From positions 1 through 64,000 of the forward strand of contig JANBVI010000047.1 of assembly GCA_024239075.1 (NCBI GenBank): a stretch of 64,000 nt of DNA, written 5' to 3'. Position 1 is the first letter of the stretch. Each line of letters opens with the position of its first letter. The notes beneath the pieces are model-generated. The model saw only the letters and a program-made list of their open reading frames with translations. It was not told the DNA's origin and made no database searches. A program made the position numbers and the translations under genes. Of this stretch, positions 1-64,000 are shown in pieces. Origin of the DNA: Fischerella sp. CENA71. Lineage in GTDB: Bacteria; Cyanobacteriota; Cyanobacteriia; Cyanobacteriales; Nostocaceae.

Positions 1-47
1 ATGTTTCGGTAGTCTGGGATTTGTTGCAATTGCTCTATCAGGTTCAT
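1..47 (-). CDS. ISAs1-like transposase, N-terminal edge (partial)
   Basis: An ATG at 47 reading left off the window edge gives MNLIEQLQQIPDYRN. This resembles the N-terminus of ISAs1/H-repeat transposases, where an L-x-x-I-P-D-x-R segment precedes the DDE domain. Only 15 codons are visible, so the family call rests on one short motif and the integrity of the gene cannot be judged. It abuts the IS1-like relic, so the left edge is a transposon cluster. Confidence 0.4.
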   Translation of the reverse strand, partial: MNLIEQLQQIPDYRN

Positions 48-127
48 ACTTGTACATCCGTAGATACTTAAATACCTTTATCTGTATTCTCATTTTTCTA
101 CGGTTGTATGAAACCACCCTGCTTGTG

Positions 128-505
128 TCAATTCATTGGGTTGACAGCGTTTTTGTTTTTTTGGACGAATGACCAAAACTCGTCCCCACTGATTTGTGAG
201 GTTTCGATATTCTGTAGGCGGGCATTATGAATCATTTGTCTTTTTTGAGAAGCTGCCCGAACCAAACTGACTACAGTATTATATGCCTCCTTAGTCGTCC
301 GAATAACTCCCCTCAAACTACTTTCTTCTGCATGAGCTTGTAGAACTGTGCGGATTGTTTCCGATTCAATTTGTCGGCGATAGTAGAGAGTATCAAATGT
401 TGAAGTGAAAGTCTGTCGGCAAATTGGACAGTAGTACCGTTGATTTCCTCTGCTGGTTTTTCCGTGCTTATGGGTCTTGTCATGACTACACAAAGGACAT
501 TCCAT
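128..505 (-). pseudogene. IS1-family transposase, truncated and frameshifted
   Basis: The N-terminus carries a zinc-ribbon with two Cys pairs, MECPLCSHDK then YYCPICRQTF, with K-x-G-K-T and Q-R-Y between them. This is typical of the InsA half of IS1 transposases. It ends near SGDEFWSFVQ, where the InsB half should begin. A run of A residues just after FVQ shifts the frame: the alternative frame reads KKQKRCQP, which continues the IS1 pattern, but the rest of the catalytic domain is missing before the next element at 47. Not functional. Confidence 0.65.
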
Positions 506-625
506 AGGATTGAGATCATTTATAGACCAAAGTTATCTTATCACTCCCACACTTCCTTGATGCACTACCGTCTAATCACTCTAACCTCTCACGAGTGGAA
601 TGCCACAGGTTTTTGCCACACAACC

Positions 626-2779
626 TTATCGCAAATCCACATATTTACCTAAATCTTTATCCCTAAGAATCTGCCCCATTTTCTGATATTCCCGACGTAT
701 AGCTCGGATCAAATGCACCATCTCAATTACTCCATGATCAACTGCTGCCAAAAAAGCAGCTGTCAGGGCGATATTGCGAATATTGGCCCCTGTGATATCA
801 AAATTCTCTGCCAAAAACTCTAAATCTAGATGGGGGTTACAAGGTGCATGTTTGGGAAAAATTCCTTGCCAAATCAGATGACGGCTCTTGGCATCTGGTA
901 GGGGAAACTCGATAATAAATCGGAGTCGCCGCTCAAAAGCTTCATCCATATTACTACGTAAATTTGTGGTTAAAATTGCAACTCCTTCATACTCTTCCAT
1001 TTTTTGCAACAAATAACCCACTTCGATATTGGCGTAGCGATCGCGAGCATCTTGCACCTCAGAACGTTTGCCAAACAAAGCATCCGCTTCATCGAAAAAC
1101 AGAATGGCATTAGAATTGGTTGCAGCAGTAAATATGCGATTGAGGTTTTTCTCTGTTTCACCGATGTATTTACTGACTATTTGAGATAAATCAATTTTGT
1201 AAAGGTCTAGTTGCAGTTGATGAGCAATTACCTCCGCAGCCATAGTTTTACCTGTACCGGGAGAACCAGAAAATAAAACATTTAGACCTTTTCCTAAAGA
1301 TAGCTTATCTGCAAAACCCCATTTTTTATGGACTAAATCTCGATATTCTGCTTCTTTGCAAATATCTTGTAGTTGCGTCAGTTGATTGAGGTGCAATACA
1401 ATGTCGTCCCAGGTATATTTCGGCTCAATTTTACGGGCGAGGTTTGCTAAGTCGTGACCAGATTGAGCGCGGGCTGCACTACATAAGTTAACAAATAAGG
1501 GTAGTGGTTTTGCTGTTTTGCTGTGGCTATTGTCTTTATTTGAGCTGATTTGTTGCCAACGCGCGGTATTATAGGCTGTGGCAACAGCATCAGCAATTTG
1601 ATCTGGAGTCAGAAGAAAGCGATCGCTCAACACATCTAACTCTGAATCTTCAAGGGTAATCTGGGCTGTTTTGAGGTGGGTTTGCCAATATTCTCTACGT
1701 TGGCTAGACTCAGGAATCAAAAAAAGAATTGTAATTAACCCAGTTATTCCTGTGGCTGTGGGTATCCAATTTTGCACACCTGCGAGGATAGTAATTCCTC
1801 GATTTTTTTCGAGTTCTGTGAGCAAAGATTGATAGGGAATTTGATTTTCTGGGAGGTACAGAATATCGAAGTTATCTAGATACAGTAAACAATGAAAAAA
1901 CCAGGCTTCTCGTGCCAAAATTTGCAGCTTTTCCTCAAAATTAGTTTTATCCTCTACCATCTTTGCTAAGTCGGCGATTAACAAAGGAACTCCCAGGGTT
2001 TTGGCGAGAATTTGGGCTGTGCAGCGTTTACCAGTGCGATCGCTTCCTTGAAAATAGAGGAGTAGGGGTTGTTGTTTTTGCCAATCTTCGATCACTAAGG
2101 CTTCTAGAGAAGTTTGCATATCTGCCTTTAAATACAAAGTATCGGAAAATAAACTTGGCTCTAGTAGCTGACAACAAGAAGTCAGTCGGGAATCTAACCC
2201 TGGTTGATGCAAAAGCAACCTCACCACTTGAGAGTCAACTATCAGACGATGAGAAAGAAGTGTCGGATGCTGCTGATGAGGTTCTGGACACAGATGCAGT
2301 AGACAATGGTAAATGAGGGGTGCGTTGCTAGCAAAATGCTTGCGTCGTGATAGTTTTTCGGGAATGCTAGTACAGAGCAAGTTCAAGACCATATCTACTG
2401 TAGGTCTTTTGTTACTCATATCATCTTGGAGATAGGCATAAACCTTGTCATAGTGGCGGTCTAACTCTGGTGCAAGGGCGATCGCTAGTATATCTAAGTC
2501 AAAATCCGATAAACTAAAAGTTCTTTGCAACCATGCGACAAGGGAATCTGAGCGAATTTGTATCGATGTTGGCTCTGATGGTATCTCCGTTGTTTGCAAC
2601 CATGAAATTCCCAGTTCTCCCTCTGCTTTCTGCTGTGTTTGCAGAACCGAAACAGCTTGTTTGATTAGCCAATCTAATCGCGCCAAGAGAGGTTGCAAAC
2701 CATTTAAATCGGGACTAATTTCTACTGCTTGGGAGATGGGTTTGGTAAATATTTGCGCTCCTTCTGCTGTTGAATCCAC
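626..2779 (-). CDS. eCIS-associated AAA+ ATPase (Afp15/Pvc15-like)
   Basis: The 717-aa protein has two ATPase-like halves. The C-terminal half is a full AAA+ module: Walker A GSPGTGKT (505-512), Walker B ILFFDEAD (559-566), sensor-1 TTN (about 604-606) and an RRLRF arginine region (about 617). The N-terminal half has a degenerate copy, GSDRTGKR near 245 and LLYLDNFD near 298. That layout matches the single ATPase found in extracellular contractile injection clusters, thought to help particle assembly or sheath recycling. The start is GTG (2779) with an AAGGAA ribosome site about 8 nt upstream. It is transcribed away from the structural genes together with the two DUF4157 genes. Cytosolic; no membrane segments. 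Confidence 0.9.
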   Translation of the reverse strand: MDSTAEGAQIFTKPISQAVEISPDLNGLQPLLARLDWLIKQAVSVLQTQQKAEGELGISWLQTTEIPSEPTSIQIRSDSLVAWLQRTFSLSDFDLDILAIALAPELDRHYDKVYAYLQDDMSNKRPTVDMVLNLLCTSIPEKLSRRKHFASNAPLIYHCLLHLCPEPHQQHPTLLSHRLIVDSQVVRLLLHQPGLDSRLTSCCQLLEPSLFSDTLYLKADMQTSLEALVIEDWQKQQPLLLYFQGSDRTGKRCTAQILAKTLGVPLLIADLAKMVEDKTNFEEKLQILAREAWFFHCLLYLDNFDILYLPENQIPYQSLLTELEKNRGITILAGVQNWIPTATGITGLITILFLIPESSQRREYWQTHLKTAQITLEDSELDVLSDRFLLTPDQIADAVATAYNTARWQQISSNKDNSHSKTAKPLPLFVNLCSAARAQSGHDLANLARKIEPKYTWDDIVLHLNQLTQLQDICKEAEYRDLVHKKWGFADKLSLGKGLNVLFSGSPGTGKTMAAEVIAHQLQLDLYKIDLSQIVSKYIGETEKNLNRIFTAATNSNAILFFDEADALFGKRSEVQDARDRYANIEVGYLLQKMEEYEGVAILTTNLRSNMDEAFERRLRFIIEFPLPDAKSRHLIWQGIFPKHAPCNPHLDLEFLAENFDITGANIRNIALTAAFLAAVDHGVIEMVHLIRAIRREYQKMGQILRDKDLGKYVDLR

Positions 2780-2781
2780 TG

Positions 2782-2810
2782 GATATTCCTTGAGTGAGCA
2801 GTTGTTATTT
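2782..2810. repeat. 29-bp direct repeat, copy 1
   Basis: This 29-base stretch, containing CCTTGAGTGAGCAGTTG, lies just upstream of the ATPase GTG start. It recurs exactly at 5552-5580 upstream of the first DUF4157 gene. It includes the AAGGAA ribosome site of the ATPase on the minus strand. A duplicated leader is the simplest explanation: the effector gene and the Doc relic appear to have been inserted between two copies. Confidence 0.8.
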
Positions 2811-3100
2811 TATATTTATGGCTACAGAATTATTGCTTAACCAAACGGCTAATTCACTTTGAGAGACATTTCCTTTAGCAAGATTAATCATTACATCAAC
2901 TGCTTCAACTTCACTAACTACGAGTTCGTAACCATTCCTCAGTAAAAAAACTGCCATAATAACAAAGGCAATCTTTTTGTTGCCATCAACAAAATAATGG
3001 TTTTTAACAAAGCCATACCCATAGGCAGCAGCTAAGTCACAAAGTTTAGACTTAGAATTATAACATTGAAATATCCCATTTTTCTGTTTAACAAATCAGG
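2805..3100 (-). pseudogene. Doc/Fic-type toxin, C-terminal fragment
   Basis: Translation of the minus strand gives an open stretch without a start codon: KLCDLAAAYGYGFVKNHYF, then VDGNKKIAFVIMAVFLLRNG and a tail ending at the TAA at 2805. This is the core of death-on-curing (Doc) proteins. The Fic motif H-x-F-x-D-G-N-K is present (HYFVDGNKK), with Lys where Arg is usual. An in-frame TGA precedes it and the N-terminal half is missing, so it is a relic of a toxin-antitoxin pair. No antitoxin is visible. It sits between the ATPase and effector genes, where an older cargo or TA gene may have been replaced. Confidence 0.7.
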
Positions 3101-3115
3101 CGATCGTACTAAATC

Positions 3116-5521
3116 TCAGCTTTCATCTGCTTCAAAATGATTGCCTCCAAGGTGGTTTATTATTTTATAGCCATTGGTAGGCTCTGGGTAATTACCTACT
3201 TCGTCACCCTCTATTTCAATCACAGTAAAGTCATCCTGTATGATAAATATCTGTGATGGTTCCCCTTCTTCCTCCTCATAAATCCGGACTTGCACTCCAC
3301 TCAGATTTAAAGCTCTGGCAATGGTATAAATAACTTCAGGGCTGGCGACAAGATAATCGCCGTAAGGTATTTCTAGCTGTTCATAAGTAACATAGCGGAT
3401 TTGGGTAACTTGTTCTTCAGTTGCTTCTTCTCCACCATTCATGGCCGTGATCAGGCAATTGTTTTTGTTGAGCGGGTCGATGTAGGTTGCGTATTTCTTG
3501 TCAATTTTAATTTTTTTGGCTTTTAGCAATTGTTCAAAACTTCTTGCAATAGATGCTATCGTTTTCTGAAGCTTTTTGTAAGCTTCGTCCTTTTCGGTGC
3601 CTTCTCGCAAGGGGGAAGGGCAATAAGGTTTGAAAGTTTGGGGATTTTCTGGAATTGGATATTCGATCATTTTGCGCTTTAATTTCTCCCGATCCATCTT
3701 TTCTGCGCCCAGATTTTCAAAAAAAGTATCATAACGGTCTTTGTTCAAAGCCATTGCCTGAGCCATAAAGCGCATATACTGTTCTCCGCCTTTTTCCTTA
3801 TGTTGTTTAGCGAGCGAATCGTTGTAGCTTTGAGCTGTATCTAGGGTTTTGGGGAAGAACTCCTTCTTATAGCCCTGATAATCAGGGGTATCATAATTAG
3901 GATTGCCTTGAAAGTCCTTAAAAATAGACGTAATATCTGTCGCTGTTTTGGGAATATTGTAGCCTTGCGACTGGCAGGGTCGGGCGTTTGTGGGATAACC
4001 GACTGGCAGTCCGGCTTTAGGTAAGGTATTTGAGCAGATCCCGCAATGAGGTTCTCCAGTCAGGAATAGGCTTTTAGGCGCACCTTCATCTTTGCTCATG
4101 AAATCGGAAACGCTAGTAGTTGCTGAATATGGAGGATCCACATTTTCTTTTTTTTGCTCTTTGCGCGGTACATTTTCGGCAGCATTCCACTCCGAATGAA
4201 ACCCGCGGCCTGTTTTGCGGCTTAAACCCTCGAATTTGGGTTTATTCGCTTCTTGGTCGTTTTTCAAGAGCACATGGGTCAAAGCGTTTTGCCCGCCAAA
4301 AAGCAGGTAAGGGTAGTTTTGTTCTTGGGGGAAAGGGTGAGTAGAACTTACGTGACTGTACAGATCGTCTTTATTTTTGAATTGCTTACCGCAGTCAGGA
4401 AATTGGCATATCGTATAGGTTGTTTGTGAGTCAAAATAAGACTTTGTTCTCCCTCTACCTTTCTTTGTCTCTTCTTCTCCCAGTTTTTTGATATTTCTAT
4501 GATTGGCAATAAATATTTCTTCTCCGTCTTGAGACTCAAAATTCCATCCTTTGTCTTTTATTACCTCTACCAAAGTTGCCGTAATCCATTGTTTACGCTT
4601 GGGAATATAAATCTGAAATTCTTCCTCAAGCTCCTTCTTCGTTGGTTCGTATAGCTGAATCACACCGCTAGTTGCGTGACTTAAATGCACGTTTTTTGCC
4701 TTAACGGGGAATTGTGCACCGTAGTTTAGATTAGTCAATTCTCGCGACTTATGCTGAGCGTTGGTTTCTGAGCGAACGTATTTATGCAGCAGAATCGATG
4801 GAGCTTCCGCATTCCTGGCAGCTACGGTTGTTAGGAAATTCAAATGTTCTTTCCCCTGCAAGATGCGACTGTCCCAAATTCCCGACGCCTTTTCCCCCAT
4901 CAAATCTGCCTCATGCTCAAGTCCCACATCATCATTAATCCCCACGCCCTTTGCTTGCATGGTTGGCTGCACTCGCCCCTGCTTTTGCTGTACAACGTGC
5001 CAAGCCTCGTGGGGTAAATGCTGCTCTTGTCTTGGTGCAACATGAATATCTGTGCCTTGTGTGTATGCTAACGCCTGTAATTCGGAAGGTTTGGAGGAAT
5101 TGTAGTGAACCCTGATATCATCCATCGCTATACCAGAGAGATTTTCTATCCCAGCTTTAAGGTGATCTGGTAGTCCGGTTTTGTTTTCTGGTTGCACTTC
5201 GGACGCGCCAACATCATCCTTTTTCTTTGCCTGTATCGGTTCGCCAACTTGCCCAGCATTACCCCAAAGCTGTGCGGATATCCCCTGAAATTGTGGAACC
5301 CACGAGGTTTGCTTGCCTGCTAAAATCTCTCGTGTTGACCTTGTACCGATCGCACTCTCTAACTGCTGTCTCTCATCCCCACTGACGCTATTTGGGTCTT
5401 GTTGCGCTCTTTGCACCACCGCAGATAATGACCCATAAGTTGGACTGGGTGCAATGTCTTGACTTTTTGGCGTTGACCGCAGTGAGGGTGAAGCCTTTTG
5501 AGATATTTGCTTGCGGTACAT
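3116..5521 (-). CDS. eCIS cargo: DUF4157 + C2H2 finger + deaminase-like + OTU-like domains
   Basis: 801 aa. Residues 1-210 form the DUF4157 module of contractile-injection cargo, with the zinc motif HEAWH (171-175) and a downstream LEHEAD (201-206). A textbook C2H2 zinc finger follows: C372, C377, H390, H395. A cytidine-deaminase-like metal site follows: HSE (442-444) and PHCGIC (C493, C496). The C-terminus has NNCL (C689) and GGNHFE (H795), the Cys/His layout of OTU cysteine proteases. The domain assignments after DUF4157 rest on motifs only. The start ATG has AGGAGATGAC ahead of it. The first ~95 residues are nearly identical to the neighbouring cargo gene. Likely a toxin loaded into the syringe; targets are inferred to be nucleic acid/nucleotides and possibly ubiquitin. 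Confidence 0.75.
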   Translation of the reverse strand: MYRKQISQKASPSLRSTPKSQDIAPSPTYGSLSAVVQRAQQDPNSVSGDERQQLESAIGTRSTREILAGKQTSWVPQFQGISAQLWGNAGQVGEPIQAKKKDDVGASEVQPENKTGLPDHLKAGIENLSGIAMDDIRVHYNSSKPSELQALAYTQGTDIHVAPRQEQHLPHEAWHVVQQKQGRVQPTMQAKGVGINDDVGLEHEADLMGEKASGIWDSRILQGKEHLNFLTTVAARNAEAPSILLHKYVRSETNAQHKSRELTNLNYGAQFPVKAKNVHLSHATSGVIQLYEPTKKELEEEFQIYIPKRKQWITATLVEVIKDKGWNFESQDGEEIFIANHRNIKKLGEEETKKGRGRTKSYFDSQTTYTICQFPDCGKQFKNKDDLYSHVSSTHPFPQEQNYPYLLFGGQNALTHVLLKNDQEANKPKFEGLSRKTGRGFHSEWNAAENVPRKEQKKENVDPPYSATTSVSDFMSKDEGAPKSLFLTGEPHCGICSNTLPKAGLPVGYPTNARPCQSQGYNIPKTATDITSIFKDFQGNPNYDTPDYQGYKKEFFPKTLDTAQSYNDSLAKQHKEKGGEQYMRFMAQAMALNKDRYDTFFENLGAEKMDREKLKRKMIEYPIPENPQTFKPYCPSPLREGTEKDEAYKKLQKTIASIARSFEQLLKAKKIKIDKKYATYIDPLNKNNCLITAMNGGEEATEEQVTQIRYVTYEQLEIPYGDYLVASPEVIYTIARALNLSGVQVRIYEEEEGEPSQIFIIQDDFTVIEIEGDEVGNYPEPTNGYKIINHLGGNHFEADES

Positions 5522-5551
5522 GTCATCTCCTACATCTAGCTAGCGATAATT

Positions 5552-5580
5552 GATATTCCTTGAGTGAGCAGTTGTTATTT
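5552..5580. repeat. 29-bp direct repeat, copy 2
   Basis: Exact copy of the stretch at 2782-2810, here in the leader of the first DUF4157 cargo gene. The bases on both sides then diverge, so the repeat is a discrete block and not part of a longer similarity. Confidence 0.8.
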
Positions 5581-5654
5581 ATACAGAAATATATCAACCC
5601 CTATCAGGGAGCACGCTTCCTTAAACGAACCTATAATATTGGTGATCGCTAATT

Positions 5655-8252
5655 CTATTGAAAGTCTTTGATCACCTTTTCGTTTAACCAATCTAATTTA
5701 GTTAAAGCAGGTTGATCTTTTAGTTTTGCTGCTTCGTCTTTGGTATCTTTCTCTGCTTGAAGTTTAGCAACATTCTGATTTTGTGAGACTTCCTTTGAAA
5801 GTTCTTCGGCTATATTGCTATATTTCTCTATTTCAATGGTCTTGTTCTTAATTAAGGCAGGCAGTTCATCTATACGCATGATCTTAGCTTTAATCTCTTG
5901 GATTGTTAGTTCTAATTGGTTCAGTTCTTGGCTGATTTTATCCACCGCAGCTTGGCTTTTAATTTGTTCTTCTGGGGCAGTCTTATGAGCCTGAAACGCG
6001 TCTTTGTATCCACTAGCCTTCACTGCCTTGTCAATGGGTTCTTGTAGAAAGTTTGGGGCTTTACCTTTGTTATAGTTTCCATGATATACATTTCCCTCGT
6101 TATCATAAATTAGTGGAGGGGGAGTTTTGGGTTTTCTCACTGTGCCTGCCAATTCAGAATGGGTTGTGATCTTTGTCTTAGCCTCCTCAAGCGTTTTTGT
6201 CATCTTCTGAAGTTGTACGTCTCTATCCTCTAGGATTTTTATTGCTCGTAGAAATGAGAGGCGGGACTGGTCTATTTCTTCTGCTAATTGTTTCAATTGT
6301 TTTTCATATTCAGGAAGATGTAATTTTGCCGCTTTGCATTCTTCCTGCAATTTATCCAATTCGCTTCGTTGGTTGGTGATTTGTTGGTGGGTTTTAGTCA
6401 GTTGTTTTTGTTGGTCTTGAATATCTTTTTCAATGAGCTTTAGTTGACGGAATTTTTTGGTAAAAGATTTTGTTTTTGTGTATGTTTCATCCTCCGAACC
6501 AGAGTCATCTGCATAGCTATCCTTCCCACCACCTGGATCTATGTTCACATTAACTTTTGGAATTTTCTCGCTTTTACCTTCTATCTCTTCACCTGTAAGC
6601 GTTTGGAAACGTTTGGATGTGATATGCTTGGCTGTACGGTATCCAACGAACATACCCCCATGAGTTCCTCCAGAATAAAAGCTCCAATCTTTTGTAGTTT
6701 CTACAATTGTTTCATTCATTATTTTATGAGCTGCATTACATGCAAAACAGTCTGCTAAAGTACCACCAATATAGACATTTTTTTCTTGATACTCATTTTT
6801 TTGTCGTCTTTCTTTAATTGCTTCCGTAACCTTTAATTCACCATGCATATTATGTTTTTCCTCGCTGTCTAATGAAGGAGTTTGTATTACATAAATGCCA
6901 GGATCTCCATTCAAGTATTTAGTTTTATTAATTACTCCTGCATCGATCGCGTTCTTAATTCGTATAAGCTGTCCGCGGACTTCTTCGTTTAATTCAATTC
7001 CAGTCTTTTCTTTAGTATATTCATCGTTCAACAAGTATTTGACCTTTTTTAGATCGGAATCTCGTTTATTTTTGGGAATTCTCAAATTTTCGGTTGTTCC
7101 CTGTAATGGGTCAATATTTTTGACTATATCCTTTAATTTACCTGCCATGTTGACTAAACTTTCACTCCGATTGGGGTTTTCCTTATTTGCGCTTAACACC
7201 AGTGCTTGATCATCCAATGCTACAGCTACATGGACATTGGTTTCAGTTGCAAGAATTCGTCCAATTCGGTCAATCATCCGTTCAGATCGGGTGAGTTTCT
7301 TGCGAGGAACAAGATGTCTTTGCCCTTTGGTTTTTTGTGGTTCAGCTGGTGTTCTGAAATCCTGGCTTCGTCCATGTGTTGTTGGAGGAACTAATCCAAC
7401 TTCGTCAGCATGATCTTCGTAGTAGTCAAATTCCTTATCAGAATTACTTTTTTCTTGGTTAAGCGTCCAGTAACTTGGAACCAACTCACCTTTCTTCACT
7501 TTCTTCTCAACCCTTTGTACGACCGTATCCTTAGAGTTTTGACGTTGCACGGTACTACCCTTTTGCTGTATCACATGGTTTAGTTCATGGGCAATCCATT
7601 TGTGTTGAACTTCTCCAGTCTTAGCACCCATCACATCTGCTTCTGTCTCCAACCTTCCATCATCATTAATCCCCACATTCTTGGCCTGTATAGTCGGCTT
7701 TACCCTTCCCTGCTTCTGCTGGACAACGTGCCAAGCTTCATGAGGGAGATGCTTTTCTTGGCCTGGTGCGACATGGATATCCGTCCCTTGGGTGTAGGCT
7801 AACGCTTGCAATTCGGCTGGTTTAGCAGAATTGTAGTGGACTCTCACATCATCCATTGCTATCCCAGAGAGATTTTCGATCCCAGCTTTAAGGTGATCTG
7901 GTAGCCCCGTTTTGTTTTCTGGTTGCATTTTGGACACCGTAATATCATCTTTTCCCTTCGCCTGAATTGGTGTGCCAACTTGCCCAGCATTACCCCAAAG
8001 CTGCGCGGATATCCCCTGAAATTGTGGAACCCACGGGGTTTGTTTGCCTGCTAAAATCTCTCGTGTTGACCTTGTACCGATCGCACTCTCTAACTGCTGT
8101 CTCTCATCCCCACTGACGCTATTTGGGTCTTGTTGCGCTCTTTGCACCACCGCAGATAATGACCCATAAGTTGGACTGGGTGCAATGTCTTGACTTTTTG
8201 GCGTTGACCGCAGTGAGGGTGAAGCCTTTTGAGATATTTGCTTGCGGTACAT
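5655..8252 (-). CDS. eCIS cargo: DUF4157 + deaminase-like domain + coiled coil
   Basis: 865 aa. The N-terminus matches the other cargo gene almost residue for residue up to about 95, then remains similar through HEAWH (171-175). A second zinc-protease-like motif, HELNH (222-226), follows, so the metalloprotease-like signature is doubled. Residues ~330-520 look like a toxin deaminase: an alpha/beta start (VHVAVALDDQALVLSA), HGE (470-472) and DCFAC (C502, C505). From ~590 to the end the protein is Lys/Glu/Gln-rich with heptad-like spacing, a long coiled coil. Start ATG with AGGAGATGAC upstream. It is the first gene of the minus-strand cargo/ATPase group and is divergent from the structural operon. 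Predicted injected toxin; the substrate is unknown. Confidence 0.75.
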   Translation of the reverse strand: MYRKQISQKASPSLRSTPKSQDIAPSPTYGSLSAVVQRAQQDPNSVSGDERQQLESAIGTRSTREILAGKQTPWVPQFQGISAQLWGNAGQVGTPIQAKGKDDITVSKMQPENKTGLPDHLKAGIENLSGIAMDDVRVHYNSAKPAELQALAYTQGTDIHVAPGQEKHLPHEAWHVVQQKQGRVKPTIQAKNVGINDDGRLETEADVMGAKTGEVQHKWIAHELNHVIQQKGSTVQRQNSKDTVVQRVEKKVKKGELVPSYWTLNQEKSNSDKEFDYYEDHADEVGLVPPTTHGRSQDFRTPAEPQKTKGQRHLVPRKKLTRSERMIDRIGRILATETNVHVAVALDDQALVLSANKENPNRSESLVNMAGKLKDIVKNIDPLQGTTENLRIPKNKRDSDLKKVKYLLNDEYTKEKTGIELNEEVRGQLIRIKNAIDAGVINKTKYLNGDPGIYVIQTPSLDSEEKHNMHGELKVTEAIKERRQKNEYQEKNVYIGGTLADCFACNAAHKIMNETIVETTKDWSFYSGGTHGGMFVGYRTAKHITSKRFQTLTGEEIEGKSEKIPKVNVNIDPGGGKDSYADDSGSEDETYTKTKSFTKKFRQLKLIEKDIQDQQKQLTKTHQQITNQRSELDKLQEECKAAKLHLPEYEKQLKQLAEEIDQSRLSFLRAIKILEDRDVQLQKMTKTLEEAKTKITTHSELAGTVRKPKTPPPLIYDNEGNVYHGNYNKGKAPNFLQEPIDKAVKASGYKDAFQAHKTAPEEQIKSQAAVDKISQELNQLELTIQEIKAKIMRIDELPALIKNKTIEIEKYSNIAEELSKEVSQNQNVAKLQAEKDTKDEAAKLKDQPALTKLDWLNEKVIKDFQ

Positions 8253-8308
8253 GTCATCTCCTATATCTGGATAACAATAAATTGAATGGCATGAAAAACA
8301 AGATTTAA

Positions 8309-8849
8309 CTATTACTTAATTATTTGTGTGGAATCTAAATTCACTCTATCTATATTTAGAGAGTTATTTAGTTAAATAGTATTTATTACGAATAGTCACA
8401 ATATTTATTGACAATACTTAATGAAATTCTTGTTTACTAATATACTAACCTAACTGTATTATTCTGAATTATAGCAGTCTGAAATTCTTTGTGAACAACA
8501 AGATACCCGAGTTTTATAATAAGTCGGGTATATGGATATTAAAATTTTTCACAATCCAAATGGAATTGCTATATTAAAATTCCTATTTGATTTGTGAAAA
8601 AACTTAGTACAGTTTTTGTTCCCCGTTCCCTGTTCCCTGACTCAACGAATAATTTAATAAATCAAATCGGATTTCTATGTATTAGGATTCCTATTTGATT
8701 TTTGTTGGTGTAGCCTGCGATCGCACTCATCGCACTCTATGCTTAAAAAGTTCAGTACACTTCAAAGATCTTTTTGGACTGTTGCCTGTTCTCCATTAAG
8801 AGTTCCCTATTCCATGAATGAATTTAATTTTGTGCAACTAATTTAGATT
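8309..8849. other. Divergent intergenic region between cargo and structural operons
   Basis: About 540 bp without a gene. It is AT-rich and must hold the promoters for both directions. A phrase around CCTATTTGATTTGTG occurs at about 8580 and again, slightly changed, at about 8688. No confident -35/-10 pair was singled out. Confidence 0.5.
8503..8531. terminator. Hairpin, possible bidirectional terminator
   Basis: ATACCCGA (8503-8510) pairs with TCGGGTAT (8524-8531) around a 13-nt AT-rich loop. There is no strong T run on either side, so it could equally be an operator. Confidence 0.4.
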
Positions 8850-9437
8850 ATGTTAGATGCTCTAGACAGTACCTTAGAATTGCTATTGAAACGAGAACTT
8901 CCACCTGATGTTCCTTCAACAGACACGGAGGTTTTTATCAGTTTTGATACGCCTTATCAAGGAGCAATTAAAAGAAAGCCAGCTATCAACTTCTTTCTTT
9001 ATGACGTACAGGAGAATCTAGAGTTACGCAACAGTACATGGTCAGTGGAACGCCAAAGTAGTGGTAAAGCAATGAAAAAACGTCCTCCTGCGAGGGTGGA
9101 TTGTTCATATCTGATTACTGCTTGGCCGCAAAATGAAGATGATATCCAGACAGAACACCAACTTTTAGGAGCAGTAATGAAGGTGTTACTGCGCTATCGA
9201 AAACTGCCCGAAACTTTTCTTGCAAATAATTTTGAAGGTCAAGAACTTCCCTTAAGACTAACTAGTTTGCGTCCTAGTAACTTACAAAGTTTTGGGGAAT
9301 TTTGGCAAGCAATGGGGGGGAAGGAAGGAACTAGACCCAAAGTCGTATTGCATTGTACTGTTACCATCTCCGTTCCTGTAGATGAAGCAGGAGAAGAAGC
9401 AGGATTAGTAGGAATTTCTCCGCCCAGATCTCAATAA
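8850..9437 (+). CDS. DUF4255 (Pvc16-type N-terminal) protein
   Basis: 195 aa. The N-terminal LDALDSTLELLLKRELP and the segment FISFDTPYQ then INFFLYDVQENLELRN are characteristic of the DUF4255/Pvc16_N family, which is encoded at one end of contractile injection operons. The family is thought to cap or terminate the sheath-tube. It is the first gene of the plus-strand structural operon. No upstream Shine-Dalgarno stands out. Confidence 0.85.
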   Translation: MLDALDSTLELLLKRELPPDVPSTDTEVFISFDTPYQGAIKRKPAINFFLYDVQENLELRNSTWSVERQSSGKAMKKRPPARVDCSYLITAWPQNEDDIQTEHQLLGAVMKVLLRYRKLPETFLANNFEGQELPLRLTSLRPSNLQSFGEFWQAMGGKEGTRPKVVLHCTVTISVPVDEAGEEAGLVGISPPRSQ

Positions 9438-9496
9438 CAGACTTCTCAATAAAAAATATCCCATCACAGGGGACAAGGGAGACAAGGAGGATAATA

Positions 9497-10135
9497 ATGC
9501 TCAAAATGAGTGTATCTAATCAACAAATAGTGATCGCAGGTAAAGTTCTAGAAGGGGAAAGCGAAAAAACAATTTCTGGCGCGATAGTCCAAATTATTGA
9601 AATGCCAGAAACATTCAAAGCTATTTTATCTCTGAAAGCACTTCAATACAGTTCACAATGGGAAAAAATGTTAGAGCGACCTGACCGCAAAATTACAACC
9701 AGCGATGGTGATTTTCACTTTATCAATTTACCTCCAGGAGAATATCTTCTAGAAACATCTTTACCAGCAAGTGCAACTCGATATAAAAATGGCAGAAAAA
9801 CAGTAAACATTTCTGCTGCTGTTGATGGTAAAATTCTTACTACAATGATAGAAATTTTTCTTTTACCAACTGGAATTAAAGGCAAAATCACCGATGCAGA
9901 TGAGCCGAATCAAGCAATTATTAATGCCAAAGTACAGATCCAAGGCTGTCGAGATAGTACCTTAAGCGATCAAAAGGGTAATTACCGCTTATTAGGTTTA
10001 GAATCCTCTAAATCAGGTCAACACACCGTAACTCTAATTGTCTCTGCGATAGGCTATCAACAAGTTTCTAAATCACTCGTTATTCAACTAGGGGAAGTAA
10101 TTGCCGAGCAAAATTTTGCTCTTAAACATAAATAA
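9497..10135 (+). CDS. Carboxypeptidase-regulatory-like domain protein
   Basis: 212 aa with two Ig-like beta domains of the CarboxypepD_reg type. The first has the phrase GDFHFINLPPGEYLLET, the second KGNYRLLGL after ALINAKVQI-like spacing. Such proteins are common second genes of cyanobacterial eCIS operons; their role is unknown, possibly structural or adhesive. AAGGAGG lies 6 nt before ATG 9497, which decides the start. No signal peptide, so it probably stays with the cytosolic particle. Confidence 0.7.
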   Translation: MLKMSVSNQQIVIAGKVLEGESEKTISGAIVQIIEMPETFKAILSLKALQYSSQWEKMLERPDRKITTSDGDFHFINLPPGEYLLETSLPASATRYKNGRKTVNISAAVDGKILTTMIEIFLLPTGIKGKITDADEPNQAIINAKVQIQGCRDSTLSDQKGNYRLLGLESSKSGQHTVTLIVSAIGYQQVSKSLVIQLGEVIAEQNFALKHK

Positions 10136-10233
10136 AATAAGTATCTACACACAATTAATTCAACATATTATTTTTCTATTGCATATTGCCTATCCCCTAT
10201 CCCCATTTTCTAATAAATCAAGGAGTCAATCAA

Positions 10234-11682
10234 ATGCCAACCTATCTCTCTCCAGGTGTTTACGTCGAAGAAATAGCTTCCGGTTCTGCCCCAATTGTAG
10301 GAGTTGGAACCAGTATTTCTGCTTTTATTGGCACGATAAAAGCTAATGCTTGGTCATCAAACAACACCACTAATGCAGCATCAACTAAGTCTGTGGGAAG
10401 TTCTACAAATCCTGTTAGCATTGGTGATGGCAAAGGTGGTAATCAAAAAAATTATCCATTGTTGTCGGGAGATTATCCCGTAGTTACCACAGCAGGGACT
10501 TATAGCTTTTTTGTTGATGGGAATCCTGTTAATTTAGATGATGCAAACCCGATTACAAATAATGATGCAGACAAGTCTGCAACAGTAAAGTTTAAAGATG
10601 CCGTAGCTTCAGGGGCAAAAATTACCGGATATTATCAAGTTCAAATACCAACAACACCAATTCCAATTGATCATAACATTGCTAAAGAAGGGGAAATTAA
10701 ACTCTGTACAAACTTTACTGAATTTAAGAAATTCTTTGGTGACTTTTTGTCTCCTAGTGGTGATACTCAAGGACAAAACACTTTAGCTCATGCAGTTTAT
10801 GGCTTTTTCAGAAATGGTGGCACTCGTTGTTATGTCACCTGGATCACTGGGGAAGATAAGATTGCTGGTGTTTTAGATGCTTTTGAAGCTATTGACGAAA
10901 TTACTATCGTCGTTGCGCCAGGAAATTTAGATTTGAGGGATGATATCAAAGACCATTGTGAAAAGATGGGCGATCGCATTGCGATTCTCGATAGTCCAGA
11001 TACCATCGACCTTAGCAGTACAGGAGTTATTAATACTCTCAAACCCTTCAATTCTCCTTATGCAGCTTTGTATTTCCCCTGGATTCAAGTTTTCGATCCT
11101 GCCAGCAATAGTAATATTTATATTCCACCCAGTGGTCATATTGCTGGAGTTTACGCACGGGTTGATGGACAAAGGGGAGTACACAAAGCCCCTGGAAATG
11201 AAACGATATTGGGAGCTTTGGATTTAAAATATAATCTCAGCAAAACCAAACAAGATGGACTCAACCCAGATGGGATTAACGTTATTCGCAAGTTAAATGG
11301 TGATATCCGCGTCTGGGGTGCGCGTACCTTGGGCGGAGATGCGAATACAGAGTTTAAGTACGTAAATATCAGACGTCATTTTAGTTACTTACGAGACTCA
11401 ATTGATAAAGGAACTCAGTGGACGGTTTTTGAACCCAACACACCCGAACTTTGGGCAAAAATCCGTCGCAATATTAGTGCTTTTTTAGTAATGGAGTGGC
11501 GCAAAGGTGCATTATTTGGCACAACTCCCCAAGAAGCTTTTTATGTGAAATGCGATGAAGAAAACAACCCCCCAGAAGTCCGCGATTTAGGTCAAGTTGT
11601 CACAGAAATTGGCCTAGCAGTAGTTAAACCCGCAGAATTCGTGATTTTCCGTCTCAGTCAATGGGCTGGTTCGGGGAAATGA
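10234..11682 (+). CDS. Contractile tail sheath protein 1
   Basis: The start at 10234 is favoured over an upstream ATG at 10186 because AAGGAG lies at ~10219 and the sheath family begins MPTYLSPGVYVEE. The C-terminal half has the classic sheath signatures: SGHIAGVYARVDGQRGVHKAP, then RVWGARTL, then a WRKGALFGTTPQEAFYV block (quoted in parts). About 482 aa. It polymerises around the tube and contracts. The loop region between ~35 and 130 is Ser/Thr/Asn-rich and is probably a surface insertion domain. Paralogue of the next gene. Confidence 0.95.
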   Translation: MPTYLSPGVYVEEIASGSAPIVGVGTSISAFIGTIKANAWSSNNTTNAASTKSVGSSTNPVSIGDGKGGNQKNYPLLSGDYPVVTTAGTYSFFVDGNPVNLDDANPITNNDADKSATVKFKDAVASGAKITGYYQVQIPTTPIPIDHNIAKEGEIKLCTNFTEFKKFFGDFLSPSGDTQGQNTLAHAVYGFFRNGGTRCYVTWITGEDKIAGVLDAFEAIDEITIVVAPGNLDLRDDIKDHCEKMGDRIAILDSPDTIDLSSTGVINTLKPFNSPYAALYFPWIQVFDPASNSNIYIPPSGHIAGVYARVDGQRGVHKAPGNETILGALDLKYNLSKTKQDGLNPDGINVIRKLNGDIRVWGARTLGGDANTEFKYVNIRRHFSYLRDSIDKGTQWTVFEPNTPELWAKIRRNISAFLVMEWRKGALFGTTPQEAFYVKCDEENNPPEVRDLGQVVTEIGLAVVKPAEFVIFRLSQWAGSGK

Positions 11683-11713
11683 AATTCACTTTTGACTTTT
11701 GACTTTATTTCCT

Positions 11714-12829
11714 ATGCCAACTTTAAAGCCAAAAATACCAGGTATCTCTCTCAACCATATTGTTCCGACCCCAGCACCTGAACTGTTGACAGGTGTTCCA
11801 GTATTTTTTGGCTTGGCATCAGTAAAAACTAGTGCGAACGAAGCAAAAAAGCTAACCTTGGCGACTCATTTTGACCAATATTTTCATCAAGCAAAGGGAT
11901 ATCTGCGAGATGCAATCATAGGGTTTTTTGAAAATGGAGGTCGTATTTGTTACGTTATTGCCTTAGCAGATAATACTCTTGATGCTCTGCAAGAGGGGTT
12001 AGAAACAAGCGAAGTCCTAGAAAATATTGATTTGGTTTGTGTTCCCGATACCATGCTCGGTTCTGATGCTGAAATTATAAAGATGCAGCAAACCATCTTA
12101 GAGCATTGTGAGCAGATGAGCGATCGCTTTGCCATTCTGGATGCATTGAATGTTACTGATGTCGCACACCTACAGCAACAACGACAGGGACTTTCTAGCC
12201 ACAACGGAGCATTATATGCACCTTGGCTAAAAGTAGAACATCGTTCTGATCCAATTCCTCCCTGTGGTCATATTGCGGGAATTTACGCCCTTTGTGACCA
12301 CAATATTGGATTTCACGCCCCTCCTGCTAATTTTGAACTGCAAGGAGTGCTGGATTTGAGTCTTCACCTCACAACTACAGACCGAGAAGAATTGCTTAAT
12401 CCCAAAACCGGAGCGACAGTCAATTCTATCTGTAGCTTCCGAGGGCGAGGAATGCGAGTTTGGGGAGTACGTACCCTCAGTCCCCTGACTGAATGGCAAT
12501 ATGTTAATGTGCGTCGCTTATTTCTGACTTTTGGACGCTGGGCAAATCGAAATCTAGCCGATACTGTATTTGAACCCAATGCTTTCCCTTTATGGGTGCG
12601 ACTGCAAAGGGAATTGAGCGTTTATTGTGAATCTCTATGGCGACAAGGTGCTATCCAAGGTGCTGTACCCCAAGAAGCATTTTACGTTAGATGTAATGCC
12701 CAAACTAACCCCCCTGAAAATCGAGAAGTGGGACAGGTAGTCGCAGAAGTAGGTTTAGCCCCCACTATTCCTGGGGAATTTATCCAACTTTTACTTGTTC
12801 AAAGTAGTAGCGGAATTACACTCCAATAG
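11714..12829 (+). CDS. Contractile tail sheath protein 2
   Basis: About 371 aa from ATG 11714 (a TTG 15 nt upstream is also open). It shares with sheath 1 the blocks PCGHIAGIYALCD, GFHAPPAN, RVWGVRTL and QEAFYVRCNAQTNPPENREV. It lacks the N-terminal insertion of sheath 1. Two sheath paralogues in tandem are usual in eCIS; the shorter one often sits at an end of the sheath. It is followed by a block of palindromes, then the tube gene. Confidence 0.95.
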   Translation: MPTLKPKIPGISLNHIVPTPAPELLTGVPVFFGLASVKTSANEAKKLTLATHFDQYFHQAKGYLRDAIIGFFENGGRICYVIALADNTLDALQEGLETSEVLENIDLVCVPDTMLGSDAEIIKMQQTILEHCEQMSDRFAILDALNVTDVAHLQQQRQGLSSHNGALYAPWLKVEHRSDPIPPCGHIAGIYALCDHNIGFHAPPANFELQGVLDLSLHLTTTDREELLNPKTGATVNSICSFRGRGMRVWGVRTLSPLTEWQYVNVRRLFLTFGRWANRNLADTVFEPNAFPLWVRLQRELSVYCESLWRQGAIQGAVPQEAFYVRCNAQTNPPENREVGQVVAEVGLAPTIPGEFIQLLLVQSSSGITLQ

Positions 12830-12949
12830 GCAATAGGTAATAGGCAATAGGAAAAGATGGGGAAGAAAGGAGGTAGATATGTGTTGAATTTTTTCAAAAA
12901 TCAAATAGGAGTCCCATAACTTACATCTTGCACCTACCCCATATTCCGC

Positions 12950-13060
12950 CTCGGAATAAATTCCGAGTCTAATAGCATAAGTCCGTTTAAACGGACTCAA
13001 AGGCTTTCCTAGTCAGATTGATCTGACTTTCGCTTATAGCCAAGAAATTTATTTCTTGGC
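12950..13060. repeat. Four consecutive palindromes between sheath and tube genes
   Basis: Four hairpins lie end to end: CTCGGAAT-aa-ATTCCGAG (12950-12967), AGTCCGTTTAAACGGACT (12980-12997), AGTCAGA-ttga-TCTGACT (13011-13028) and GCCAAGAAAT-tt-ATTTCTTGGC (13039-13060). All are perfect. Before them is a CAATAGG-type short repeat (~12829-12850). Such REP-like arrays occur in cyanobacteria and may attenuate or stabilise mRNA here, between sheath and tube. The ~290-bp gap holds no gene. Confidence 0.85.
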
Positions 13061-13123
13061 GGGACGAAAAGTTGGTACAAGTTATGAAATAACTGATAAC
13101 TGATTATTGAAGGAGATGATTTT

Positions 13124-13564
13124 ATGCCAACAATTTCTAATCCTCACGATCCCTACAGTGGTTATAATTTCTGGGTTGAGTGGGATGGTATTATTCACGC
13201 TGGATTTCGTGAATGTAGTGGTTTAACAGCGACTCGAAAGGCAGGAACTTACAGAGAAGGAACAGATAAAGCCTTAAGTCAGCGTCAAATTCCAGGACTT
13301 AATAGTTATGGCAACATTACCCTAAAACGAGGAATTACTGACAATAAAGAACTATGGGAATGGCACAAAAAATTACAAAATGGAGAAACGGATCGCCGCA
13401 ACCTTTCGATTATTTTGGCAGATGATAGGGGAGAAGAAAAAATCCGGTGGAATTTGGAAAATTGCTGGCCTACAACTTGGAATGCTCCAGACTTTAATGC
13501 TACCTCTGACGAAGTGGCGATCGAAACCTTAGAACTAGTTCATGAAGGTATCACCGTTGGTTAA
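13124..13564 (+). CDS. Tail tube protein 1 (gp19/Afp1-like)
   Basis: 146 aa. The family pattern runs PHDPYSGYNFWVEWDG, GFRECSGLTA, LKRGITDNKELWEWH, then a C-terminal block ending IETLELVHEGI. That is the T4 gp19-like tube fold that forms the inner channel rings. AAGGAG at ~13111 precedes the ATG. Probably the major tube subunit. Confidence 0.95.
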   Translation: MPTISNPHDPYSGYNFWVEWDGIIHAGFRECSGLTATRKAGTYREGTDKALSQRQIPGLNSYGNITLKRGITDNKELWEWHKKLQNGETDRRNLSIILADDRGEEKIRWNLENCWPTTWNAPDFNATSDEVAIETLELVHEGITVG

Positions 13565-13600
13565 TATTTCCTTTGAGCAATATTTCTTTTGATTACAATC

Positions 13601-13963
13601 ATGCAGCAAACTGAATTTCCTTTTATATTGCCCCAAGGATATCTTGATTCAGAAGGTAATACCCACCGTGAAGGCATTATGCGGCTTTCAACTGCCTATG
13701 ATGAAATTGCTCCGATGCGAGATCCAAGGGTACAGAAGAATCCAGGATATTTGGTGATTATTCTCTTAGCAAGGACAATCATCAAACTCGGAACTTTAGA
13801 TCAAATTAATACCAAAGTAATTGAGGGATTATTTTCAGGAGATTTAGTTTATTTACAAGATTTTTATCAAAGAATTAACCAAAACGGTCACAGTCGTTTC
13901 CGGGTAGCTTGTCCCCACTGTCAAGGTGAGTTTGAAGTAGAAACAATTCCGGTGGGGGAGTAG
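13601..13963 (+). CDS. Small tail-assembly (chaperone-like) protein
   Basis: 120 aa from MQQTEFPF. The first half (LPQGYLDSEGNTHREGIMRL, RDPRVQKNPGYLVI) matches a family commonly encoded right after the tube in eCIS and contractile phage clusters. By position it is comparable to tail-assembly chaperones or small baseplate proteins. The C-terminus has a CPHC pair (half a zinc ribbon). The stop TAG at 13961 is preceded by a G-run (GTGGGGGAG). The next conserved reading frame begins over this stop without its own usual start codon. Confidence 0.7.
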   Translation: MQQTEFPFILPQGYLDSEGNTHREGIMRLSTAYDEIAPMRDPRVQKNPGYLVIILLARTIIKLGTLDQINTKVIEGLFSGDLVYLQDFYQRINQNGHSRFRVACPHCQGEFEVETIPVGE

Positions 13964-14115
13964 TTTGCTACCCCCCAGAACGACTCTTGGATGAGGTAGC
14001 CTACCTTGCTTATCATTTTCACTGGCCTTACGAACAGATTATGACAATGGAACATCGAGAACGTCAGCAGTGGGTAACACAAGTAGCACAGATTAATCAG
14101 CGACTCAACGATTGA
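13960..14115 (+). CDS. DUF6760 protein, overlapping frame without a usual start
   Basis: The frame reads YPPERLLDEVAYLAYHFHWP, then YEQIMTMEHRERQQWVTQVA and ends at TGA 14113. This is the DUF6760 family of contractile tail clusters, about 50-60 aa. No ATG, GTG or TTG lies in this frame between the stop at 13933 and the conserved YP; the first candidate is an internal TTG at ~13984 without a ribosome site. The frame is -1 relative to the preceding gene and overlaps its end. Either it is read by frameshifting at the G-run, or an unusual start is used. Too short for most gene callers. Confidence 0.7.
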   Translation, partial: VVCYPPERLLDEVAYLAYHFHWPYEQIMTMEHRERQQWVTQVAQINQRLND

Positions 14116-14184
14116 AAAAGAGGCGATTAATCGCGTCTCTACAAATCTGATCTCCGATCCCCAAATCATCATCAGAGGAAAAAA

Positions 14185-14667
14185 ATGAATCCCCTACTTA
14201 TCGGACTGAATGCAGCTTTGTCCGCAGGTTCAACCCTAAGTTTAGTAGGACACGACCCCTACATGGCTTACAACTTTGCGGTGGAAATAGGGGGAGTTGT
14301 TGTTGGTGGTTTTAGCGAAGTTAGCGGCTTAAGTAGTGAAATTGAATTAGAACCCTATGAGGAAGGAGGATTAAATGGTTATGTTCATAAATTTCCCAAA
14401 CATACTACTTATCCAAATTTGATCTTGAGCCGGGGATTAGTCAATATTGATCTGTTTTATATTTGGTATCAAGCAACTAGCCAAGGACTGATTCAGCAGT
14501 TGAACGGTACGATTCTCTTACTTGATGATCAACAAATTCCGATAATGTGGTGGACATTCCAAAATGCATATCCTGTCAAGTGGGAAGGGCCACAATTTAA
14601 AGCCAGTAGCGACGAAATTGCTGTGGAAAGAATTGAACTAGTGCATCAAGGAATTTCTAAGTTGTAA
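14185..14667 (+). CDS. Tail tube protein 2 (gp19/Afp5-like)
   Basis: 160 aa. Same fold as tube 1 with an extra N-terminal stretch: DPYMAYNFAVEIGGVVVGGF, SEVSGLSSEIE, LSRGL and a C-terminal block ending AVERIELVHQGISKL. The second tube paralogue in eCIS normally forms the tube-baseplate junction ring. ATG 14185 follows AGAGGAAAAA. A palindromic REP-like stretch (AGGCGATTAATCGCGTCT) sits at ~14121 between DUF6760 and this gene. Confidence 0.92.
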   Translation: MNPLLIGLNAALSAGSTLSLVGHDPYMAYNFAVEIGGVVVGGFSEVSGLSSEIELEPYEEGGLNGYVHKFPKHTTYPNLILSRGLVNIDLFYIWYQATSQGLIQQLNGTILLLDDQQIPIMWWTFQNAYPVKWEGPQFKASSDEIAVERIELVHQGISKL

Positions 14668-14670
14668 ATC

Positions 14671-16206
14671 ATGGAAAATTCTTTATCAAATTGGCAAGAT
14701 TCGCTCAATCATAAGTTGGTAAATCGGCTCACTCGTCCATTACGTCAACCAGGAATGATGAAAATGGGGATGAGTCAGAGAATAATTAATCGTTGCGATC
14801 GCTTTTTAAATCGCTTACCTCTTCTGAGTCAACAAATGCAACGTTGGGGTAATACTAATACCCTATCAACTGAGTCGGTTCCAATTGTTTATGCACAGTC
14901 TGTTTCCTTAGCAAAGGAAGAGGGAATAGACAATAAAGGAGATAATTTATTGCCAGCTGTCCCTCAAAATCAGCCTGCGGTTACTCTCATTCAAAGAAAG
15001 TTAGATTCTTCTCAATCTTTCCCGACAAGGACAATTAATAATTCTATACCTATTCAAAATTCTTCTAATTTATCAAGTTCTGATTCTAGAGATGAAACAA
15101 ACCAATCTCTGACTTTAAAAACACACATTAATCAGCCTTCTATATATTCATCAGAAGTTCCGGCAGTTTCTCCTCAAGTTATTGCTGAAGAACTAGCAAA
15201 AACATCAGAAATGCCGTTACAAGATAAATTTACTGACTCTAAAACAATTTCATCATTAAATACTAATATTCCATCGACACCAATTTTAGATGCAGTAATC
15301 AACGAAACATCGATCTCTTCGTCAGAAATTCCGGCAGTTTCTCCTCAAGTTATTGCTGAAGAATTAGCACAAATATCAGAAATGCCGTTACAAGGTAAAT
15401 TTACTGACTCTAAAACAGCTTCATCATTAAATACTAATATTCCATCGACACCGATTTTAGATGCAGTAATCAACGAAACCTCGAACTCTTCGTCAGAAAT
15501 GCCGATAGTTTCTCCTCAAGTTATTGCTGAAGAATTAACAATCACATCAGAAATACCATTCGCACAAGAAGACGTGAGTATTTCCGAGCAGTCACTTCCC
15601 ATTATTCAAGCAAAATTGCTAAATTCTTCTTTATCATCATCTCTTCCTTTAGTCAATAATTTGCATACTTTCGATTCTCCGCAGCAAACCCAAAAAAAAC
15701 ATTATTCGGGAAATTTCGAGTTAATAAAACGACAAATTTTAGAATCTAATACTGCCTATACCAATTTTCCCATTGTGACTGCTCAATCTCCAAATTCTCA
15801 AGCTAAATTGAGCAATCAAAAAACATCATTGGTGAACAATTCGCCAATTAATCAAAATCATCACAATCAAAATATCTCTCCTCTTACCCAGATTTCTGTA
15901 ACTTCTCCAATTAATCCCCCCTTAAAGCCTCAATCTTCGCCTTTACCTCTAGCTAAAACTACACCATCATCAAGGAGCATTAGTCAGCAACCTACCCTAT
16001 CAAACCAGAATTCAAGAGCATCAACCACAGATTCTTTATCATCACCTCCCAGAACTTTTGCTAGTTCTTTATCAACACCAGAGACTTCCATTTCTCCAAT
16101 AGCAACTCAATCAAATATTGATGTTGATAGCATAGCAAATCAAGTTGAACGCAAACTAATGCGACGGTTAGTAATTGAAAGCGAACGCAGAGGAAAAATT
16201 CGATGA
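14671..16206 (+). CDS. Low-complexity Ser/Thr/Asn/Pro-rich protein with ~57-aa tandem repeats
   Basis: 511 aa, mostly predicted disordered. A unit containing SPQVIAEELA, PLQ-K-TDSKT, SSLNTNIPSTPILDAVINET is repeated about three times (roughly codons 155-290), also visible at DNA level with ~171-bp period. The ends are more ordered: a basic N-terminus (NRLTRPLRQPGMMKMGM) and a helical C-terminus with VERKLMRRLVIESERR. It lies between tube 2 and the LysM adaptor and overlaps the next gene by 4 nt, so it is part of the operon. No known family recognised; a spacer, ruler or linker is a guess from its position. Confidence 0.75.
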   Translation: MENSLSNWQDSLNHKLVNRLTRPLRQPGMMKMGMSQRIINRCDRFLNRLPLLSQQMQRWGNTNTLSTESVPIVYAQSVSLAKEEGIDNKGDNLLPAVPQNQPAVTLIQRKLDSSQSFPTRTINNSIPIQNSSNLSSSDSRDETNQSLTLKTHINQPSIYSSEVPAVSPQVIAEELAKTSEMPLQDKFTDSKTISSLNTNIPSTPILDAVINETSISSSEIPAVSPQVIAEELAQISEMPLQGKFTDSKTASSLNTNIPSTPILDAVINETSNSSSEMPIVSPQVIAEELTITSEIPFAQEDVSISEQSLPIIQAKLLNSSLSSSLPLVNNLHTFDSPQQTQKKHYSGNFELIKRQILESNTAYTNFPIVTAQSPNSQAKLSNQKTSLVNNSPINQNHHNQNISPLTQISVTSPINPPLKPQSSPLPLAKTTPSSRSISQQPTLSNQNSRASTTDSLSSPPRTFASSLSTPETSISPIATQSNIDVDSIANQVERKLMRRLVIESERRGKIR

Positions 16207-16865
16207 CACTAGAGAAATTAACTATCAAAGCAGAAAAAAGTAACTCTGGAAAGTTCGACGAAAAATTCAAAGTTCTTTTTAACCCTAACCAAGTACAAAT
16301 CGTCAAAACAGGCTGGAAAATGGAAAAATACGGTCCTGTTGCGTCTCAAGAATTGACTCAACTCAGTCTTGATTTATTCTTTGACACCACACTGTTCGGG
16401 TATCCACCAGAAAATGTCCAAAATTATACGCGCAAAATTTTTAGTTTAACTCAGCCTCGAGTTGGCACAAATCCTAAACGTCCTCCCCGTTGTCAGCTAA
16501 TTTGGGGAACTATATCTGGTAAAGATAGTGTGTTATTACCTGATGGTTTTTTAGAAAGTGTCACTAAAAAGCTGACTCATTTTCTGGAAGATGGTACGCC
16601 TGTCAGAGCAATTTTAAGCTGCACATTTAAAGAGTGGAAAGAACCAAGAAAAAAGGCAAAAATTGCTAATCCCATTGATGATCCTGTAAGAATTGTGAGA
16701 CGAGGAGAAACTTTAAGTAGTATTGCAGCCGAAGAATATGGCGATCCTTCTTTATGGCGTGTGATTGCAGCAGAAAATCACCTGATTAATCCTCGTCAAT
16801 TAAATCCGGGAATGGTTTTGACGATTCCTCCTTTGCGGATTAATAGCGTGACTCAGAGGGGATAA
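16203..16865 (+). CDS. LysM-containing baseplate adaptor (Afp7/gp53-like)
   Basis: 220 aa. The N-terminal beta domain (FKVLFNPNQVQIVKTGWK) is typical of eCIS adaptor proteins that sit on the hub. Residues ~170-215 form a LysM domain: VRRGETLSSIAAEEYGDPSL, then WRVIAAEN and LNPGMVLTIPPL. The family links tube or spike hub to baseplate wedges. Starts inside the previous gene (ATGA overlap), so translation is probably coupled. After the stop there is a short G-rich repeat (GGGGGACAAGG type). Confidence 0.85.
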   Translation: MTLEKLTIKAEKSNSGKFDEKFKVLFNPNQVQIVKTGWKMEKYGPVASQELTQLSLDLFFDTTLFGYPPENVQNYTRKIFSLTQPRVGTNPKRPPRCQLIWGTISGKDSVLLPDGFLESVTKKLTHFLEDGTPVRAILSCTFKEWKEPRKKAKIANPIDDPVRIVRRGETLSSIAAEEYGDPSLWRVIAAENHLINPRQLNPGMVLTIPPLRINSVTQRG

Positions 16866-16964
16866 GGGGGACAAGGAGGACAAGGGGGATAAGGGAAGGG
16901 AAGGAGGAATAAATTGTGTTGGATGTAGGAATTGGATAATTTATTTTTTGGAGTTTCCTAAATC

Positions 16965-18029
16965 ATGCCGAGTGATGCTTCCTTATTAAATCCTAATCTC
17001 AAAATTTTGATTCAAAGTAAACCCCTTGCTTCAGAGATACAAGCTGATTTGCAAGCGGTTTTAGTATCAGAGGATTTGGAAGCTCCAAGTATGTTTACTC
17101 TGCAATTGGTGACTTGGGACTTAGTAAAACAAGAAATGACATGGGTAGATGACAAAGTATTTGATGTTGGGAATGAAGTAGAAATTCAGATGGGATATGA
17201 ACAAGAACTTAAAACTTTAATGGTGGGAGAAATTACGGGATTAGAACCAGAATATAGCCAAGATATGACACCAATACTTGTGGTGCGAGGTCATGATTTA
17301 CGCCACCGTTTGTTGCGAGGTCGCCACACAAAATCTTTTGTGAAAATGAAAGATAGTGAGATTGCTAGTCAAATTGCCAGAACTAGGGGACTAGCAGCAA
17401 AAGTTACCGACACTGAAGTAAAATTAGAATATATTTTGCAACATAACCAAACAGATTGGGAGTTTTTACAAGAGCGAGCAGGACGCATTGGCTATGAAGT
17501 TGTGGTGGATAGTAAAACTCTTTATTTTCGTCCCCATGAGAATGCTAAATCAAAAGTTTTGACTCTAACCTATGGAGAAAATTTACAAGAATTTTTACCT
17601 CGTTTAAGTACCTTGAGTCAGGTACAACAGGTTGAGGTAAGAAGTTGGATTCCTAAAGAAAAGAAAGAGGTAATAGCTAAGGCTGCGGTAGGGAAAGAAG
17701 GTGGAACAATGCAAGGATCAACTTCTGGTGCTAAAGCAGTCAAAAAAGCCTTTGGTGAGTCGAGTTATACGATTGTAGATCAACCTGTATGGAGTAAAGC
17801 AGAAGCCGATCAAATGGCATTAGGACAGTTTCAAGACGGAGCGATCGCTTACATTACTGGTGAGGGAACTTGCCAAGGTGATCCCAACTTACGTGCTGGA
17901 AAAGTGATAGAAATTGCTAGAGTTGGCAAAAAATTTAGTGGTCTTTATTATATCAATAGTGCAGAACATTCCTATTCTCTAAATCAAGGTTATCAAACTT
18001 CATTTACTGTCAGGAGAAACGCTACATGA
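16965..18029 (+). CDS. Baseplate hub protein, gpD/Afp8-like (late control D family)
   Basis: 354 aa. The sequence has VRGHDLRHRLLRGRHTKSF, the pattern SEIASQIARTRGL and the W-x-F-L-x-x-R-A block TDWEFLQERAGRIGYEV, all typical of phage late-control gpD/VgrG hub domains. The C-terminal KFSGLYYINSAEHSYS is also conserved. It forms a trimeric ring that holds the spike. The stop overlaps the spike ATG (ATGA), as expected for a hub-spike pair. Confidence 0.92.
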   Translation: MPSDASLLNPNLKILIQSKPLASEIQADLQAVLVSEDLEAPSMFTLQLVTWDLVKQEMTWVDDKVFDVGNEVEIQMGYEQELKTLMVGEITGLEPEYSQDMTPILVVRGHDLRHRLLRGRHTKSFVKMKDSEIASQIARTRGLAAKVTDTEVKLEYILQHNQTDWEFLQERAGRIGYEVVVDSKTLYFRPHENAKSKVLTLTYGENLQEFLPRLSTLSQVQQVEVRSWIPKEKKEVIAKAAVGKEGGTMQGSTSGAKAVKKAFGESSYTIVDQPVWSKAEADQMALGQFQDGAIAYITGEGTCQGDPNLRAGKVIEIARVGKKFSGLYYINSAEHSYSLNQGYQTSFTVRRNAT

Positions 18030-18733
18030 ACGGTATAGATTTATTAATCAATAATGACAAAAATCATCATGTTTATGGTGTGACGGTTGGTATAGTTACT
18101 AATAATAAAGATCCAGATGGTTTAGGACGAATTAAGGTAAAATTTCCTTGGCTTTCTTCAGAGGAGGAAAGTTACTGGGCTAGGGTTTTAACACCTATGG
18201 CAGGAAATAACCGAGGGATTTATTTTTTGCCGGAAGTTGATGATGAAGTGTTAGTCACCTTTGAACATGGTGATATCAATTTTCCTTATGTTCTAGGAGC
18301 TTTGTGGAACGGGAAAGATAAACCACCTCTCCAAAATGATGATGGTAAGAATAATCAGCGAGTCATTAAATCTCGTAGTGGTCATCAAATTATTTTAGAT
18401 GATACTGATGGAAAAGAACAAATTATTATTCAAGATAAAACAGGGAAAAATCAAATTATTATTAATTCTCCAGAAAATCAAATGAATGTCAATGTTGAAA
18501 AGGATGTAATTATTGAAACTAAAGGTAAAATTATCTTGAAAAGTAGTGATGATGATGTTTCCATTGAGTGTAAAAATCTATCAATAAAAACTCAACAAAA
18601 TTATCAATTAGAAGCAGGCTCAAATTGTACGATTAAAGCTAAAGCTCAATATGAATTGGAAGCACAATCAGGTTTAGGAATTAAATGTTCAGCCGGAGTG
18701 AAAGTCAATGATGGTTCCTTAGAGGTGATGTGA
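18026..18733 (+). CDS. Spike protein (gpV/VgrG-C-like)
   Basis: 235 aa. It starts with an OB-fold: VYGVTVGIVTNNKDPDGLGR, then IKVKFPWLSSEEESYWARVL and FLPEVDDEVLVTFEHGD. The C-terminal ~110 residues are repetitive and polar (QIIINSPENQMNVNVEKDVI), the beta-helical needle. The trimer pierces the target envelope. No PAAR domain is fused; small proteins downstream may cap the tip. Overlaps the gp25 gene by 4 nt. Confidence 0.92.
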   Translation: MNGIDLLINNDKNHHVYGVTVGIVTNNKDPDGLGRIKVKFPWLSSEEESYWARVLTPMAGNNRGIYFLPEVDDEVLVTFEHGDINFPYVLGALWNGKDKPPLQNDDGKNNQRVIKSRSGHQIILDDTDGKEQIIIQDKTGKNQIIINSPENQMNVNVEKDVIIETKGKIILKSSDDDVSIECKNLSIKTQQNYQLEAGSNCTIKAKAQYELEAQSGLGIKCSAGVKVNDGSLEVM

Positions 18734-19119
18734 TGGAGATTGATTTTTTAGGTGTAGGCTGGACTTTGCCGAGCAAACTTAATGAAAATGGTCAAATTGA
18801 GGTAGCACGTTATGAAGATACTGTCCGTCAGTCGATTTTGATGATTCTGAGTACAGCTAAAGGAGAGCGAGTCATGCGTCCTGATTTTGGCTGTAGTATT
18901 CATGAAAAGGTGTTTTTCCCTAATAGCTTAGGAACAATTGGACAAATTGTTAGTGATGTCCGAGATGCTTTAGTTGAATGGGAACCTCGTATTGATGTTT
19001 TAGATGTAGATACGATTCCCGATCCGCAACAACCGAATGTAATTTTAATTCAAATAAATTATCAAATTCGGACAACAAACAATATTTTTAATTTGGTTTA
19101 TCCTTTTTATTTGCAGTGA
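18730..19119 (+). CDS. Baseplate wedge protein gp25/gpW-like
   Basis: 129 aa. The EPR-type core of gp25 is present as RVMRPDFGCSIHEKVFFPN, with the N-terminal YEDTVRQSILMILSTAKGE ahead of it. Family role: links sheath to baseplate and nucleates sheath assembly. ATG overlaps the spike stop (ATGATG region at 18730). Confidence 0.93.
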   Translation: MMEIDFLGVGWTLPSKLNENGQIEVARYEDTVRQSILMILSTAKGERVMRPDFGCSIHEKVFFPNSLGTIGQIVSDVRDALVEWEPRIDVLDVDTIPDPQQPNVILIQINYQIRTTNNIFNLVYPFYLQ

Positions 19120-19125
19120 TTTCGT

Positions 19126-22100
19126 ATGGCTTCTTTACCTCCGAAAATTGATCAACGCACCTATGATGAGATTGTTGAACAAAGCGAGACTTTAGTGCAA
19201 CAATTTAGTGGTTGGAAAGCTGCACTTGAAGGTAAAACAGATGCGGGAAGAGCATTAATTCGCATCTTTAGTCGGATGGTAAAGTTAGTCAGCGATCGCT
19301 TAAACCAAGTTCCGGAGAAAAATTTCCTAGCTTTCCTAGATTTAATTGGGGGAGAACTCAAACCACCTCAACCAGCCAAGGTTCCCTTAACCTTTTATCT
19401 AGCAGAAGGAACTCCTGTAGATGGGTTGGTTCCTGCTCATACTCAAGTTTCTGCACCACCTGCTGAAGGTTCAGATGCAGAAATTGTCTTTGAAACGACT
19501 AGGGAACTGGTGGTGACAAAGACGCAATTACAAGCAGTATTTGTGCGTGAACCAAGTCAGGATCGTTATAGCGATCGCACTTTCGCAGCGACAGGAGAAC
19601 AAGATGCAGATTTCTTTGCTTTTGTTGGCGATCGCGCTATTCCACATTCTCTTTATATAACTTGTCCCGAGATTTTCAATTTACCAGAGTTAAAAACACT
19701 AAAACTGATTATTACTACTAATAATATCAGTCAATTTCAAAGTTTACCTCTGAATTGGTCGTATTGGGATGGTTTCCAATGGCAAGCTAGTCCAATTCCT
19801 AGCCAAAGTTACGCAAATAATCAATGTACTATTACTTTTAGCAATTTACCGATTCCGGCTGTTGCTGAAATTGAGGGAAAAGCCGCGAGATGGTTGCAAG
19901 CAAGGTTAACTAATATATCCCCAAATGTACCTCAAATTACTAATATTCAGGGTAGTATCAATATTACGCAATCTAATTTTATTCCGGAGGTTTGTTTATT
20001 TAAAAATAGTCCTTTAGACCTGAGCAAAGATTTTTATCCCTTTGGGGAACAGCCAGAACTTAATGATACATTTTATATTGCTCTGAATGATAATTTTATC
20101 AAGCCGAATACAATTATTACTCTTAATATAAATCTGAGCTATAAACCTGTAAATACCAATAATTTAAAAATTAATTGGGAGTTTTATAACGGTCAAATCT
20201 GGCAAGAAATTACAAATAAAAATTCCGAATTAAGATGGATAGAAAATTCCTCAGCAATTAAGTTTATCGAATCCGATTCTATCCAGGCAAAATTACAATT
20301 TCCTAATCAAGAAAATCTACCTTCTCCTAGCACCGTCAATGGAGAAATTCGTTATTGGATTCGCGCTAGGATTACTCAAGGTCTTTACGGCAAAGCAGCA
20401 GGTGAGCGCAAATATCCTATCTATGATGACTTAGCAGTTCTGAAAGAGGAAATCAAAAAAAGAACAGGCGAACTTAAAGAAATTAGAGTTGATACTTTGG
20501 ATTTATTTAAAGTTGGTGATACAATTCGTATTCTCCCTCTGACTGGTGGGTTTCCGGAAGAAAATAAAATTAAAGAAATTATTGAAAAGGATAATAAGCT
20601 GAAGCTAGAAAACGGAATTTTAAATACGGATTTAGCTGTCGGGACTCGGATTATGCGTAAGTTAATTATTACTGAAACGATTCCCCCAACTTACGATCCA
20701 CCTTTGATTAAGTCATTAAAGTTAACCTACGATTTTACTATCACAGAAAACGCTCAGTATTTTGCTGAGAATGATTTTAACTATTCTCATGCCGCAAGTT
20801 TTACCACACAATTAAAACAAAGGGCTGAAATTGGAGATAAATTACTGAATTTAGCTAATGTTCAAGGCTTAGCAGTTGGTGAGTTACTCACAATTAATTC
20901 TGAGACTTATCAGATAGAAGCGATAAATTCCGCTACTAACCGAGTGAGCCTGACATCAAAACTTAGTCAAAACTACAGTACAAATACTGCTATTAATCGT
21001 TATTTTCGACCCTTTACATCTACTATAGATCAAGAGCCAACCCTATATCTAGGATTTGATGATTCTTTTGATAATAAAACAGTTACACTTTATGCACAGG
21101 TTGAGCCACCATTACCAGATGAATTATCAACTGATATTACAGCTGAAACCATCCTCACAAAAGCTGCAAACTCTGGACAAACAACATTGAAACTTGCCGA
21201 TATCACTGGTTGGCAAAATGGCGATCGCCTGGAAATTCAAAACCCACGTAATCCCAAACAATACGATAGATATACTATTAGCAATATTAGCGAACATCAA
21301 ATTACTATCAATCAACCTCTGCAACAAAATTATCCTCAGGGAAACTCAGTTATTCGTCCCAAACAACCCGAATTAGTTTGGGAATATTCTAGTCCTCTGG
21401 GTTGGCTACCATTAGGGGTAGGGGACGAAACTCAAGCATTTTCTCAACAAGGTTTAATTCAATTTATTGCTCCCGCAGACTTCAGCAAAGAAGAAACCTT
21501 TGGAAAAGAATTATATTGGTTGCGAGTGCGTTGGCAAGCAGGTAATTTTCGGATCAAGCCTCGTCTACGTCGCTTATTAACAAATACCATTTGGGCAGTT
21601 CAGGCAATTAGTCTTCGGGAAGAAGTTTTAGGCTCAAGTAACTACGATCCAAATCAAGTTTTTGTTGCTAGTAATACCCCGATTTTGATGGGACAGCAAT
21701 TGGAAGTTCAAGAAGGACAAATTCCTCTCCAATTAGAATCTGATCGAGTCAAAGTCATTCAAGATGATTTAGGAGAAATCGAAGCAGTTTGGGTACTTTG
21801 GCAGGAAGTAGCAGATTTTTACGGTTCTGGTGCAAGCGATCGCCATTACACTTTGGATCGCCAAACTGGGGAAATTCGCTTTGGGAACGGACAAGCCGGG
21901 ATGATTCCTCCCAGAGGACAGAATAATATCCGCCTATCTTTTTATCGCACTGGAGGAGGTAAACAGGGAAACGTCACCTCACAAACCATTAGCGAACTGA
22001 AAACTACTGTTCCCTACATTGATCGAGTCATTAACCTGGAAGCAGCAGCAGGTGGCGCACAACAGGAAACTTTAGACAGTCTCAAACAACGAGTACCAAA

Positions 22101-22821
22101 GCAACTACGTCACCGCGATCGCGCTGTCACCATTGAGGATATTGCAGATTTAGCATACGAAGCTTCGACAGATGTCGCCAGAGTCAAAGTTGTTCCTCCA
22201 GATTTGCTCACAACTAACTTTAGTCCATTGAACGAAAATTTTTGGCTCGATCCAACCAAAGCAGATGTGTCCTTTGAAGATACTCTGAGTCAGAAATTGC
22301 AGGCTATTACCAACGATAGCGAAAGAGCTAATTTTGAAAAGATGATGCGGGAAATTAACCGCCGTGCAGGGCAAGTTCAAGTAATTATTTTGCCCCATAG
22401 TAGCGATCGTCAACCAACCCCTAGTTTAGCTTTACTAGAGCAAGTCGAAACCTATATCCGTTCCCGTTGTCAAGCAACTGTGGATTTAATAGTAACAGCC
22501 CCAAAATGGCAAGAACTCAGCGTGTCTGCAACTATAACTCCTGTATCCCTCGAAAACGCAGATTTAGTTAGAAGCGCCGTCAAACAAAGCTTAGAAGCAT
22601 TTCTGCATCCCTTGACTGGAGGAAGAGGGGAGGGATGGCAATTTGGCCGCTATCCTCAAAAATCGGATTTTTACGCCATCATTCAATCTATTTCAGGAGT
22701 AGATCATGTGGATTTTCTGGAAGTACTATCTTTCTCAGAAGCAAACTTATCATCTTTAAGTGCCGATACTTTAATTTATTCAGGTAATCACACCGTTAAA
22801 TTGCAAGGCAATAGGCAATAG
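19126..22821 (+). CDS. Large baseplate protein, gpJ family
   Basis: 1231 aa. The N-terminus is DUF-like baseplate sequence ([20 protein letters not shown]). The C-terminal third is the baseplate J core: [34 protein letters not shown] and a block ending [12 protein letters not shown]. Between them are several beta domains with VGDTIRILP- and [10 protein letters not shown]-like repeats that probably decorate the wedge. The length is typical for the larger of two eCIS J-like proteins (Afp11 type). An AATAGGC palindrome overlaps the stop (~22811-22835). Confidence 0.92.
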
Positions 22822-22847
22822 GCTATTGCCTATCTCAACTATTTACT

Positions 22848-23819
22848 ATGACATACTTACCTATGAGCTTACCCTTACCCAATCTCGACGATCATACCTA
22901 TGCCAATTTAGTAGAAGAAGCAATTTCTCAAATCGCAGTTGAGTATCCAGAATGGACAGATCATAACCCGACGGATACGGGAATTATTCTGATTGAATTG
23001 TTGGCTTGGTTAACAGAAATGACTCTCTATCGGGTTAATCAAATTCCCGATGATAATTATGCCAGTTTTTTAAGTTTACTTAAAGGAGAACAATGGAATT
23101 TACCGATTAATCTTTCTGCTGACGAACGGCAAAAAAATTTGCAATCGGCAATTCAGAATACTTTATTGGAATTACGACAAATTTATCGAGCCATCACTCC
23201 CGAAGATTTTGAGAATCTGGTACTTGTGGATTGGAATCAATCAAAAGAATCTGATGAGTTAAAAATTGCACGAGTTAAATGTTTAGGGCAACGAAATTTA
23301 GCTCAGTCTGATGCTGATACTTTTGCCAAAGGACATATTAGTTTAGTAGTTGTTCCCAAAAATAATAATCAAGTTAAGGACGAAGAAAACAAATATAAAC
23401 CCTTATTTAACTTTCTCGACCAACGACGACTTTTAACAACTCGCCTTCATATTGTAGAACCTGATTATGTATCTCTAACTGTAGAAGCAGAATTAGTACT
23501 TGAAGATGGTGCCTATACAGAAAGTGTCAAAGAACAGGCAAAAACAGAAGTTAAGATGTTTTTTGAACCTCTGCACTCAGAAAAATATTGGCAGGGACAA
23601 GGATGGCCTTTTGGCAGGAGTGTTTACCTGTCAGAATTATATAAATTATTAGATGATTTGGAAGGTGTTGATTACGTTGAGAATCTTCAAATTAAAGATA
23701 AAGATAAAACTACTAAATCTGAAATATATTTAGCAGATAATCAATTAGTGAACATCAACATCGAAGATAGTAAATTTACAGTAGTAGTAGAAGTTGGCAA
23801 TGAACGAAAAGAAATCTGA
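22848..23819 (+). CDS. Second baseplate protein, gpJ-like (Afp12 type)
   Basis: 323 aa. It starts with the conserved [20 protein letters not shown] and contains the [20 protein letters not shown] and [16 protein letters not shown] blocks. The C-terminal half includes [26 protein letters not shown], and [20 protein letters not shown], as in J-like wedge proteins. ATG 22848 or 22863 could be the start; neither has a strong ribosome site. Overlaps the next gene by 20 nt. Confidence 0.9.
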
Positions 23820-25398
23820 ATCAGTCAGTAGTTATCAGCAATATTTACCTGCAATTCTCCAAGAAGATGTTTTAATTGGTCAGTTTTTGCTGGCATTTGA
23901 AAAGATGTTTGCCGGGCTGAATGAAACTCCTAGCAAAGAGCAAATTATTACAGCCAAGACTCAAAATCCACCCGGAATCGAAGAAATTCTTGATAATATT
24001 CATACCTATTTCAATCCTCAAAAAACTCCAGAGGAATTTTTACCTTGGTTAGCAGGCTGGGTAGCTTTGAATTTACGGGATGATTGGCAAGTAGAGGTCA
24101 AAAAAGCATTTATTCAACAAATTGTTAGGCTGTATCGTTTGCGAGGAACAAAACAAGGATTAATCGAAATTTTGGGTATTTATTTAAAAAATTCAGGATT
24201 TGGAGAAAAGGTCGAAGTTTTCGATCAATTTGATAATTTTCCCAATTATTTTCAAGTTCAACTAACTCTCAAAGACCGTAATCCTGATAAGTATTGGCGA
24301 CAGGCTAAAATCGCTAAAGCAATTATTGATCAAGAAAAGCCTGCACAGACATATTATACCCTGAAAATTCTTGTGCCAACGATGCAGCTAACTACGCGAT
24401 CGCACGTTGCTTATGCTTTTAAATTATTTGAACCAATCCAAAATCAAAAATTTGCTATAGAAGTTACCCTGACTCCCAATCAAATTAATAGTAGTCAAGT
24501 TAATCAGTTAGCTAAACAGTTAGTTATCCAACTCCAAGGGAACTCAAAATTACTTGCTTTAGACCCGGCTAAAATAACTATCAATAATCAATCTTTTTCG
24601 GTTAAACAAAATCTAAATTATCAGCATTTGCAGGATAATTTGGCAGGTTTCAATGTCACTTTATCGAACCGTACAGATAAAGCTTTTATTGGAAATTTAG
24701 CAATCAAATTTTATTTTTATATCAATGGAAGTGAATATAACAATACACTACTAGAGCAACCTATAAATCTATCACCCGTTCTCAAAATTTGTCGTCGCAA
24801 CAATACGGGAGCAATTATTGAAGGCAATACAATTTTTCAACAATCTAGTCAACCGCAACTATCAGGAATGAAGCTGACAGAATTTATATGGACTAAACCC
24901 TATAGTTTTCAGGTATTTGACCCACCCAAAATTCAAGAATTACAACCTAATATGATTGCAATTATTGAAAAATTAGAACTGGAAGCTATTGTTGAAATCA
25001 CCCAAACCAGCACAGTCACAACAGATTTGCTCAATAAAATTACAGTTCGCCTCAAAGATGATTTTTCTGATTATTATTTATTGACACCAGAAACTATCAG
25101 AGAAAATAATAAAATTAGAATTAAGCGCACCCTCTACTATCAACAATTTTTGCAAACGATAGATAGGTTAACAGTAACAATCAAAAATCTCAATAATGTT
25201 AATATTGTTGGCAAAGTAATTGTGCAAGCATATTTAAATACTAACCAACGTGTATCTGCTTATAAATTACTAGAACAAAGCTTTAATCTCGCAGCCGTCC
25301 TTCCCTATAATATTTTACAAATTTGCCGTAAAAATAATGAAGGTAAAATTGTTGAGGGCAATACTATTCTGGGAACAACTAGTCAATCATTGAGTTAA
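23800..25398 (+). CDS. Tail protein I-like (gpI/Afp13 region) with repeated beta extension
   Basis: 533 aa from ATG 23800 (a TTG 6 nt upstream is also possible). Residues 1-190 match the P2 gpI-like family: [48 protein letters not shown]. The rest is two related beta-rich repeats, each ending in [17 protein letters not shown]- or [17 protein letters not shown]-like segments. The extension is not part of standard gpI. It probably bridges to the fibre encoded next. Confidence 0.85.
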
Positions 25399-25413
25399 TT
25401 TTAAGGAGCAACT

Positions 25414-27102
25414 ATGGCTAAAACTACTGACTTTACTAACTTTGCTAACGAACACCCTAACTATTTTCCCGGGCAATATCTGCTAGAAGATGACTTTGAA
25501 ATTCAACATCAATATTTTAGCGATCGCCAACGCTATCACAATCAAAAACTTCATATCTCCGGAATTATTGAAGGGCTGGAAGTTGAAGTAATCACAGGTA
25601 AAAAATCTGTTTTGATTAAATTTGGTTCTGCGATCGATGGTAATGGAGAACTTATTGTTGTCAAAAAAGATATCACATTTTCTGACTTCAAAAATTTGGC
25701 TAACGGTGAATTATATATCCAATTTTCCCAAGAAAAACAAGTTAAACAGCAAGAAGATGTAGCCGATAGCTACACTCGTTGGATTGAAAATCCTATTTCT
25801 GGATTTGCAGCTACAAGTCCTGCAAATAGTGTGAAATTGGCAAAACTGACAATTTCTGGAGATACGATTACTCTCGATACTAATGTTCGGGAATATTCCG
25901 GTTTATCTTTACCCAACTCTAATAGTAAAGCTTTAACTTTTCGTTCTGGAGGAAATGCCAATCCCAACTTAGCAGTTTTGACAGGTAGTTTAAAGATTGA
26001 TGGGGATTTAACGGTTAATGGAAGTGGAAATTCTACTTTTGCTGGTAATTTAACTGTTAATGGCGCTGCTAACTTGGGATATGAAAGTAATATCTCAAAT
26101 TTTGGTAATCCTATGTTGTCAGGTTTCTATCAAAATGGTGGTACAGAAATTACAGGAGATGTACCAGATACATCACATCCTTGGACACATTTAATCATCG
26201 CTAGACATAGTAATATAAACAATAATCATCAACTCCAAATAGCCGCCTCATATCAAAATAATGATCGACTCTTTTTTAGAAAAATTGCATTAGCGGGAAC
26301 TACAGCTTCAAATCCTGATTGGAACGAAGTCGCAACACGAGGTACTAATGTGTTTAGTGGCGCTCAAACTATTAATAATAATTTAACAGTTACTGGAACA
26401 GGCAATTCTTCTTTTTCTGGTAATTTAACTGTAAGTGGGACAATTTCAGGAAAAATAGATGCAGGAAATATTACAACAGGACAATTAGTTGTTGAACGCA
26501 TCCCTAACTTACCAGCTACTAAAATTACCTCTGGAGAATTAGCTGTTGAACGCATCCCTAATTTATCAGCTAGTAAAATTACCTCTGGAACAGTTTCTGG
26601 TGATTTAACTGTTAGTGGTAATCTCACAGTAACAGGCGTGATAAGTGGTGTTCTTAACTTGACTCTATCAAGTTTTAAAGTTGCGGGAGACGCTTCAACC
26701 TATTATCCGGTAGTATTTCAAGACAATGCTTGGAGTAATGGTACGATGATTCTGGAAATTTCTCGACCCAATACTCATACTGATAGTGGATGGCGAGGTT
26801 CCCTGATTAGTACATTTACTTGTCATTCCAGTAATTGGGGACATGGATCAGAGTTTACCAGTGCTGAGATTCATCAAAGTACCTATTTTATCGCTAGTTA
26901 TATGAATGCTTATCATAGTGCAAACTTTATAGTTTGGTTAAAAGGAGGAGGAACTACCTACTATTGGCGTTCCAATCATCCAGTAGCAGTGGCGAATTTT
27001 GATACAACGAAGAAAGTTCTCGCTAATAATGAAACATTTGATATAAAAACTACCGTAGATACTGATTTACAAAAAACTCATGTTAGCAAAAAATCTTGGT
27101 AG
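25414..27102 (+). CDS. Tail fibre / receptor-binding protein
   Basis: 562 aa. The N-terminus (HPNYFPGQYLLEDDFEIQ, HQYFSDRQRYHNQKLHISGI) is the conserved attachment domain following gpI in cyanobacterial eCIS. From ~190 to 410 it carries phage-fibre-like repeats, such as SGNLTVSGTISG and two copies of VERIPNL-PATKITSG/SASKITSG. The C-terminus (about 430-562) is a separate globular tip with Ser, His and Trp-rich sequence (NTHTDSGWRG, SSNWGHGSEF). AAGGAG precedes the ATG at 25414. It decides which surface the particle binds; target unknown. Confidence 0.85.
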   Translation: MAKTTDFTNFANEHPNYFPGQYLLEDDFEIQHQYFSDRQRYHNQKLHISGIIEGLEVEVITGKKSVLIKFGSAIDGNGELIVVKKDITFSDFKNLANGELYIQFSQEKQVKQQEDVADSYTRWIENPISGFAATSPANSVKLAKLTISGDTITLDTNVREYSGLSLPNSNSKALTFRSGGNANPNLAVLTGSLKIDGDLTVNGSGNSTFAGNLTVNGAANLGYESNISNFGNPMLSGFYQNGGTEITGDVPDTSHPWTHLIIARHSNINNNHQLQIAASYQNNDRLFFRKIALAGTTASNPDWNEVATRGTNVFSGAQTINNNLTVTGTGNSSFSGNLTVSGTISGKIDAGNITTGQLVVERIPNLPATKITSGELAVERIPNLSASKITSGTVSGDLTVSGNLTVTGVISGVLNLTLSSFKVAGDASTYYPVVFQDNAWSNGTMILEISRPNTHTDSGWRGSLISTFTCHSSNWGHGSEFTSAEIHQSTYFIASYMNAYHSANFIVWLKGGGTTYYWRSNHPVAVANFDTTKKVLANNETFDIKTTVDTDLQKTHVSKKSW

Positions 27103-27152
27103 TTAGATTGTCCTCAAGTCCCTGCTTAAGTTTGTTTTTGGGAGAAGGAATT

Positions 27153-27725
27153 ATGTACATTGTTATTAACAAAAAAACCAAAGAAGTTATTCATATAAAC
27201 ACATCAAATCTGAGCAAAAATCTCTCGGATACTGAGGTATATGAAAACTTTTCTGCGGCAACAATGGAGATTATTCAAACCAATGAATTAATTCCTGCTA
27301 ATTTCAAGATAGGACAAAATAATGAAATCATTGAAATGCCTTTGATAGAACAATTTGGTCTTGGTATATTGTCAATTGAATCTGCACTTGCTCAGCATTT
27401 AGATGACAGCGATTATTGCAAAAGTAAAATCAATGAATTAGTGAGCAATAATCTGTTTAAGACGATTGAACAATGTCAAAAAACTTTAGACATTATCAAT
27501 AATATAATTGAACGAAAAGTTTCACAAGAGTACAATAGCAGTTACGAAATGAAAATAACGAAGGACTATATGGGGTGGATTGAAGAAAATAAACCTGATA
27601 ATGATCCAAGACAAATAAAATATCAAGATATGCAGAATTATATCAATAGCATAAAAATGGAATTTATTGATATCAAGGAAACTTTAAAAAGCCTAATGTC
27701 TGAGTTGGAAAAATCACAAATCTAA
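27153..27725 (+). CDS. Hypothetical protein next to the fibre
   Basis: 190 aa from ATG 27153, which follows GGAGAAGGAA; the longer reading from 27096 is unlikely. Residues 1-40 (MYIVINKKTKEVIHINTSNL) resemble the start of tail-fibre-assembly proteins. The rest is helical and acidic with no motif I know. A fibre chaperone is a reasonable guess from position and size. Confidence 0.6.
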   Translation: MYIVINKKTKEVIHINTSNLSKNLSDTEVYENFSAATMEIIQTNELIPANFKIGQNNEIIEMPLIEQFGLGILSIESALAQHLDDSDYCKSKINELVSNNLFKTIEQCQKTLDIINNIIERKVSQEYNSSYEMKITKDYMGWIEENKPDNDPRQIKYQDMQNYINSIKMEFIDIKETLKSLMSELEKSQI

Positions 27726-27792
27726 AATTACAAGCTGAATTTAGGAGCACCTAATTTAGGTTAAATATTATTAATAAATCTGAGCGAATTCT

Positions 27793-28221
27793 ATGGCTGA
27801 CTTCATTCTCATCACTGGCGATAAAGCCATGTTTAACCCCACCTTCGGACAAGCTATTGTCACCGTGCGTCCAGGAGACTTAATTGGCACAGGCAAAGAT
27901 AAAATTAACCAAAAACTAGTCTGCGTTGATGGTGATGAGAAAAAAGTCATCGTCCCTGGTTGCACCTATATCACCTCCCAATATAGTATCCCTGGAGTGG
28001 GAATGCTCTCAATTGAATCCCTGGCTGGCAACCAAAAAGCCAAAAAGACCAAATCTGGTGGTAAGCCAGTACTACTCAAAGGTGCATCCTTCAAAGCCAA
28101 ATTTCAAGTCATGGTTCCTGCACAACAACCCTCTGCACCCAGTCCCATTCCTGATGCTACCCCCCAGTATTCCGGTACTGGTACATTTATTTCTACGAAT
28201 ATCAAAGTCAAAGGAACATGA
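27793..28221 (+). CDS. Small PAAR-like eCIS protein
   Basis: 142 aa. Beta-rich and Gly-rich, with GDKAMFNPTFGQAIVTVRPG, DGDEKKVIVPGCTYITSQYS and a Pro-rich linker. The order and glycine spacing suggest a PAAR-like cap or a beta-prism. I do not recognise a named family with certainty. It overlaps the next gene by 4 nt (ATGA). Confidence 0.6.
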   Translation: MADFILITGDKAMFNPTFGQAIVTVRPGDLIGTGKDKINQKLVCVDGDEKKVIVPGCTYITSQYSIPGVGMLSIESLAGNQKAKKTKSGGKPVLLKGASFKAKFQVMVPAQQPSAPSPIPDATPQYSGTGTFISTNIKVKGT

Positions 28222-28430
28222 AAGAACAACTGGAAAAACGCCTAGCTGAACTCAAAGCCGAGTTTGCATCAGGCGAAAAATTAATGGCAGATTTAGAGGC
28301 GAAACAAGCTAATCTGCGAGATACCTTACTGCGGATTAGTGGAGCAATTCAAATTCTAGAAGAAGAAATAAGCAAAGTTAGTAAAGAAGAATCCATAACA
28401 ACAAATGAAGAGAGCAAAATATTACAGTAG
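28218..28430 (+). CDS. Small coiled-coil protein, last gene of the eCIS operon
   Basis: 70 aa with heptads from start to end (KEQLEKRLAELKAEFASGEK, LMADLEAKQANLRDTLLRIS). Charged, no signal or membrane segment. ATGA overlap with the preceding gene suggests coupled translation and partner function. Confidence 0.65.
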   Translation: MKEQLEKRLAELKAEFASGEKLMADLEAKQANLRDTLLRISGAIQILEEEISKVSKEESITTNEESKILQ

Positions 28431-28883
28431 TTGAAGAAGCATAGTTAGTCGTCCCTGAAAAATAAAAGGATAGTAATCTAAGCTACAAGGTGAATAAGTG
28501 GAGCAGTAACAAAAAAGCGATAAAGCTTTCGGAGGTTAAATCCACAGCTATGCATTAGTCAGATCTTTCTTAACAAAAGGGTGAAGAGGTAGGATAGGTG
28601 CGTAGTAAGGGTTTGAGAGAAAAAGGAATTAAGTAAATAGAGTGGAGATAAGGTAAAAAGCAATAAAAGTAAATATGAATTGTGTATAAAGTAAACAGAA
28701 AATGTAGAAGAAAGAAGAAAATTGTAATTGAGTTAAAAATCAGTAACAGATGATAACAAAGTGGTGTGAAGAGGCTATAAGGTATATTAGATAAGGGTTT
28801 GAGTGTATTTGAGACCGTAAAAAGTTAACAAAACTTAAGTAGCAACAACTAGTTAAGTAAGTCGGCGGGAAAATTTATAAGTA
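28431..28883. other. Purine-rich non-coding stretch
   Basis: About 450 bp between the eCIS operon and the first IS630 element. The plus strand is strikingly A/G-rich, with few C or T clusters. I find no conserved reading frame or hairpin with a T run. Confidence 0.5.
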
Positions 28884-29997
28884 TGTAACGAAAAATTAAC
28901 CAATTCGATTAAAGTTGAATTTAATACGTTGTGTGCTGTAGTTTCCTCTTTCTCCCCTGGCTTGAATACCATCAATTACTGCGTAGGCAAGGTCTAACTC
29001 ATCATCAAACATTCGTCCTGCTAGTTCATCCTTTTTAAGGTGTTGCCACTCTAATTCAATTGGGACAACTAGGAACAATATTTGGGCAAAAAGAAGATAT
29101 ATAAACCCATCTTTTCCCACTTTGACCACATCTGTTGGACTTCTTTGCACCGATGTATTGGGCCATTGTCTTGCACGATTACCCTAATGCGTCCAACATC
29201 AGAGGCTTCACGGGCTTCTTTCTCCATCATCTGGATATAAGACTTGCGATTAACACCCCCAATCACTAAACCGTAAACAAAACTGATTAGAGGTTGAAAA
29301 AAACCGATAATGCTTAGTCTTCGACCCCGACACTTTGTCTGTTCTAAGCGTTTTTGCTCACCCCGTTGGTAATAACTGTAACTTGGCTCACTCCATATAC
29401 AAAACCCTGATTCATCTAAATACTTGAGGTCTATTTCTCCTGTAGCAGCAGCTAATTCCAACATATCTAGGTCAGCTTGCTTCTCTTCTCGTACTACAGG
29501 GTCTTGTTTTCCTTTATGACTCTTCCTGACTCGCTTCCATATGACCCCCTTTTTTTAGCACCCGTCTTAACCTGTCGGGACTTAATTTAATAGAGCGATC
29601 GCTTTCTAATTTTTGAGCTAATTGAACACTGTTGTATGTACGTGGTTCCTTTTTCAGGCATTCTTCCAAAAAAACTATGTCTGACTCCTTGCACTTGGGT
29701 TTTCCCCCTCGACCTGGTAACTTCCAAAGGCTCTCTAGACCTAGCTTTTGCCATTTATGTAAAACCTCTCTTACTGTTTGAGAAGTCCAATTAAAATGGG
29801 CAGCTATTTTTTCAACGTACCAACCATGTGCATTTAGCCTAACGACCTCTGCTCGGTCTTTAACTTTCTGTGGTACATCCGCAGATCTTAGCTTGAACAG
29901 GGTTTTGTCTTGCTCACAAGTTAGGAATACCCTGATACGTGCACCCATATCTTACTTACCTCAGTAGATATATTCTCCGTATTTATTTATCTTTACA
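28884..29997 (-). mobile_element. IS630-family element 1 (Tc1/mariner-like)
   Basis: The ends are imperfect inverted repeats: left TGTAACGAAAAATTAA (from 28884), right, on the minus strand, TGTAAAGATAAATAAA (from 29997). Both are flanked by TA (28882-28883 and 29998-29999), the IS630 target. The transposase inside is broken. The exact ends are inferred from this match. Confidence 0.6.
28896..29948 (-). pseudogene. IS630-family transposase, frameshifted
   Basis: Three frames make up one transposase. The N-terminal DNA-binding part (29514-29948) has HGWYVEKIAAHFNWTSQTVR. The catalytic part (29069-29464) has YLDESGFC and VIVQDNGPIHR, two of the three DDE positions. The C-terminal part (28896-29069) has PIELEWQHLK with the last acid. 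The first break is at an A7-G5 run near 29550, where one extra base is present; the second is a TAG plus a one-base loss after LPKYCS. Inactive unless slippage at both sites restores reading, which is unlikely. Confidence 0.85.
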
Positions 29998-30002
29998 TAG
30001 TT

Positions 30003-30843
30003 TGGTTTTTTCACGCCGTTTTACTTACGGCTTGTGAAAATAATAATCAGCAACCAACTATTGCTGAACATAACATCGTATTTTCTGTGAACTACATTAT
30101 TCTAATTTTTACCTCCGGATAAACTTTTTTTGTTACCCATTGATATTGTTTTTAGAAACTTTGATTATGCTCACATGGGTAAAAGTAAGTAGTCATCAGG
30201 TTTATTAACCAATTTTTAAGGAAATATTAACTACTTAACTTATGAAAAAAGTCTAGAATGAATGTTATTTTTTTGACATTCTTTTTAAGAAGTAATACTT
30301 ATATCAGTAAAATTTATAGCTTTTGATGTTGAGTTAAAACTGATACATTTATTATTTTGACGTTATAAGAAAAGTAGCTTTTTTAACACTTAGGTCACTG
30401 GTATTTTAAGATTCACATCTATCATAGGGCTGATTTAGTAAAATTGATTTTTAGGGTACAAAAATCAATAAATTGCATTGATATATATAAGTAATAAAGA
30501 GTTTACACCCCAATACGCTTGGTGTTAGCCAAAAACCTAAAATTGCGTAGATTGGGGAGACAGTTATCGACTAGGGTTCCTTAAACCAACCTTGTATCTT
30601 CAAAGAAATGGTGTCGAACTCAGGTTAGGCTATTAATTTTTATTAGTAGTCTACTGACAAGTATAACTGGATGGTACATATTTGACATGAGTACACTAGA
30701 GATTTGCATTTGGGATTTGGACGCGATCGCATGATGGTTCTGTAGAGTACCATACTCATCGACCGTCCGCAATTTGGGATAGATACACGAATCGTTAACG
30801 CGATCGCGCCTCCAGAATCGCCTGTGAGGGGTTTGTTATTGGT
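30003..30843. other. Gene-free stretch with one hairpin
   Basis: About 840 bp with no supported gene. At 30007-30040 a stem pairs TTTTCACGCCG with a CGG-cttGTGAAAA arm, terminator-like. The rest is AT-rich. From about 30823 a short motif around TGAGGGGTTTGTTATTGG begins that recurs near 30979, 36439, 36816 and 36980 in degenerate form. Confidence 0.5.
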
Positions 30844-31041
30844 TGGTGTGGTTAGTAAGTGCAATATAACCAGATAAAACGCTTACTTTACCCTTATTTT
30901 TGGTTTATAGACTTATGAGTGTAAGAAAAACTGCGAAATCACAAACTTAACTCTGATAATAATCCTGTATGCCTCTCCTTGTGAGGGGCTTTTTGTTGCT
31001 TCTCCGAGGGTTCGCCATCGGGACGCGGTTGTCTTTTTGGT
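30844..31041. repeat. ~198-bp direct repeat, left copy
   Basis: Near-identical to 36504-36701; only a handful of single-base differences were noticed. It contains CCAGATAAAACGCTTACTTT and CCTCTCCTTGTGAGGGGC, the latter a hairpin-like segment followed by T5 (possible terminator). The two copies bracket 5.46 kb holding the Arg/Leu-rich pair, the gene fragments and the resolvase. Confidence 0.85.
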
Positions 31042-31232
31042 CAGGAACTCCCCATCCTCCCCACGCCCCACGCCCGACCAGAGGTCTCCGCCGCCAGTGT
31101 TTGGTTGGCCTGCTTGATTGCGGCTTAATCCGTTGGACCCCACTATTGCCAACCGACCTCAGAAATCAGCCCGGTGGTTGCCCACCAGGCCGATGAAATA
31201 GCTGGCCACCAAAATGGGCAGCAAATCAGCGA

Positions 31233-31529
31233 CTAGTCGCGGAGCAGTTTGGTTAGAGCCAAGCGGCGGAGTCCGCGGCGACGTAGGGCGCGGCGACCGA
31301 TTAACAGGCGCAGGAGTCGGTCATCGTCGTCGCCCTCAATGTCGTCTTCATCGTCGTCCTCATCACCCCGCTCGCGAAGCAATTCGGTCACAAGCAAGCG
31401 GCGGAGTCCGCGGCGACGCAGGGCGCGGCGACCAATTAACAGGCGCAGGGCATCCCCGTTCTCGCCACCGCCCTCGATCTCGTCTCTCAACTCGTCTCTC
31501 AACTTGGTTTCCAACATTTCACCCTCCAT
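31233..31529 (-). CDS. Arg/Leu-rich plus Asp-rich small protein with internal duplication
   Basis: 98 aa. A unit LRLLIGRRALRRRGLRRL is present twice (about codons 28 and 73), separated by an acidic linker rich in Asp. The DNA shows the same duplication: about 53 bp at 31259-31311 and again at 31393-31447. The stretch is much more GC-rich than its surroundings. Its start codon overlaps the stop of the upstream gene (TAATG), so the two are probably translationally coupled. No family recognised; amphipathic basic helices suggest membrane or nucleic-acid binding. Confidence 0.55.
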   Translation of the reverse strand: MEGEMLETKLRDELRDEIEGGGENGDALRLLIGRRALRRRGLRRLLVTELLRERGDEDDDEDDIEGDDDDRLLRLLIGRRALRRRGLRRLALTKLLRD

Positions 31530-31990
31530 TAGCTATATTTAGGGATTTTGGTTTTCTCCTTGCCAAACAGTTGGTGGAGGAGTTGGTAGCGAAGCAGTCG
31601 GCGCAGGACTAGTTGACGTATTAATCGACGGCGCAACCGGCTCACAACAGGCCCGCGTCTGGGTGTGAGGAACCCGGTTATGAGAAGTCCCCGAAGGATT
31701 CTCTCCTCATCGTCCTCATCGTCCTCATCGTCCTCATCGTCCTCATCAAGCGCACTAGCAACGCCGGCCTCAAAGGCTGTCTCAAGAGCAATCTCAATTT
31801 CCTCTACCTCATCCTCGCCGGCCAGCTTCGCACACTCTTCCTCTGAGAGTTCTTCACGCTCTCCGTCCTTATCGACCTTCTCGACCTTGACGATTTCGTG
31901 GGTTCCTGGGTTGATCGTCATCACCAGCTGCTCGGTCTGTTTCGAGCTGGCTGTATTTTCGGCCATAGGTATTGTTAATGTGTCACTCAA
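31529..31990 (-). CDS. Acidic protein with Arg/Leu-rich C-terminus
   Basis: 153 aa. The N-terminal part is ordinary (TINPGTHEIVKVEKVDKDGE). A Glu/Asp-rich helix follows, then a DEDDEDDEDDEDDE run encoded by 9-bp DNA repeats (TCATCGTCC type, ~31705-31745). The C-terminus is basic (SRLRRRLIRQLVLRRLLRY), similar in style to the downstream partner. Operon partner of the 98-aa protein with a TAATG overlap. No known family. A charge-balanced pair of this kind could form a condensate or a membrane-active peptide, which is only a guess. Confidence 0.55.
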   Translation of the reverse strand: MSDTLTIPMAENTASSKQTEQLVMTINPGTHEIVKVEKVDKDGEREELSEEECAKLAGEDEVEEIEIALETAFEAGVASALDEDDEDDEDDEDDEERILRGLLITGFLTPRRGPVVSRLRRRLIRQLVLRRLLRYQLLHQLFGKEKTKIPKYS

Positions 31991-32058
31991 CTCAGATTGT
32001 CAGGGCATGAGATTATTGGAACAGAAAACCGAGTTAAGCTTAAAAGTCTTATCGCCTC

Positions 32059-32178
32059 AGGCCTTTCAATAAAATGTGCCGCCCTCGCGTTCCCACGTGG
32101 TGGGAACGCTCACCAGTCCTTGGGTGAACCCAAAATATATTTGATAGGGCGGCACATTTTATTTTCACCGAGATCCCT
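32059..32178 (+). repeat. Folded ~120-bp element, copy E1
   Basis: Outer stem P1 is 18 bp and perfect: 32068-32085 pairs with 32146-32163 (AATAAAATGTGCCGCCCT). Inside are hairpin P2 (GCGTTCCCAC / GTGGGAACGC) and hairpin P3 (TTGGGT-ga-ACCCAA), then the conserved CCAAAATATATTTGATA. Ends: AGGCCTTTC on the left, GAGATCCCT on the right. Three other copies (E2-E4) lie within 6 kb. Their P1 and P2 sequences differ but still pair. Confidence 0.85.
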
Positions 32179-32386
32179 CAGAAGGTAACCCACCCCTTAA
32201 AAGAGTGGAATTGAAACAAGAGGTTTTTATACCTTGCTATTGCGCTATCTTGGTATAATTATCGCTTTAAACCGAAAACTAGGCTTTAGACTCAAAACTA
32301 AAGTCTTGATTGGCACGCTTAAGCTTCTGGTTTCTGCCCTCGATTCTCTTGCCTTTCTTTAGTAAATAACTTAAAAAAAATTTTTT

Positions 32387-32406
32387 CTCTATCTAACGAG
32401 ATAGAG
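32387..32406. terminator. Hairpin CTCTATCT-aacg-AGATAGAG
   Basis: A perfect 8-bp stem with a 4-nt loop, preceded on the plus strand by A8 and T6 runs. It would terminate leftward transcription, for example from the deaminase fragment. Confidence 0.6.
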
Positions 32407-32439
32407 TTTGCGACTTTTTGCATAAGTTTATTCAATGAA

Positions 32440-32595
32440 TCACTTTTCCCTTACCAGATGCGAGATGACATTGTAAAGTGGGATCAGGTGTGGTTCTGTA
32501 AGTTGGACTTGAATCACATCTGCTTGGAGTCCCACCCTAATTGCACCGATTTTATCTGCTAAGTTAAGTGCTTCTGCGCTGCCGAGTGTCGCCAT
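32440..32595 (-). pseudogene. TrzA/MTA-SAH deaminase-like amidohydrolase, C-terminal fragment
   Basis: 51 codons read MATLGSAEALNLADKIGAIR, then VGLQADVIQV and PHLIPLYNVISHLV. The phrases ATLG-A-AL-L-DKIG and G-QAD-I-V followed by PLYN-(V/I)SHLV are typical of the C-terminal end of amidohydrolases acting on methylthioadenosine or triazines. The metal-binding core is absent. It merges with the PAS fragment upstream, so this is a fused relic. Confidence 0.65.
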
Positions 32596-32885
32596 TCTCC
32601 TCGATAAACAAATTCATCATCAGTGCGGCGATATTGCTCAACCAACTGCTGGAAGTCAAGAATATCCTCAGGTGGGCGAATATCGAGAAGAGTCATAGAT
32701 AAAAATTCTGATTCAGAATACCCATAGTAAGCGATCGCTGCTTGATTAACTGCCAAAAAGGCCAGGGTTTGTGGATCAAAAATCCACATATTGTTGCGCC
32801 TTTTGCAAAGATTGCTGCGCTTGCTTTTGAATAGTTTTTCCATATAGTTTAATACGTTGACCAACTTGCTGCTCGTCTGGGTCAC
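32559..32885 (-). pseudogene. PAS-domain (sensor kinase) fragment
   Basis: The central part reads NNMWIFDPQTLAFLAVNQAA, IAYYGYSESEFLSMTLLDIR and PPEDI, the hallmark of PAS domains in cyanobacterial sensor kinases. Upstream on the same strand, in another frame, is a Gln-rich helix (KTIQKQAQQSLQKAQ) of the kind found before PAS domains. No kinase domain is present. The frame breaks and the switch into the deaminase fragment show that this is debris. Confidence 0.6.
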
Positions 32886-32917
32886 TGCGTCTCCATATCA
32901 CCGTCATGCCCAGGTGC

Positions 32918-32998
32918 GATCGCGCCTCCAGTCGTCGCCACGCGTCATAAGCTTCCGCCGCGGATTGTTTTGTGATAGACACAGAAGAAATTAAGTTT
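32918..32998 (+). pseudogene. Telomere-resolvase-like gene, 3-prime remnant
   Basis: The plus strand encodes DRASSRRHA, a broken patch, then ADCFVID and EEIKF. This lines up with codons ~371-396 of the intact resolvase (DRASSRRHAAEAYDADCF, then VTDIDEIKV). Twenty bases in the middle (32942-32961) match the intact gene only as the reverse complement; they cover the codon for the presumed catalytic tyrosine. Folded element E4 begins ~35 bp further on. A second copy of the resolvase gene therefore decayed here. Confidence 0.75.
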
Positions 32999-33032
32999 AT
33001 TTGGAGATCCCTAAGCGTCCGCCTCAGACCGA

Positions 33033-33158
33033 AGGGATCTGCAAATAATAAAATGCCCTTAAGTCGAGGCGCGCCTGAAGAGCGAAAGCGCCTAAATTTT
33101 TGGGCGGATGCCAAAATATATTGAATACGGCGCTTGCTTTTATTACGAGTAAGTGCCG
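33033..33158 (+). repeat. Folded element, copy E4 (degenerate)
   Basis: Left end AGGGATCTGCAAATAATAAA, right end ACGAGTAAGTGCC. P1 is imperfect (AATAAAATGCCC against GGCGCTTGCTTTTATT). P2 (GGCG...CGCC types, 33069-33092) and the conserved CCAAAATATATTGAATACGG are kept. An extra inverted copy of the end sequence, TTGGAGATCCCT, lies at 33001-33012. It stands directly after the resolvase remnant. Confidence 0.75.
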
Positions 33159-33344
33159 AAACCAATTGGCGACTTCACCTGGATGATACTGGTGGGGTCT
33201 ATTTATGGTAAAATCGTTACAGGATAAAAATTTTAGCCTTATTAAAAAAATACCAAAATCTCTATTTGCACCTGGGGAATGTGGGCTAGAAAAGTTAAAG
33301 AGCAAGATTAACAAAAAAGGGGCTTGATTGCCCCATATCTGCAA

Positions 33345-33503
33345 ATGGTAGAAATTATCGCCCTATTATGCCTAGCAAAAAAATACGGAATCATTGACCC
33401 AAGGGGAGAAAAAGCTACATCCAGAGATAGATGGTCTAACAAAAGGGGCAATCAAGCCCCTTTCGCAGAAATAGTGTACTTTACTACTGGTAATCAACAT
33501 TAG
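33345..33503 (+). CDS. Possible 52-aa small protein between inverted GC hairpins
   Basis: ATG to TAG with MVEIIALLCLAKKYGIIDPR at the start; unknown family. The hairpin GGGGC-TTGATT-GCCCC (33319-33334) precedes it. GGGGC-AATCAA-GCCCC (33445-33460) lies within the frame. The two hairpins are exact reverse complements of each other. No ribosome site is evident, so the frame may be incidental. Confidence 0.25.
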   Translation: MVEIIALLCLAKKYGIIDPRGEKATSRDRWSNKRGNQAPFAEIVYFTTGNQH

Positions 33504-33670
33504 ACGACATTTCTAAACTTCAGTCTGATTTGACCCAAAAGTAGATTCTTTGTATTGAGATTGATATTGATGCTGCAAGTTACATTTAACATATGGTACT
33601 TAAAGAAAAATCCACCTATTGTTTCAGGTGGATTATTTGTTTGACTTAGAAGTCAACAGCTTATTAAGTA

Positions 33671-34747
33671 GTTAGACAAAATTAATTACATAATTTTTCC
33701 CAAATTCTCTCTTGATTTTTTCAATAGATTCAACAAAAGTATTCCAGCTAGAATAAGCATCTATTTCAATCCACTGATATTTGATAAAGCGCCACAAAAT
33801 CTCAATCCAATTTAATTCTGGGGAATAAGATGGCAATTCAAAAATAGTAATACCACGCTCTTCCCATTCTTCAATTTTATCAAGAATAAGATTGCTGGTA
33901 TGAATAGAAGCTCTATCTGCAACAATAACTGTTGGTCTATTGACTACAGAGAAAAAACTATCGATACAATGGACAACAACATCCGAATTAATACTTTGAT
34001 GCGAAATATAAGTTTCAAGTTTATTTTTTCTGCTCAAAAACCCTAAAACATTTAAGCGACGACTGCGACTACTTTTAATTTTTAAATATTCTCCGATATC
34101 CTGCCATCCATAAGGCACTGAAGGTATTAAACAAAATCCCGTTTCATCTAAGTAATATAAATCTATTTTGCCTTCATCCTCCAAGCGCTTAAACTCTTCT
34201 AATTGTGCCTCTTTCTCTTTGTATTCCAAGGGGTCTGGCTGACCACCAACATCTCGACGCATACGGTGCCAACTCATAGAAAGCATTTTAATTATTCTTT
34301 TTATTGTTTTAGTACTTATCTCAATTCCCCATTCTGATTTAACTTTTTGCACGACCTTTTTTAATTGTCTTGGTTCTTCTTTAGTCCACTGTATAATTTT
34401 TGATATTTGCTCATTATTAAAAGTTGGCTTAGAACCTCTTCCTGGTTTATTATAAAGCCCCACTACTCCCTCTGATTCCCAGCGATTAAACCAGTTGTAA
34501 AGTGTCTTATAACTTACTTGAAAAATCTTCATTAATTCTTCTTTTTTTACTCCTTGCGAAGCTAATATAAGGCAATGCGCTCTTTGACGTACCTGATAAT
34601 GTTGGCTTTGGCGATAAATTCGCTCCAGTAATTTAGCTGAGAGGGGATTTATTTCACGGATGAATATCATCTTCAATAGGAATTAATACACAACTTATTT
34701 ATCCTGATATATTATACTTATTATTTGTGTAATTAATTCTGTCCAGT
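33671..34747 (-). mobile_element. IS630-family element 2 (intact)
   Basis: 1077 bp flanked by TA at 33669-33670 and 34748-34749. The ends are inverted repeats: left GTTAGACAAAATTAATTACA, right on the minus strand ACTGGACAGAATTAATTACA. The flanking sequences rejoin into a block that matches the uninterrupted region downstream of the resolvase (36225-36330), so the insertion site is clear. Confidence 0.85.
33672..34676 (-). CDS. IS630-family transposase
   Basis: 334 aa, uninterrupted. The N-terminal helix-turn-helix is visible in LMKIFQVSYKTLYNWFNRWE, followed by GRGSKP. The DDE catalytic residues lie in YLDETGFC, VIVADRASIHTS and a block ending LNWIEILW. The stop codon lies inside the left terminal repeat. 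Probably active or recently active. It cut-and-pastes at TA sites. Confidence 0.92.
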   Translation of the reverse strand: MKMIFIREINPLSAKLLERIYRQSQHYQVRQRAHCLILASQGVKKEELMKIFQVSYKTLYNWFNRWESEGVVGLYNKPGRGSKPTFNNEQISKIIQWTKEEPRQLKKVVQKVKSEWGIEISTKTIKRIIKMLSMSWHRMRRDVGGQPDPLEYKEKEAQLEEFKRLEDEGKIDLYYLDETGFCLIPSVPYGWQDIGEYLKIKSSRSRRLNVLGFLSRKNKLETYISHQSINSDVVVHCIDSFFSVVNRPTVIVADRASIHTSNLILDKIEEWEERGITIFELPSYSPELNWIEILWRFIKYQWIEIDAYSSWNTFVESIEKIKREFGKNYVINFV

Positions 34748-34820
34748 TACTTAAGAGTTTAATAAGCTATCATCAAAATCTATAACATTCAGTTACCTGA
34801 AAACATTGTTAACTAAATTA

Positions 34821-34985
34821 CCATCACCTGGATAAATACTGATGAGTATACAATCCTGCCATCAGTATTTTTTTGTCATTACTGCTGTGTAGATAGGTTT
34901 CTATACAAAGTACAGAGATAACGAAGACAATAAGGAGAGGTTTAACGCCTCCCCTTTGTTTTTTGAACTCCAGTGCGATCGCGCA
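34821..34985. repeat. ~165-bp leader block before the resolvase, copy 1
   Basis: Matches 37597-37762. It includes a hairpin AAATACTGATG / CATCAGTATTT followed by T runs (~34835-34873), and a second hairpin GGAGAGG-tttaacg-CCTCCCC (34934-34954) followed by TTTGTTTTTT. Both look like terminators or attenuators placed directly before the resolvase start. The second hairpin has its loop inverted relative to the other copy. Confidence 0.85.
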
Positions 34986-36171
34986 AACCCCAATTGAAAC
35001 CACCACACAAACCGAGTTTGAGTCTGAAGTTGAAGTTGAATCTGAAGAAACTGAATATCCCGACTTTGAAGCAGAAGTAAGCGAGGTTGCTAAAAAATAT
35101 TACGAGGGCATTTTTGACCCTGAGTCCAAGAAGTGGGGATTTATTGGCTTAAGAGAATATGTCACGCGGTTAACGGTTCAGCAAAAACCAGTATTGCCCG
35201 AATTCTTCACTATGGTTTCTGCTTTTCGTCCTGAGTTAGAGCGTAGAATCAAAGACCGCACTGGAGAAAGTGAGGTGAAGTTTAATACTTTATCCAACTG
35301 GCGATCGCAAATTCTTAAGCGAATCGAAAAAATGGTTGACCGCGACAACGACAGTTACCCCGAAAACCTATTGAGTCAAACATTTAAATTATTTTACGAT
35401 TCAATACAAGCCAGTTTTGCCGACGTCCAACGTCAAAAGGCGGAAAGTTCTAATAAAGGTCTCAACCGTCGTCAAAACAACGCTATCGACATTAAAGTAG
35501 TTAACTTGGTTCAATGGGCCAAACATCGCTTAACCAACTTGCCAGAAGTACCATCGCTTTGGCATCAAGTCGCAGTTGCCCTAATGATCCTTACTGGTCG
35601 CAGGCAGTCAGAGATAATGTCTAGTGCCAAATTCTCATCTGTGGGTTCTGATTGTTATGTTGAGTTTAGTGGTCAGTTAAAGCGGCACGATGGAGAAACA
35701 GTAGGGGCTTATGAAATTCCTGTGCTAGCTAATAGTGCTGAAGCAGTAATTGCTGGCTTGAAGTGGTTAGAAGACAATAACAAGCGTGTTATCCCCTCTG
35801 ATGAAACTTACCAGTCACAGCAAGTAGCCGCCAAGAAGTCTCACGATAGATTTAGCCGTTACTTGTCAGAATCAGCCAAAGACGCTTGCAACAAATATAT
35901 TGTCTTGGGTGAAGGCGCTGACTGGGAATTACCTGATGAGTCGGGGAAAAAGAAAGACCGCCGCAAATGTCACCTATTTCGCCAGATATATGGTCAAGTG
36001 GTCTATCCCGTTTATTTTGAGAAGTCAGGCAGAAAGTTAAACCAAGTTTTGACCGAAGTAATGGGACACAGCGATCGCGCCTCTAGTCGTCGCCATGCGG
36101 CTGAAGCTTATGATGCTGACTGTTTTGTAACCGATATTGACGAAATTAAGGTTATTTGCGGGAAAACTTAG
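34963..36171 (+). CDS. Telomere resolvase (protelomerase)-like tyrosine recombinase
   Basis: 402 aa from TTG 34963; the frame is open from 34897 without ATG or GTG, so the start is uncertain. Blocks shared with TelK/TelA-type enzymes: LTGRRQSEIMSSAKF (R213/R214), VEFSGQLKRH (K240), HLFRQIYGQVVYPVYF (R340), EVMGHS (H369), AAEAYDADCF (Y383). All expected catalytic residues are present. Such enzymes cut palindromic sites and rejoin them as hairpin telomeres of linear replicons. A terminator-like hairpin overlaps the ribosome-site region (AAGGAGAGG at 34932). Relics of a second copy and of its flanks lie on both sides. Whether a target telomere exists here is unknown. Confidence 0.75.
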   Translation: MNSSAIAQTPIETTTQTEFESEVEVESEETEYPDFEAEVSEVAKKYYEGIFDPESKKWGFIGLREYVTRLTVQQKPVLPEFFTMVSAFRPELERRIKDRTGESEVKFNTLSNWRSQILKRIEKMVDRDNDSYPENLLSQTFKLFYDSIQASFADVQRQKAESSNKGLNRRQNNAIDIKVVNLVQWAKHRLTNLPEVPSLWHQVAVALMILTGRRQSEIMSSAKFSSVGSDCYVEFSGQLKRHDGETVGAYEIPVLANSAEAVIAGLKWLEDNNKRVIPSDETYQSQQVAAKKSHDRFSRYLSESAKDACNKYIVLGEGADWELPDESGKKKDRRKCHLFRQIYGQVVYPVYFEKSGRKLNQVLTEVMGHSDRASSRRHAAEAYDADCFVTDIDEIKVICGKT

Positions 36172-36194
36172 CGCGATTCTAGCAATTTGCTACA

Positions 36195-36313
36195 GTTAGC
36201 ATATGATATCTGTTAGCATATGATATCTAAAGAAAATCCACCTGAAACAACAAGTGGATTACTCACTTGACTTAGAATATGACAGCTTGTTAAATCGCTT
36301 GATAGGCTGTCAT
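36195..36313. repeat. Tandem 17-mer and two hairpins after the resolvase
   Basis: GTTAGCATATGATATCT is repeated exactly twice (36195-36228). A hairpin AATCCACCT-gaaacaac-AAGTGGATT follows (36235-36260). Then comes a 35-bp near-palindrome with outer arms ATGACAGC / GCTGTCAT (36279-36313), whose inner mismatches are mostly G-T type. The same layout, split by IS630 element 2, is found at 33585-33668 plus 34748-34790. Confidence 0.8.
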
Positions 36314-36503
36314 TAAAGATATATAACATTGACGGATCAATCTTGTGGTAAAAATTGTTGCTTTAGTTTAAAAACTTAAAACAAACTTCTGACAAATTTT
36401 ACATAAGTGTGAGGTTGGTGCGATCGCCCTTCGTTAGTGAGGGGTTTATTGTTGGTGGGTAGTGTAAATGTAGCTGGATTGTGTTGTAGGGCATTATCGT
36501 GTG

Positions 36504-36701
36504 TGGTGTGGTTGGTAAGTGCAATATAACCAGATAAAACGCTTACTTTACCCTTATTTTTGGTTTATAGACTTATGAGTGTAAGAAAAACTGCGAAATC
36601 ACAAACTTAACCCTGATAATCATCCTGTATGCCTCTCCTTGTGAGGGGCTTTTTGTTGCTTCTCCGAGGGTTCGCCATTGGGACGCGGTTGTCTTTTTGG
36701 T
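36504..36701. repeat. ~198-bp direct repeat, right copy
   Basis: Near-identical to 30844-31041 at a constant offset of 5660 bp. No gene within. It is followed by further degenerate copies of a TGAGGGGTTT-type motif (~36816 and ~36980). Confidence 0.85.
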
Positions 36702-37113
36702 TGGCATCGCCTGACATTAACGTCAAAAAGTTTTGCCCCATTTGAAATGGGAGAAATTGCCCCCACGCCCCCGCCGTCCCCTCTCCCCTTCTACCCCTCT
36801 TATGCCCCTCGTTGGTGAGGAGTTTATTGTTGGTTGGTGCGATCGCGCTTGCTGTCGCCTTGGAGCATATGCAACATAGGCAGAGAAAAGGATTAGACTG
36901 TCCTTATTTTTGATCTATAAGCTTGTCATAGACTCCTAATTTGCTCCCTCTTCCCATCGCTAGCCCCTCCGCTTTGCCGTGCGAGGGGTTTGCTATTGAC
37001 GCGACCAATAACCAAATAACCAGTAGTGTACGGTTAGTGCGTTCACGAAGTGTGCCGGATGGCATATTGCCTGCCATCCCGAATATCGACGCACCAGCAA
37101 CTAGCAGTTACCC

Positions 37114-37444
37114 TGTCCGCAGTTTTAGGCCTTTCCAATTAATAAAATATCGGTGCCCTCGCGTTCCCACGAATGTGGGAACGCTCACCAATTCTTGGGT
37201 TGAGCCAAAATATATTTGATAGGGCACCGATATTTTATTTTTTGGAGATCCCTTAAAGAGGAGAAGCCAAAGGGGAAAAGGGAATAAACCTGTCCGCAGT
37301 TTTTTATAGATATATATATATAGGAAAACTGCGGACATACCTAGAAAAAAGGGGTGTTTTTGTCTAAAGATATACTTAAAACTAGCAATTAGGCACGGTG
37401 TCCGCAGTTTTGAGTTAACCAATAGTGTGCAAAAACTGCGGACA
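37114..37444. repeat. Five copies of TGTCCGCAGTTTT, two inverted pairs
   Basis: Direct copies at 37114-37126, 37291-37303 and 37399-37411; inverted copies at 37325-37337 and 37432-37444. Pair one encloses 21 nt made of alternating A and T (TATAGATATATATATATA); pair two encloses 20 nt. No other copies were noticed elsewhere in the window. The arrangement could be a replication iteron, a protein-binding array or a relic of hairpin telomere arms. Confidence 0.85.
37127..37253 (+). repeat. Folded element, copy E2
   Basis: P1 is 19 bp, perfect: 37141-37159 pairs with 37221-37239 (AATAAAATATCGGTGCCCT). P2 is GCGTTCCCAC-gaat-GTGGGAACGC; the P3 loop is TTGG...CCAA; the conserved CCAAAATATATTTGATAGGG follows. 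Ends are AGGCCTTTCC and GGAGATCCCT. It follows the first TGTCCGCAGTTTT motif directly. Confidence 0.85.
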
Positions 37445-37596
37445 AAAAACGGGTAAATGTTTAGCGTAAGTCTACAGTCAACTAGTGTCGAGTTCCATAT
37501 TATCTGACTTCGATCCCGAATTAACTGACCGCTTGTGGGTCAATCATGTGATCGCGTGCTGATAAAAATCTTATTTTGCAAATTTGAGTTATTCTG

Positions 37597-37762
37597 ACCA
37601 TCACCTGGATAAATACTGATGAGTATACAATCCTGCCATCAGTATTTTTTTGTCATTACTGCTGTGTAGATAGGTTTCTATACAAAGTACAGAGATAACG
37701 AAGACAACAAGGGGAGGCGTTAAACCTCCCCTTTGTTTTTTGAACTCCAGTGCGATCGCGCA
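37597..37762. repeat. ~165-bp leader block, copy 2, without a resolvase gene
   Basis: Repeats 34821-34985 including the two hairpins and the first codons of the resolvase frame, then diverges at GCGCAGAAGG. The second hairpin is GGGGAGG-cgttaaa-CCTCCCC (37711-37731). Its loop is the reverse complement of copy 1. A truncated third resolvase module. Confidence 0.85.
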
Positions 37763-37855
37763 GAAGGGAAAATGAGTGCAAAATATACACCGTCTCTTTG
37801 CACCCATAGCCCAGCATCTATCATGTTGGGCTATTAAAATATCAAAAACAAATAG

Positions 37856-37903
37856 AACTAGTTGTAGACATAATAGAACCAGTCTTGTATAATAGAACTA
37901 GTT
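37856..37903 (+). promoter_or_regulatory. Promoter flanked by two AACTAGTT palindromes
   Basis: TAGACA (37865-37870), 17 bp, TATAAT (37888-37893) make a near-consensus promoter. The palindrome AACTAGTT lies at 37856-37863 and 37896-37903, exactly 40 bp apart, so both could bind one repressor. A related GAACCAG sits between them. A strong ribosome site AAGGAGGTGAGG follows. Confidence 0.7.
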
Positions 37904-37917
37904 AAGGAGGTGAGGAG

Positions 37918-38130
37918 ATGAGCAAGGCACTCTTAGAAAAAATCAAGGAATTATTCGAGGCAACCAAGGATTTACACAGCCTTGAGGAAATTAAACCCCA
38001 CTGCTCTAGCTTCAACGCATGGCTACAACAAACCAACTACAGCGAGAAATCGCTAGGCACTTTATTAAGTCGCTGCGGTTTGTACAAGCTTTTTAAATCA
38101 GTCCCCTTAAACTTGAATCTATCCCACTAA
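37918..38130 (+). CDS. Small 70-aa protein with a strong ribosome site
   Basis: MSKALLEKIKELFEATKDLH, then AWLQQTNYSEKSLGTLLSRC. Helical, basic towards the C-terminus, no known family. The promoter with paired operators suggests tight control, perhaps autoregulation; a small plasmid-type regulator is possible. Element E3 follows 24 bp after the stop. Confidence 0.6.
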   Translation: MSKALLEKIKELFEATKDLHSLEEIKPHCSSFNAWLQQTNYSEKSLGTLLSRCGLYKLFKSVPLNLNLSH

Positions 38131-38153
38131 TCGATGCTTCCAGAGTTTTCTTT

Positions 38154-38277
38154 AGGGATCTCCAAATAATAAAATGCCCAGCCTTCGCTTTCGCCTACAC
38201 GGCGAAAGCGCGCTCTACTTTGGGCTTGGCCAAAATATATTTAATACGGCTGGGCATTTTATTACTTGGAAGTGCCT
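38154..38277 (+). repeat. Folded element, copy E3
   Basis: P1 is 16 bp, perfect: AATAAAATGCCCAGCC (38068-type position 38168-38183) with GGCTGGGCATTTTATT (38248-38263). P2 is GCTTTCGCC-tacac-GGCGAAAGC (38187-38209). The conserved CCAAAATATATTTAATACGG is retained. The ends are AGGGATCTCC (left) and CTTGGAAGTGCCT (right), the opposite order to E1 and E2 although the core points the same way. Confidence 0.85.
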
Positions 38278-38433
38278 TACCGACAGTAACGTAAGGCATT
38301 AGAGTCTCCTTTTTTTAGTTGGTTTGTTGTTTCAAGCTTCCGGCTCAGATAAAGAAGGCTTCATACCGTCAACATCAGAGCGATAGGTCTCAAACTCAAA
38401 CCCAATTGGTATAGTTCCAAGCTTGGTGAAGAG

Positions 38434-38919
38434 TTATGATTTCCAGGGAAGTGGTGATCGATAAGGATTTTCATGCATATCCAACACTTCCCATGTATGA
38501 GGATTCACTTGCCCTGTAACTGGAATTTTGTACCGTTTCTGTAAATCTCTCACCGCAGATTCCGTAATGGGACCAAACACTCCATTAACAATCGCACCAC
38601 GCGGATTTCCTAATCTGACTCCTGCCGCATGTAAAAAACCATTATCTGAGAGAATTTGCTGCAACAATTGAACGCTTCTACCTCGCTCCCCAGGACGCAG
38701 GGTGGGTAATGATAAATCGGTATACGCTGTTGCAATCAAAATGGGATGTCCTGGTTGTGGAAATGTTGTGGCGCTCTGCGCTGACGCTCCTAACGTTGCT
38801 GCCGCTGTACTGGTCACTGAAATTCCAATCAGTTCTACTGCTAGTGCTGTTGACAATAATACTTTAGACACCACAAAAGTGATTTGAGGGATTGAGTTTT
38901 GAAGTGTTATAGATCTCAT
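38434..38919 (-). CDS. Exported peptidoglycan-binding-domain protein
   Basis: 161 aa from MRSITLQN; this start has GGAG 8 nt upstream, so the longer reading from 38991 is rejected. A signal peptide spans about 1-45 (LLSTALAVELIGISVTSTAA). A PG_binding_1 domain follows: LRPGERGRSVQLLQQILSDN, NGVFGPITESAVRDLQKRY. It probably binds cell-wall glycan in the periplasm. No catalytic domain is attached. The gene faces leftward, alone. Confidence 0.8.
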   Translation of the reverse strand: MRSITLQNSIPQITFVVSKVLLSTALAVELIGISVTSTAAATLGASAQSATTFPQPGHPILIATAYTDLSLPTLRPGERGRSVQLLQQILSDNGFLHAAGVRLGNPRGAIVNGVFGPITESAVRDLQKRYKIPVTGQVNPHTWEVLDMHENPYRSPLPWKS

Positions 38920-39153
38920 GATGCATCTCCGGATTAATGTTGAAGAATGGAAGGAGGGATATTTATCGCACGAGCCGGATAATTGGAACACAAAAGTGTC
39001 CTAGCCCCTACTTTCCCGTTTCGAGGGTGGCGATCCTGCCGTCTTTGAACCGACATACCCGTTTCAGATACTGATCGAGTACGCGATCGCTTCTATGAGT
39101 TAGCTCAAGGTTAAAGTTCCCGAATTCAAGCAGTTGTAATACTTTGCTGTCTT

Positions 39154-40149
39154 TTAGCTTGCAATGAGTTGGGTATTGAAAGTTTTTTCTCGTCGTTGTG
39201 GCTCAAACAACAGTTTGTAAGCATGATTCAGTTTTGCGGCAGAAACTTCCAGTAAATGTTGCTCAACTGCATTTCTAGGCAATACAAGGCGGCTTTCAAT
39301 GCCATGTTTGCCAATGATAGAAGGCAGTCCCAGCACGACCTCATTTCCCACTCCGTAGGGAGGAGCAGCCTTAACAGAAACTGTAAACATTCGCTTTTCA
39401 TCTCGCACAATGGCATCGACCAATTGAGCAACGCTTGTGGCAATGCCATAGCTGGTGTATCCTTTTCGCTGCATGATTGCGTTACCACGATCGCGAGTTA
39501 CGTTGGCGAGTTCTATCTGAATCTGTTCTAATGACGTACCTTTAGGTAGCGGAAACTCAGTTAACGGAATCATCCCGATTGCAGCATTTGACCAAACTGG
39601 AAACTCACTATCGCCATGTTCCCCAATCACTTGCACACGCACATCGTTCTTATCAACATTGAGTCGCTTGCCAAGCTGATATTGTAGTCGGGCTGTATCT
39701 AAAACCGTTCCTGAGCCAAAAATTAAATGCTCTGATCGCGTGGACGTTTTGATCGCAATTCGGGTGAGAATATCGACGGGGTTGCTGACGAGAATGATGA
39801 TCGCATCAGGGGCGACTCGATCTAATTTCCGCACAATCGGACGTAGAATTGCTGCATTTGCGCCGAGTAGATCCAAGCGTGACTGTGCGGATGTTTGGGT
39901 TGCGCTAACAGTCACAATAATGATGTCGGAATCGGCTAAATCTTCGTAGCGATTGGAGGGAATAACATCCATTTCCTCTAACAACGGAATGGCATCATTA
40001 ATATCCCAAGCTTGTCCTTCAGTTTTGGATAAGTTGCGATCAAACAGTACTACTGTCACGGATTTACTCAGAAGCACCAAAGCGTTAGCAATGGCTGCGC
40101 CGACATTTCCTGCACCGATAATACCAACTAAGGAGGGTTTAATACTCAT
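39154..40149 (-). CDS. L-lactate/malate dehydrogenase family protein
   Basis: 331 aa. NAD site VGIIGAGNVGAAIANAL with Asp further on (LFDRN). The catalytic loop ATQTSAQSRLDLL has Gln where lactate dehydrogenases have it (malate enzymes have Arg). The active-site His lies in VIGEHGDSEFPVWS. Substrate preference for lactate/pyruvate-like 2-oxoacids is inferred. Low similarity to the canonical enzyme in the loop (SATQTSAQ) suggests a variant. Upstream genes on the same strand are a cupin and a flavoprotein. Confidence 0.85.
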   Translation of the reverse strand: MSIKPSLVGIIGAGNVGAAIANALVLLSKSVTVVLFDRNLSKTEGQAWDINDAIPLLEEMDVIPSNRYEDLADSDIIIVTVSATQTSAQSRLDLLGANAAILRPIVRKLDRVAPDAIIILVSNPVDILTRIAIKTSTRSEHLIFGSGTVLDTARLQYQLGKRLNVDKNDVRVQVIGEHGDSEFPVWSNAAIGMIPLTEFPLPKGTSLEQIQIELANVTRDRGNAIMQRKGYTSYGIATSVAQLVDAIVRDEKRMFTVSVKAAPPYGVGNEVVLGLPSIIGKHGIESRLVLPRNAVEQHLLEVSAAKLNHAYKLLFEPQRREKTFNTQLIAS

Positions 40150-40224
40150 ATGCTTTATCCTCAGTTTTACCTGCTGCCACCAACGGAATACTACTTATTT
40201 TTTGTTCGGGGCTCTCGAGGATTG

Positions 40225-40674
40225 CTATGTTCTCGTAACAGTGGCGGGCAAAGCTCCGGGTGGTCCCAGAATTTCGTCGCCAATTTCGGCAGTAATGCGT
40301 TCCGCTAGCTCCATGTCCGTGGGTTCTGTTTCAGAGAGCGTCCCTACTGCTTCGATCAGCCGAGCAAAGGCACTAGGCACAGCAACGACCAACCCGCGAG
40401 CTGGTTTATCGCTGAGCGCGGCGACGACGTGAGGTGTGCCAATCGGAATCAGGAAGCTTTCACCTGCGTTTAGGACAACCTTGTTCTCGCCTGCCCAAAC
40501 CGTGAACTCTCCTTCCAGCACATAGAGTTGTTCAGAATAACGTGTGTGGCGATGGGGAGGAGTCTGTGAGCCAGGTGGAAAGTAGCCTTCAATCAGATCG
40601 TACTGACCTCCGGTCGTGGTGTGGTCGGCAAGGATGGTGACGCGAGAACCAAAAAACCAGAAAGATTGTGTCAT
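40225..40674 (-). CDS. Cupin-domain protein
   Basis: 149 aa. Cupin motif 1 is visible as PPHRHTRYSEQLYVLEGEF; motif 2 as FLIPIGTPHVVAAL. A quercetin-dioxygenase-like metal site of the HRH-E-H type. Start ATG 40674. It lies 17 bp after the flavoprotein gene, so it is probably co-transcribed with it and controlled by the TetR operator upstream. Substrate unknown. Confidence 0.8.
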   Translation of the reverse strand: MTQSFWFFGSRVTILADHTTTGGQYDLIEGYFPPGSQTPPHRHTRYSEQLYVLEGEFTVWAGENKVVLNAGESFLIPIGTPHVVAALSDKPARGLVVAVPSAFARLIEAVGTLSETEPTDMELAERITAEIGDEILGPPGALPATVTRT

Positions 40675-40691
40675 GAGATTGCTCCTAATAA

Positions 40692-41321
40692 TTAATAATT
40701 TGTGTAATTAGTAGTCATTGAAGAAGTGCGATTGCCCAACTGCTGTTCTAATTCGGCAATCCGGGCTTGCAGGGGAGCCATCATCGCTGCAACTTCTGTT
40801 TCTGAATAACGGATGGGAATATGCTGAGGACAATTCTCGCTGGTGGCTTCCACGTGGAAGAGGATAGCGCGTTCAATTGCGGCAGGATAATCTGGAACTC
40901 GTAGTCGTTCAATTAATGCCGAATCCCCTTCTACATATTCGGCTCTTCCCCAAATCTTGATGCGTTTGCGATGACGATAATCCATCAAGAACAAAAATGC
41001 TTTGTCGTTGCTAGACAAATTGCCCACCGTGATGTACTGCACATTTCCAGAAAAGTCAGCAAAGCCGAGGGTTTTCTCATCGAGAACCTTCAGGAAACCG
41101 GACGGTCCGCCCCGAAACTGGATATAGGGATAGCCATTAGAACTGACGGTTCCCAAGTAAAACCCATCGAGTTGCGCTATGAATTCCTCAATCTTGGGAG
41201 TAATGGAATCATTGTCAGGACCATTCGCAATATAGCGTTCATAGGTCTGCCGTGAACCCCTTTGTTTTTGTGCGGCTTGCACTTGTGGTGTAAAAGCAAT
41301 TTCTCCAAACTTACGTGGCAT
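40692..41321 (-). CDS. Pyridoxamine-phosphate-oxidase-like FMN protein
   Basis: 209 aa. LGTVSSNGYPYIQFRGGPSG and DEKTLGFADFSGNVQYITVG are typical of the PNPOx-related FMN-binding split barrel, followed by a KRIKIWGRAEYVEGDS-like strand. The C-terminal 40 residues form a coiled helix (MMAPLQARIAELEQQL). Divergent from the TetR gene across a 102-bp promoter region with two operators, so it is the likely target of that repressor. Confidence 0.82.
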   Translation of the reverse strand: MPRKFGEIAFTPQVQAAQKQRGSRQTYERYIANGPDNDSITPKIEEFIAQLDGFYLGTVSSNGYPYIQFRGGPSGFLKVLDEKTLGFADFSGNVQYITVGNLSSNDKAFLFLMDYRHRKRIKIWGRAEYVEGDSALIERLRVPDYPAAIERAILFHVEATSENCPQHIPIRYSETEVAAMMAPLQARIAELEQQLGNRTSSMTTNYTNY

Positions 41322-41347
41322 AATGCCCTCTTAAGATGTTAATAATG

Positions 41348-41390
41348 TACCGTTCGTTCGGTATAGGTTTAATGTACCGAACATTTGGTA
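41348..41390. promoter_or_regulatory. Two TetR-type operators
   Basis: TACCG-ttcgtt-CGGTA (41348-41363) and TACCG-aacatt-TGGTA (41375-41390) are 16-bp inverted repeats, 27 bp apart start to start. They lie between the divergent flavoprotein and TetR genes, typical of autoregulated TetR repressors. Confidence 0.8.
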
Positions 41391-41423
41391 CAATGTCAAT
41401 AGAAAACTTAAAACTTACGATAA

Positions 41424-41978
41424 ATGCCTAAAGAAACTTATATTCCCTGTCTGCTGCGCCTGTTTCGGCAGTATGGCTATGATGGTGCAACTCTATCTAA
41501 AATCTCTCAAGCAACTGGATTAGGGAAAGCTAGCCTTTACCATCACTTCCCTCGCGGCAAGGATGAGATGGTTGAAGCAGTGCTGAATTATCTTGAGTAC
41601 TGGTTAGATCAAAGTATTCTGCAAACGCTCAACAGCCCAGGTGAACCCTTATCTCGCTTGCAGCAGATGTGCGATCGCGTGAATGAAGCCTATGACGGGG
41701 GAAAGCAACCTTGCTTATTTGCGATTTTGCTCTTGGGTTCGGCCCGCGATGTGTTTCATGATAGAGTCAAAGCAATTTGTCGGAATTGGATTGATGCGAT
41801 CGCCACCGTGTTAATTGAGTCTGGTATGGATGAGAGACTTGCTCAACAGCGTGCAGAAAATGCGGTGATCGCGATTCAAGGATCATTGATTGTATCTCAA
41901 GGATTGGATGATCCATCTGTGTTTCAGCGCGTGACGCAGCACCTAAGCGAAGAACTGTGCAAAGGTACGTTACCTTAG
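41424..41978 (+). CDS. TetR/AcrR-family repressor
   Basis: 184 aa. N-terminal helix-turn-helix: LLRLFRQYGYDGATLSKISQ, ATGLGKASLYHHFPRGKDEM. The C-terminal ligand domain is of the YxaF/LmrA-like kind (NAVIAIQGSLIVSQGLDDPS). Expected to bind the two palindromes just upstream and to control the flavoprotein-cupin pair; the inducer is unknown. Confidence 0.9.
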   Translation: MPKETYIPCLLRLFRQYGYDGATLSKISQATGLGKASLYHHFPRGKDEMVEAVLNYLEYWLDQSILQTLNSPGEPLSRLQQMCDRVNEAYDGGKQPCLFAILLLGSARDVFHDRVKAICRNWIDAIATVLIESGMDERLAQQRAENAVIAIQGSLIVSQGLDDPSVFQRVTQHLSEELCKGTLP

Positions 41979-42067
41979 CTCTCAAGGCGGAGTGCGCTCC
42001 GCTTTAATGAAATCGGCTGCTTTTTCGCCAATTGGCGTAGATATAACCAAGCTGTTACCCAGTCCAG

Positions 42068-42238
42068 ACTAGACGGTTTAGTGTACCCCCTAATTTCCAT
42101 TGCTAGTGACTTTCAAGATATTTACGCCGCATTTTCCAGAGGCAATCTTTCATTTATATCCAAGCGAAAAGTGCCGTAGGTGACAAGGTCTGAAAGCCTT
42201 TAATGATCAGAAATACAGCATAAACTAGACGGTTTAGT
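42068..42238. promoter_or_regulatory. Identical 15-bp operator-like sites, 156 bp apart
   Basis: ACTAGACGGTTTAGT occurs at 42068-42082 and again at 42224-42238. It is a near-palindrome of the kind bound by TetR-like repressors, unlike the sites at 41348. No matching regulator lies nearby. The space between may be a deletion scar of a repressor gene. Otherwise 41979-42392 holds no gene. Confidence 0.55.
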
Positions 42239-42392
42239 TTGCCCTTAGTAACAGCTTGGCTATATTTGCCCCAATTTTGGCGATCGCACTTAAGTTGGTG
42301 CTTAACTCATGGATCTTGCGTGGTGTCATTTGAAGAAAGTTGCCAAACTGGTTTATTGAAGTTTGAATCTTTGAGCATAAAATTTGTCAGCT

Positions 42393-43436
42393 ATGAACCT
42401 GTTGCAGTCACTCCGTCACTCTGGACAATCCATTTGGCTTGATGGGTTTGAGCGAAGCTGGGTGAGCAGTGGTCAGTTGCAACAATCCATTGAAGAGGAT
42501 GGGTTAAGGGGTATACGATCAAACTTTGACGCGTTGAACCTTGCCATCCAGGGACATGCGTACGATCGCGACTTCAACACGCTGGCACAACAAGGGATGA
42601 GCCGGAGCGCTCGATCAGATTATGAATATTTGCTTGTGCGAGATCTGCAATTAGCAGCTGATCGGTTGAAACCAGTTCATGCTCATACACAAGGACAAGA
42701 TGGCTATGTTCAAGTCGATCTGCCATCTGACACGTTATTTGAAGCTGAAACTGCGATCACTGCAGCTCAAAGAATCTGGCGATCTGTGGGGTGGAGTAAT
42801 TTGTTACTCAGAATCCCCGCGACTCGACTAATGATGCCAGTGATTGAACAACTGCTGAAGGAAGGCATGAACGTGAATGCTACGTTAGTGTTTTCTCTAA
42901 ACGTATACAACCAGGTCTTTGACCATTATCTCAGAGGATTAGAGAAGCAGATTCAGCTAGGAAAGTCCGGGAGTAACGGCGTTTGCTTTGTCAGTTTTGC
43001 CATTGATCGGTTGCATATGGCGATTAATCCACTCATTTCTCACTTAGAAACATCTTTTGGCATGATGCAATCCAGGCTACTCTATGAACACTATCAAAGT
43101 CAACGCCAGCGTTCGCTCTCTAAAGGGGCAAAGCCACTGCGGTTGGTGTGGGATTGCACAGATATTCCACCTAAATTCACATGGCATTATATTCAGGCTC
43201 TAACGCTTCCTGAAACAGTGATGCTGCTATCACCATCAAATTTCGAGATGTATCGTAAGGTTTCTCTGCTTCCTATAAGGAAAATTGACGGTGAAAGCGA
43301 TAAACAGATTATAACAAGCGAAACAGAAATTCTCTCGGATGAACAGACTGAGCAACTTGTGGACAAGGAAATGGCGCGATCGCTCAACGCCTTTCAACAG
43401 TTGCTAAACACCATTGAACATAAGCGAAGGCACTGA
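42393..43436 (+). CDS. Transaldolase-like protein without the catalytic lysine
   Basis: 347 aa from ATG 42393 (a TTG 9 nt upstream is less likely). The fold signatures are clear: SGQSIWLDGFERSWVSSGQL, EEDGLRGIRSN, then IPAT followed by LLKEGMNVNATLVFSLNVYN. The lysine that forms the Schiff base in transaldolases (VKIPAT) is Arg140 here (LLLRIPAT). The SNPT loop is SNFDA, and the glutamate before the core is Asp. It should not perform the pentose-phosphate reaction. A regulatory or altered role is inferred. Confidence 0.8.
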   Translation: MNLLQSLRHSGQSIWLDGFERSWVSSGQLQQSIEEDGLRGIRSNFDALNLAIQGHAYDRDFNTLAQQGMSRSARSDYEYLLVRDLQLAADRLKPVHAHTQGQDGYVQVDLPSDTLFEAETAITAAQRIWRSVGWSNLLLRIPATRLMMPVIEQLLKEGMNVNATLVFSLNVYNQVFDHYLRGLEKQIQLGKSGSNGVCFVSFAIDRLHMAINPLISHLETSFGMMQSRLLYEHYQSQRQRSLSKGAKPLRLVWDCTDIPPKFTWHYIQALTLPETVMLLSPSNFEMYRKVSLLPIRKIDGESDKQIITSETEILSDEQTEQLVDKEMARSLNAFQQLLNTIEHKRRH

Positions 43437-43454
43437 ATTTGGATGTGTATCGCT

Positions 43455-46400
43455 TCAATGGTCAATTGCCCCTAAGGCTTTAAGAGTCGTTCTTTGAGCC
43501 ACTGTCAACCCAGTTGCGCCTTGAATGTTCATGCCTTCATACAGGCGATTGACCATCAACGTGTTGATACAGCATCCTGTTTCCACGTCCCAAAGCTTGA
43601 TGGTGCGATCGTCGCTTCCACTGAATAGGATTTGGCCGTTAGAGCTAAAGATGACCGACCGAACCCAACCGCTATGGTCATCCAGGATATGGAGACAATG
43701 CCCCGTTTGCAGATCCCACAGTCGAATCGTTTGATCGTCACCGCCACTTGCTAAAAATCGACCGTTGGGACTGATGGCAACCGTCCAGATAGCTCCTGTA
43801 TGCCCCTGCAAAACCTTCAGATATGCTCCAGTTTGCACATCCCACAAGCGAATGGTGTGATCCTGACTGCCGCTTGCCAGTCGGTGACCACCGGAATCAA
43901 ATGCTAGTGAGAAAATTGTACCTATATGTCCCTGCAAAACCTTCAGACATGCTCCAGTTTGCACATCCCACAAGCGAATGGTGCGATCGAAACTGCCACT
44001 TGCCAACCATTGACCGCTCGGGTCGAACGCGATCGTGGGAATCCCGTTCTGGTGTCCGCGTAACACATGCAAACAGTGATGTGTTTGCACATCCCAAAGT
44101 CGCACGGTGCAATCATAACTACTGCTTGCCAGAATTGGTTCCGTTGGGCTGAATAACACTGTCCACACGGCTGCATTGTGTGCTGACCATCGTTCAAGGT
44201 GCCCAGTTTGAATATTCCATAAAGAGATCGACTCATCATGTCGATTGATTGCCAGCGTTTGATTGTCGGGACTAAAGCTGACGTTGCTGAATGAGGACAT
44301 CTGACGGGTTGGGCTGAGAAACGTTTTGTAAGGGTGATACGATGACGGATTGCCATCTGGTTGCAAATGCCACACGTGAATCATTTCATTCTGACCACTA
44401 CTGGCGAGTATCTGGTCATCCGAACTGAGGCTTAAGGAATGAACCCCGCCAGTATATCCACGCAACGTTTTCAGGTTTCGTCCGCTCTGTAAATCCCATA
44501 GCCGCACCGTCTGGTCTTCTCCTGTACTGACCAACAATTGGCTATCAGCACTGATGGCAAGACCAAAAACATCATGCTTATGACCCTCAAGGACATGAAT
44601 GGGTTGCCCGTCTTGAATATCCCAAAGACGTAGTGTACCGTCAAGACTGGCACTGGCTAACCAATGACCATCCGAGCTAAAGGCAATGTTCCAAATCCAA
44701 TCAGTGTGTCCTTGTAGCACCTTAACGCTAGAATTTATGACATGGGGTTTTCGATGTCGATCATGTGAGAGATGAGCGCTCCACAGTCGAATCGATCCAT
44801 TCCGACAGCCGCTAGCGAGCAGTTGACCATCCGGGCTGTAGCGCACACACTGAACTCCGGTGGTATGCTCCTGTAAGACCAAAAGGCAATTCCCATTGCT
44901 CACATCCCAAATCCGAACGGTTGTATCATTACTGCTACTGGCTAAGGTTTGTCGATCGGGTGCGAAGTGGACAGAATAAACACTCTGGGTGTGTCCTTTC
45001 AAAACATGGAGACACTGCCCTTGCAAATTCCATAGGCGCACCGTTTTATCTTCACTGCCGCTTGCTAACTGCTGACCATCGGCACTAAAACTCACCGATC
45101 GAACGCCACCTGTATGGTCTGTTAGCACTTGCAAGCATTGCCCACTCTGGATATTCCACAAGCGTACCGAACTATCACTACTGCTGCTGACTAACGTTCT
45201 GCCATCGGGACTAAAGGCAACCGACCAAACCCAACCTTTGTGCCCTGAAAAGGTGGCTAAGAGTTGGGTTGTGCTAATGTTCCACAGATAGATGTTGCCA
45301 ATGGAATCACCCACGGCAATGGTCTGTCCGTCTGGGTTCAGGTCTACCGACATGGCAATACTGAGTTTTTCTGAAAAGATGGACTTGGCGAAAGTGGCAT
45401 TCTGAAAATTGACTCCGGCTAAATCGACCTGCCGTAAGTCGGCTTGCTGCACCACAAGACCAGACAAATCCCAGCCGCGTAAGTCTACTTGAAACTGCAC
45501 CAGCAGGTTAATCAGGTTACCTGCTACGTATCCTGCTTTATTCCCTTGTTGCGTTAATAAGTGCCTTGCTTGCGCCTCAATCGCCGCCACACTGGCAAAG
45601 CGAGACAGCAACTGTTCCATCACTGGTTGCACAATTAAGCGCGTCTGAATCTCTCGAATGTAATCTTTTGCTTGTACTTGCACTAAGGGATGCGTTTGCC
45701 AAACGTTAAGCTTCTGCGTTTCAAATTCCATGCAAAGAAGCTGCACAAATCGTTCTGTGATATATTCCATCACCACAGGTTGCAAGAAGAATAACCGATC
45801 GTTTTTTTCAATGAGCGATCGCCTCAGCAGTGAGTTGATCAAATTAGGTACACTTTGTTGAGCAGCAGGATCAACCACGTTCTCTCGAATATCTGGGATC
45901 GAGACTGGCTCCCGATGAATTGCAAACCAGAACAATGTTTTCTGTTCTGCTTCGGATAGGCGAGCGAACTGACGATCTAGCAAATCGCGGATGTCTTCAA
46001 AAACAGCCAATCCCTGACTCAGATACGGTAATACTTCTGTAATGCTGCCGTTAAATAAATCACCAATTGCGGCTGCCAACAGTTTCAATGCCAGAGGATT
46101 GCCACCGTAGTGGTGGATTAAAGTCTCCCATTCGGCTTCTGAACCTGTAAACGCTCCTTTTTGCCGAAAGATAGCGCGTCCATCAGCAGGGGTTAGTCCA
46201 CTCAAGGTTAGCGATCGCACTAGCGCCTGTGCGCCTTCCATCAGTACCATTTCCCGTGGCTTTTCTCGACTAGTGAGCAACAAACAGCTTTGGTGGGACG
46301 CTTCGCCAATGGCTCTGAGCAATTGTCCGTAACCTTCGTAGCCCGATTGCCATTGTCCTACTGGCTCACGCTGCAAAATGGTTTCAGCATTATCCAGTAG

Positions 46401-47084
46401 CAATAAACACCGACGCGACCGCAGATATTGCATCAGTTTGGAAAGCTGTTGAGCAACCGTGCTGGGAATGATGGGATCTTCCCCATAGAGCGGCATGAGA
46501 AACTTCAGCAGGCTTGACAGGAGTTCATCCAATGGTGGTGCATTAGCCAGGGAGCGCCAGACAACAATCTCAAATTCTGCTTGCATTTGCAGCGCAGCTT
46601 TGACGGCGATCGTACTTTTGCCAATGCCACCAATGCCCAATAGTCCGACTATGCGGCAGCGCTCAGATACAATCCACTGCCAAAGTTGTGTCAGTTCTAC
46701 CTCACGCCCATAAAACACTAAGGCATCGACTGCCGTATCCCAGTCCTGTTGGGGATTTGTCCATCGGCTCAGAGTCTCTTGGGATGAGGCAGGGGATGTC
46801 AAGTCTGCCTGCGTTAATTCCAGCCCAAACGCCCGAAAGAGATACTCCAATGACTGACGATCAACCCCCAGTTCGCGCTTGAAAATGCGAGCGAGGGTAT
46901 TTAGAGAGAGTCCGGTGCGATCACTTAGATCTTCTTGAGTGAAGCGCTTACCCCAAGTTTCGTCGGATTCCGCCTGCTGTTTTGCCGTCTGAAACTTTTG
47001 CCACCCTTGAGGCGATAGGATGGCTCCTCGCACTCGAGAAGAAGTGGAGCGACCTCGTCTAGTTTTTGATGAGTTGGAATCCAT
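43455..47084 (-). CDS. STAND NTPase: HTH, NB-ARC and 14 WD40 repeats
   Basis: 1209 aa. N-terminal DNA-binding-like domain ([20 protein letters not shown]). NB-ARC ATPase: Walker [10 protein letters not shown] (150-158), Walker B LLLLDNAE (about 228). A helical linker and a short pentapeptide-like stretch ([20 protein letters not shown]) come next. Then 14 WD40 repeats, each ending LWD/LWN-like, enough for two seven-bladed propellers. Such proteins are signal-sensing switches in cyanobacteria; some STANDs act in phage defence. Ligand and output are unknown. The last repeats are nearly identical to each other, pointing to recent repeat exchange. Confidence 0.88.
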
Positions 47085-47263
47085 AGATCAGCCGATGGTG
47101 CAAAGGACAGAGCGAATCTTTTCTTAAGATATCGGGCGTTTTGTTAATCAAGGACTGACGGGGAGTTTCAGCAACACAGATTGCAGGCAGATGATTCCAT
47201 TTTGGTTAGAGTATACCAGATTTAATTGCTTCTGGCTTATTTTCTGCGGTCTTCTTCAATCAC

Positions 47264-47380
47264 AGAACAATTAAATCGTGTTTTAACTCAAAGAACTTGA
47301 GTGGTGTGTATTGGGCGATCGCTCAATAATGAAGTTAATCGAGGTGGGCATTGAGCTTGATCAATCTAAAAAAGAACAAG
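47264..47380 (+). promoter_or_regulatory. Repeated leader, copy A (orphan)
   Basis: ACTCAA-n5-TTGAGT at 47286-47302, then GTGGTGT, a HIP1-like site, GAAGTTAATCGAGGTGGGCA and a ribosome-site-like AAAGAACAAG. The next ATG (47381) is 78 nt after the palindrome and opens only 19 codons (MSADSIEILAIKNFIDNDN), perhaps the stub of a lost SnoaL/NTF2-type gene. Orientation plus. Confidence 0.75.
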
Positions 47381-47520
47381 ATGAGCGCTGATTCAATTGA
47401 GATTTTAGCTATCAAAAATTTCATTGATAATGATAATTAAATACTGGGGGAAGTCCTGTCTCTTGATCACCACTGGCCCCACCCCCCCCGGCCAGATAAA
47501 ATATAAATAACTCGCGGGCG

Positions 47521-47544
47521 CCCCCCCCCCCCCCCCCCCCCCCC
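47521..47544. other. C24 homopolymer within a GC-rich patch
   Basis: 24 consecutive C, preceded by GCGGGCG and an earlier C9 run at ~47482. On both sides lie related inverted AT-rich phrases, TTGATAATGATAAT (~47421-47434) and ATTATCATTTTCAT, resembling Fur-type sites, and GGGGGAAG versus CTTCCCCC. Could be a real invertible or slipping region, or an assembly artefact. Confidence 0.6.
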
Positions 47545-47856
47545 ACTTCCCCCTCCCCCGCGTACGATTATCATTTTCATTATAGCTATTTCGAGTATTT
47601 TAACTCATTGACAAAAATGCAATTAACTTAACCTCTCACAGATGAGGAGGACACACATCACGAATATATCTACATTACAGTGCCGCTTAATCAGCGAATG
47701 ATGCGATCTTTCCCTGAAGCATATTAGGTCTACTCTGAAAATAAGGTAGAAGGCAGACGGCAGAAGGAATACTAATTTTCATAGGTGGTGCTGTACTGCA
47801 AGTTCATGAATTACTAAACTACTTCCAGCTCATTTCCTGCTGCTTTCTTCCAATGC

Positions 47857-47973
47857 CGAACGATTAAATCACGTTTTAACTCAAATAACTTGAGTGGTCT
47901 AAATTGAGTGATCGCCTAAGAATGAAAAGTAACCAATCTGAATATCAAACCCACCAACCCAAAGGAGAACAAA
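47857..47973 (+). promoter_or_regulatory. Repeated leader, copy B
   Basis: ACTCAA-ataac-TTGAGT at 47879-47895, exactly 78 nt before the ATG of the VOC gene (47974). AAAGGAGAACAAA serves as ribosome site. The 3-prime half differs from copies A and C but matches copy E. Confidence 0.75.
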
Positions 47974-48441
47974 ATGACTAGCAATCAAGTAACCAGTCAA
48001 ACCATGAAACTCGAACTTGTGGTGATACCCGTTGCCGATGTTGATCGATCCAAGGACTTCTATAAAACGTTGGGATGGCGGCTGGATGCCGACTTTGTTA
48101 CCGATGAAAGCTTCCGAGTAGTGCAATTCACTCCTCCCGGATCGGAAGCCTCGATCATTTTCGGTAAAGGAATTTCGTCAGGCGCGCCGGGTTCAATTCA
48201 GGGTCTGTACCTCATCGTTTACGACATTGAAGCAGCCCGCGCCGAACTGGTTGATCGGGGGGTCGAGGTGAGTGAGATATTCCACGACATCGGCGGGATC
48301 TTCCCCCACGCAGGAACCGAGGGACGGCTACCGGGTCCCGATCCGGAACGTCGCGACTATGCCTCCTATGCCTCGTTCAGCGATCCAGACGGCAACGGTT
48401 GGATGCTTCAGGAGATAAGGGTGCGGAAGCCCGGACGGTAA
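47974..48441 (+). CDS. VOC/glyoxalase-family protein
   Basis: 155 aa. VVIPVADVDRSKDFYKTLGW is the typical VOC beta-alpha-beta start; the repeat and end read GLYLIVYDIEAARAELVDRG and a block finishing DPDGNGWMLQEI. Metal ligands are plausible (Glu in the final strand). Paralogous to 59020-59700. Preceded by leader copy B, so likely co-regulated. Substrate unknown. Confidence 0.85.
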   Translation: MTSNQVTSQTMKLELVVIPVADVDRSKDFYKTLGWRLDADFVTDESFRVVQFTPPGSEASIIFGKGISSGAPGSIQGLYLIVYDIEAARAELVDRGVEVSEIFHDIGGIFPHAGTEGRLPGPDPERRDYASYASFSDPDGNGWMLQEIRVRKPGR

Positions 48442-48601
48442 CAGGACATTGATCGCTTAAGGACAGAAGCGAAGTTCACAACAGAGATTATGACAAGGAA
48501 ATGGGTGGAGAAGTAGAGGAGCTACTATTATCCACTCTACCCCCTCCTCTATCAACGCAATGTAGTGCCGTACTAGCCAACAAGTTTTGGAGGATTCACA
48601 A

Positions 48602-49540
48602 ATGAAGATTTTTGTTGCCGGGGGAACAGGAGCGATCGGTCGCCCGCTACTCAAGCAATTACTTGCCAAAGGACACAACGTTGTCGCGCTGACTCGCTCC
48701 CAAGAAAGAACACAGTCATTAGCGGCACAGGGAATCGAATCGGTGATCGCCGATGTATTCGACCCAGATTCAGTCAAAGGAGCGATCGCCCACGCTCAAC
48801 CGGAGGTGGTGATTGAACAACTCACCGCCCTACCCAGGACTTACAGTCGTGAATCTATGACTGCGGCAGCACCTGTGAATACGCGCATTCGGTTAGAAGG
48901 GGGTGCCAATGTGCTAGCGGCAGCACAGGCAGCAGGGGTGCGCCGTTACCTGAGACAGTCGATCGCCTTCTGGGGAATTCCCGGTGCTGGATTGGCAGAT
49001 GAGGAAACACCGTTATCGCTTGATGCCTCGCCCGCCGTTGCCGCAGATGCTCGGCTCATAACTGAAATTGAACACCGTTTATTGAAAACATCCAATCTCG
49101 AAGGAATTGCTTTACGCTATGGTTTCTTCTACGGACCCGGCACCTGGTTCAACCCAGATGGTGATGTAGGGCAACAGGTGCGGCAGCAACAGTTTCCGAT
49201 CGTCGGGAATGGGGAGGGCGTATGGTCGTGGTTACACATTGAGGATGCAGCGATCGCCACCGTTGCAGCAGTAGAGCAGGGCAATCCTGGGGTTTATCTG
49301 ATTGTCGATGATCAGCCTTTAGTAGTGCGCGAATGGCTCCCTGCCTTTGCTCGATCGCTGAATGCCTCCCCACCGCCGCGAGTATCGGTTGAAGATGCTC
49401 TGAAAATGGAGGGTGGTGCGGACATTGTTTACTACCAAACTCAGATGCGAGGTGCATCGAATGCCAAGGCAAAACGCGAACTTAATTTTCAGCCGCGATC
49501 GTTGAAATGGGTGGTTGACACCACCGTGGCTCTTAGTTAA
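48602..49540 (+). CDS. NAD(P)-dependent epimerase/NmrA-like protein
   Basis: 312 aa from ATG 48602 (GGAG upstream). MKIFVAGGTGAIGRPLLKQL is a Rossmann start of the extended SDR type. The active-site Tyr/Lys motif of true epimerases is not obvious (YLRQSIAFWG at the usual place), so an atypical NAD(P) sensor or reductase is possible. FYGPGTWF and GVYLIVDDQPLVVREWL follow the family. Immediately after the VOC gene. Confidence 0.78.
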   Translation: MKIFVAGGTGAIGRPLLKQLLAKGHNVVALTRSQERTQSLAAQGIESVIADVFDPDSVKGAIAHAQPEVVIEQLTALPRTYSRESMTAAAPVNTRIRLEGGANVLAAAQAAGVRRYLRQSIAFWGIPGAGLADEETPLSLDASPAVAADARLITEIEHRLLKTSNLEGIALRYGFFYGPGTWFNPDGDVGQQVRQQQFPIVGNGEGVWSWLHIEDAAIATVAAVEQGNPGVYLIVDDQPLVVREWLPAFARSLNASPPPRVSVEDALKMEGGADIVYYQTQMRGASNAKAKRELNFQPRSLKWVVDTTVALS

Positions 49541-49823
49541 AAGGAAACCTGCTACCTGCCTGAGCAGAAGTTCTCGTTTTTTCACAACTGACTGCGGATG
49601 GCTCAAAACTTAACAACCATGTTCTTTAAATTATCAGAGGTTTTGCCATGAAAACTGACATAAGTTGAGTTGAGGACACAAAGCCCAACATCCCGCAACT
49701 ACTGAGTTTTGCAAAGCTCAATTCAACCTACACCTGTCTAATCCGCGATCTGCTTGATTCAGCATGAGGGCAAATCAGACGGATTTATATCCACCCGTTT
49801 GTATTCACGCCAGGAGAACGGAA

Positions 49824-50267
49824 GTGTTTACTAGATTTTTCCATAGAGTTGTATTCATGACTCTCTCTTTATTCATAGCACTCTTCCTATTCGCAACTCT
49901 TCCTGTATTTGCAGCTTCAACCGTTTTGGGTGAAAAGGTAACGTTGGTCTTCGACCATGCCCTTCCCAATGTCCCCGGTAAGAGCATGAAAGTCCAGCTG
50001 GTCGAATATGCGCCAGGTGTCTCATCGCTCCCTCACACCCATGCAGCCTCAGCTTTCATCTATGCAACAGTCCTGGAAGGTGCAATTCGGAGTAAAATCA
50101 ATGATAATCCAGAACAGGTGTATCACGCTGGTGAGAACTTTTTTGAAGCACCTGGCGATCGTCATCTGAAGAGCGCAAATGCCAGTGATACTGAACCTGC
50201 ACGCCTCCTAGCAGTGCTTGTCGTTGATACCAATGAACAGAACCTGGTCATAAACGACAAAGAGTAA
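49824..50267 (+). CDS. Exported cupin protein
   Basis: 147 aa from GTG 49824, favoured because AGGAG lies 8 nt before it. Signal peptide: MTLSLFIALFLFATLPVFAA. Cupin core: SSLPHTHAASAFIYATVLEG, NFFEAPGDRHLKSANAS. A periplasmic or secreted single-domain cupin; function unknown. Confidence 0.75.
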   Translation: MFTRFFHRVVFMTLSLFIALFLFATLPVFAASTVLGEKVTLVFDHALPNVPGKSMKVQLVEYAPGVSSLPHTHAASAFIYATVLEGAIRSKINDNPEQVYHAGENFFEAPGDRHLKSANASDTEPARLLAVLVVDTNEQNLVINDKE

Positions 50268-50333
50268 GACGCACGCATTGCAAGGATTTTTACTACTGGG
50301 GGCGGTATAACGCCTTATCTAAGGGAGCGTGGC

Positions 50334-50864
50334 ATGATGTCGTCAATTGAGGAAGTGACAAAGACAATTAACCTGATCATTGCGCCTGTCGTCACGATCA
50401 CGACTTGTGCCATCATGGTAAACGGCTTGATTATCCGGTACGGTTCCCTCGGCGATCGCCTACGTACCGTTAACCAGAGACTGAGCGACTTGCAGGAGTC
50501 CGATCTGGTTGGCAATCAGGACAAAGCTCAGAGGGTACAAGAACTTGAATTCCTGCTGAGGGATCTGCTGAGGCACCATCATTTCGTGCATGATGCCCTT
50601 GTTCTTATTTATACTTCTATTCTAGTCTTTATGCTGGATATGCTGGTCATTGCCATAGCAGTTGCCACTAATATCAGTTGGCTATCACAGATGGCACTAA
50701 TAGTCTTTCTTGGTGGAATTGCCGTTTTATTTGGGGGAATGGTTTTGATTGCCTACGAGCTTAGCACATCTCACTATTCCATTCAATTAGAGGTGCATCG
50801 TACTTGTCGCCTGTGCCGCCACCAACATTCAACAGCCAGTCCTTCTCTTTCAAGGTCGCGCTGA
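50334..50864 (+). CDS. DUF2721 membrane protein with altered C-terminus
   Basis: 176 aa. Three hydrophobic segments: INLIIAPVVTITTCAIMVNG, the pair around LIYTSILVFMLDMLVIAIAV, and MALIVFLGGIAVLFGGMVLI. The RYGSLGDRLRTVNQRL loop is a DUF2721 signature. After YELSTSHYSIQLE the reading runs into a basic Cys-rich tail encoded by a 39-bp repeat, which looks like a frameshifted or replaced end. Confidence 0.75.
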   Translation: MMSSIEEVTKTINLIIAPVVTITTCAIMVNGLIIRYGSLGDRLRTVNQRLSDLQESDLVGNQDKAQRVQELEFLLRDLLRHHHFVHDALVLIYTSILVFMLDMLVIAIAVATNISWLSQMALIVFLGGIAVLFGGMVLIAYELSTSHYSIQLEVHRTCRLCRHQHSTASPSLSRSR

Positions 50865-50901
50865 GGTGCATCGTACTTGTCGCCTGTGCCGCCACCAACA
50901 T
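50790..50901. repeat. 39-bp direct repeat at the end of DUF2721
   Basis: GAGGTGCATCGTACTTGTCG and the 19 following bases occur at 50790-50828 and again at 50863-50901, a 73-bp period. A local duplication that probably changed the C-terminus. The gene-poor stretch 50902-51700 shows only short, degraded frames. Confidence 0.8.
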
Positions 50902-51710
50902 ACCAAACTGGTAGGAAATTGAACTAGGAGCAAACTTAAGGGCAGATCCCCGATTTGATAGACTGGCTACTGCTGCCCTCAATCTCTTGCCAGATCATAC
51001 CGAGCGAGTTGCGTTCAAAAATATTAGTTTTGGAAGGCAGGGGGGCAAGGGAGCAGTGTTTCGACTACGCGGTAATCGAGCGAAGTCGAGATTCAACAAC
51101 CGGGGCAGAGGAGGTAGAAATACTACGTATGATTGCAACTTAGTATCACCCCTCTTGTGTTGTTTTCGGCAAAGAATAATCTGTAACCTCTATTTTTATA
51201 TATCTTTTCAATAAAGAGATATAAATGACAAATTTAGACTGCGATCGCACAATTCATTATTTTGTGTAGTGTTCAGAGTTAGGGCAATATTTTTCTCTCC
51301 TCGTAATAACAAAAGAAGGATCGCTTGTTATAGATTGCCCTCACTGTTGCTCGACGCGCACCATCAACTTGGGCTATGGGATTTTCTGAAAAAGAGACGA
51401 GATTTGAATATTTAAGTAGGTCGGTGTTAAAAATTGTCGTTATGACAAGGCAGTCCCAATGAAAAAAAATCACCGCCATGAATGAAAATATGCTAGTTTC
51501 CAAGATAAGGCTGATACAAACGAGGTTGTTCCCTTAGTAGAGCGCCAGAGCCTGAAAGGCAGTCGAACCCGGATATCGAGAGGCATCGCCAATTGTCGCT
51601 ACTATACTATTTGATAGTTGTAGTAAGCACGCAAGGAGCGAATCTACCGTTAGAGATATCCACGTATTAGCCCCCTATCAAATTGACACTTTTGTAGTAG
51701 GTCAAGGGAT

Positions 51711-52735
51711 ATGCAGGTAGTCTACAGTCGTTGTGCGGGCTTGGATGTACATAAAAAGAGCGTGGTAGCTTGTGTAATCACTCCCAATAATTCGAGAGGA
51801 TGGCACAAGGAGATTCGTACATTTAGCACAATGACCAAAGACTTGTTAAATCTTTCAGATTGGTTAACAAGTCATGATTGTACCCATGTAGCTTTTGGAT
51901 TGTACTGGAGAGTACTGGCGACCTGTTTTTAATATCGAGTAAGGAAACTTTGAAGTTATTTTAGTCAATGCCCGCCACATAAAAGCGGTGCCAGGACGCA
52001 AAACGGACATCAAAGATGCTCAATGGATAGCCGAACTACTACAGCATGGTTTACTACGTGTGAGTTTTATTCCCCCTGTGGACCAAATGCGAGATAAGCG
52101 AGAATTGTTAGTGCAAGCACTCGAAGGTAAGTTCGTCCCCATCAACGATTTATCCTTGCCCAGTTACTTGCTCAAATTGATAGTATTGACCAAACAATTC
52201 AACTTTTCGATCAACAAATTGAGGAGTATTGCCACCCTTTTGAACAAGCAATTGAGCTTGTTGATACCATACCTGGTATCGCTCGTCGAACTGCCGAGAT
52301 TATTGTCTGGTGAAATTGGCACAGACATGAGCCGTTTCCCAAGTGCCGAACATTTGGCGGCTTGGGCTGGGCTTGCTCCCGGTAATGCGCGAAAGCGGTG
52401 GCAAGAAAGTTTCAACCGGAACCCATAAAGGCAATCGAGTCTTACGAACTATTTTGGTTCAAGCTGCTCATGCTTTGGCTCGTACTAAAACTTACCTTGC
52501 TGCCCAATTTCGTCGTATTGCTGCGCGAAGGGGTAAAAAACGTGCTGCTGTTGCAGTTGCACACTCCATTTTAACGCTCGCATATTATCTGATATCTCGC
52601 CAAGAAACTTATAAAGATTTAGGAGTTGATTATTTTGACAAAAAACGACCAGAAAGTGTTAAGAAACTACTGATTAAACGCTTGGAGAAACTTGGTTATC
52701 AAGTTACTGTTGAACCTCCTCCGGTTGCAATCTAA
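51711..52735 (+). pseudogene. IS110-family transposase, broken
   Basis: Start: VYSRCAGLDVHKKSVVACVI, the DEDD-type N-terminus of IS110. The frame is lost near 51905, where VYWR-PVF is expected, and resumes as NARHIKAVPGRKTDIKDAQW-like sequence (~51970). Part of the centre is deleted after MRDKRELL. The C-terminal transposase_20 region appears as FPSAEHLAAWAGLAPGN, then in another frame GTHKGNRVLRTILVQAAHAL. Not functional. Downstream to ~52900 are remains of the element. Confidence 0.85.
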
Positions 52736-53062
52736 ACCCGTAATCAATATTTTAGTTTTGGCTGTCGCCATTCAACGACTTCAGCCACATCTTGACCTTG
52801 GGTTTAAGCCAAAGTTTGATTTTCAAGTCAGAAGGGAAGAGGTTTTGAGGCAAATTTACTTTTTGTTACATACTTTGGTTTATTTGCACCGTTCTACTTA
52901 GTTCTGACAATTTCAGTGAGCCGGGATGATAACAACATCATCGTTGCCGATATCACTCAACTTTATGTGCTTGAGCAGGATAATCCAGAATTACTTCATC
53001 ACGCAGCTCACCTAAAGCATATCAAGTCTAACGACTTCCATCTCACTTCCTTTTACTTTCCT

Positions 53063-53185
53063 CCAACCCGAATGATTAAGTCGCGTTTTAACTCAACTAA
53101 CTTGAGTGGTGTAAATTGAGCGATCGCAAAACAATGAAGTTAATCGAGGTGGGCATTGAGCTTCGCCAATCTCAAGGAGAACAAG
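53063..53185 (+). promoter_or_regulatory. Repeated leader, copy C
   Basis: ACTCAA-ctaac-TTGAGT at 53091-53107, 78 nt before the SDR ATG (53186). Nearly identical to copy A through AAGTTAATCGAGGTGGGCAT. Ribosome site AAGGAGAACAAG. Confidence 0.75.
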
Positions 53186-54052
53186 ATGAAAACGCAGAAA
53201 GTATGGTTTATTACCGGAGCCTCCAGAGGCTTTGGGTTAGAAATTGCCAGAGCAGCCCTGGCAGTGGGCGATCAAGTAGTGGCAACAGTTCGCCAAGAGC
53301 CCACACAACTCGCCACTACCCTGGACAACCACCCGGATCTTTATGTTGTGCAGATGGATGTCACCCAGGAAGACCAGGTACAAGCGGCTGTTAAGCAAGG
53401 TATTACTCGTTTCGGTCGGGTTGATGTCTTAGTCAATAATGCCGGATTTGGCATGGTTAGCGCCATCGAAGAAGCTACGGATGCCGAAGTCCGCAAACAA
53501 TATGACACCAACGTATTTGGTTTACTCAACGTTACTCGTGCCGTGTTGCCGTACCTGCGCCAGCAAAAGTCCGGGCGGGTGATCAATATCTCATCGCTGT
53601 TCGGCTACGATGCAATTCCGGGCTGGGGATTATATGGGTCTACTAAATTTGCGGTCGAAGGGATCTCGAAAGGGCTGGCAGCCGAAGTGGCATCGCTCGG
53701 CATCCACGTCACAGTAGTGGCTCCCGGTCTTTTTAGTACCGACTTCCTAAGCACTGAATCATATACCGCTGCTAAAACCATTATCGACGATTACCAGGCA
53801 ACAGTAGGGTCGATGCGTACTGGAGCCGATGCGCTACACAAGCATCAGCCCGGCGATCCGAAAAAGTTTGCGGCTGTGATTATTCAACTTGCCAATACAG
53901 AACGTCCGCCACTGCATTTGCCCGTCGGCAAGGACACGATCGCGATGTACCAAAACAACGCCGCGAAAATGGCACAGGAAATCGAAACATGGCTACCAGT
54001 TGCTACGAGTACCGACCATGACCAACGCATAACGGCTTCGACCATAGCCTAA
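53186..54052 (+). CDS. Classical short-chain dehydrogenase/reductase 1
   Basis: 288 aa from ATG 53186. NAD(P) site TGASRGFGLEIA, NNAGFGM, and catalytic Ser with YGSTK (Tyr and Lys present). This subgroup includes oxidoreductases of unknown substrate with a long C-terminal helix. Higher GC than the eCIS region. First gene of a likely operon with SDR 2 (39-bp gap). Confidence 0.88.
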   Translation: MKTQKVWFITGASRGFGLEIARAALAVGDQVVATVRQEPTQLATTLDNHPDLYVVQMDVTQEDQVQAAVKQGITRFGRVDVLVNNAGFGMVSAIEEATDAEVRKQYDTNVFGLLNVTRAVLPYLRQQKSGRVINISSLFGYDAIPGWGLYGSTKFAVEGISKGLAAEVASLGIHVTVVAPGLFSTDFLSTESYTAAKTIIDDYQATVGSMRTGADALHKHQPGDPKKFAAVIIQLANTERPPLHLPVGKDTIAMYQNNAAKMAQEIETWLPVATSTDHDQRITASTIA

Positions 54053-54091
54053 CCTGCAAAATTCATACATTATTTTCAAAGGAGTTTTACT

Positions 54092-54802
54092 ATGAGCACT
54101 GAACAGAAAGTCGCTGTTATTACCGGCGCGTCACAGGGCATCGGCGCAGCCCTTGTCAAGGCGTACCGCGATCGCAACTATCGGGTGGTCGCAACCTCGC
54201 GCTCGATCGAGCCGTCGAACGATGATGCAATTCTCACAGTGCCCGGCGACATTGCCGATCGAAAAACCGCCGAGCGTGCGATTTCCGAAGGCGTGTCCCG
54301 CTTCGGGCGCATCGACACGCTCATCAACAACGCTGGCATCTTTATTTCCAAGCCATTTACCCAATACACCGAGGCAGACTACGAAGTGTACCTGGGCACT
54401 AACGTCACTGGCTTCTTTCACATGACGCAACTCGCCATCGCCGAGATGGAGAAGCAGGGTAGCGGTCATATCGTGCAGATTTCGACGAGCCTGGTTGACA
54501 ACCCGATCGCTGGCGTACCCTCCGTGCTCGCATCGCTAACGAAGGGCGGACTAAATGGCGCGACCAAATCGCTGGCGATCGAGTATGCCAAGCGTGGGAT
54601 TCGAGTAAACGCGATCGCGCTGGGAACCATCAAAACCCCGATGCATTCTGTCGAGACCCATGCACAGCTCGATGCGCTGCACCCAATCGGTCATATGGGC
54701 GAGATATCCGATGTTGTCGATGCGGTTCTCTATCTCGAATCAGCCAACTTTGTGACGGGCGAAATCCTTCACGTCGATGGTGGCCAGAGTGCGGGACACT
54801 GA
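54092..54802 (+). CDS. SDR-family protein 2, catalytic Tyr replaced
   Basis: 236 aa. Cofactor site TGASQGIGAALV and NNAGIFIS are intact. Where classical SDRs have YxxxK, this protein has ASLTK, with Ala in place of the Tyr, after a normal Ser (ISTSLV). The C-terminal block NAIALGTIKTPMH and GEILHVDGGQ is normal. It may use a different proton donor or be non-catalytic. AAGGAG ahead of ATG. Confidence 0.82.
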   Translation: MSTEQKVAVITGASQGIGAALVKAYRDRNYRVVATSRSIEPSNDDAILTVPGDIADRKTAERAISEGVSRFGRIDTLINNAGIFISKPFTQYTEADYEVYLGTNVTGFFHMTQLAIAEMEKQGSGHIVQISTSLVDNPIAGVPSVLASLTKGGLNGATKSLAIEYAKRGIRVNAIALGTIKTPMHSVETHAQLDALHPIGHMGEISDVVDAVLYLESANFVTGEILHVDGGQSAGH

Positions 54803-54888
54803 TATCGCCTTGCGATTAGAAAAATGACTCTGACGCTCTCAAGCAAAATTGCGTGATCGTCTAACCTGCTGACCAAGGAGCGCATACC

Positions 54889-55239
54889 ATGACCCCACTC
54901 GAAAAAGGCATGATCTACGAATTACGTATTTATGATGCCATGCCCGGACGACTACCAGCGCTGCTTTCGCGCTTCGAGAACCACACGTTACAGATTTGGG
55001 AAAAGCATCGCATCCGCCAGGCAGGATTCTGGACAACGCTAATCGGCGCGAGCGAGAATAATCGGCTCACCTACCTGCTTGCCTGGAACAGCATGGCTGA
55101 GCGTGAGGAGCACTGGAGTGCATTCCTCACCGACCCCGAATGGATCGCGATCAAGGCCGAAACCGAGAAGGACGGTCAACTTGTGCAGAACATCAGCAGC
55201 GAGTTGCTGGCACCGACTGCCTTTTCCTCGGTGAATTGA
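54889..55239 (+). CDS. NIPSNAP-family protein
   Basis: 116 aa. MIYELRIYDAMPGRLPALLS and RFENHTLQIWEKH are the NIPSNAP signature, a dimeric ferredoxin-like fold. The start at 54889 has AAGGAG upstream, which supports the longer N-terminus MTPLEKG. Often found with oxidoreductases; exact role unknown. Confidence 0.85.
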   Translation: MTPLEKGMIYELRIYDAMPGRLPALLSRFENHTLQIWEKHRIRQAGFWTTLIGASENNRLTYLLAWNSMAEREEHWSAFLTDPEWIAIKAETEKDGQLVQNISSELLAPTAFSSVN

Positions 55240-55378
55240 GCAGTGGGGGGAGTGACGGAACTTGAATCCGTGGCATCTGGTACGCAGACTCCCCTCCACC
55301 GTCACAACTGAATCATGCAGACAATTACTGAAAGACATATATCTTGCTGCTTCTATTAGCAGGCGTGGGACGATACTT

Positions 55379-56458
55379 ATGTGGACTAAAACAGAACTGA
55401 TAGATTTGCTCAAGATCAGGCATCCAATCATTCAGGCTCCAATGGTTAGTGCTTCCACACCTGAGTTGGTTGCGGCTGTTTCTAATGCAGGAGGTCTTGG
55501 CTCCTATGGTGGTGCGGCCACCCCACCAGCCAAACTTCGCTCTATTATCAAGCAAATTCGAGATCTGACAGACCAACCCTTTGGAGTTAACTTGTTTGCC
55601 CCAGCAGTTGAATCCTATCAACTTACGCCTGAGCAGCAAACACCGATGTCTGAGCTATTAACAAAATGGCACAACGAACTAAATGCCGGGCCTGTGCCCG
55701 AACCAATACCGATACTAGGGCCATTCCAGGAGCAATTTACTGTCCTGCTTGAGGAGAAAATACCTGTTTTTAGTTTCCACTTTGGACCTGCGCCAATTGA
55801 GGCAATTCGTGAGATACATGCGATCGGCTCAATTGTATTAGCAACCGCCACGACCGTCCATGAAGCAAAAGCTCTTGTCGAAGCAGGAGTGGATGTCATC
55901 ATCGCCCAGGGCTTTGAAGCCGGAGGTCATCGTGGTACTTTTGCTGTGCCTTATGAACACGGATTGATTGGAACAGCAGCGTTAGTGCCGCAAATAGCCG
56001 ATGCGGTATCGGTTCCGGTCGTGGCGGCGGGCGGAATCATGGATGCTCGTGGAATCGTTGCGGCATTCGCACTTGGGGCAAGCGGGGTACAGATGGGAAC
56101 CGCCTTTCTCGCCTGCCCTGAGAACAATATCCCAGAAGTCTATAGGCAGGCGGTACTCAAGTCTAAGGACGAAGACACAGTTATTACTGAAGTGTTTTCC
56201 GGCAAACCCGCCAGAGCCATCCGAAATCGATTTATCCGTGAAATGGAAAATAACAGGGATAAGGTGCTGCCCTTCCCGGCTCAGATGTCTATAGGGCGGG
56301 TTCTATATCAGACTTCTGCTCAAAAATCAAGTCCAGATTTTGTCAGTATGTGGGCAGGACAGGGAGCAGCATTAGCCGAAGCTCTCCCAGCAGGTGAGCT
56401 GATCGAAAAAATGATACAAGAATTTCTTGCCGTAACTGCTTCTTTACAACTCAAATAA
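55379..56458 (+). CDS. Nitronate monooxygenase-like flavoenzyme
   Basis: 359 aa from ATG 55379. RHPIIQAPMVSASTPELVAA, VSNAGGLGSYGG and the FMN site GFEAGGHRG and VVAAGGIMDARG are typical of the 2-nitropropane dioxygenase family. Oxidises alkyl nitronates with oxygen, or a related substrate. Cytosolic. No strong ribosome site is seen; upstream reading to 55262 lacks one too. Confidence 0.88.
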   Translation: MWTKTELIDLLKIRHPIIQAPMVSASTPELVAAVSNAGGLGSYGGAATPPAKLRSIIKQIRDLTDQPFGVNLFAPAVESYQLTPEQQTPMSELLTKWHNELNAGPVPEPIPILGPFQEQFTVLLEEKIPVFSFHFGPAPIEAIREIHAIGSIVLATATTVHEAKALVEAGVDVIIAQGFEAGGHRGTFAVPYEHGLIGTAALVPQIADAVSVPVVAAGGIMDARGIVAAFALGASGVQMGTAFLACPENNIPEVYRQAVLKSKDEDTVITEVFSGKPARAIRNRFIREMENNRDKVLPFPAQMSIGRVLYQTSAQKSSPDFVSMWAGQGAALAEALPAGELIEKMIQEFLAVTASLQLK

Positions 56459-56950
56459 TAAGTTACAGCAGTTTTCATTTACATGAGGTACAAAGTTACA
56501 GGTTTTGAGGCAGGCTTCGCCGTGAGCGTCAGCCGAACGGAGGCAGGAGGAGGCAAGAGTTAGAAAGAAACTCTTTATGTTTGATGAATCAGTCCTGTTC
56601 TCACTTACTTGCAATCTGCTGTAAGAGTTCAGACCAAAGTCTATCTTTGAACAACTCCTTGCAGTAGATCGCCAATTATGTTGTTGCTGAGAGTGAAAGT
56701 TTTATCATTAATCACAAGAATTAGCCTTTACCGTTTCTCAAATCATCGCTAAAGATCGTGCTCATAAAGCCGTGATGAAACCAGTAATCATCGCGCTGGT
56801 AACCAACGTAGGCAACTCAAGATAATTAGATTTTCACCCGCTGATCCCAGGAATGAATTGAATATCAGATGAATTAGAGGTATTCGTTGAATTCATGCCA
56901 CCCCTTGGTACACCAAAGCTAAATTCACTTGGATGTTGAAACTCCAGGAT
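56459..56950. other. Gene-free stretch
   Basis: About 490 bp. One 35-codon open stretch ending ~56825 (VMKPVIIALVTNVGNSR) resembles no family I know. A palindromic segment GGCTTCGCCGTGAGCGTC is near 56515. Otherwise nothing. Confidence 0.4.
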
Positions 56951-57078
56951 AACACACACTTAAGTCGCGTTTTAACTTGGAGAACTTAAGTGGTATGCAT
57001 TCGGCGATCACAGAAGAATGAAGTTAACCGAGGTGGGCAGCAAGCAAGCTCACTAATCTAAAGGAGATTACCCTTCAC
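56951..57078 (+). promoter_or_regulatory. Repeated leader, copy D (variant)
   Basis: ACTTGG-agaac-TTAAGT at 56975-56991 replaces the perfect arms of the other copies. It ends in AAGGAG before a 12-codon frame (MILRRRENLKFS, 57079-57117), then the GMC gene starts at 57180. Distance from palindrome to the short frame is 87 nt. Confidence 0.7.
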
Positions 57079-57179
57079 ATGATTCTACGGCGTAGGGAGA
57101 ACTTGAAGTTTTCCTAAAGCGGGGGAAACGGACAACAAACAACCTGAGTTAATTCAATTTTGAAAGCGAGGTACGCACG

Positions 57180-58877
57180 ATGAAGACGAATTTTGAGAAC
57201 AAGCCCTTTGAGGATGAACATGAGAACTATCAACATAGCACTGATAGCCTCGATATTTTCGCCGAACGTGTCCGCAGCAACCAGCGCCAGCTCACCTCCC
57301 AGTTAAGGCACCAGTACGATTTTATTGTTTGCGGATCTGGATCTTCTGGCTCGGTGGTTGCCCGCAGACTTGCCGAGAATCCCGATGTCAGCGTTCTGTT
57401 GCTTGAAGCTGGAGGCAGCGATGATGTGCCAAATGTCATAGAAGCGAATCAATGGCCGATGAACCTGGGAAGCGATCGGGATTGGAGCTTCCAGGGACAG
57501 CCAAATCAACATGTGAACGGTCGTTCGATTCCGTTCTCAATGGGCAAGACACTCGGCGGTGGATCGAGCATCAACGTCATGGTTTGGGCTCGCGGACACA
57601 AGCAGGATTGGGATTTCTTCGCATCCGTTGCCAACGATCCGGCATGGAGTTATGAATCCGTCTTGAAGATTTATCGCCGCCTGGAAGATTGGCATGGCGT
57701 ACCAGACCCAATGTATCGCGGAACGGGAGGGCCGGTATTTGTCCAGCCCGCGCCGGAGCCAAACCCGCTTGCACCCGCAACGGTCGAAGCCGCGCGGGTG
57801 GTGGGTATTCCTACTTTTGAAAATCCGAACGGACGCATGATGGAAGCGGCGAAGGGCGCTTCTATCAGCGATGTGCGAGTCCGCAATGGCAAGCGCGAAT
57901 CGATATTCCGCTCCTACGTTTACCCTTATATGGATCGGCCAAATCTGACGGTTCTCAGTCATGCACTGGTCACACGGCTGATGTTCCAAGGCAAGCGGGT
58001 CACTGGCGTGGAGATCGCTTATCGTGATGTGATCTATCGCATTGGTGCGGCAGTCGAAGTCGTGCTGTCGCTCGGTGCAATTCATACGCCGAAAGTGCTG
58101 ATGCAATCTGGTATCGGTGATGAGAACGAGTTGCGGCGATTTGGAATTCCTGTCGTGCAGCACCTTCCTGGTGTGGGGCAAAATTTTCAAGACCACGTTG
58201 CATTTGATTGTGTCTGGGAATATGAAACCGCTCTCGAACCAAGAAACAACTTGTCCGAGGCCATCTTTTTCTCAACGAGCCAGGCCGGGCTTGACAGTCC
58301 AGACTTATTTGCCTGTCAAGCTGAGGTGCCGAAATCCACTGCTGAGAATGCCGTCCGGTTTGGGCTGCCTAGTGCAGGCTGGACGTTATTTGGGGCGATC
58401 GCGAACCCCAAAAGCAGAGGCCGTCTGCGCCTGACGGGGGCCGATCCATCCGACCCGATTCTGATTGATGCAAATACTCTGTCTGACCCGGACGATCTCA
58501 AAACCGCGATCGCCTGCGTAGAACTCTGCCGAGAAATCGGTAACTCCGCTCCGCTTCGTCCGTTTGTTAAGCGTGAAGTCATGCCAGGTAATTTGAAAGG
58601 GGCCGAACTCGAACGCTTTGTTCGAGATGCGGCGACAAGTTTCTGGCACGAAACCTGCACCGCGAAGATGGGTCGAGATGATCTGTCAGTGGTGGATAGC
58701 AACCTGAAAGTGTATGGAATCGACAATCTCCGGATTGCGGATGGATCGATTTTGCCGCGAGTAACCACGGGCAACACGATGGCTCCCTGCGTGATCGTTG
58801 GGGAGCGGGCAGCGGAAATTTTACAGCTAGAACACCAACTGCAAACCAGTGTAAAAACAGTCTCAGGCGCGCCATAA
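57180..58877 (+). CDS. GMC-family oxidoreductase (choline-dehydrogenase-like)
   Basis: 565 aa. An N-terminal extension of ~45 residues comes before the FAD motif YDFIVCGSGSSGSVVARRLA; acidic loop LLLEAGG. GMC signatures GKTLGGGSSINVMVWARGH and GAIHTPKVLMQSGIG are present. The catalytic His is in WHETCTAKMG and the Asn in TTGNTMAP. Oxidises alcohols or aldehydes using FAD. No signal peptide. Preceded by leader copy D, so co-regulated with the other leader genes. Confidence 0.92.
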   Translation: MKTNFENKPFEDEHENYQHSTDSLDIFAERVRSNQRQLTSQLRHQYDFIVCGSGSSGSVVARRLAENPDVSVLLLEAGGSDDVPNVIEANQWPMNLGSDRDWSFQGQPNQHVNGRSIPFSMGKTLGGGSSINVMVWARGHKQDWDFFASVANDPAWSYESVLKIYRRLEDWHGVPDPMYRGTGGPVFVQPAPEPNPLAPATVEAARVVGIPTFENPNGRMMEAAKGASISDVRVRNGKRESIFRSYVYPYMDRPNLTVLSHALVTRLMFQGKRVTGVEIAYRDVIYRIGAAVEVVLSLGAIHTPKVLMQSGIGDENELRRFGIPVVQHLPGVGQNFQDHVAFDCVWEYETALEPRNNLSEAIFFSTSQAGLDSPDLFACQAEVPKSTAENAVRFGLPSAGWTLFGAIANPKSRGRLRLTGADPSDPILIDANTLSDPDDLKTAIACVELCREIGNSAPLRPFVKREVMPGNLKGAELERFVRDAATSFWHETCTAKMGRDDLSVVDSNLKVYGIDNLRIADGSILPRVTTGNTMAPCVIVGERAAEILQLEHQLQTSVKTVSGAP

Positions 58878-58907
58878 AATCACCGCGCTTTTCATTGGCA
58901 GACGCAC

Positions 58908-59019
58908 ATCTAAGTCGCGTGTTAACTCAAAGAACTTGAGTGGTGTGGATTGGGCGATCGCACAAGAATGAAAAGTAATCAATCTGAACATCAAATTTAC
59001 CAACCAAAAGGAGAACAAA
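58908..59019 (+). promoter_or_regulatory. Repeated leader, copy E
   Basis: ACTCAA-agaac-TTGAGT at 58925-58941, 78 nt before the VOC ATG (59020). The 3-prime half matches copy B (GAAAAGTAATCAATCTGAAC). Ribosome site AAAAGGAGAAC. Confidence 0.75.
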
Positions 59020-59700
59020 ATGAGCAGCAATCACGTAAACAGTCCAAACATGAAGGTAGAAGTTGTGTTATTCAACGTTTCCGACGTTGACCGCACCAAA
59101 GCATTCTACGAAAATCTCGGCTGGCGGTTCGACATCGATGTGGTAGAGGGCGACTTTCGCGGCGTGCATTTTACACCACCCAACTCGGACGCCTCAATCC
59201 TCTTCGGCAAGGGAGTCACTCCGGAAAATTCTGGCTCGGCGCACAACCTGGTTCTGGCCGTAGACGATCTTGATGCCGCCCGCAAAGACTTGATCGCTCG
59301 CGGTGTCAACGTGAGCGAGATCTTCCACTACGCTGGCGGCCCCTTCAACAACGCCGTGGAGAACCCGCACGTCGGCGGGCGCGACCCGCAAGGTCGTTCC
59401 TACTTCTCATTTGCCTCGTTTGAGGACCCGGACGGGAACGTCTGGCTGCTCCAGGAAATTACAACGCGGCTTCCTGGTCGCCTGTGGGATTCTCCACCAG
59501 CAGATGTTGTAACCCTGGCAACCCTTCTCCACGAGACGGCAGAGTACCACGACCACTACGAGAAGACTCACGCCGAGCATCACTGGTGGGACTGGTACGC
59601 ACCCTATCTGAGTGCGCGTCAGAATGGCAGCAGTCCAGAAGAGGCAGCCGCCGCCGCTGACCTTTACATGGAAGAGGTTTTGCCTGTTCTTTCCAGATGA
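59020..59700 (+). CDS. VOC/glyoxalase-family protein with C-terminal extension
   Basis: 226 aa. VEVVLFNVSDVDRTKAFYEN and FASFEDPDGNVWLLQEITTR match the upstream VOC gene (47974). An extra ~70 residues are helical and His-rich (ETAEYHDHYEKTHAEHHWWD). Higher GC. Same leader as its paralogue, so the gene and its promoter block were duplicated or acquired together. Confidence 0.85.
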   Translation: MSSNHVNSPNMKVEVVLFNVSDVDRTKAFYENLGWRFDIDVVEGDFRGVHFTPPNSDASILFGKGVTPENSGSAHNLVLAVDDLDAARKDLIARGVNVSEIFHYAGGPFNNAVENPHVGGRDPQGRSYFSFASFEDPDGNVWLLQEITTRLPGRLWDSPPADVVTLATLLHETAEYHDHYEKTHAEHHWWDWYAPYLSARQNGSSPEEAAAAADLYMEEVLPVLSR

Positions 59701-59956
59701 TGCGGTCAGAATAGCATCCGCTAGGTCGGGTTCTGAACTACCTTCTCCTTACTGAATTGAGTGATGGGGCGAGCGACGGAACTCTCACCCATCGTTCATC
59801 TCACCATCACAGCTAAGTCATGTGGGCAGACAATACGTAACCTCAGTTCAATCTAATTGGAGCAAGATCAATGTCCAGTGCTCATTGAGTTAGTGGTTAC
59901 TGCTCGTGTCTAGCCTGGGTCATGAAACGGACGATTTGCAACAAAGAGAAAACACC

Positions 59957-60529
59957 ATGATCAAACTAAAGAAAGTAAATTACAAAACCAAAGCCCGCAC
60001 ATTGGGTGTCTTCGTCCTGCTCTCGGGACTCTTCATCGCGCTCTTTGCAGCAACAGTGTTGCTGACAACTCCTGATCGCGTTCTAGCGCATCAATCTATC
60101 CAAACCAGCGCCCAAACCCAGGACGTGACTGAGGTGAGTGCCAGGAATATTCGTGGCGCTTCACCGTACGTCGCGATTAAGAACGAACCCGCACCTAAGC
60201 TGATTGTAGACCCCCCGCTTCCTGAAGGGTTGGTTCAGGGTGTCTACTGGGCGCAGTACCGGGTGGAGAACTTGCATATTGTACCCGTGTTTGGGACGAG
60301 CGCCCTTAAGGTATCTCCACGTGTTGGACACCTGCATGTCATTGTCGATGATCTGCCCTGGTGGTGGGCGGATGCGAGTGACAACAACACTGTTGACATA
60401 GCTGGGCTGCCGCCTGGTAAGCATAAGGTGAAGATCCAGTTGGTTGACGCTAACCACAACGTCTTCCCCGGACAGGTAGTGACGCAGACGTTCACTATAC
60501 CTGATTACAATAGCACGCACGCGCATTAA
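59957..60529 (+). CDS. Secreted/membrane-anchored DUF6130-like protein
   Basis: 190 aa from ATG 59957. One membrane segment near the N-terminus (TLGVFVLLSGLFIALFAATV) acts as signal or anchor. The external domain is beta-sandwich-like: SPYVAIKNEPAPKLIVDPPL, LHVIVDDLPWWWADAS, GLPPGKHKVKIQLVDANHNV. Resembles the DUF6130 family; function unknown. Followed by the nitrilase gene. Confidence 0.7.
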   Translation: MIKLKKVNYKTKARTLGVFVLLSGLFIALFAATVLLTTPDRVLAHQSIQTSAQTQDVTEVSARNIRGASPYVAIKNEPAPKLIVDPPLPEGLVQGVYWAQYRVENLHIVPVFGTSALKVSPRVGHLHVIVDDLPWWWADASDNNTVDIAGLPPGKHKVKIQLVDANHNVFPGQVVTQTFTIPDYNSTHAH

Positions 60530-60722
60530 GGAAACTTCTATGCCCGGACTGCCTCGCTGGAGTAGAAGGGCACGCAAGCTCGCTTCAAGCTTTGGCACAG
60601 CAGGCGATCAAGTCCAAGCACTGGGAGTGGGAGAGACCTTCGCTGTCGGTGTAGATCGCGATCGCCCGCCAAGAGGCATCGGCACTGATAAAACTAGTCT
60701 CAGCACGAGAAAGGAAGACGCA

Positions 60723-61715
60723 ATGAGTACGATCATTAAAGCCGCCGCTGTGCAGATCAGCCCGGTACTGTACAGTCGGCAGGGTACCGTAGAAAAGATC
60801 GTTAAGAAAATTCGTGAACTGGGCCGCCTGGACGTTCAGTTCGCAACCTTCCCCGAGACCATAATTCCTTATTACCCCTACTTCTCCTATGTACTAGCCC
60901 CGTTTGCGTTGGTAAAGGAACATCTACGGTTGCTTGAAGAGTCGGTCACGGTGCCGTCTGCTGAAACCCAGGCGATCGGCGAAGCCGCGAAGGAAGCAAA
61001 CATGGTCGTTTCGATCGGCGTCAATGAGCGCGACGGCGGCTCGATCTACAATACGCAACTTCTCTTCGACGCAGACGGTACGCTGATCCAGCGTCGCCGC
61101 AAGCTTACGCCGACTTATAACGAGCGGATACTCTGGGGTCAGGGTGACGGTTCGGGCCTGCGTGCCGTTGATAGCGCCGTTGGGCGCATCGGGCAACTCG
61201 CCTGCTGGGAGCATAACAATCCTTTGGCACGTTACGCCCTGATCGCCGATGGTGAGCAAATCCACTCAGCCATGTATCCGGGATCGTTCGCCGGCCAGCT
61301 GTTCGCGGAGCAAGCGGAAATTAATGTCCGCCAGCACGCCCTTGAATCCGCCTGCTTTGTCGTCTGTGCGACCGCGTGGCTAGATGCGGATCAGCAGGCT
61401 CAGATCATGAAGGACACGGGTTGCGCGATCGAGCCGATTTCTGGCGGCTGCTTTACTGCCATTGTGAGTCCGGACGGCCAAATCATCGGCGAGCCTCTCA
61501 AAGTGGGCGAAGGCGAAGTAATTGCCGAGCTTGACTTTGCCCAGATCGATGCCCGCAAGCGGTTGATGGATGCGCGCGGTCATTACAGCCGCCCCGAACT
61601 ACTCAGCTTGTTGATTGATCGGACACCCACGTCGCCCGTCCATGAGCGCACCGCACACCCCAATGGTAATGGCTCGCACGTGGTTGTCGAGGAGAAAACT
61701 GTCGAGGTTTTCTAA
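60723..61715 (+). CDS. Nitrilase-superfamily hydrolase
   Basis: 330 aa from ATG 60723, preceded by AAAGGAAGAC; the longer reading from 60540 is rejected. Catalytic triad visible: Glu in FPETIIPYYPYFSY, Lys in RRRKLTPTYNER, Cys in GQLACWEHNNPL. That last block is typical of true nitrilases. Hydrolyses nitriles to acids plus ammonia; substrate unknown. Cytosolic. Confidence 0.92.
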   Translation: MSTIIKAAAVQISPVLYSRQGTVEKIVKKIRELGRLDVQFATFPETIIPYYPYFSYVLAPFALVKEHLRLLEESVTVPSAETQAIGEAAKEANMVVSIGVNERDGGSIYNTQLLFDADGTLIQRRRKLTPTYNERILWGQGDGSGLRAVDSAVGRIGQLACWEHNNPLARYALIADGEQIHSAMYPGSFAGQLFAEQAEINVRQHALESACFVVCATAWLDADQQAQIMKDTGCAIEPISGGCFTAIVSPDGQIIGEPLKVGEGEVIAELDFAQIDARKRLMDARGHYSRPELLSLLIDRTPTSPVHERTAHPNGNGSHVVVEEKTVEVF

Positions 61716-61758
61716 TTCCACTGTACCTATCCGAACGCAACGACAGCGAGGTCAGTGC

Positions 61759-62850
61759 GTGTCTAAAAAAATCAATCATAATCGCCGCTACTTTTTAACA
61801 ACCATGCTTAAAACTATTGCTGCCACCCAGCTTGGCATGATCGGCTGCACCACACAACACGCTACGTCAGCAACGGCTGAGTTACCGATTGAAGGCGAAC
61901 TGCCTTCTCTTGCCGGCGCAACCACATGGCTCAATTCGCAGCCATTAACAGTTGACGAACTGCGTGGAAAAGTCGTACTGATCAACTTCTGGACTTATAC
62001 CTGCATCAATTGGCTGCGCCAACTCCCTTATGTTCGCGCTTGGGCTGAGAAGTATCAGGATCAAGGACTAGTGGTAATTGGCATACATACACCGGAGTTT
62101 GAATTTGAGAAGAATATCGATAATGTCCGCCGCGCCTTGACAGAAATGAAAATTGACTATGCGATCACCGTGGATAACAATTATGCCGTGTGGCGTGCTT
62201 TCGAGAACCATTATTGGCCTGCCCTTTATTTTATAGACACGCAAGGACGCATTCGTCATCACCAATTCGGCGAGGGCAAGTACGAGCAATCGGAACGGGT
62301 AATTCAACAACTACTGTCTGAGTCTGGAACTGGCCTTGTCGGTCAGGAAATGGTCGAAGTTGAAGCTCACGGTTTTGAAGCCGCCGCCGATTGGGATAGC
62401 CTGAAATCGCCTGAAAACTACCTCGGCTACGACAGAACGGAGAATTTCACGTCTCCTGGCGGCGTGGTGTTAAACAAGCGTCATTTATATACCGCCCCCG
62501 CGCAATTGAAACTTAATCAATGGTCACTTTCGGGCGATTGGACAATCACAAGACAAGCAATTGTCCTGAACAAGTCCGGTGGGCGGATCGCATACCGCTT
62601 CCACGCACGCGACCTTCATCTCGTCATGGGACCAGCCGACCGAGGAACGTCCGTGCGGTTTCGCGTTCTCGTAGACGGGCAGCCGGTAGTTGCGGCTCGC
62701 GGACTTGATGTTGATGAGCGAGGCGAAAGCACGGCTACTGAACAGAGGTTGTACCAACTGGTTCGACAGCCGAAGCCCATCAGCGATCAAAAGTTCGAGA
62801 TTGAGTTTCTAGATTCTGGGATAGAGGCTTTTGCCTTCACGTTCGGTTGA
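61759..62850 (+). CDS. Thioredoxin-like (TlpA/DipZ) protein, one active-site Cys missing
   Basis: 363 aa from GTG 61759. The N-terminus NHNRRYFLTTMLKTIAAT and LGMIGC suggest a Tat-type signal with a lipobox. The thioredoxin core reads VVLINFWTYTCINWLRQLPY: families of this type have CINC, here the second Cys is Trp. The His/Glu part (GIHTPEFEFEKN) and the C-terminal beta-domain (SLSGDWTITRQAIVLNKSGG) are typical of DipZ. A thiol-disulfide reductase role is therefore doubtful. Confidence 0.8.
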   Translation: MSKKINHNRRYFLTTMLKTIAATQLGMIGCTTQHATSATAELPIEGELPSLAGATTWLNSQPLTVDELRGKVVLINFWTYTCINWLRQLPYVRAWAEKYQDQGLVVIGIHTPEFEFEKNIDNVRRALTEMKIDYAITVDNNYAVWRAFENHYWPALYFIDTQGRIRHHQFGEGKYEQSERVIQQLLSESGTGLVGQEMVEVEAHGFEAAADWDSLKSPENYLGYDRTENFTSPGGVVLNKRHLYTAPAQLKLNQWSLSGDWTITRQAIVLNKSGGRIAYRFHARDLHLVMGPADRGTSVRFRVLVDGQPVVAARGLDVDERGESTATEQRLYQLVRQPKPISDQKFEIEFLDSGIEAFAFTFG

Positions 62851-62910
62851 TAACGCAAACAGATACACCTCCGCAACAAGCGACAAGAAAATGAACGCAA
62901 GGTAAATGAG

Positions 62911-63846
62911 ATGACGATGAAATCCACACATGACAGCCCAATCCTCGTGACCGGAGCGGCTGGCGATCTCGGTGCGATCGGCCGCAACCTCACCGCAATG
63001 CTGCTCGACAAGGGACACAAGGTGCGTGCCTTGGTTCGGCGTGAGGATGAACGCGCTCTTGCCCTACGCCAGCTAGGAGCCGAGGTAGTGCAGGGCGATC
63101 TGACCGACCTTACCTCAATGCACCGTGCGATCGAAGGGGTTGCGCGCATCTATTTTGGTATGTCAGTCTCGGCGGCGTATCTCGAAGCCACGGTCAACGT
63201 CGCCGCGGTGGCACGCCACCACGGTGTCGAGGCCTTCGTGAATATATCGCAGATGACGGTGACGCAGATGAGCATCACCGAGACCACCGACAGTCCGCAG
63301 CACAAGCTGCACTGGCTTGCGGAACAGGCATTGGCGTGGTCGGGGCTGCCTGTCGTCACGGTGCGGCCGACGGTCTTCCTCGAAGGCTTCTTCCTGCGTC
63401 TGGCTGCTGTTGGCATCCGCGACAGCAACGAACTGGCGCTGCCACTGGGTAACAGCAAGACCTCGCCGATCTCGGCTGTTGATGTGGCGCGCGCCGTCTC
63501 TGAGATCCTCCATGATCCGGCACCGCACATTGGTCATGTTTACAATCTGACCGGATTTGAGTCGGCTGATCTGGATCACTACGCGCGCGTCTTTTCCGAG
63601 GCACTCGGCCGAACGATCCGCTATCGTAACGTGCCGCTCTCCGGGTGGATTGATACGCTTCGTGAGTTTGGAGTGCCAACACACGTCCTCAACCATCTCG
63701 CGGTGATGGCCGAACTTCATGCGCAGGGGCGATATGACCGGATGACGGATGACCTGTTCAAGCTCATCGGCAAGATGCCGACGAGTATGTACGACTTCGT
63801 GAAATTGCACGCTGCTGAATTCACGCCAACTGAAGCCACGGTTTGA
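62911..63846 (+). CDS. NmrA-like NAD(P)-binding protein
   Basis: 311 aa. ILVTGAAGDLGAIGRNLTAM is a Rossmann start; VRALVRREDERALALRQLGA and VVQGDLTDLTSMHRAIEGV are NmrA/SDR_a5 phrases. Part of the C-terminus, SPISAVDVARAVSEILHDPA, is normal for the family. Substrate unknown; related proteins bind quinones or NAD(P). GC-rich. Confidence 0.85.
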   Translation: MTMKSTHDSPILVTGAAGDLGAIGRNLTAMLLDKGHKVRALVRREDERALALRQLGAEVVQGDLTDLTSMHRAIEGVARIYFGMSVSAAYLEATVNVAAVARHHGVEAFVNISQMTVTQMSITETTDSPQHKLHWLAEQALAWSGLPVVTVRPTVFLEGFFLRLAAVGIRDSNELALPLGNSKTSPISAVDVARAVSEILHDPAPHIGHVYNLTGFESADLDHYARVFSEALGRTIRYRNVPLSGWIDTLREFGVPTHVLNHLAVMAELHAQGRYDRMTDDLFKLIGKMPTSMYDFVKLHAAEFTPTEATV

Positions 63847-63926
63847 GGGGCAGGTCGCTCGTCGAGTGGATAAAGGCGGACACTTCGCGGCGTGAGAACA
63901 GCCGCAGTTCTTCTCTAAGGAGATCC

Positions 63927-64000
63927 GTGCCGCGTTTCGATCGCTACGCTAGTTGGCTCGTCCACGCACAAACCCAAAAAATCCAAAACTACTCAAAGGG
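63927..64000 (+). CDS. Possible start of a gene running off the edge
   Basis: GTG 63927 follows TAAGGAGATCC and opens MPRFDRYASWLVHAQTQKIQ. Only 24 codons are visible and no family is recognised. It may be chance. Confidence 0.2.
   Translation, partial: MPRFDRYASWLVHAQTQKIQNYSK

Follow-up and report, generated by a model that had tools for sequence, protein, structure and literature searches.

Within the window (the whole stretch of DNA analysed, 64,000 nucleotides of Fischerella sp. CENA71), four folded copies of about 120 bp, designated E1, E4, E2 and E3, were found in one shared orientation at the positions where an earlier, sequence-only reading had claimed them (32059, 33033, 37127 and 38154), and their exact bounds were set as GG...CC between 3-bp direct repeats. 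A telomere resolvase gene is encoded between the copies. The features are:

32057-32059 and 32178-32180: 3-bp repeats TCA flanking E1 (sequence)
32060..32177, + strand: E1, probable MITE copy of 118 bp (sequence, own-genome search, perfect outer stem)
32129..32145, + strand: constant unpaired core of E1, CCCAAAATATATTTGAT (repeat search; alignment A4)
33031-33033 and 33158-33160: 3-bp repeats GAA flanking E4 (sequence)
33034..33157, + strand: E4, probable hybrid MITE copy with mismatched outer-stem arms (sequence, arm table, cmsearch 61.9 bits)
34963-36171: telomere resolvase gene, ResT/TelK type (PF16684, 9.9e-24)
37125-37127 and 37253-37255: 3-bp repeats TTA flanking E2 (sequence)
37128..37252, + strand: E2, probable MITE copy, stem ATCGGTGCCC (sequence, cmsearch, arm table)
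38152-38154 and 38277-38279: 3-bp repeats TTA flanking E3 (sequence)
38155..38276, + strand: E3, probable MITE copy, stem GCCCAGCC (sequence, cmsearch, arm table)

The left tip of E1 is 5 nt short relative to the other copies, in which the equivalents of the core lie near 33111, 37205 and 38230. The inner pairs of the outer stem had been said to differ between copies and still to pair perfectly in three of them, which is true for E1 (GTGCCGCCCT), E2 (ATCGGTGCCCT) and E3; E4 is a hybrid with a broken outer stem, its left arm GCCCTTAAG standing opposite the right arm CGGCGCTTGC. The unpaired CCAAAATATATT, also described as constant, is unchanged among the four copies, and the unpaired core is almost invariant across genera (alignment A4). 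RNA folding compared with dinucleotide shuffles gave z values of -7.45 for E1, -10.28 for E2 and -9.28 for E3, while E4 reached -4.18 and adopted a different fold; in a DNA-fold run on E1 and E4, the values were -8.49 and just -1.37, respectively.

For analysis of the wider family, 178 places were reduced to 165 by the removal of 13 duplicates. Of these, 75 fell outside the main-family filter or length and, of the remaining 90, 22 were redundant, leaving 68 copies. Alignment A4, on which covariation was scored, comprises these 68 minus seven (five truncated or interrupted copies as well as L111 and L054) plus two copies from other genera. This gave 63 non-redundant copies, drawn from several genera, for which covariation scored 0.187 in comparison to 0.073 (sd 0.006) in shuffles; none of 500 shuffles reached this value, and slid controls stayed at or below 0.065. 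Change on both sides was evident at 16/28 pairs versus 12.0 in shuffles (63 rows; reached by 0/500), and the one weaker measure among the five, further pair types, gave 34 versus 30.3 and was reached by 32/500 shuffles. In this wider copy set, the covariation support held up, its score lying far above the shuffled level, and the two-sided stem changes around a fixed core that had been noted in the window were borne out. The stem differences are mostly recurring blocks rather than gradual pair-by-pair drift.

E starts with GG, finishes with CC and is about 118-135 bp long; its tips are variable, with 62 distinct 20-mers. Direct repeats of 3 bp, mostly TTA or TAA, flank 93 of the 136 testable copies (29 of the 165 places, without flanks or a G start, being left out), and no such repeat was found in the other 43. 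The test is lenient: with right flanks dealt anew, a mean of 40.6/136 was obtained (sd 3.9, maximum 54, 200 shuffles), a chance level that is high because of the target preference for TTA/TAA. For 11 copies, an empty site carrying a single 3-bp repeat was found elsewhere at an identity of 83-100%, the best match being gap-free in 10 of them. These empty sites imply that E inserts as a transposon, and together with the 3-bp repeats they speak against the view that the element is something other than an ordinary MITE.

Outer-stem pairing was counted in 105 copies (60 of the 165 places, without both arms or too short, being left out). All 16 pairs were Watson-Crick in 68 copies, 15 pairs were formed in 4 and 7-13 pairs in 33. 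The 68 perfect stems hold 13 different left-arm 10-mers, some of which are shifts of each other. Among the 33 broken-stem copies, 16 are clear hybrids, both of whose arms also occur in perfect copies, and in another 15 one arm does so. The 3-bp repeats were present at similar rates in broken-stem (25/33) and paired (54/69) copies, and the fold does not seem needed for insertion.

Block tests were performed on 63 rows, namely the 68 copies minus the five truncated or interrupted ones. The outer-stem arm pair revealed the highest Cramer V of the block pairs (0.74; permuted maximum 0.35), followed by P2 left-loop (0.60) and right arm-its tip (0.57), and it ranked top in 995/1000 subsamples with nine blocks and in 997 with eight. 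All four combinations occurred at 461/1326 column pairs, and at 48/247 for columns within 15 of each other. The E copies are mosaics of short blocks, the outer-stem arms, ~85 nt apart, being the most tightly linked blocks family-wide. When the 43 rows of the ACGGC subclade were taken alone, the lead of the arm pair was narrow (0.57 versus 0.55 for loop-P2 right; top in 415/1000 subsamples versus 370), meaning that part of the linkage reflects subfamily differences. Singleton rates were low for each block (0-1.4%), and the copies are therefore too young for many intermediates; no useful difference in these rates was seen between stems and loops, and purifying selection on the pairs is thus not claimed.

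It is possible, if rather doubtful, that E is a plain MITE with an unconstrained fold, the arm linkage being inherited from a small number of founder subfamilies. The low singleton rates in every block, the equal frequency of 3-bp repeats in broken-stem copies and the narrow arm-pair lead inside one subclade fit such an account, and bacterial MITEs usually have long stem loops (PMC2229807). Ancestry alone, however, would favour neighbouring blocks, whereas the two distant arms, in the set as a whole, are linked more strongly than adjacent blocks despite block reshuffling, and the 13 different perfect arm 10-mers likewise argue against it.

As an alternative, a structured RNA, regulatory or ribozyme-like, could be the selected unit, with the MITE ends merely spreading it. 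The strong fold, the core being near-constant between genera and the significant covariation would suit this explanation, but the strand read shows no G-U preference. In P1, 1 G-T versus 2 A-C was counted among 1152 pairs (72 near-perfect copies) and, in P2, 19 G-T versus 17 A-C (68 of the 105 copies, in which the hairpin was found). With A-C and G-T mismatches about equally frequent, the pattern gives no indication of selection on an RNA. Furthermore, the two copies tested, E1 and E3, fold about equally strongly on either strand, and the outer stem is broken in a third of the copies. A search of the four copies against Rfam 15 gave 3 matches at E <=5 (best E 0.93), none overlapping a copy or near its gathering cut-off, which agrees with the initial statement that no known family was recognised; with sister copies, nothing came near a gathering score (rivX, E 0.0026, 20.9 bits versus a cut-off of 100). 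We consider a selected RNA unlikely. The proposal of a structured RNA or a single-strand-DNA recombination site, made from the window copies, was not supported, given the absent G-U preference and the retention of 3-bp repeats by broken stems. Clean covariation in a repeat family alone is no proof of an RNA gene, and a block-recombining MITE can mimic the signal.

The integron attC site is characterised by RYYYAAC/GTTRRRY boxes and is used by the integron integrase. E resembles such a single-strand-DNA site, to be used by a tyrosine recombinase, in being folded, with variable arms and a constant unpaired core, and in the presence of several copies on shared contigs; the 3-bp repeats and empty sites, however, fit a DDE transposon, and orientations inside clusters are mixed, making this role very improbable. 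Equally little credence is given to mobilisation or use of E by the telomere resolvase encoded between the copies. The substrate of a telomere resolvase has a central palindrome that is cut by the enzyme; in E, the inverted repeat is interrupted, about 60 nt separating its arms. On 10 of the 20 contigs viewed, which were resolvase loci alone, E or a weaker match was located within ~2.5 kb of the gene, but E copies cluster anyway, their placement varies among orthologous resolvase loci, and the 3-bp repeats fit a DDE enzyme. In addition, PF16684 had no match (E-value 0.001) in 6 of 7 other-genus genomes, all seven of which have matches to the E model, some of them weak.

An IS of 1595 bp that encodes an ISAzo13-family transposase was found at three loci in the same genus, with the 3-bp repeats CTA, TAA and TTA; its transposase matches NF033519 in two frames, at 2.8e-20 and 9.7e-36. 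Each of its tips matches an E tip at 18/20, a score reached by 6/6000 background GG 20-mers; these six scored 20/20 and are probably tips of E copies. Another ISAzo13 copy (L307, G004) carries the repeats TAA/TAA and the tips GGGACTTG, which match E tips at 16 and 15; 10 and 22 of the 6000 background 20-mers, respectively, equal these values. The IS tips are near to E tips, not identical. Matching IS ends, named beforehand as counting against a new kind of element, were hence found in kind. In the own genome, the search revealed two fragmentary ISAzo13 matches only, at one place and one of them with a stop.

Two further candidates for a partner were rejected. Inverted repeats around the own-genome PF13359/PF01609 transposases of IS5 type (39 loci; 4 of 34 PF01609 matches left out) have other ends, AGACTTGTCCGAAA and GAGGTTGTTTGAAAAG, and the terminal repeats of the IS630 adjoining the copies (33672-34676) differ as well.

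We conclude that E is very probably a non-autonomous DNA transposon (MITE) with ISAzo13-type ends and a stem-loop interior shuffled by recombination. The ISAzo13 transposase, which would be a relic here and persist at three loci in a sister species, is proposed to cut and paste E in trans, and the interior stem-loop parts would be shuffled among copies by recombination. Arms may be swapped as blocks, giving hybrids, and complementarity may be regained within the hairpin, one arm serving as the template for the other (quasi-palindrome correction); alternatively, hybrids might be lost over time. Such correction would turn one arm into a perfect complement of its partner in one step; it is known from mutation hot spots and is not known as a path of MITE-family evolution. 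One-pair steps from stem to stem, for example GTGCCGCCC/GTCCCGCCC/GTCCAGCCC, could be due to ordinary compensatory mutation instead of arm templating. The arm linkage among shuffled blocks poses a testable question, namely how hairpin arms keep their complementarity.

A look-alike element of 134 nt without an ORF, designated S, was observed in near-identical copies in at least four (up to five) diverged IS4 transposase genes. All insertions are at the same Asp codon, with flanks free of co-conversion; the GAC codons are matched, and an AAGGAG ends 8 nt ahead of the second GAC. Against the E covariance model, S gave weak matches of 36-37 bits, as long perfect hairpins in general may do; these and the similar layout weakly suggest that the cores of S and E are homologous. 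It appears unlikely, on a par with the RNA explanation, that a core folded from the outer stem, P2, P3 and an AT-rich strand left unpaired serves as a functional module common to several short ORF-less mobile DNAs with different ends, S being a site-specific intron-like element, which might be excised from DNA or RNA or skipped by translating ribosomes, and E its transposon-ended relative. If confirmed, the presence of S at one codon of diverged transposases would represent a novel means by which IS elements are disabled or parasitised.

With the ISAzo13-family IS (NF033519, PF07592), E shares terminal repeats GGGACTTCCAAnnAATAAA and 3-bp repeats (CTA/TAA/TTA), and the long hairpins that lie directly inward of each end in the G003 copy are a further likeness; unlike this IS, E is devoid of a transposase and has a stem-loop core of its own. 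A literature search, which was weak as most subscription literature was outside its scope, found no earlier account of the E family. Nezha was reportedly described by Zhou in 2008 as a cyanobacterial MITE. Judged by description only, E is similar to Nezha and to the group 1 MITE of Anabaena sp. 90, for which PMC3542288 gives three inverted-repeat sets, in being a small repeat of filamentous cyanobacteria in which inverted repeats are nested. Bacterial MITEs such as Correia/NEMIS, ERIC, RUP and others are, according to PMC2229807, 100-200 bp long with terminal repeats and target duplication, their 5' end pairing with the 3' end. E shares the size range, the terminal repeats, the target duplication and the end pairing with the MITEs covered there, but differs from their description in that its stems vary by whole blocks, mostly still paired, and its copies are mosaic.

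The window lies on contig 47, which is 71.7 kb long, in a genome of 7.47 Mb, and its four copies of the folded repeat E (E1, E4, E2 and E3) were present as the sequence-only reading had described them. Strong folding was confirmed for these copies, with the exception that the outer stem of E4 proved to be broken. A model built from 20 copies was run on stretches of the same genome and on 60 genomes, revealing 49 distinct places with scores of at least 61.9 bits in the former and matches in 21 of the latter. Each of five same-genus genomes contained 29-56 matches, G010 and G022 contained 38 and 19, both weaker, and the remaining matched genomes 1-7. One E core pattern was matched exactly in 51 stretches, which come from Fischerella, Westiellopsis and Pelatocladus and, in a few cases, from other taxa (Anabaena azotica, Nostoc flagelliforme, Nostoc indistinguendum, Amazonocrinis). 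E-like copies were also found on plasmid records of Fischerella, Nostoc and Calothrix, with 15-17 places on one 312-kb plasmid of Fischerella sp. NIES-4106. Together, these matches suggest a Fischerella-like host for the window.

Copies with flanks start with GG, end with CC and have 3-bp direct repeats on either side (TTA, TAA, CAA, TCA, AAA, GAA and others). These repeats were detected by script in 93 of 136 testable copies, and redealing the right flanks (200 shuffles) set the chance level at 40.6 (sd 3.9, maximum 54), which is still high because the bounds were lenient and TTA/TAA are favoured. The excess is real, with individual repeats not all proven. When flanks were joined and searched, an unoccupied site was recovered in other loci for 11 copies, as the proposed empty-site check had sought, and the best match was gap-free for ten; for the copy at L084:7708, the same place is empty in three sister genomes.

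In 1.7 Mb of DNA, inverted repeats were sought that have GG at their ends, lie 600-3000 bp apart and are flanked by identical 3-bp sequences. Five pairs were obtained, three of which join ends of different MITE copies; one of the other two is a 1595-bp element with E-like ends, encoding an ISAzo13-family transposase spread over two frames. It occurs in three loci of one sister genome, with the 3-bp repeats CTA, TAA and TTA. Both its ends match the E tips at 18/20 positions, a score reached by only six of 6000 background 20-mers, all of them perfect matches and probably E tips themselves. A second ISAzo13 element, from another sister genome, has TAA/TAA flanks and related ends (scores 16 and 15), and the genome holding the window yielded only two ISAzo13 matches, both fragmentary. 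Given its 3-bp repeats, empty sites and ISAzo13-like tips, the best reading of E is a MITE whose ends are of the ISAzo13 type, contrary to the initial view that it was not an ordinary MITE.

At L224:121-1715, the ISAzo13 transposase frame is split near a run of eight A. The presence of this gene in three loci of the same genome suggests that its frames are joined by programmed frameshifting.

Two further window genes were assigned as follows:
34963-36171, telomere resolvase, ResT/TelK type (PF16684, 9.9e-24)
27793-28221, contractile injection system spike tip protein (PF19267, 2.5e-55)

The region upstream of the resolvase is repeated at 37597-37762 (96%), and a C-terminal resolvase fragment lies at 32903-33001. 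E copies or weaker matches were located within about 2.5 kb of resolvase genes on 10 of 20 contigs inspected (L084, L224-L229, L237, L240 and the window), an uncontrolled count. The 14262-bp contig L227 (G001:C42) is a perfect palindrome (14262/14262) with central tandem repeats and truncated telomere-resolvase fragments. It represents either a linear replicon's hairpin telomere or an artefact of assembly.

Among the weaker E-model matches, a different hairpin element, S, was found:
L201:1367-1503, S, 134-nt hairpin
L205:1367-1503, S
L202, L210 (minus strand), S at the same site
L287, partial S

At five places in the genome holding the window (C30, C53, C57, C58 and, partially, C62), S interrupts the codon of the catalytic Asp of LLD-RGFYHF in an IS4-family transposase gene. 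The uninterrupted site reads GAT-AGAGG in eight loci of relatives, several near-identical, and GAC-TTAGG and GAT-TTGGG in two more distant loci. In each of the four complete copies, the two junctions carry matched GAC codons, and AAGGAG ends 8 nt ahead of the second GAC; C62 shows the right junction only. The complete inserts differ at 0-3 of 137 positions; the halves of the interrupted genes have Ks values of 0.46-0.99 (Ka/Ks 0.07-0.16), flank divergence returns within 10-25 bp of the insert, and the interrupted genes are not monophyletic (small tree, supports 0.74-1.0). The simplest reading of these sequences is that S entered one site repeatedly; a single entry followed by extreme conservation is a possible alternative. 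When candidates from 40 genomes were scored, near-identical copies of full length were confined to the genome holding the window, the next-closest being 70-83% identical, plus short end matches. S is a possible relative of E. An element with S-type ends lies at L275:1413-1524 (G003:C1), again behind GAC and, from its flanks, within a transposase gene, presumably IS982-like. A further look-alike hairpin at L085:7851-7981 is in frame, without stops, inside a gene assumed to encode a chemotaxis receptor.

The covariation claimed for E from four copies was borne out by 63 non-redundant copies, where pairing, two-sided change and covariation score were higher than in any of 500 shuffles or any slid control; for further pair types, a fifth measure, 32 of 500 shuffles reached the observed value. 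These shuffles ignore relatedness of the copies, and therefore a kinship-aware test was sought in block association. E copies proved to be mosaics: of 1326 pairs of columns with two states each, 461 show all four combinations (48 of 247 within 15 columns). Among nine blocks, the left and right outer arms are associated most strongly (V 0.74, next 0.60; first in 995 of 1000 subsamples), whereas in the ACGGC subclade (43 rows) their lead is narrow (0.57 vs 0.55; first in 415 of 1000). Thus, arm pairing matters or gets restored between subfamilies and less certainly within them.

Outer-stem pairing is close to all-or-nothing: all 16 pairs are formed in 68 of 105 copies, 15 in another four and 7-13 in the remaining 33. 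Sixteen of these 33 broken stems join two arms that also occur in perfectly paired copies, and in 15 others this holds for one arm. On the strand read, G-T mismatches are as frequent as A-C mismatches. The 3-bp repeats are kept equally often in broken-stem (25/33) and paired copies (54/69). We take these results to reflect an exchange of blocks among copies, in addition to which one arm would template the other or hybrids would slowly be lost. E is probably a new family within a known kind of MITE, unusual in its interior.
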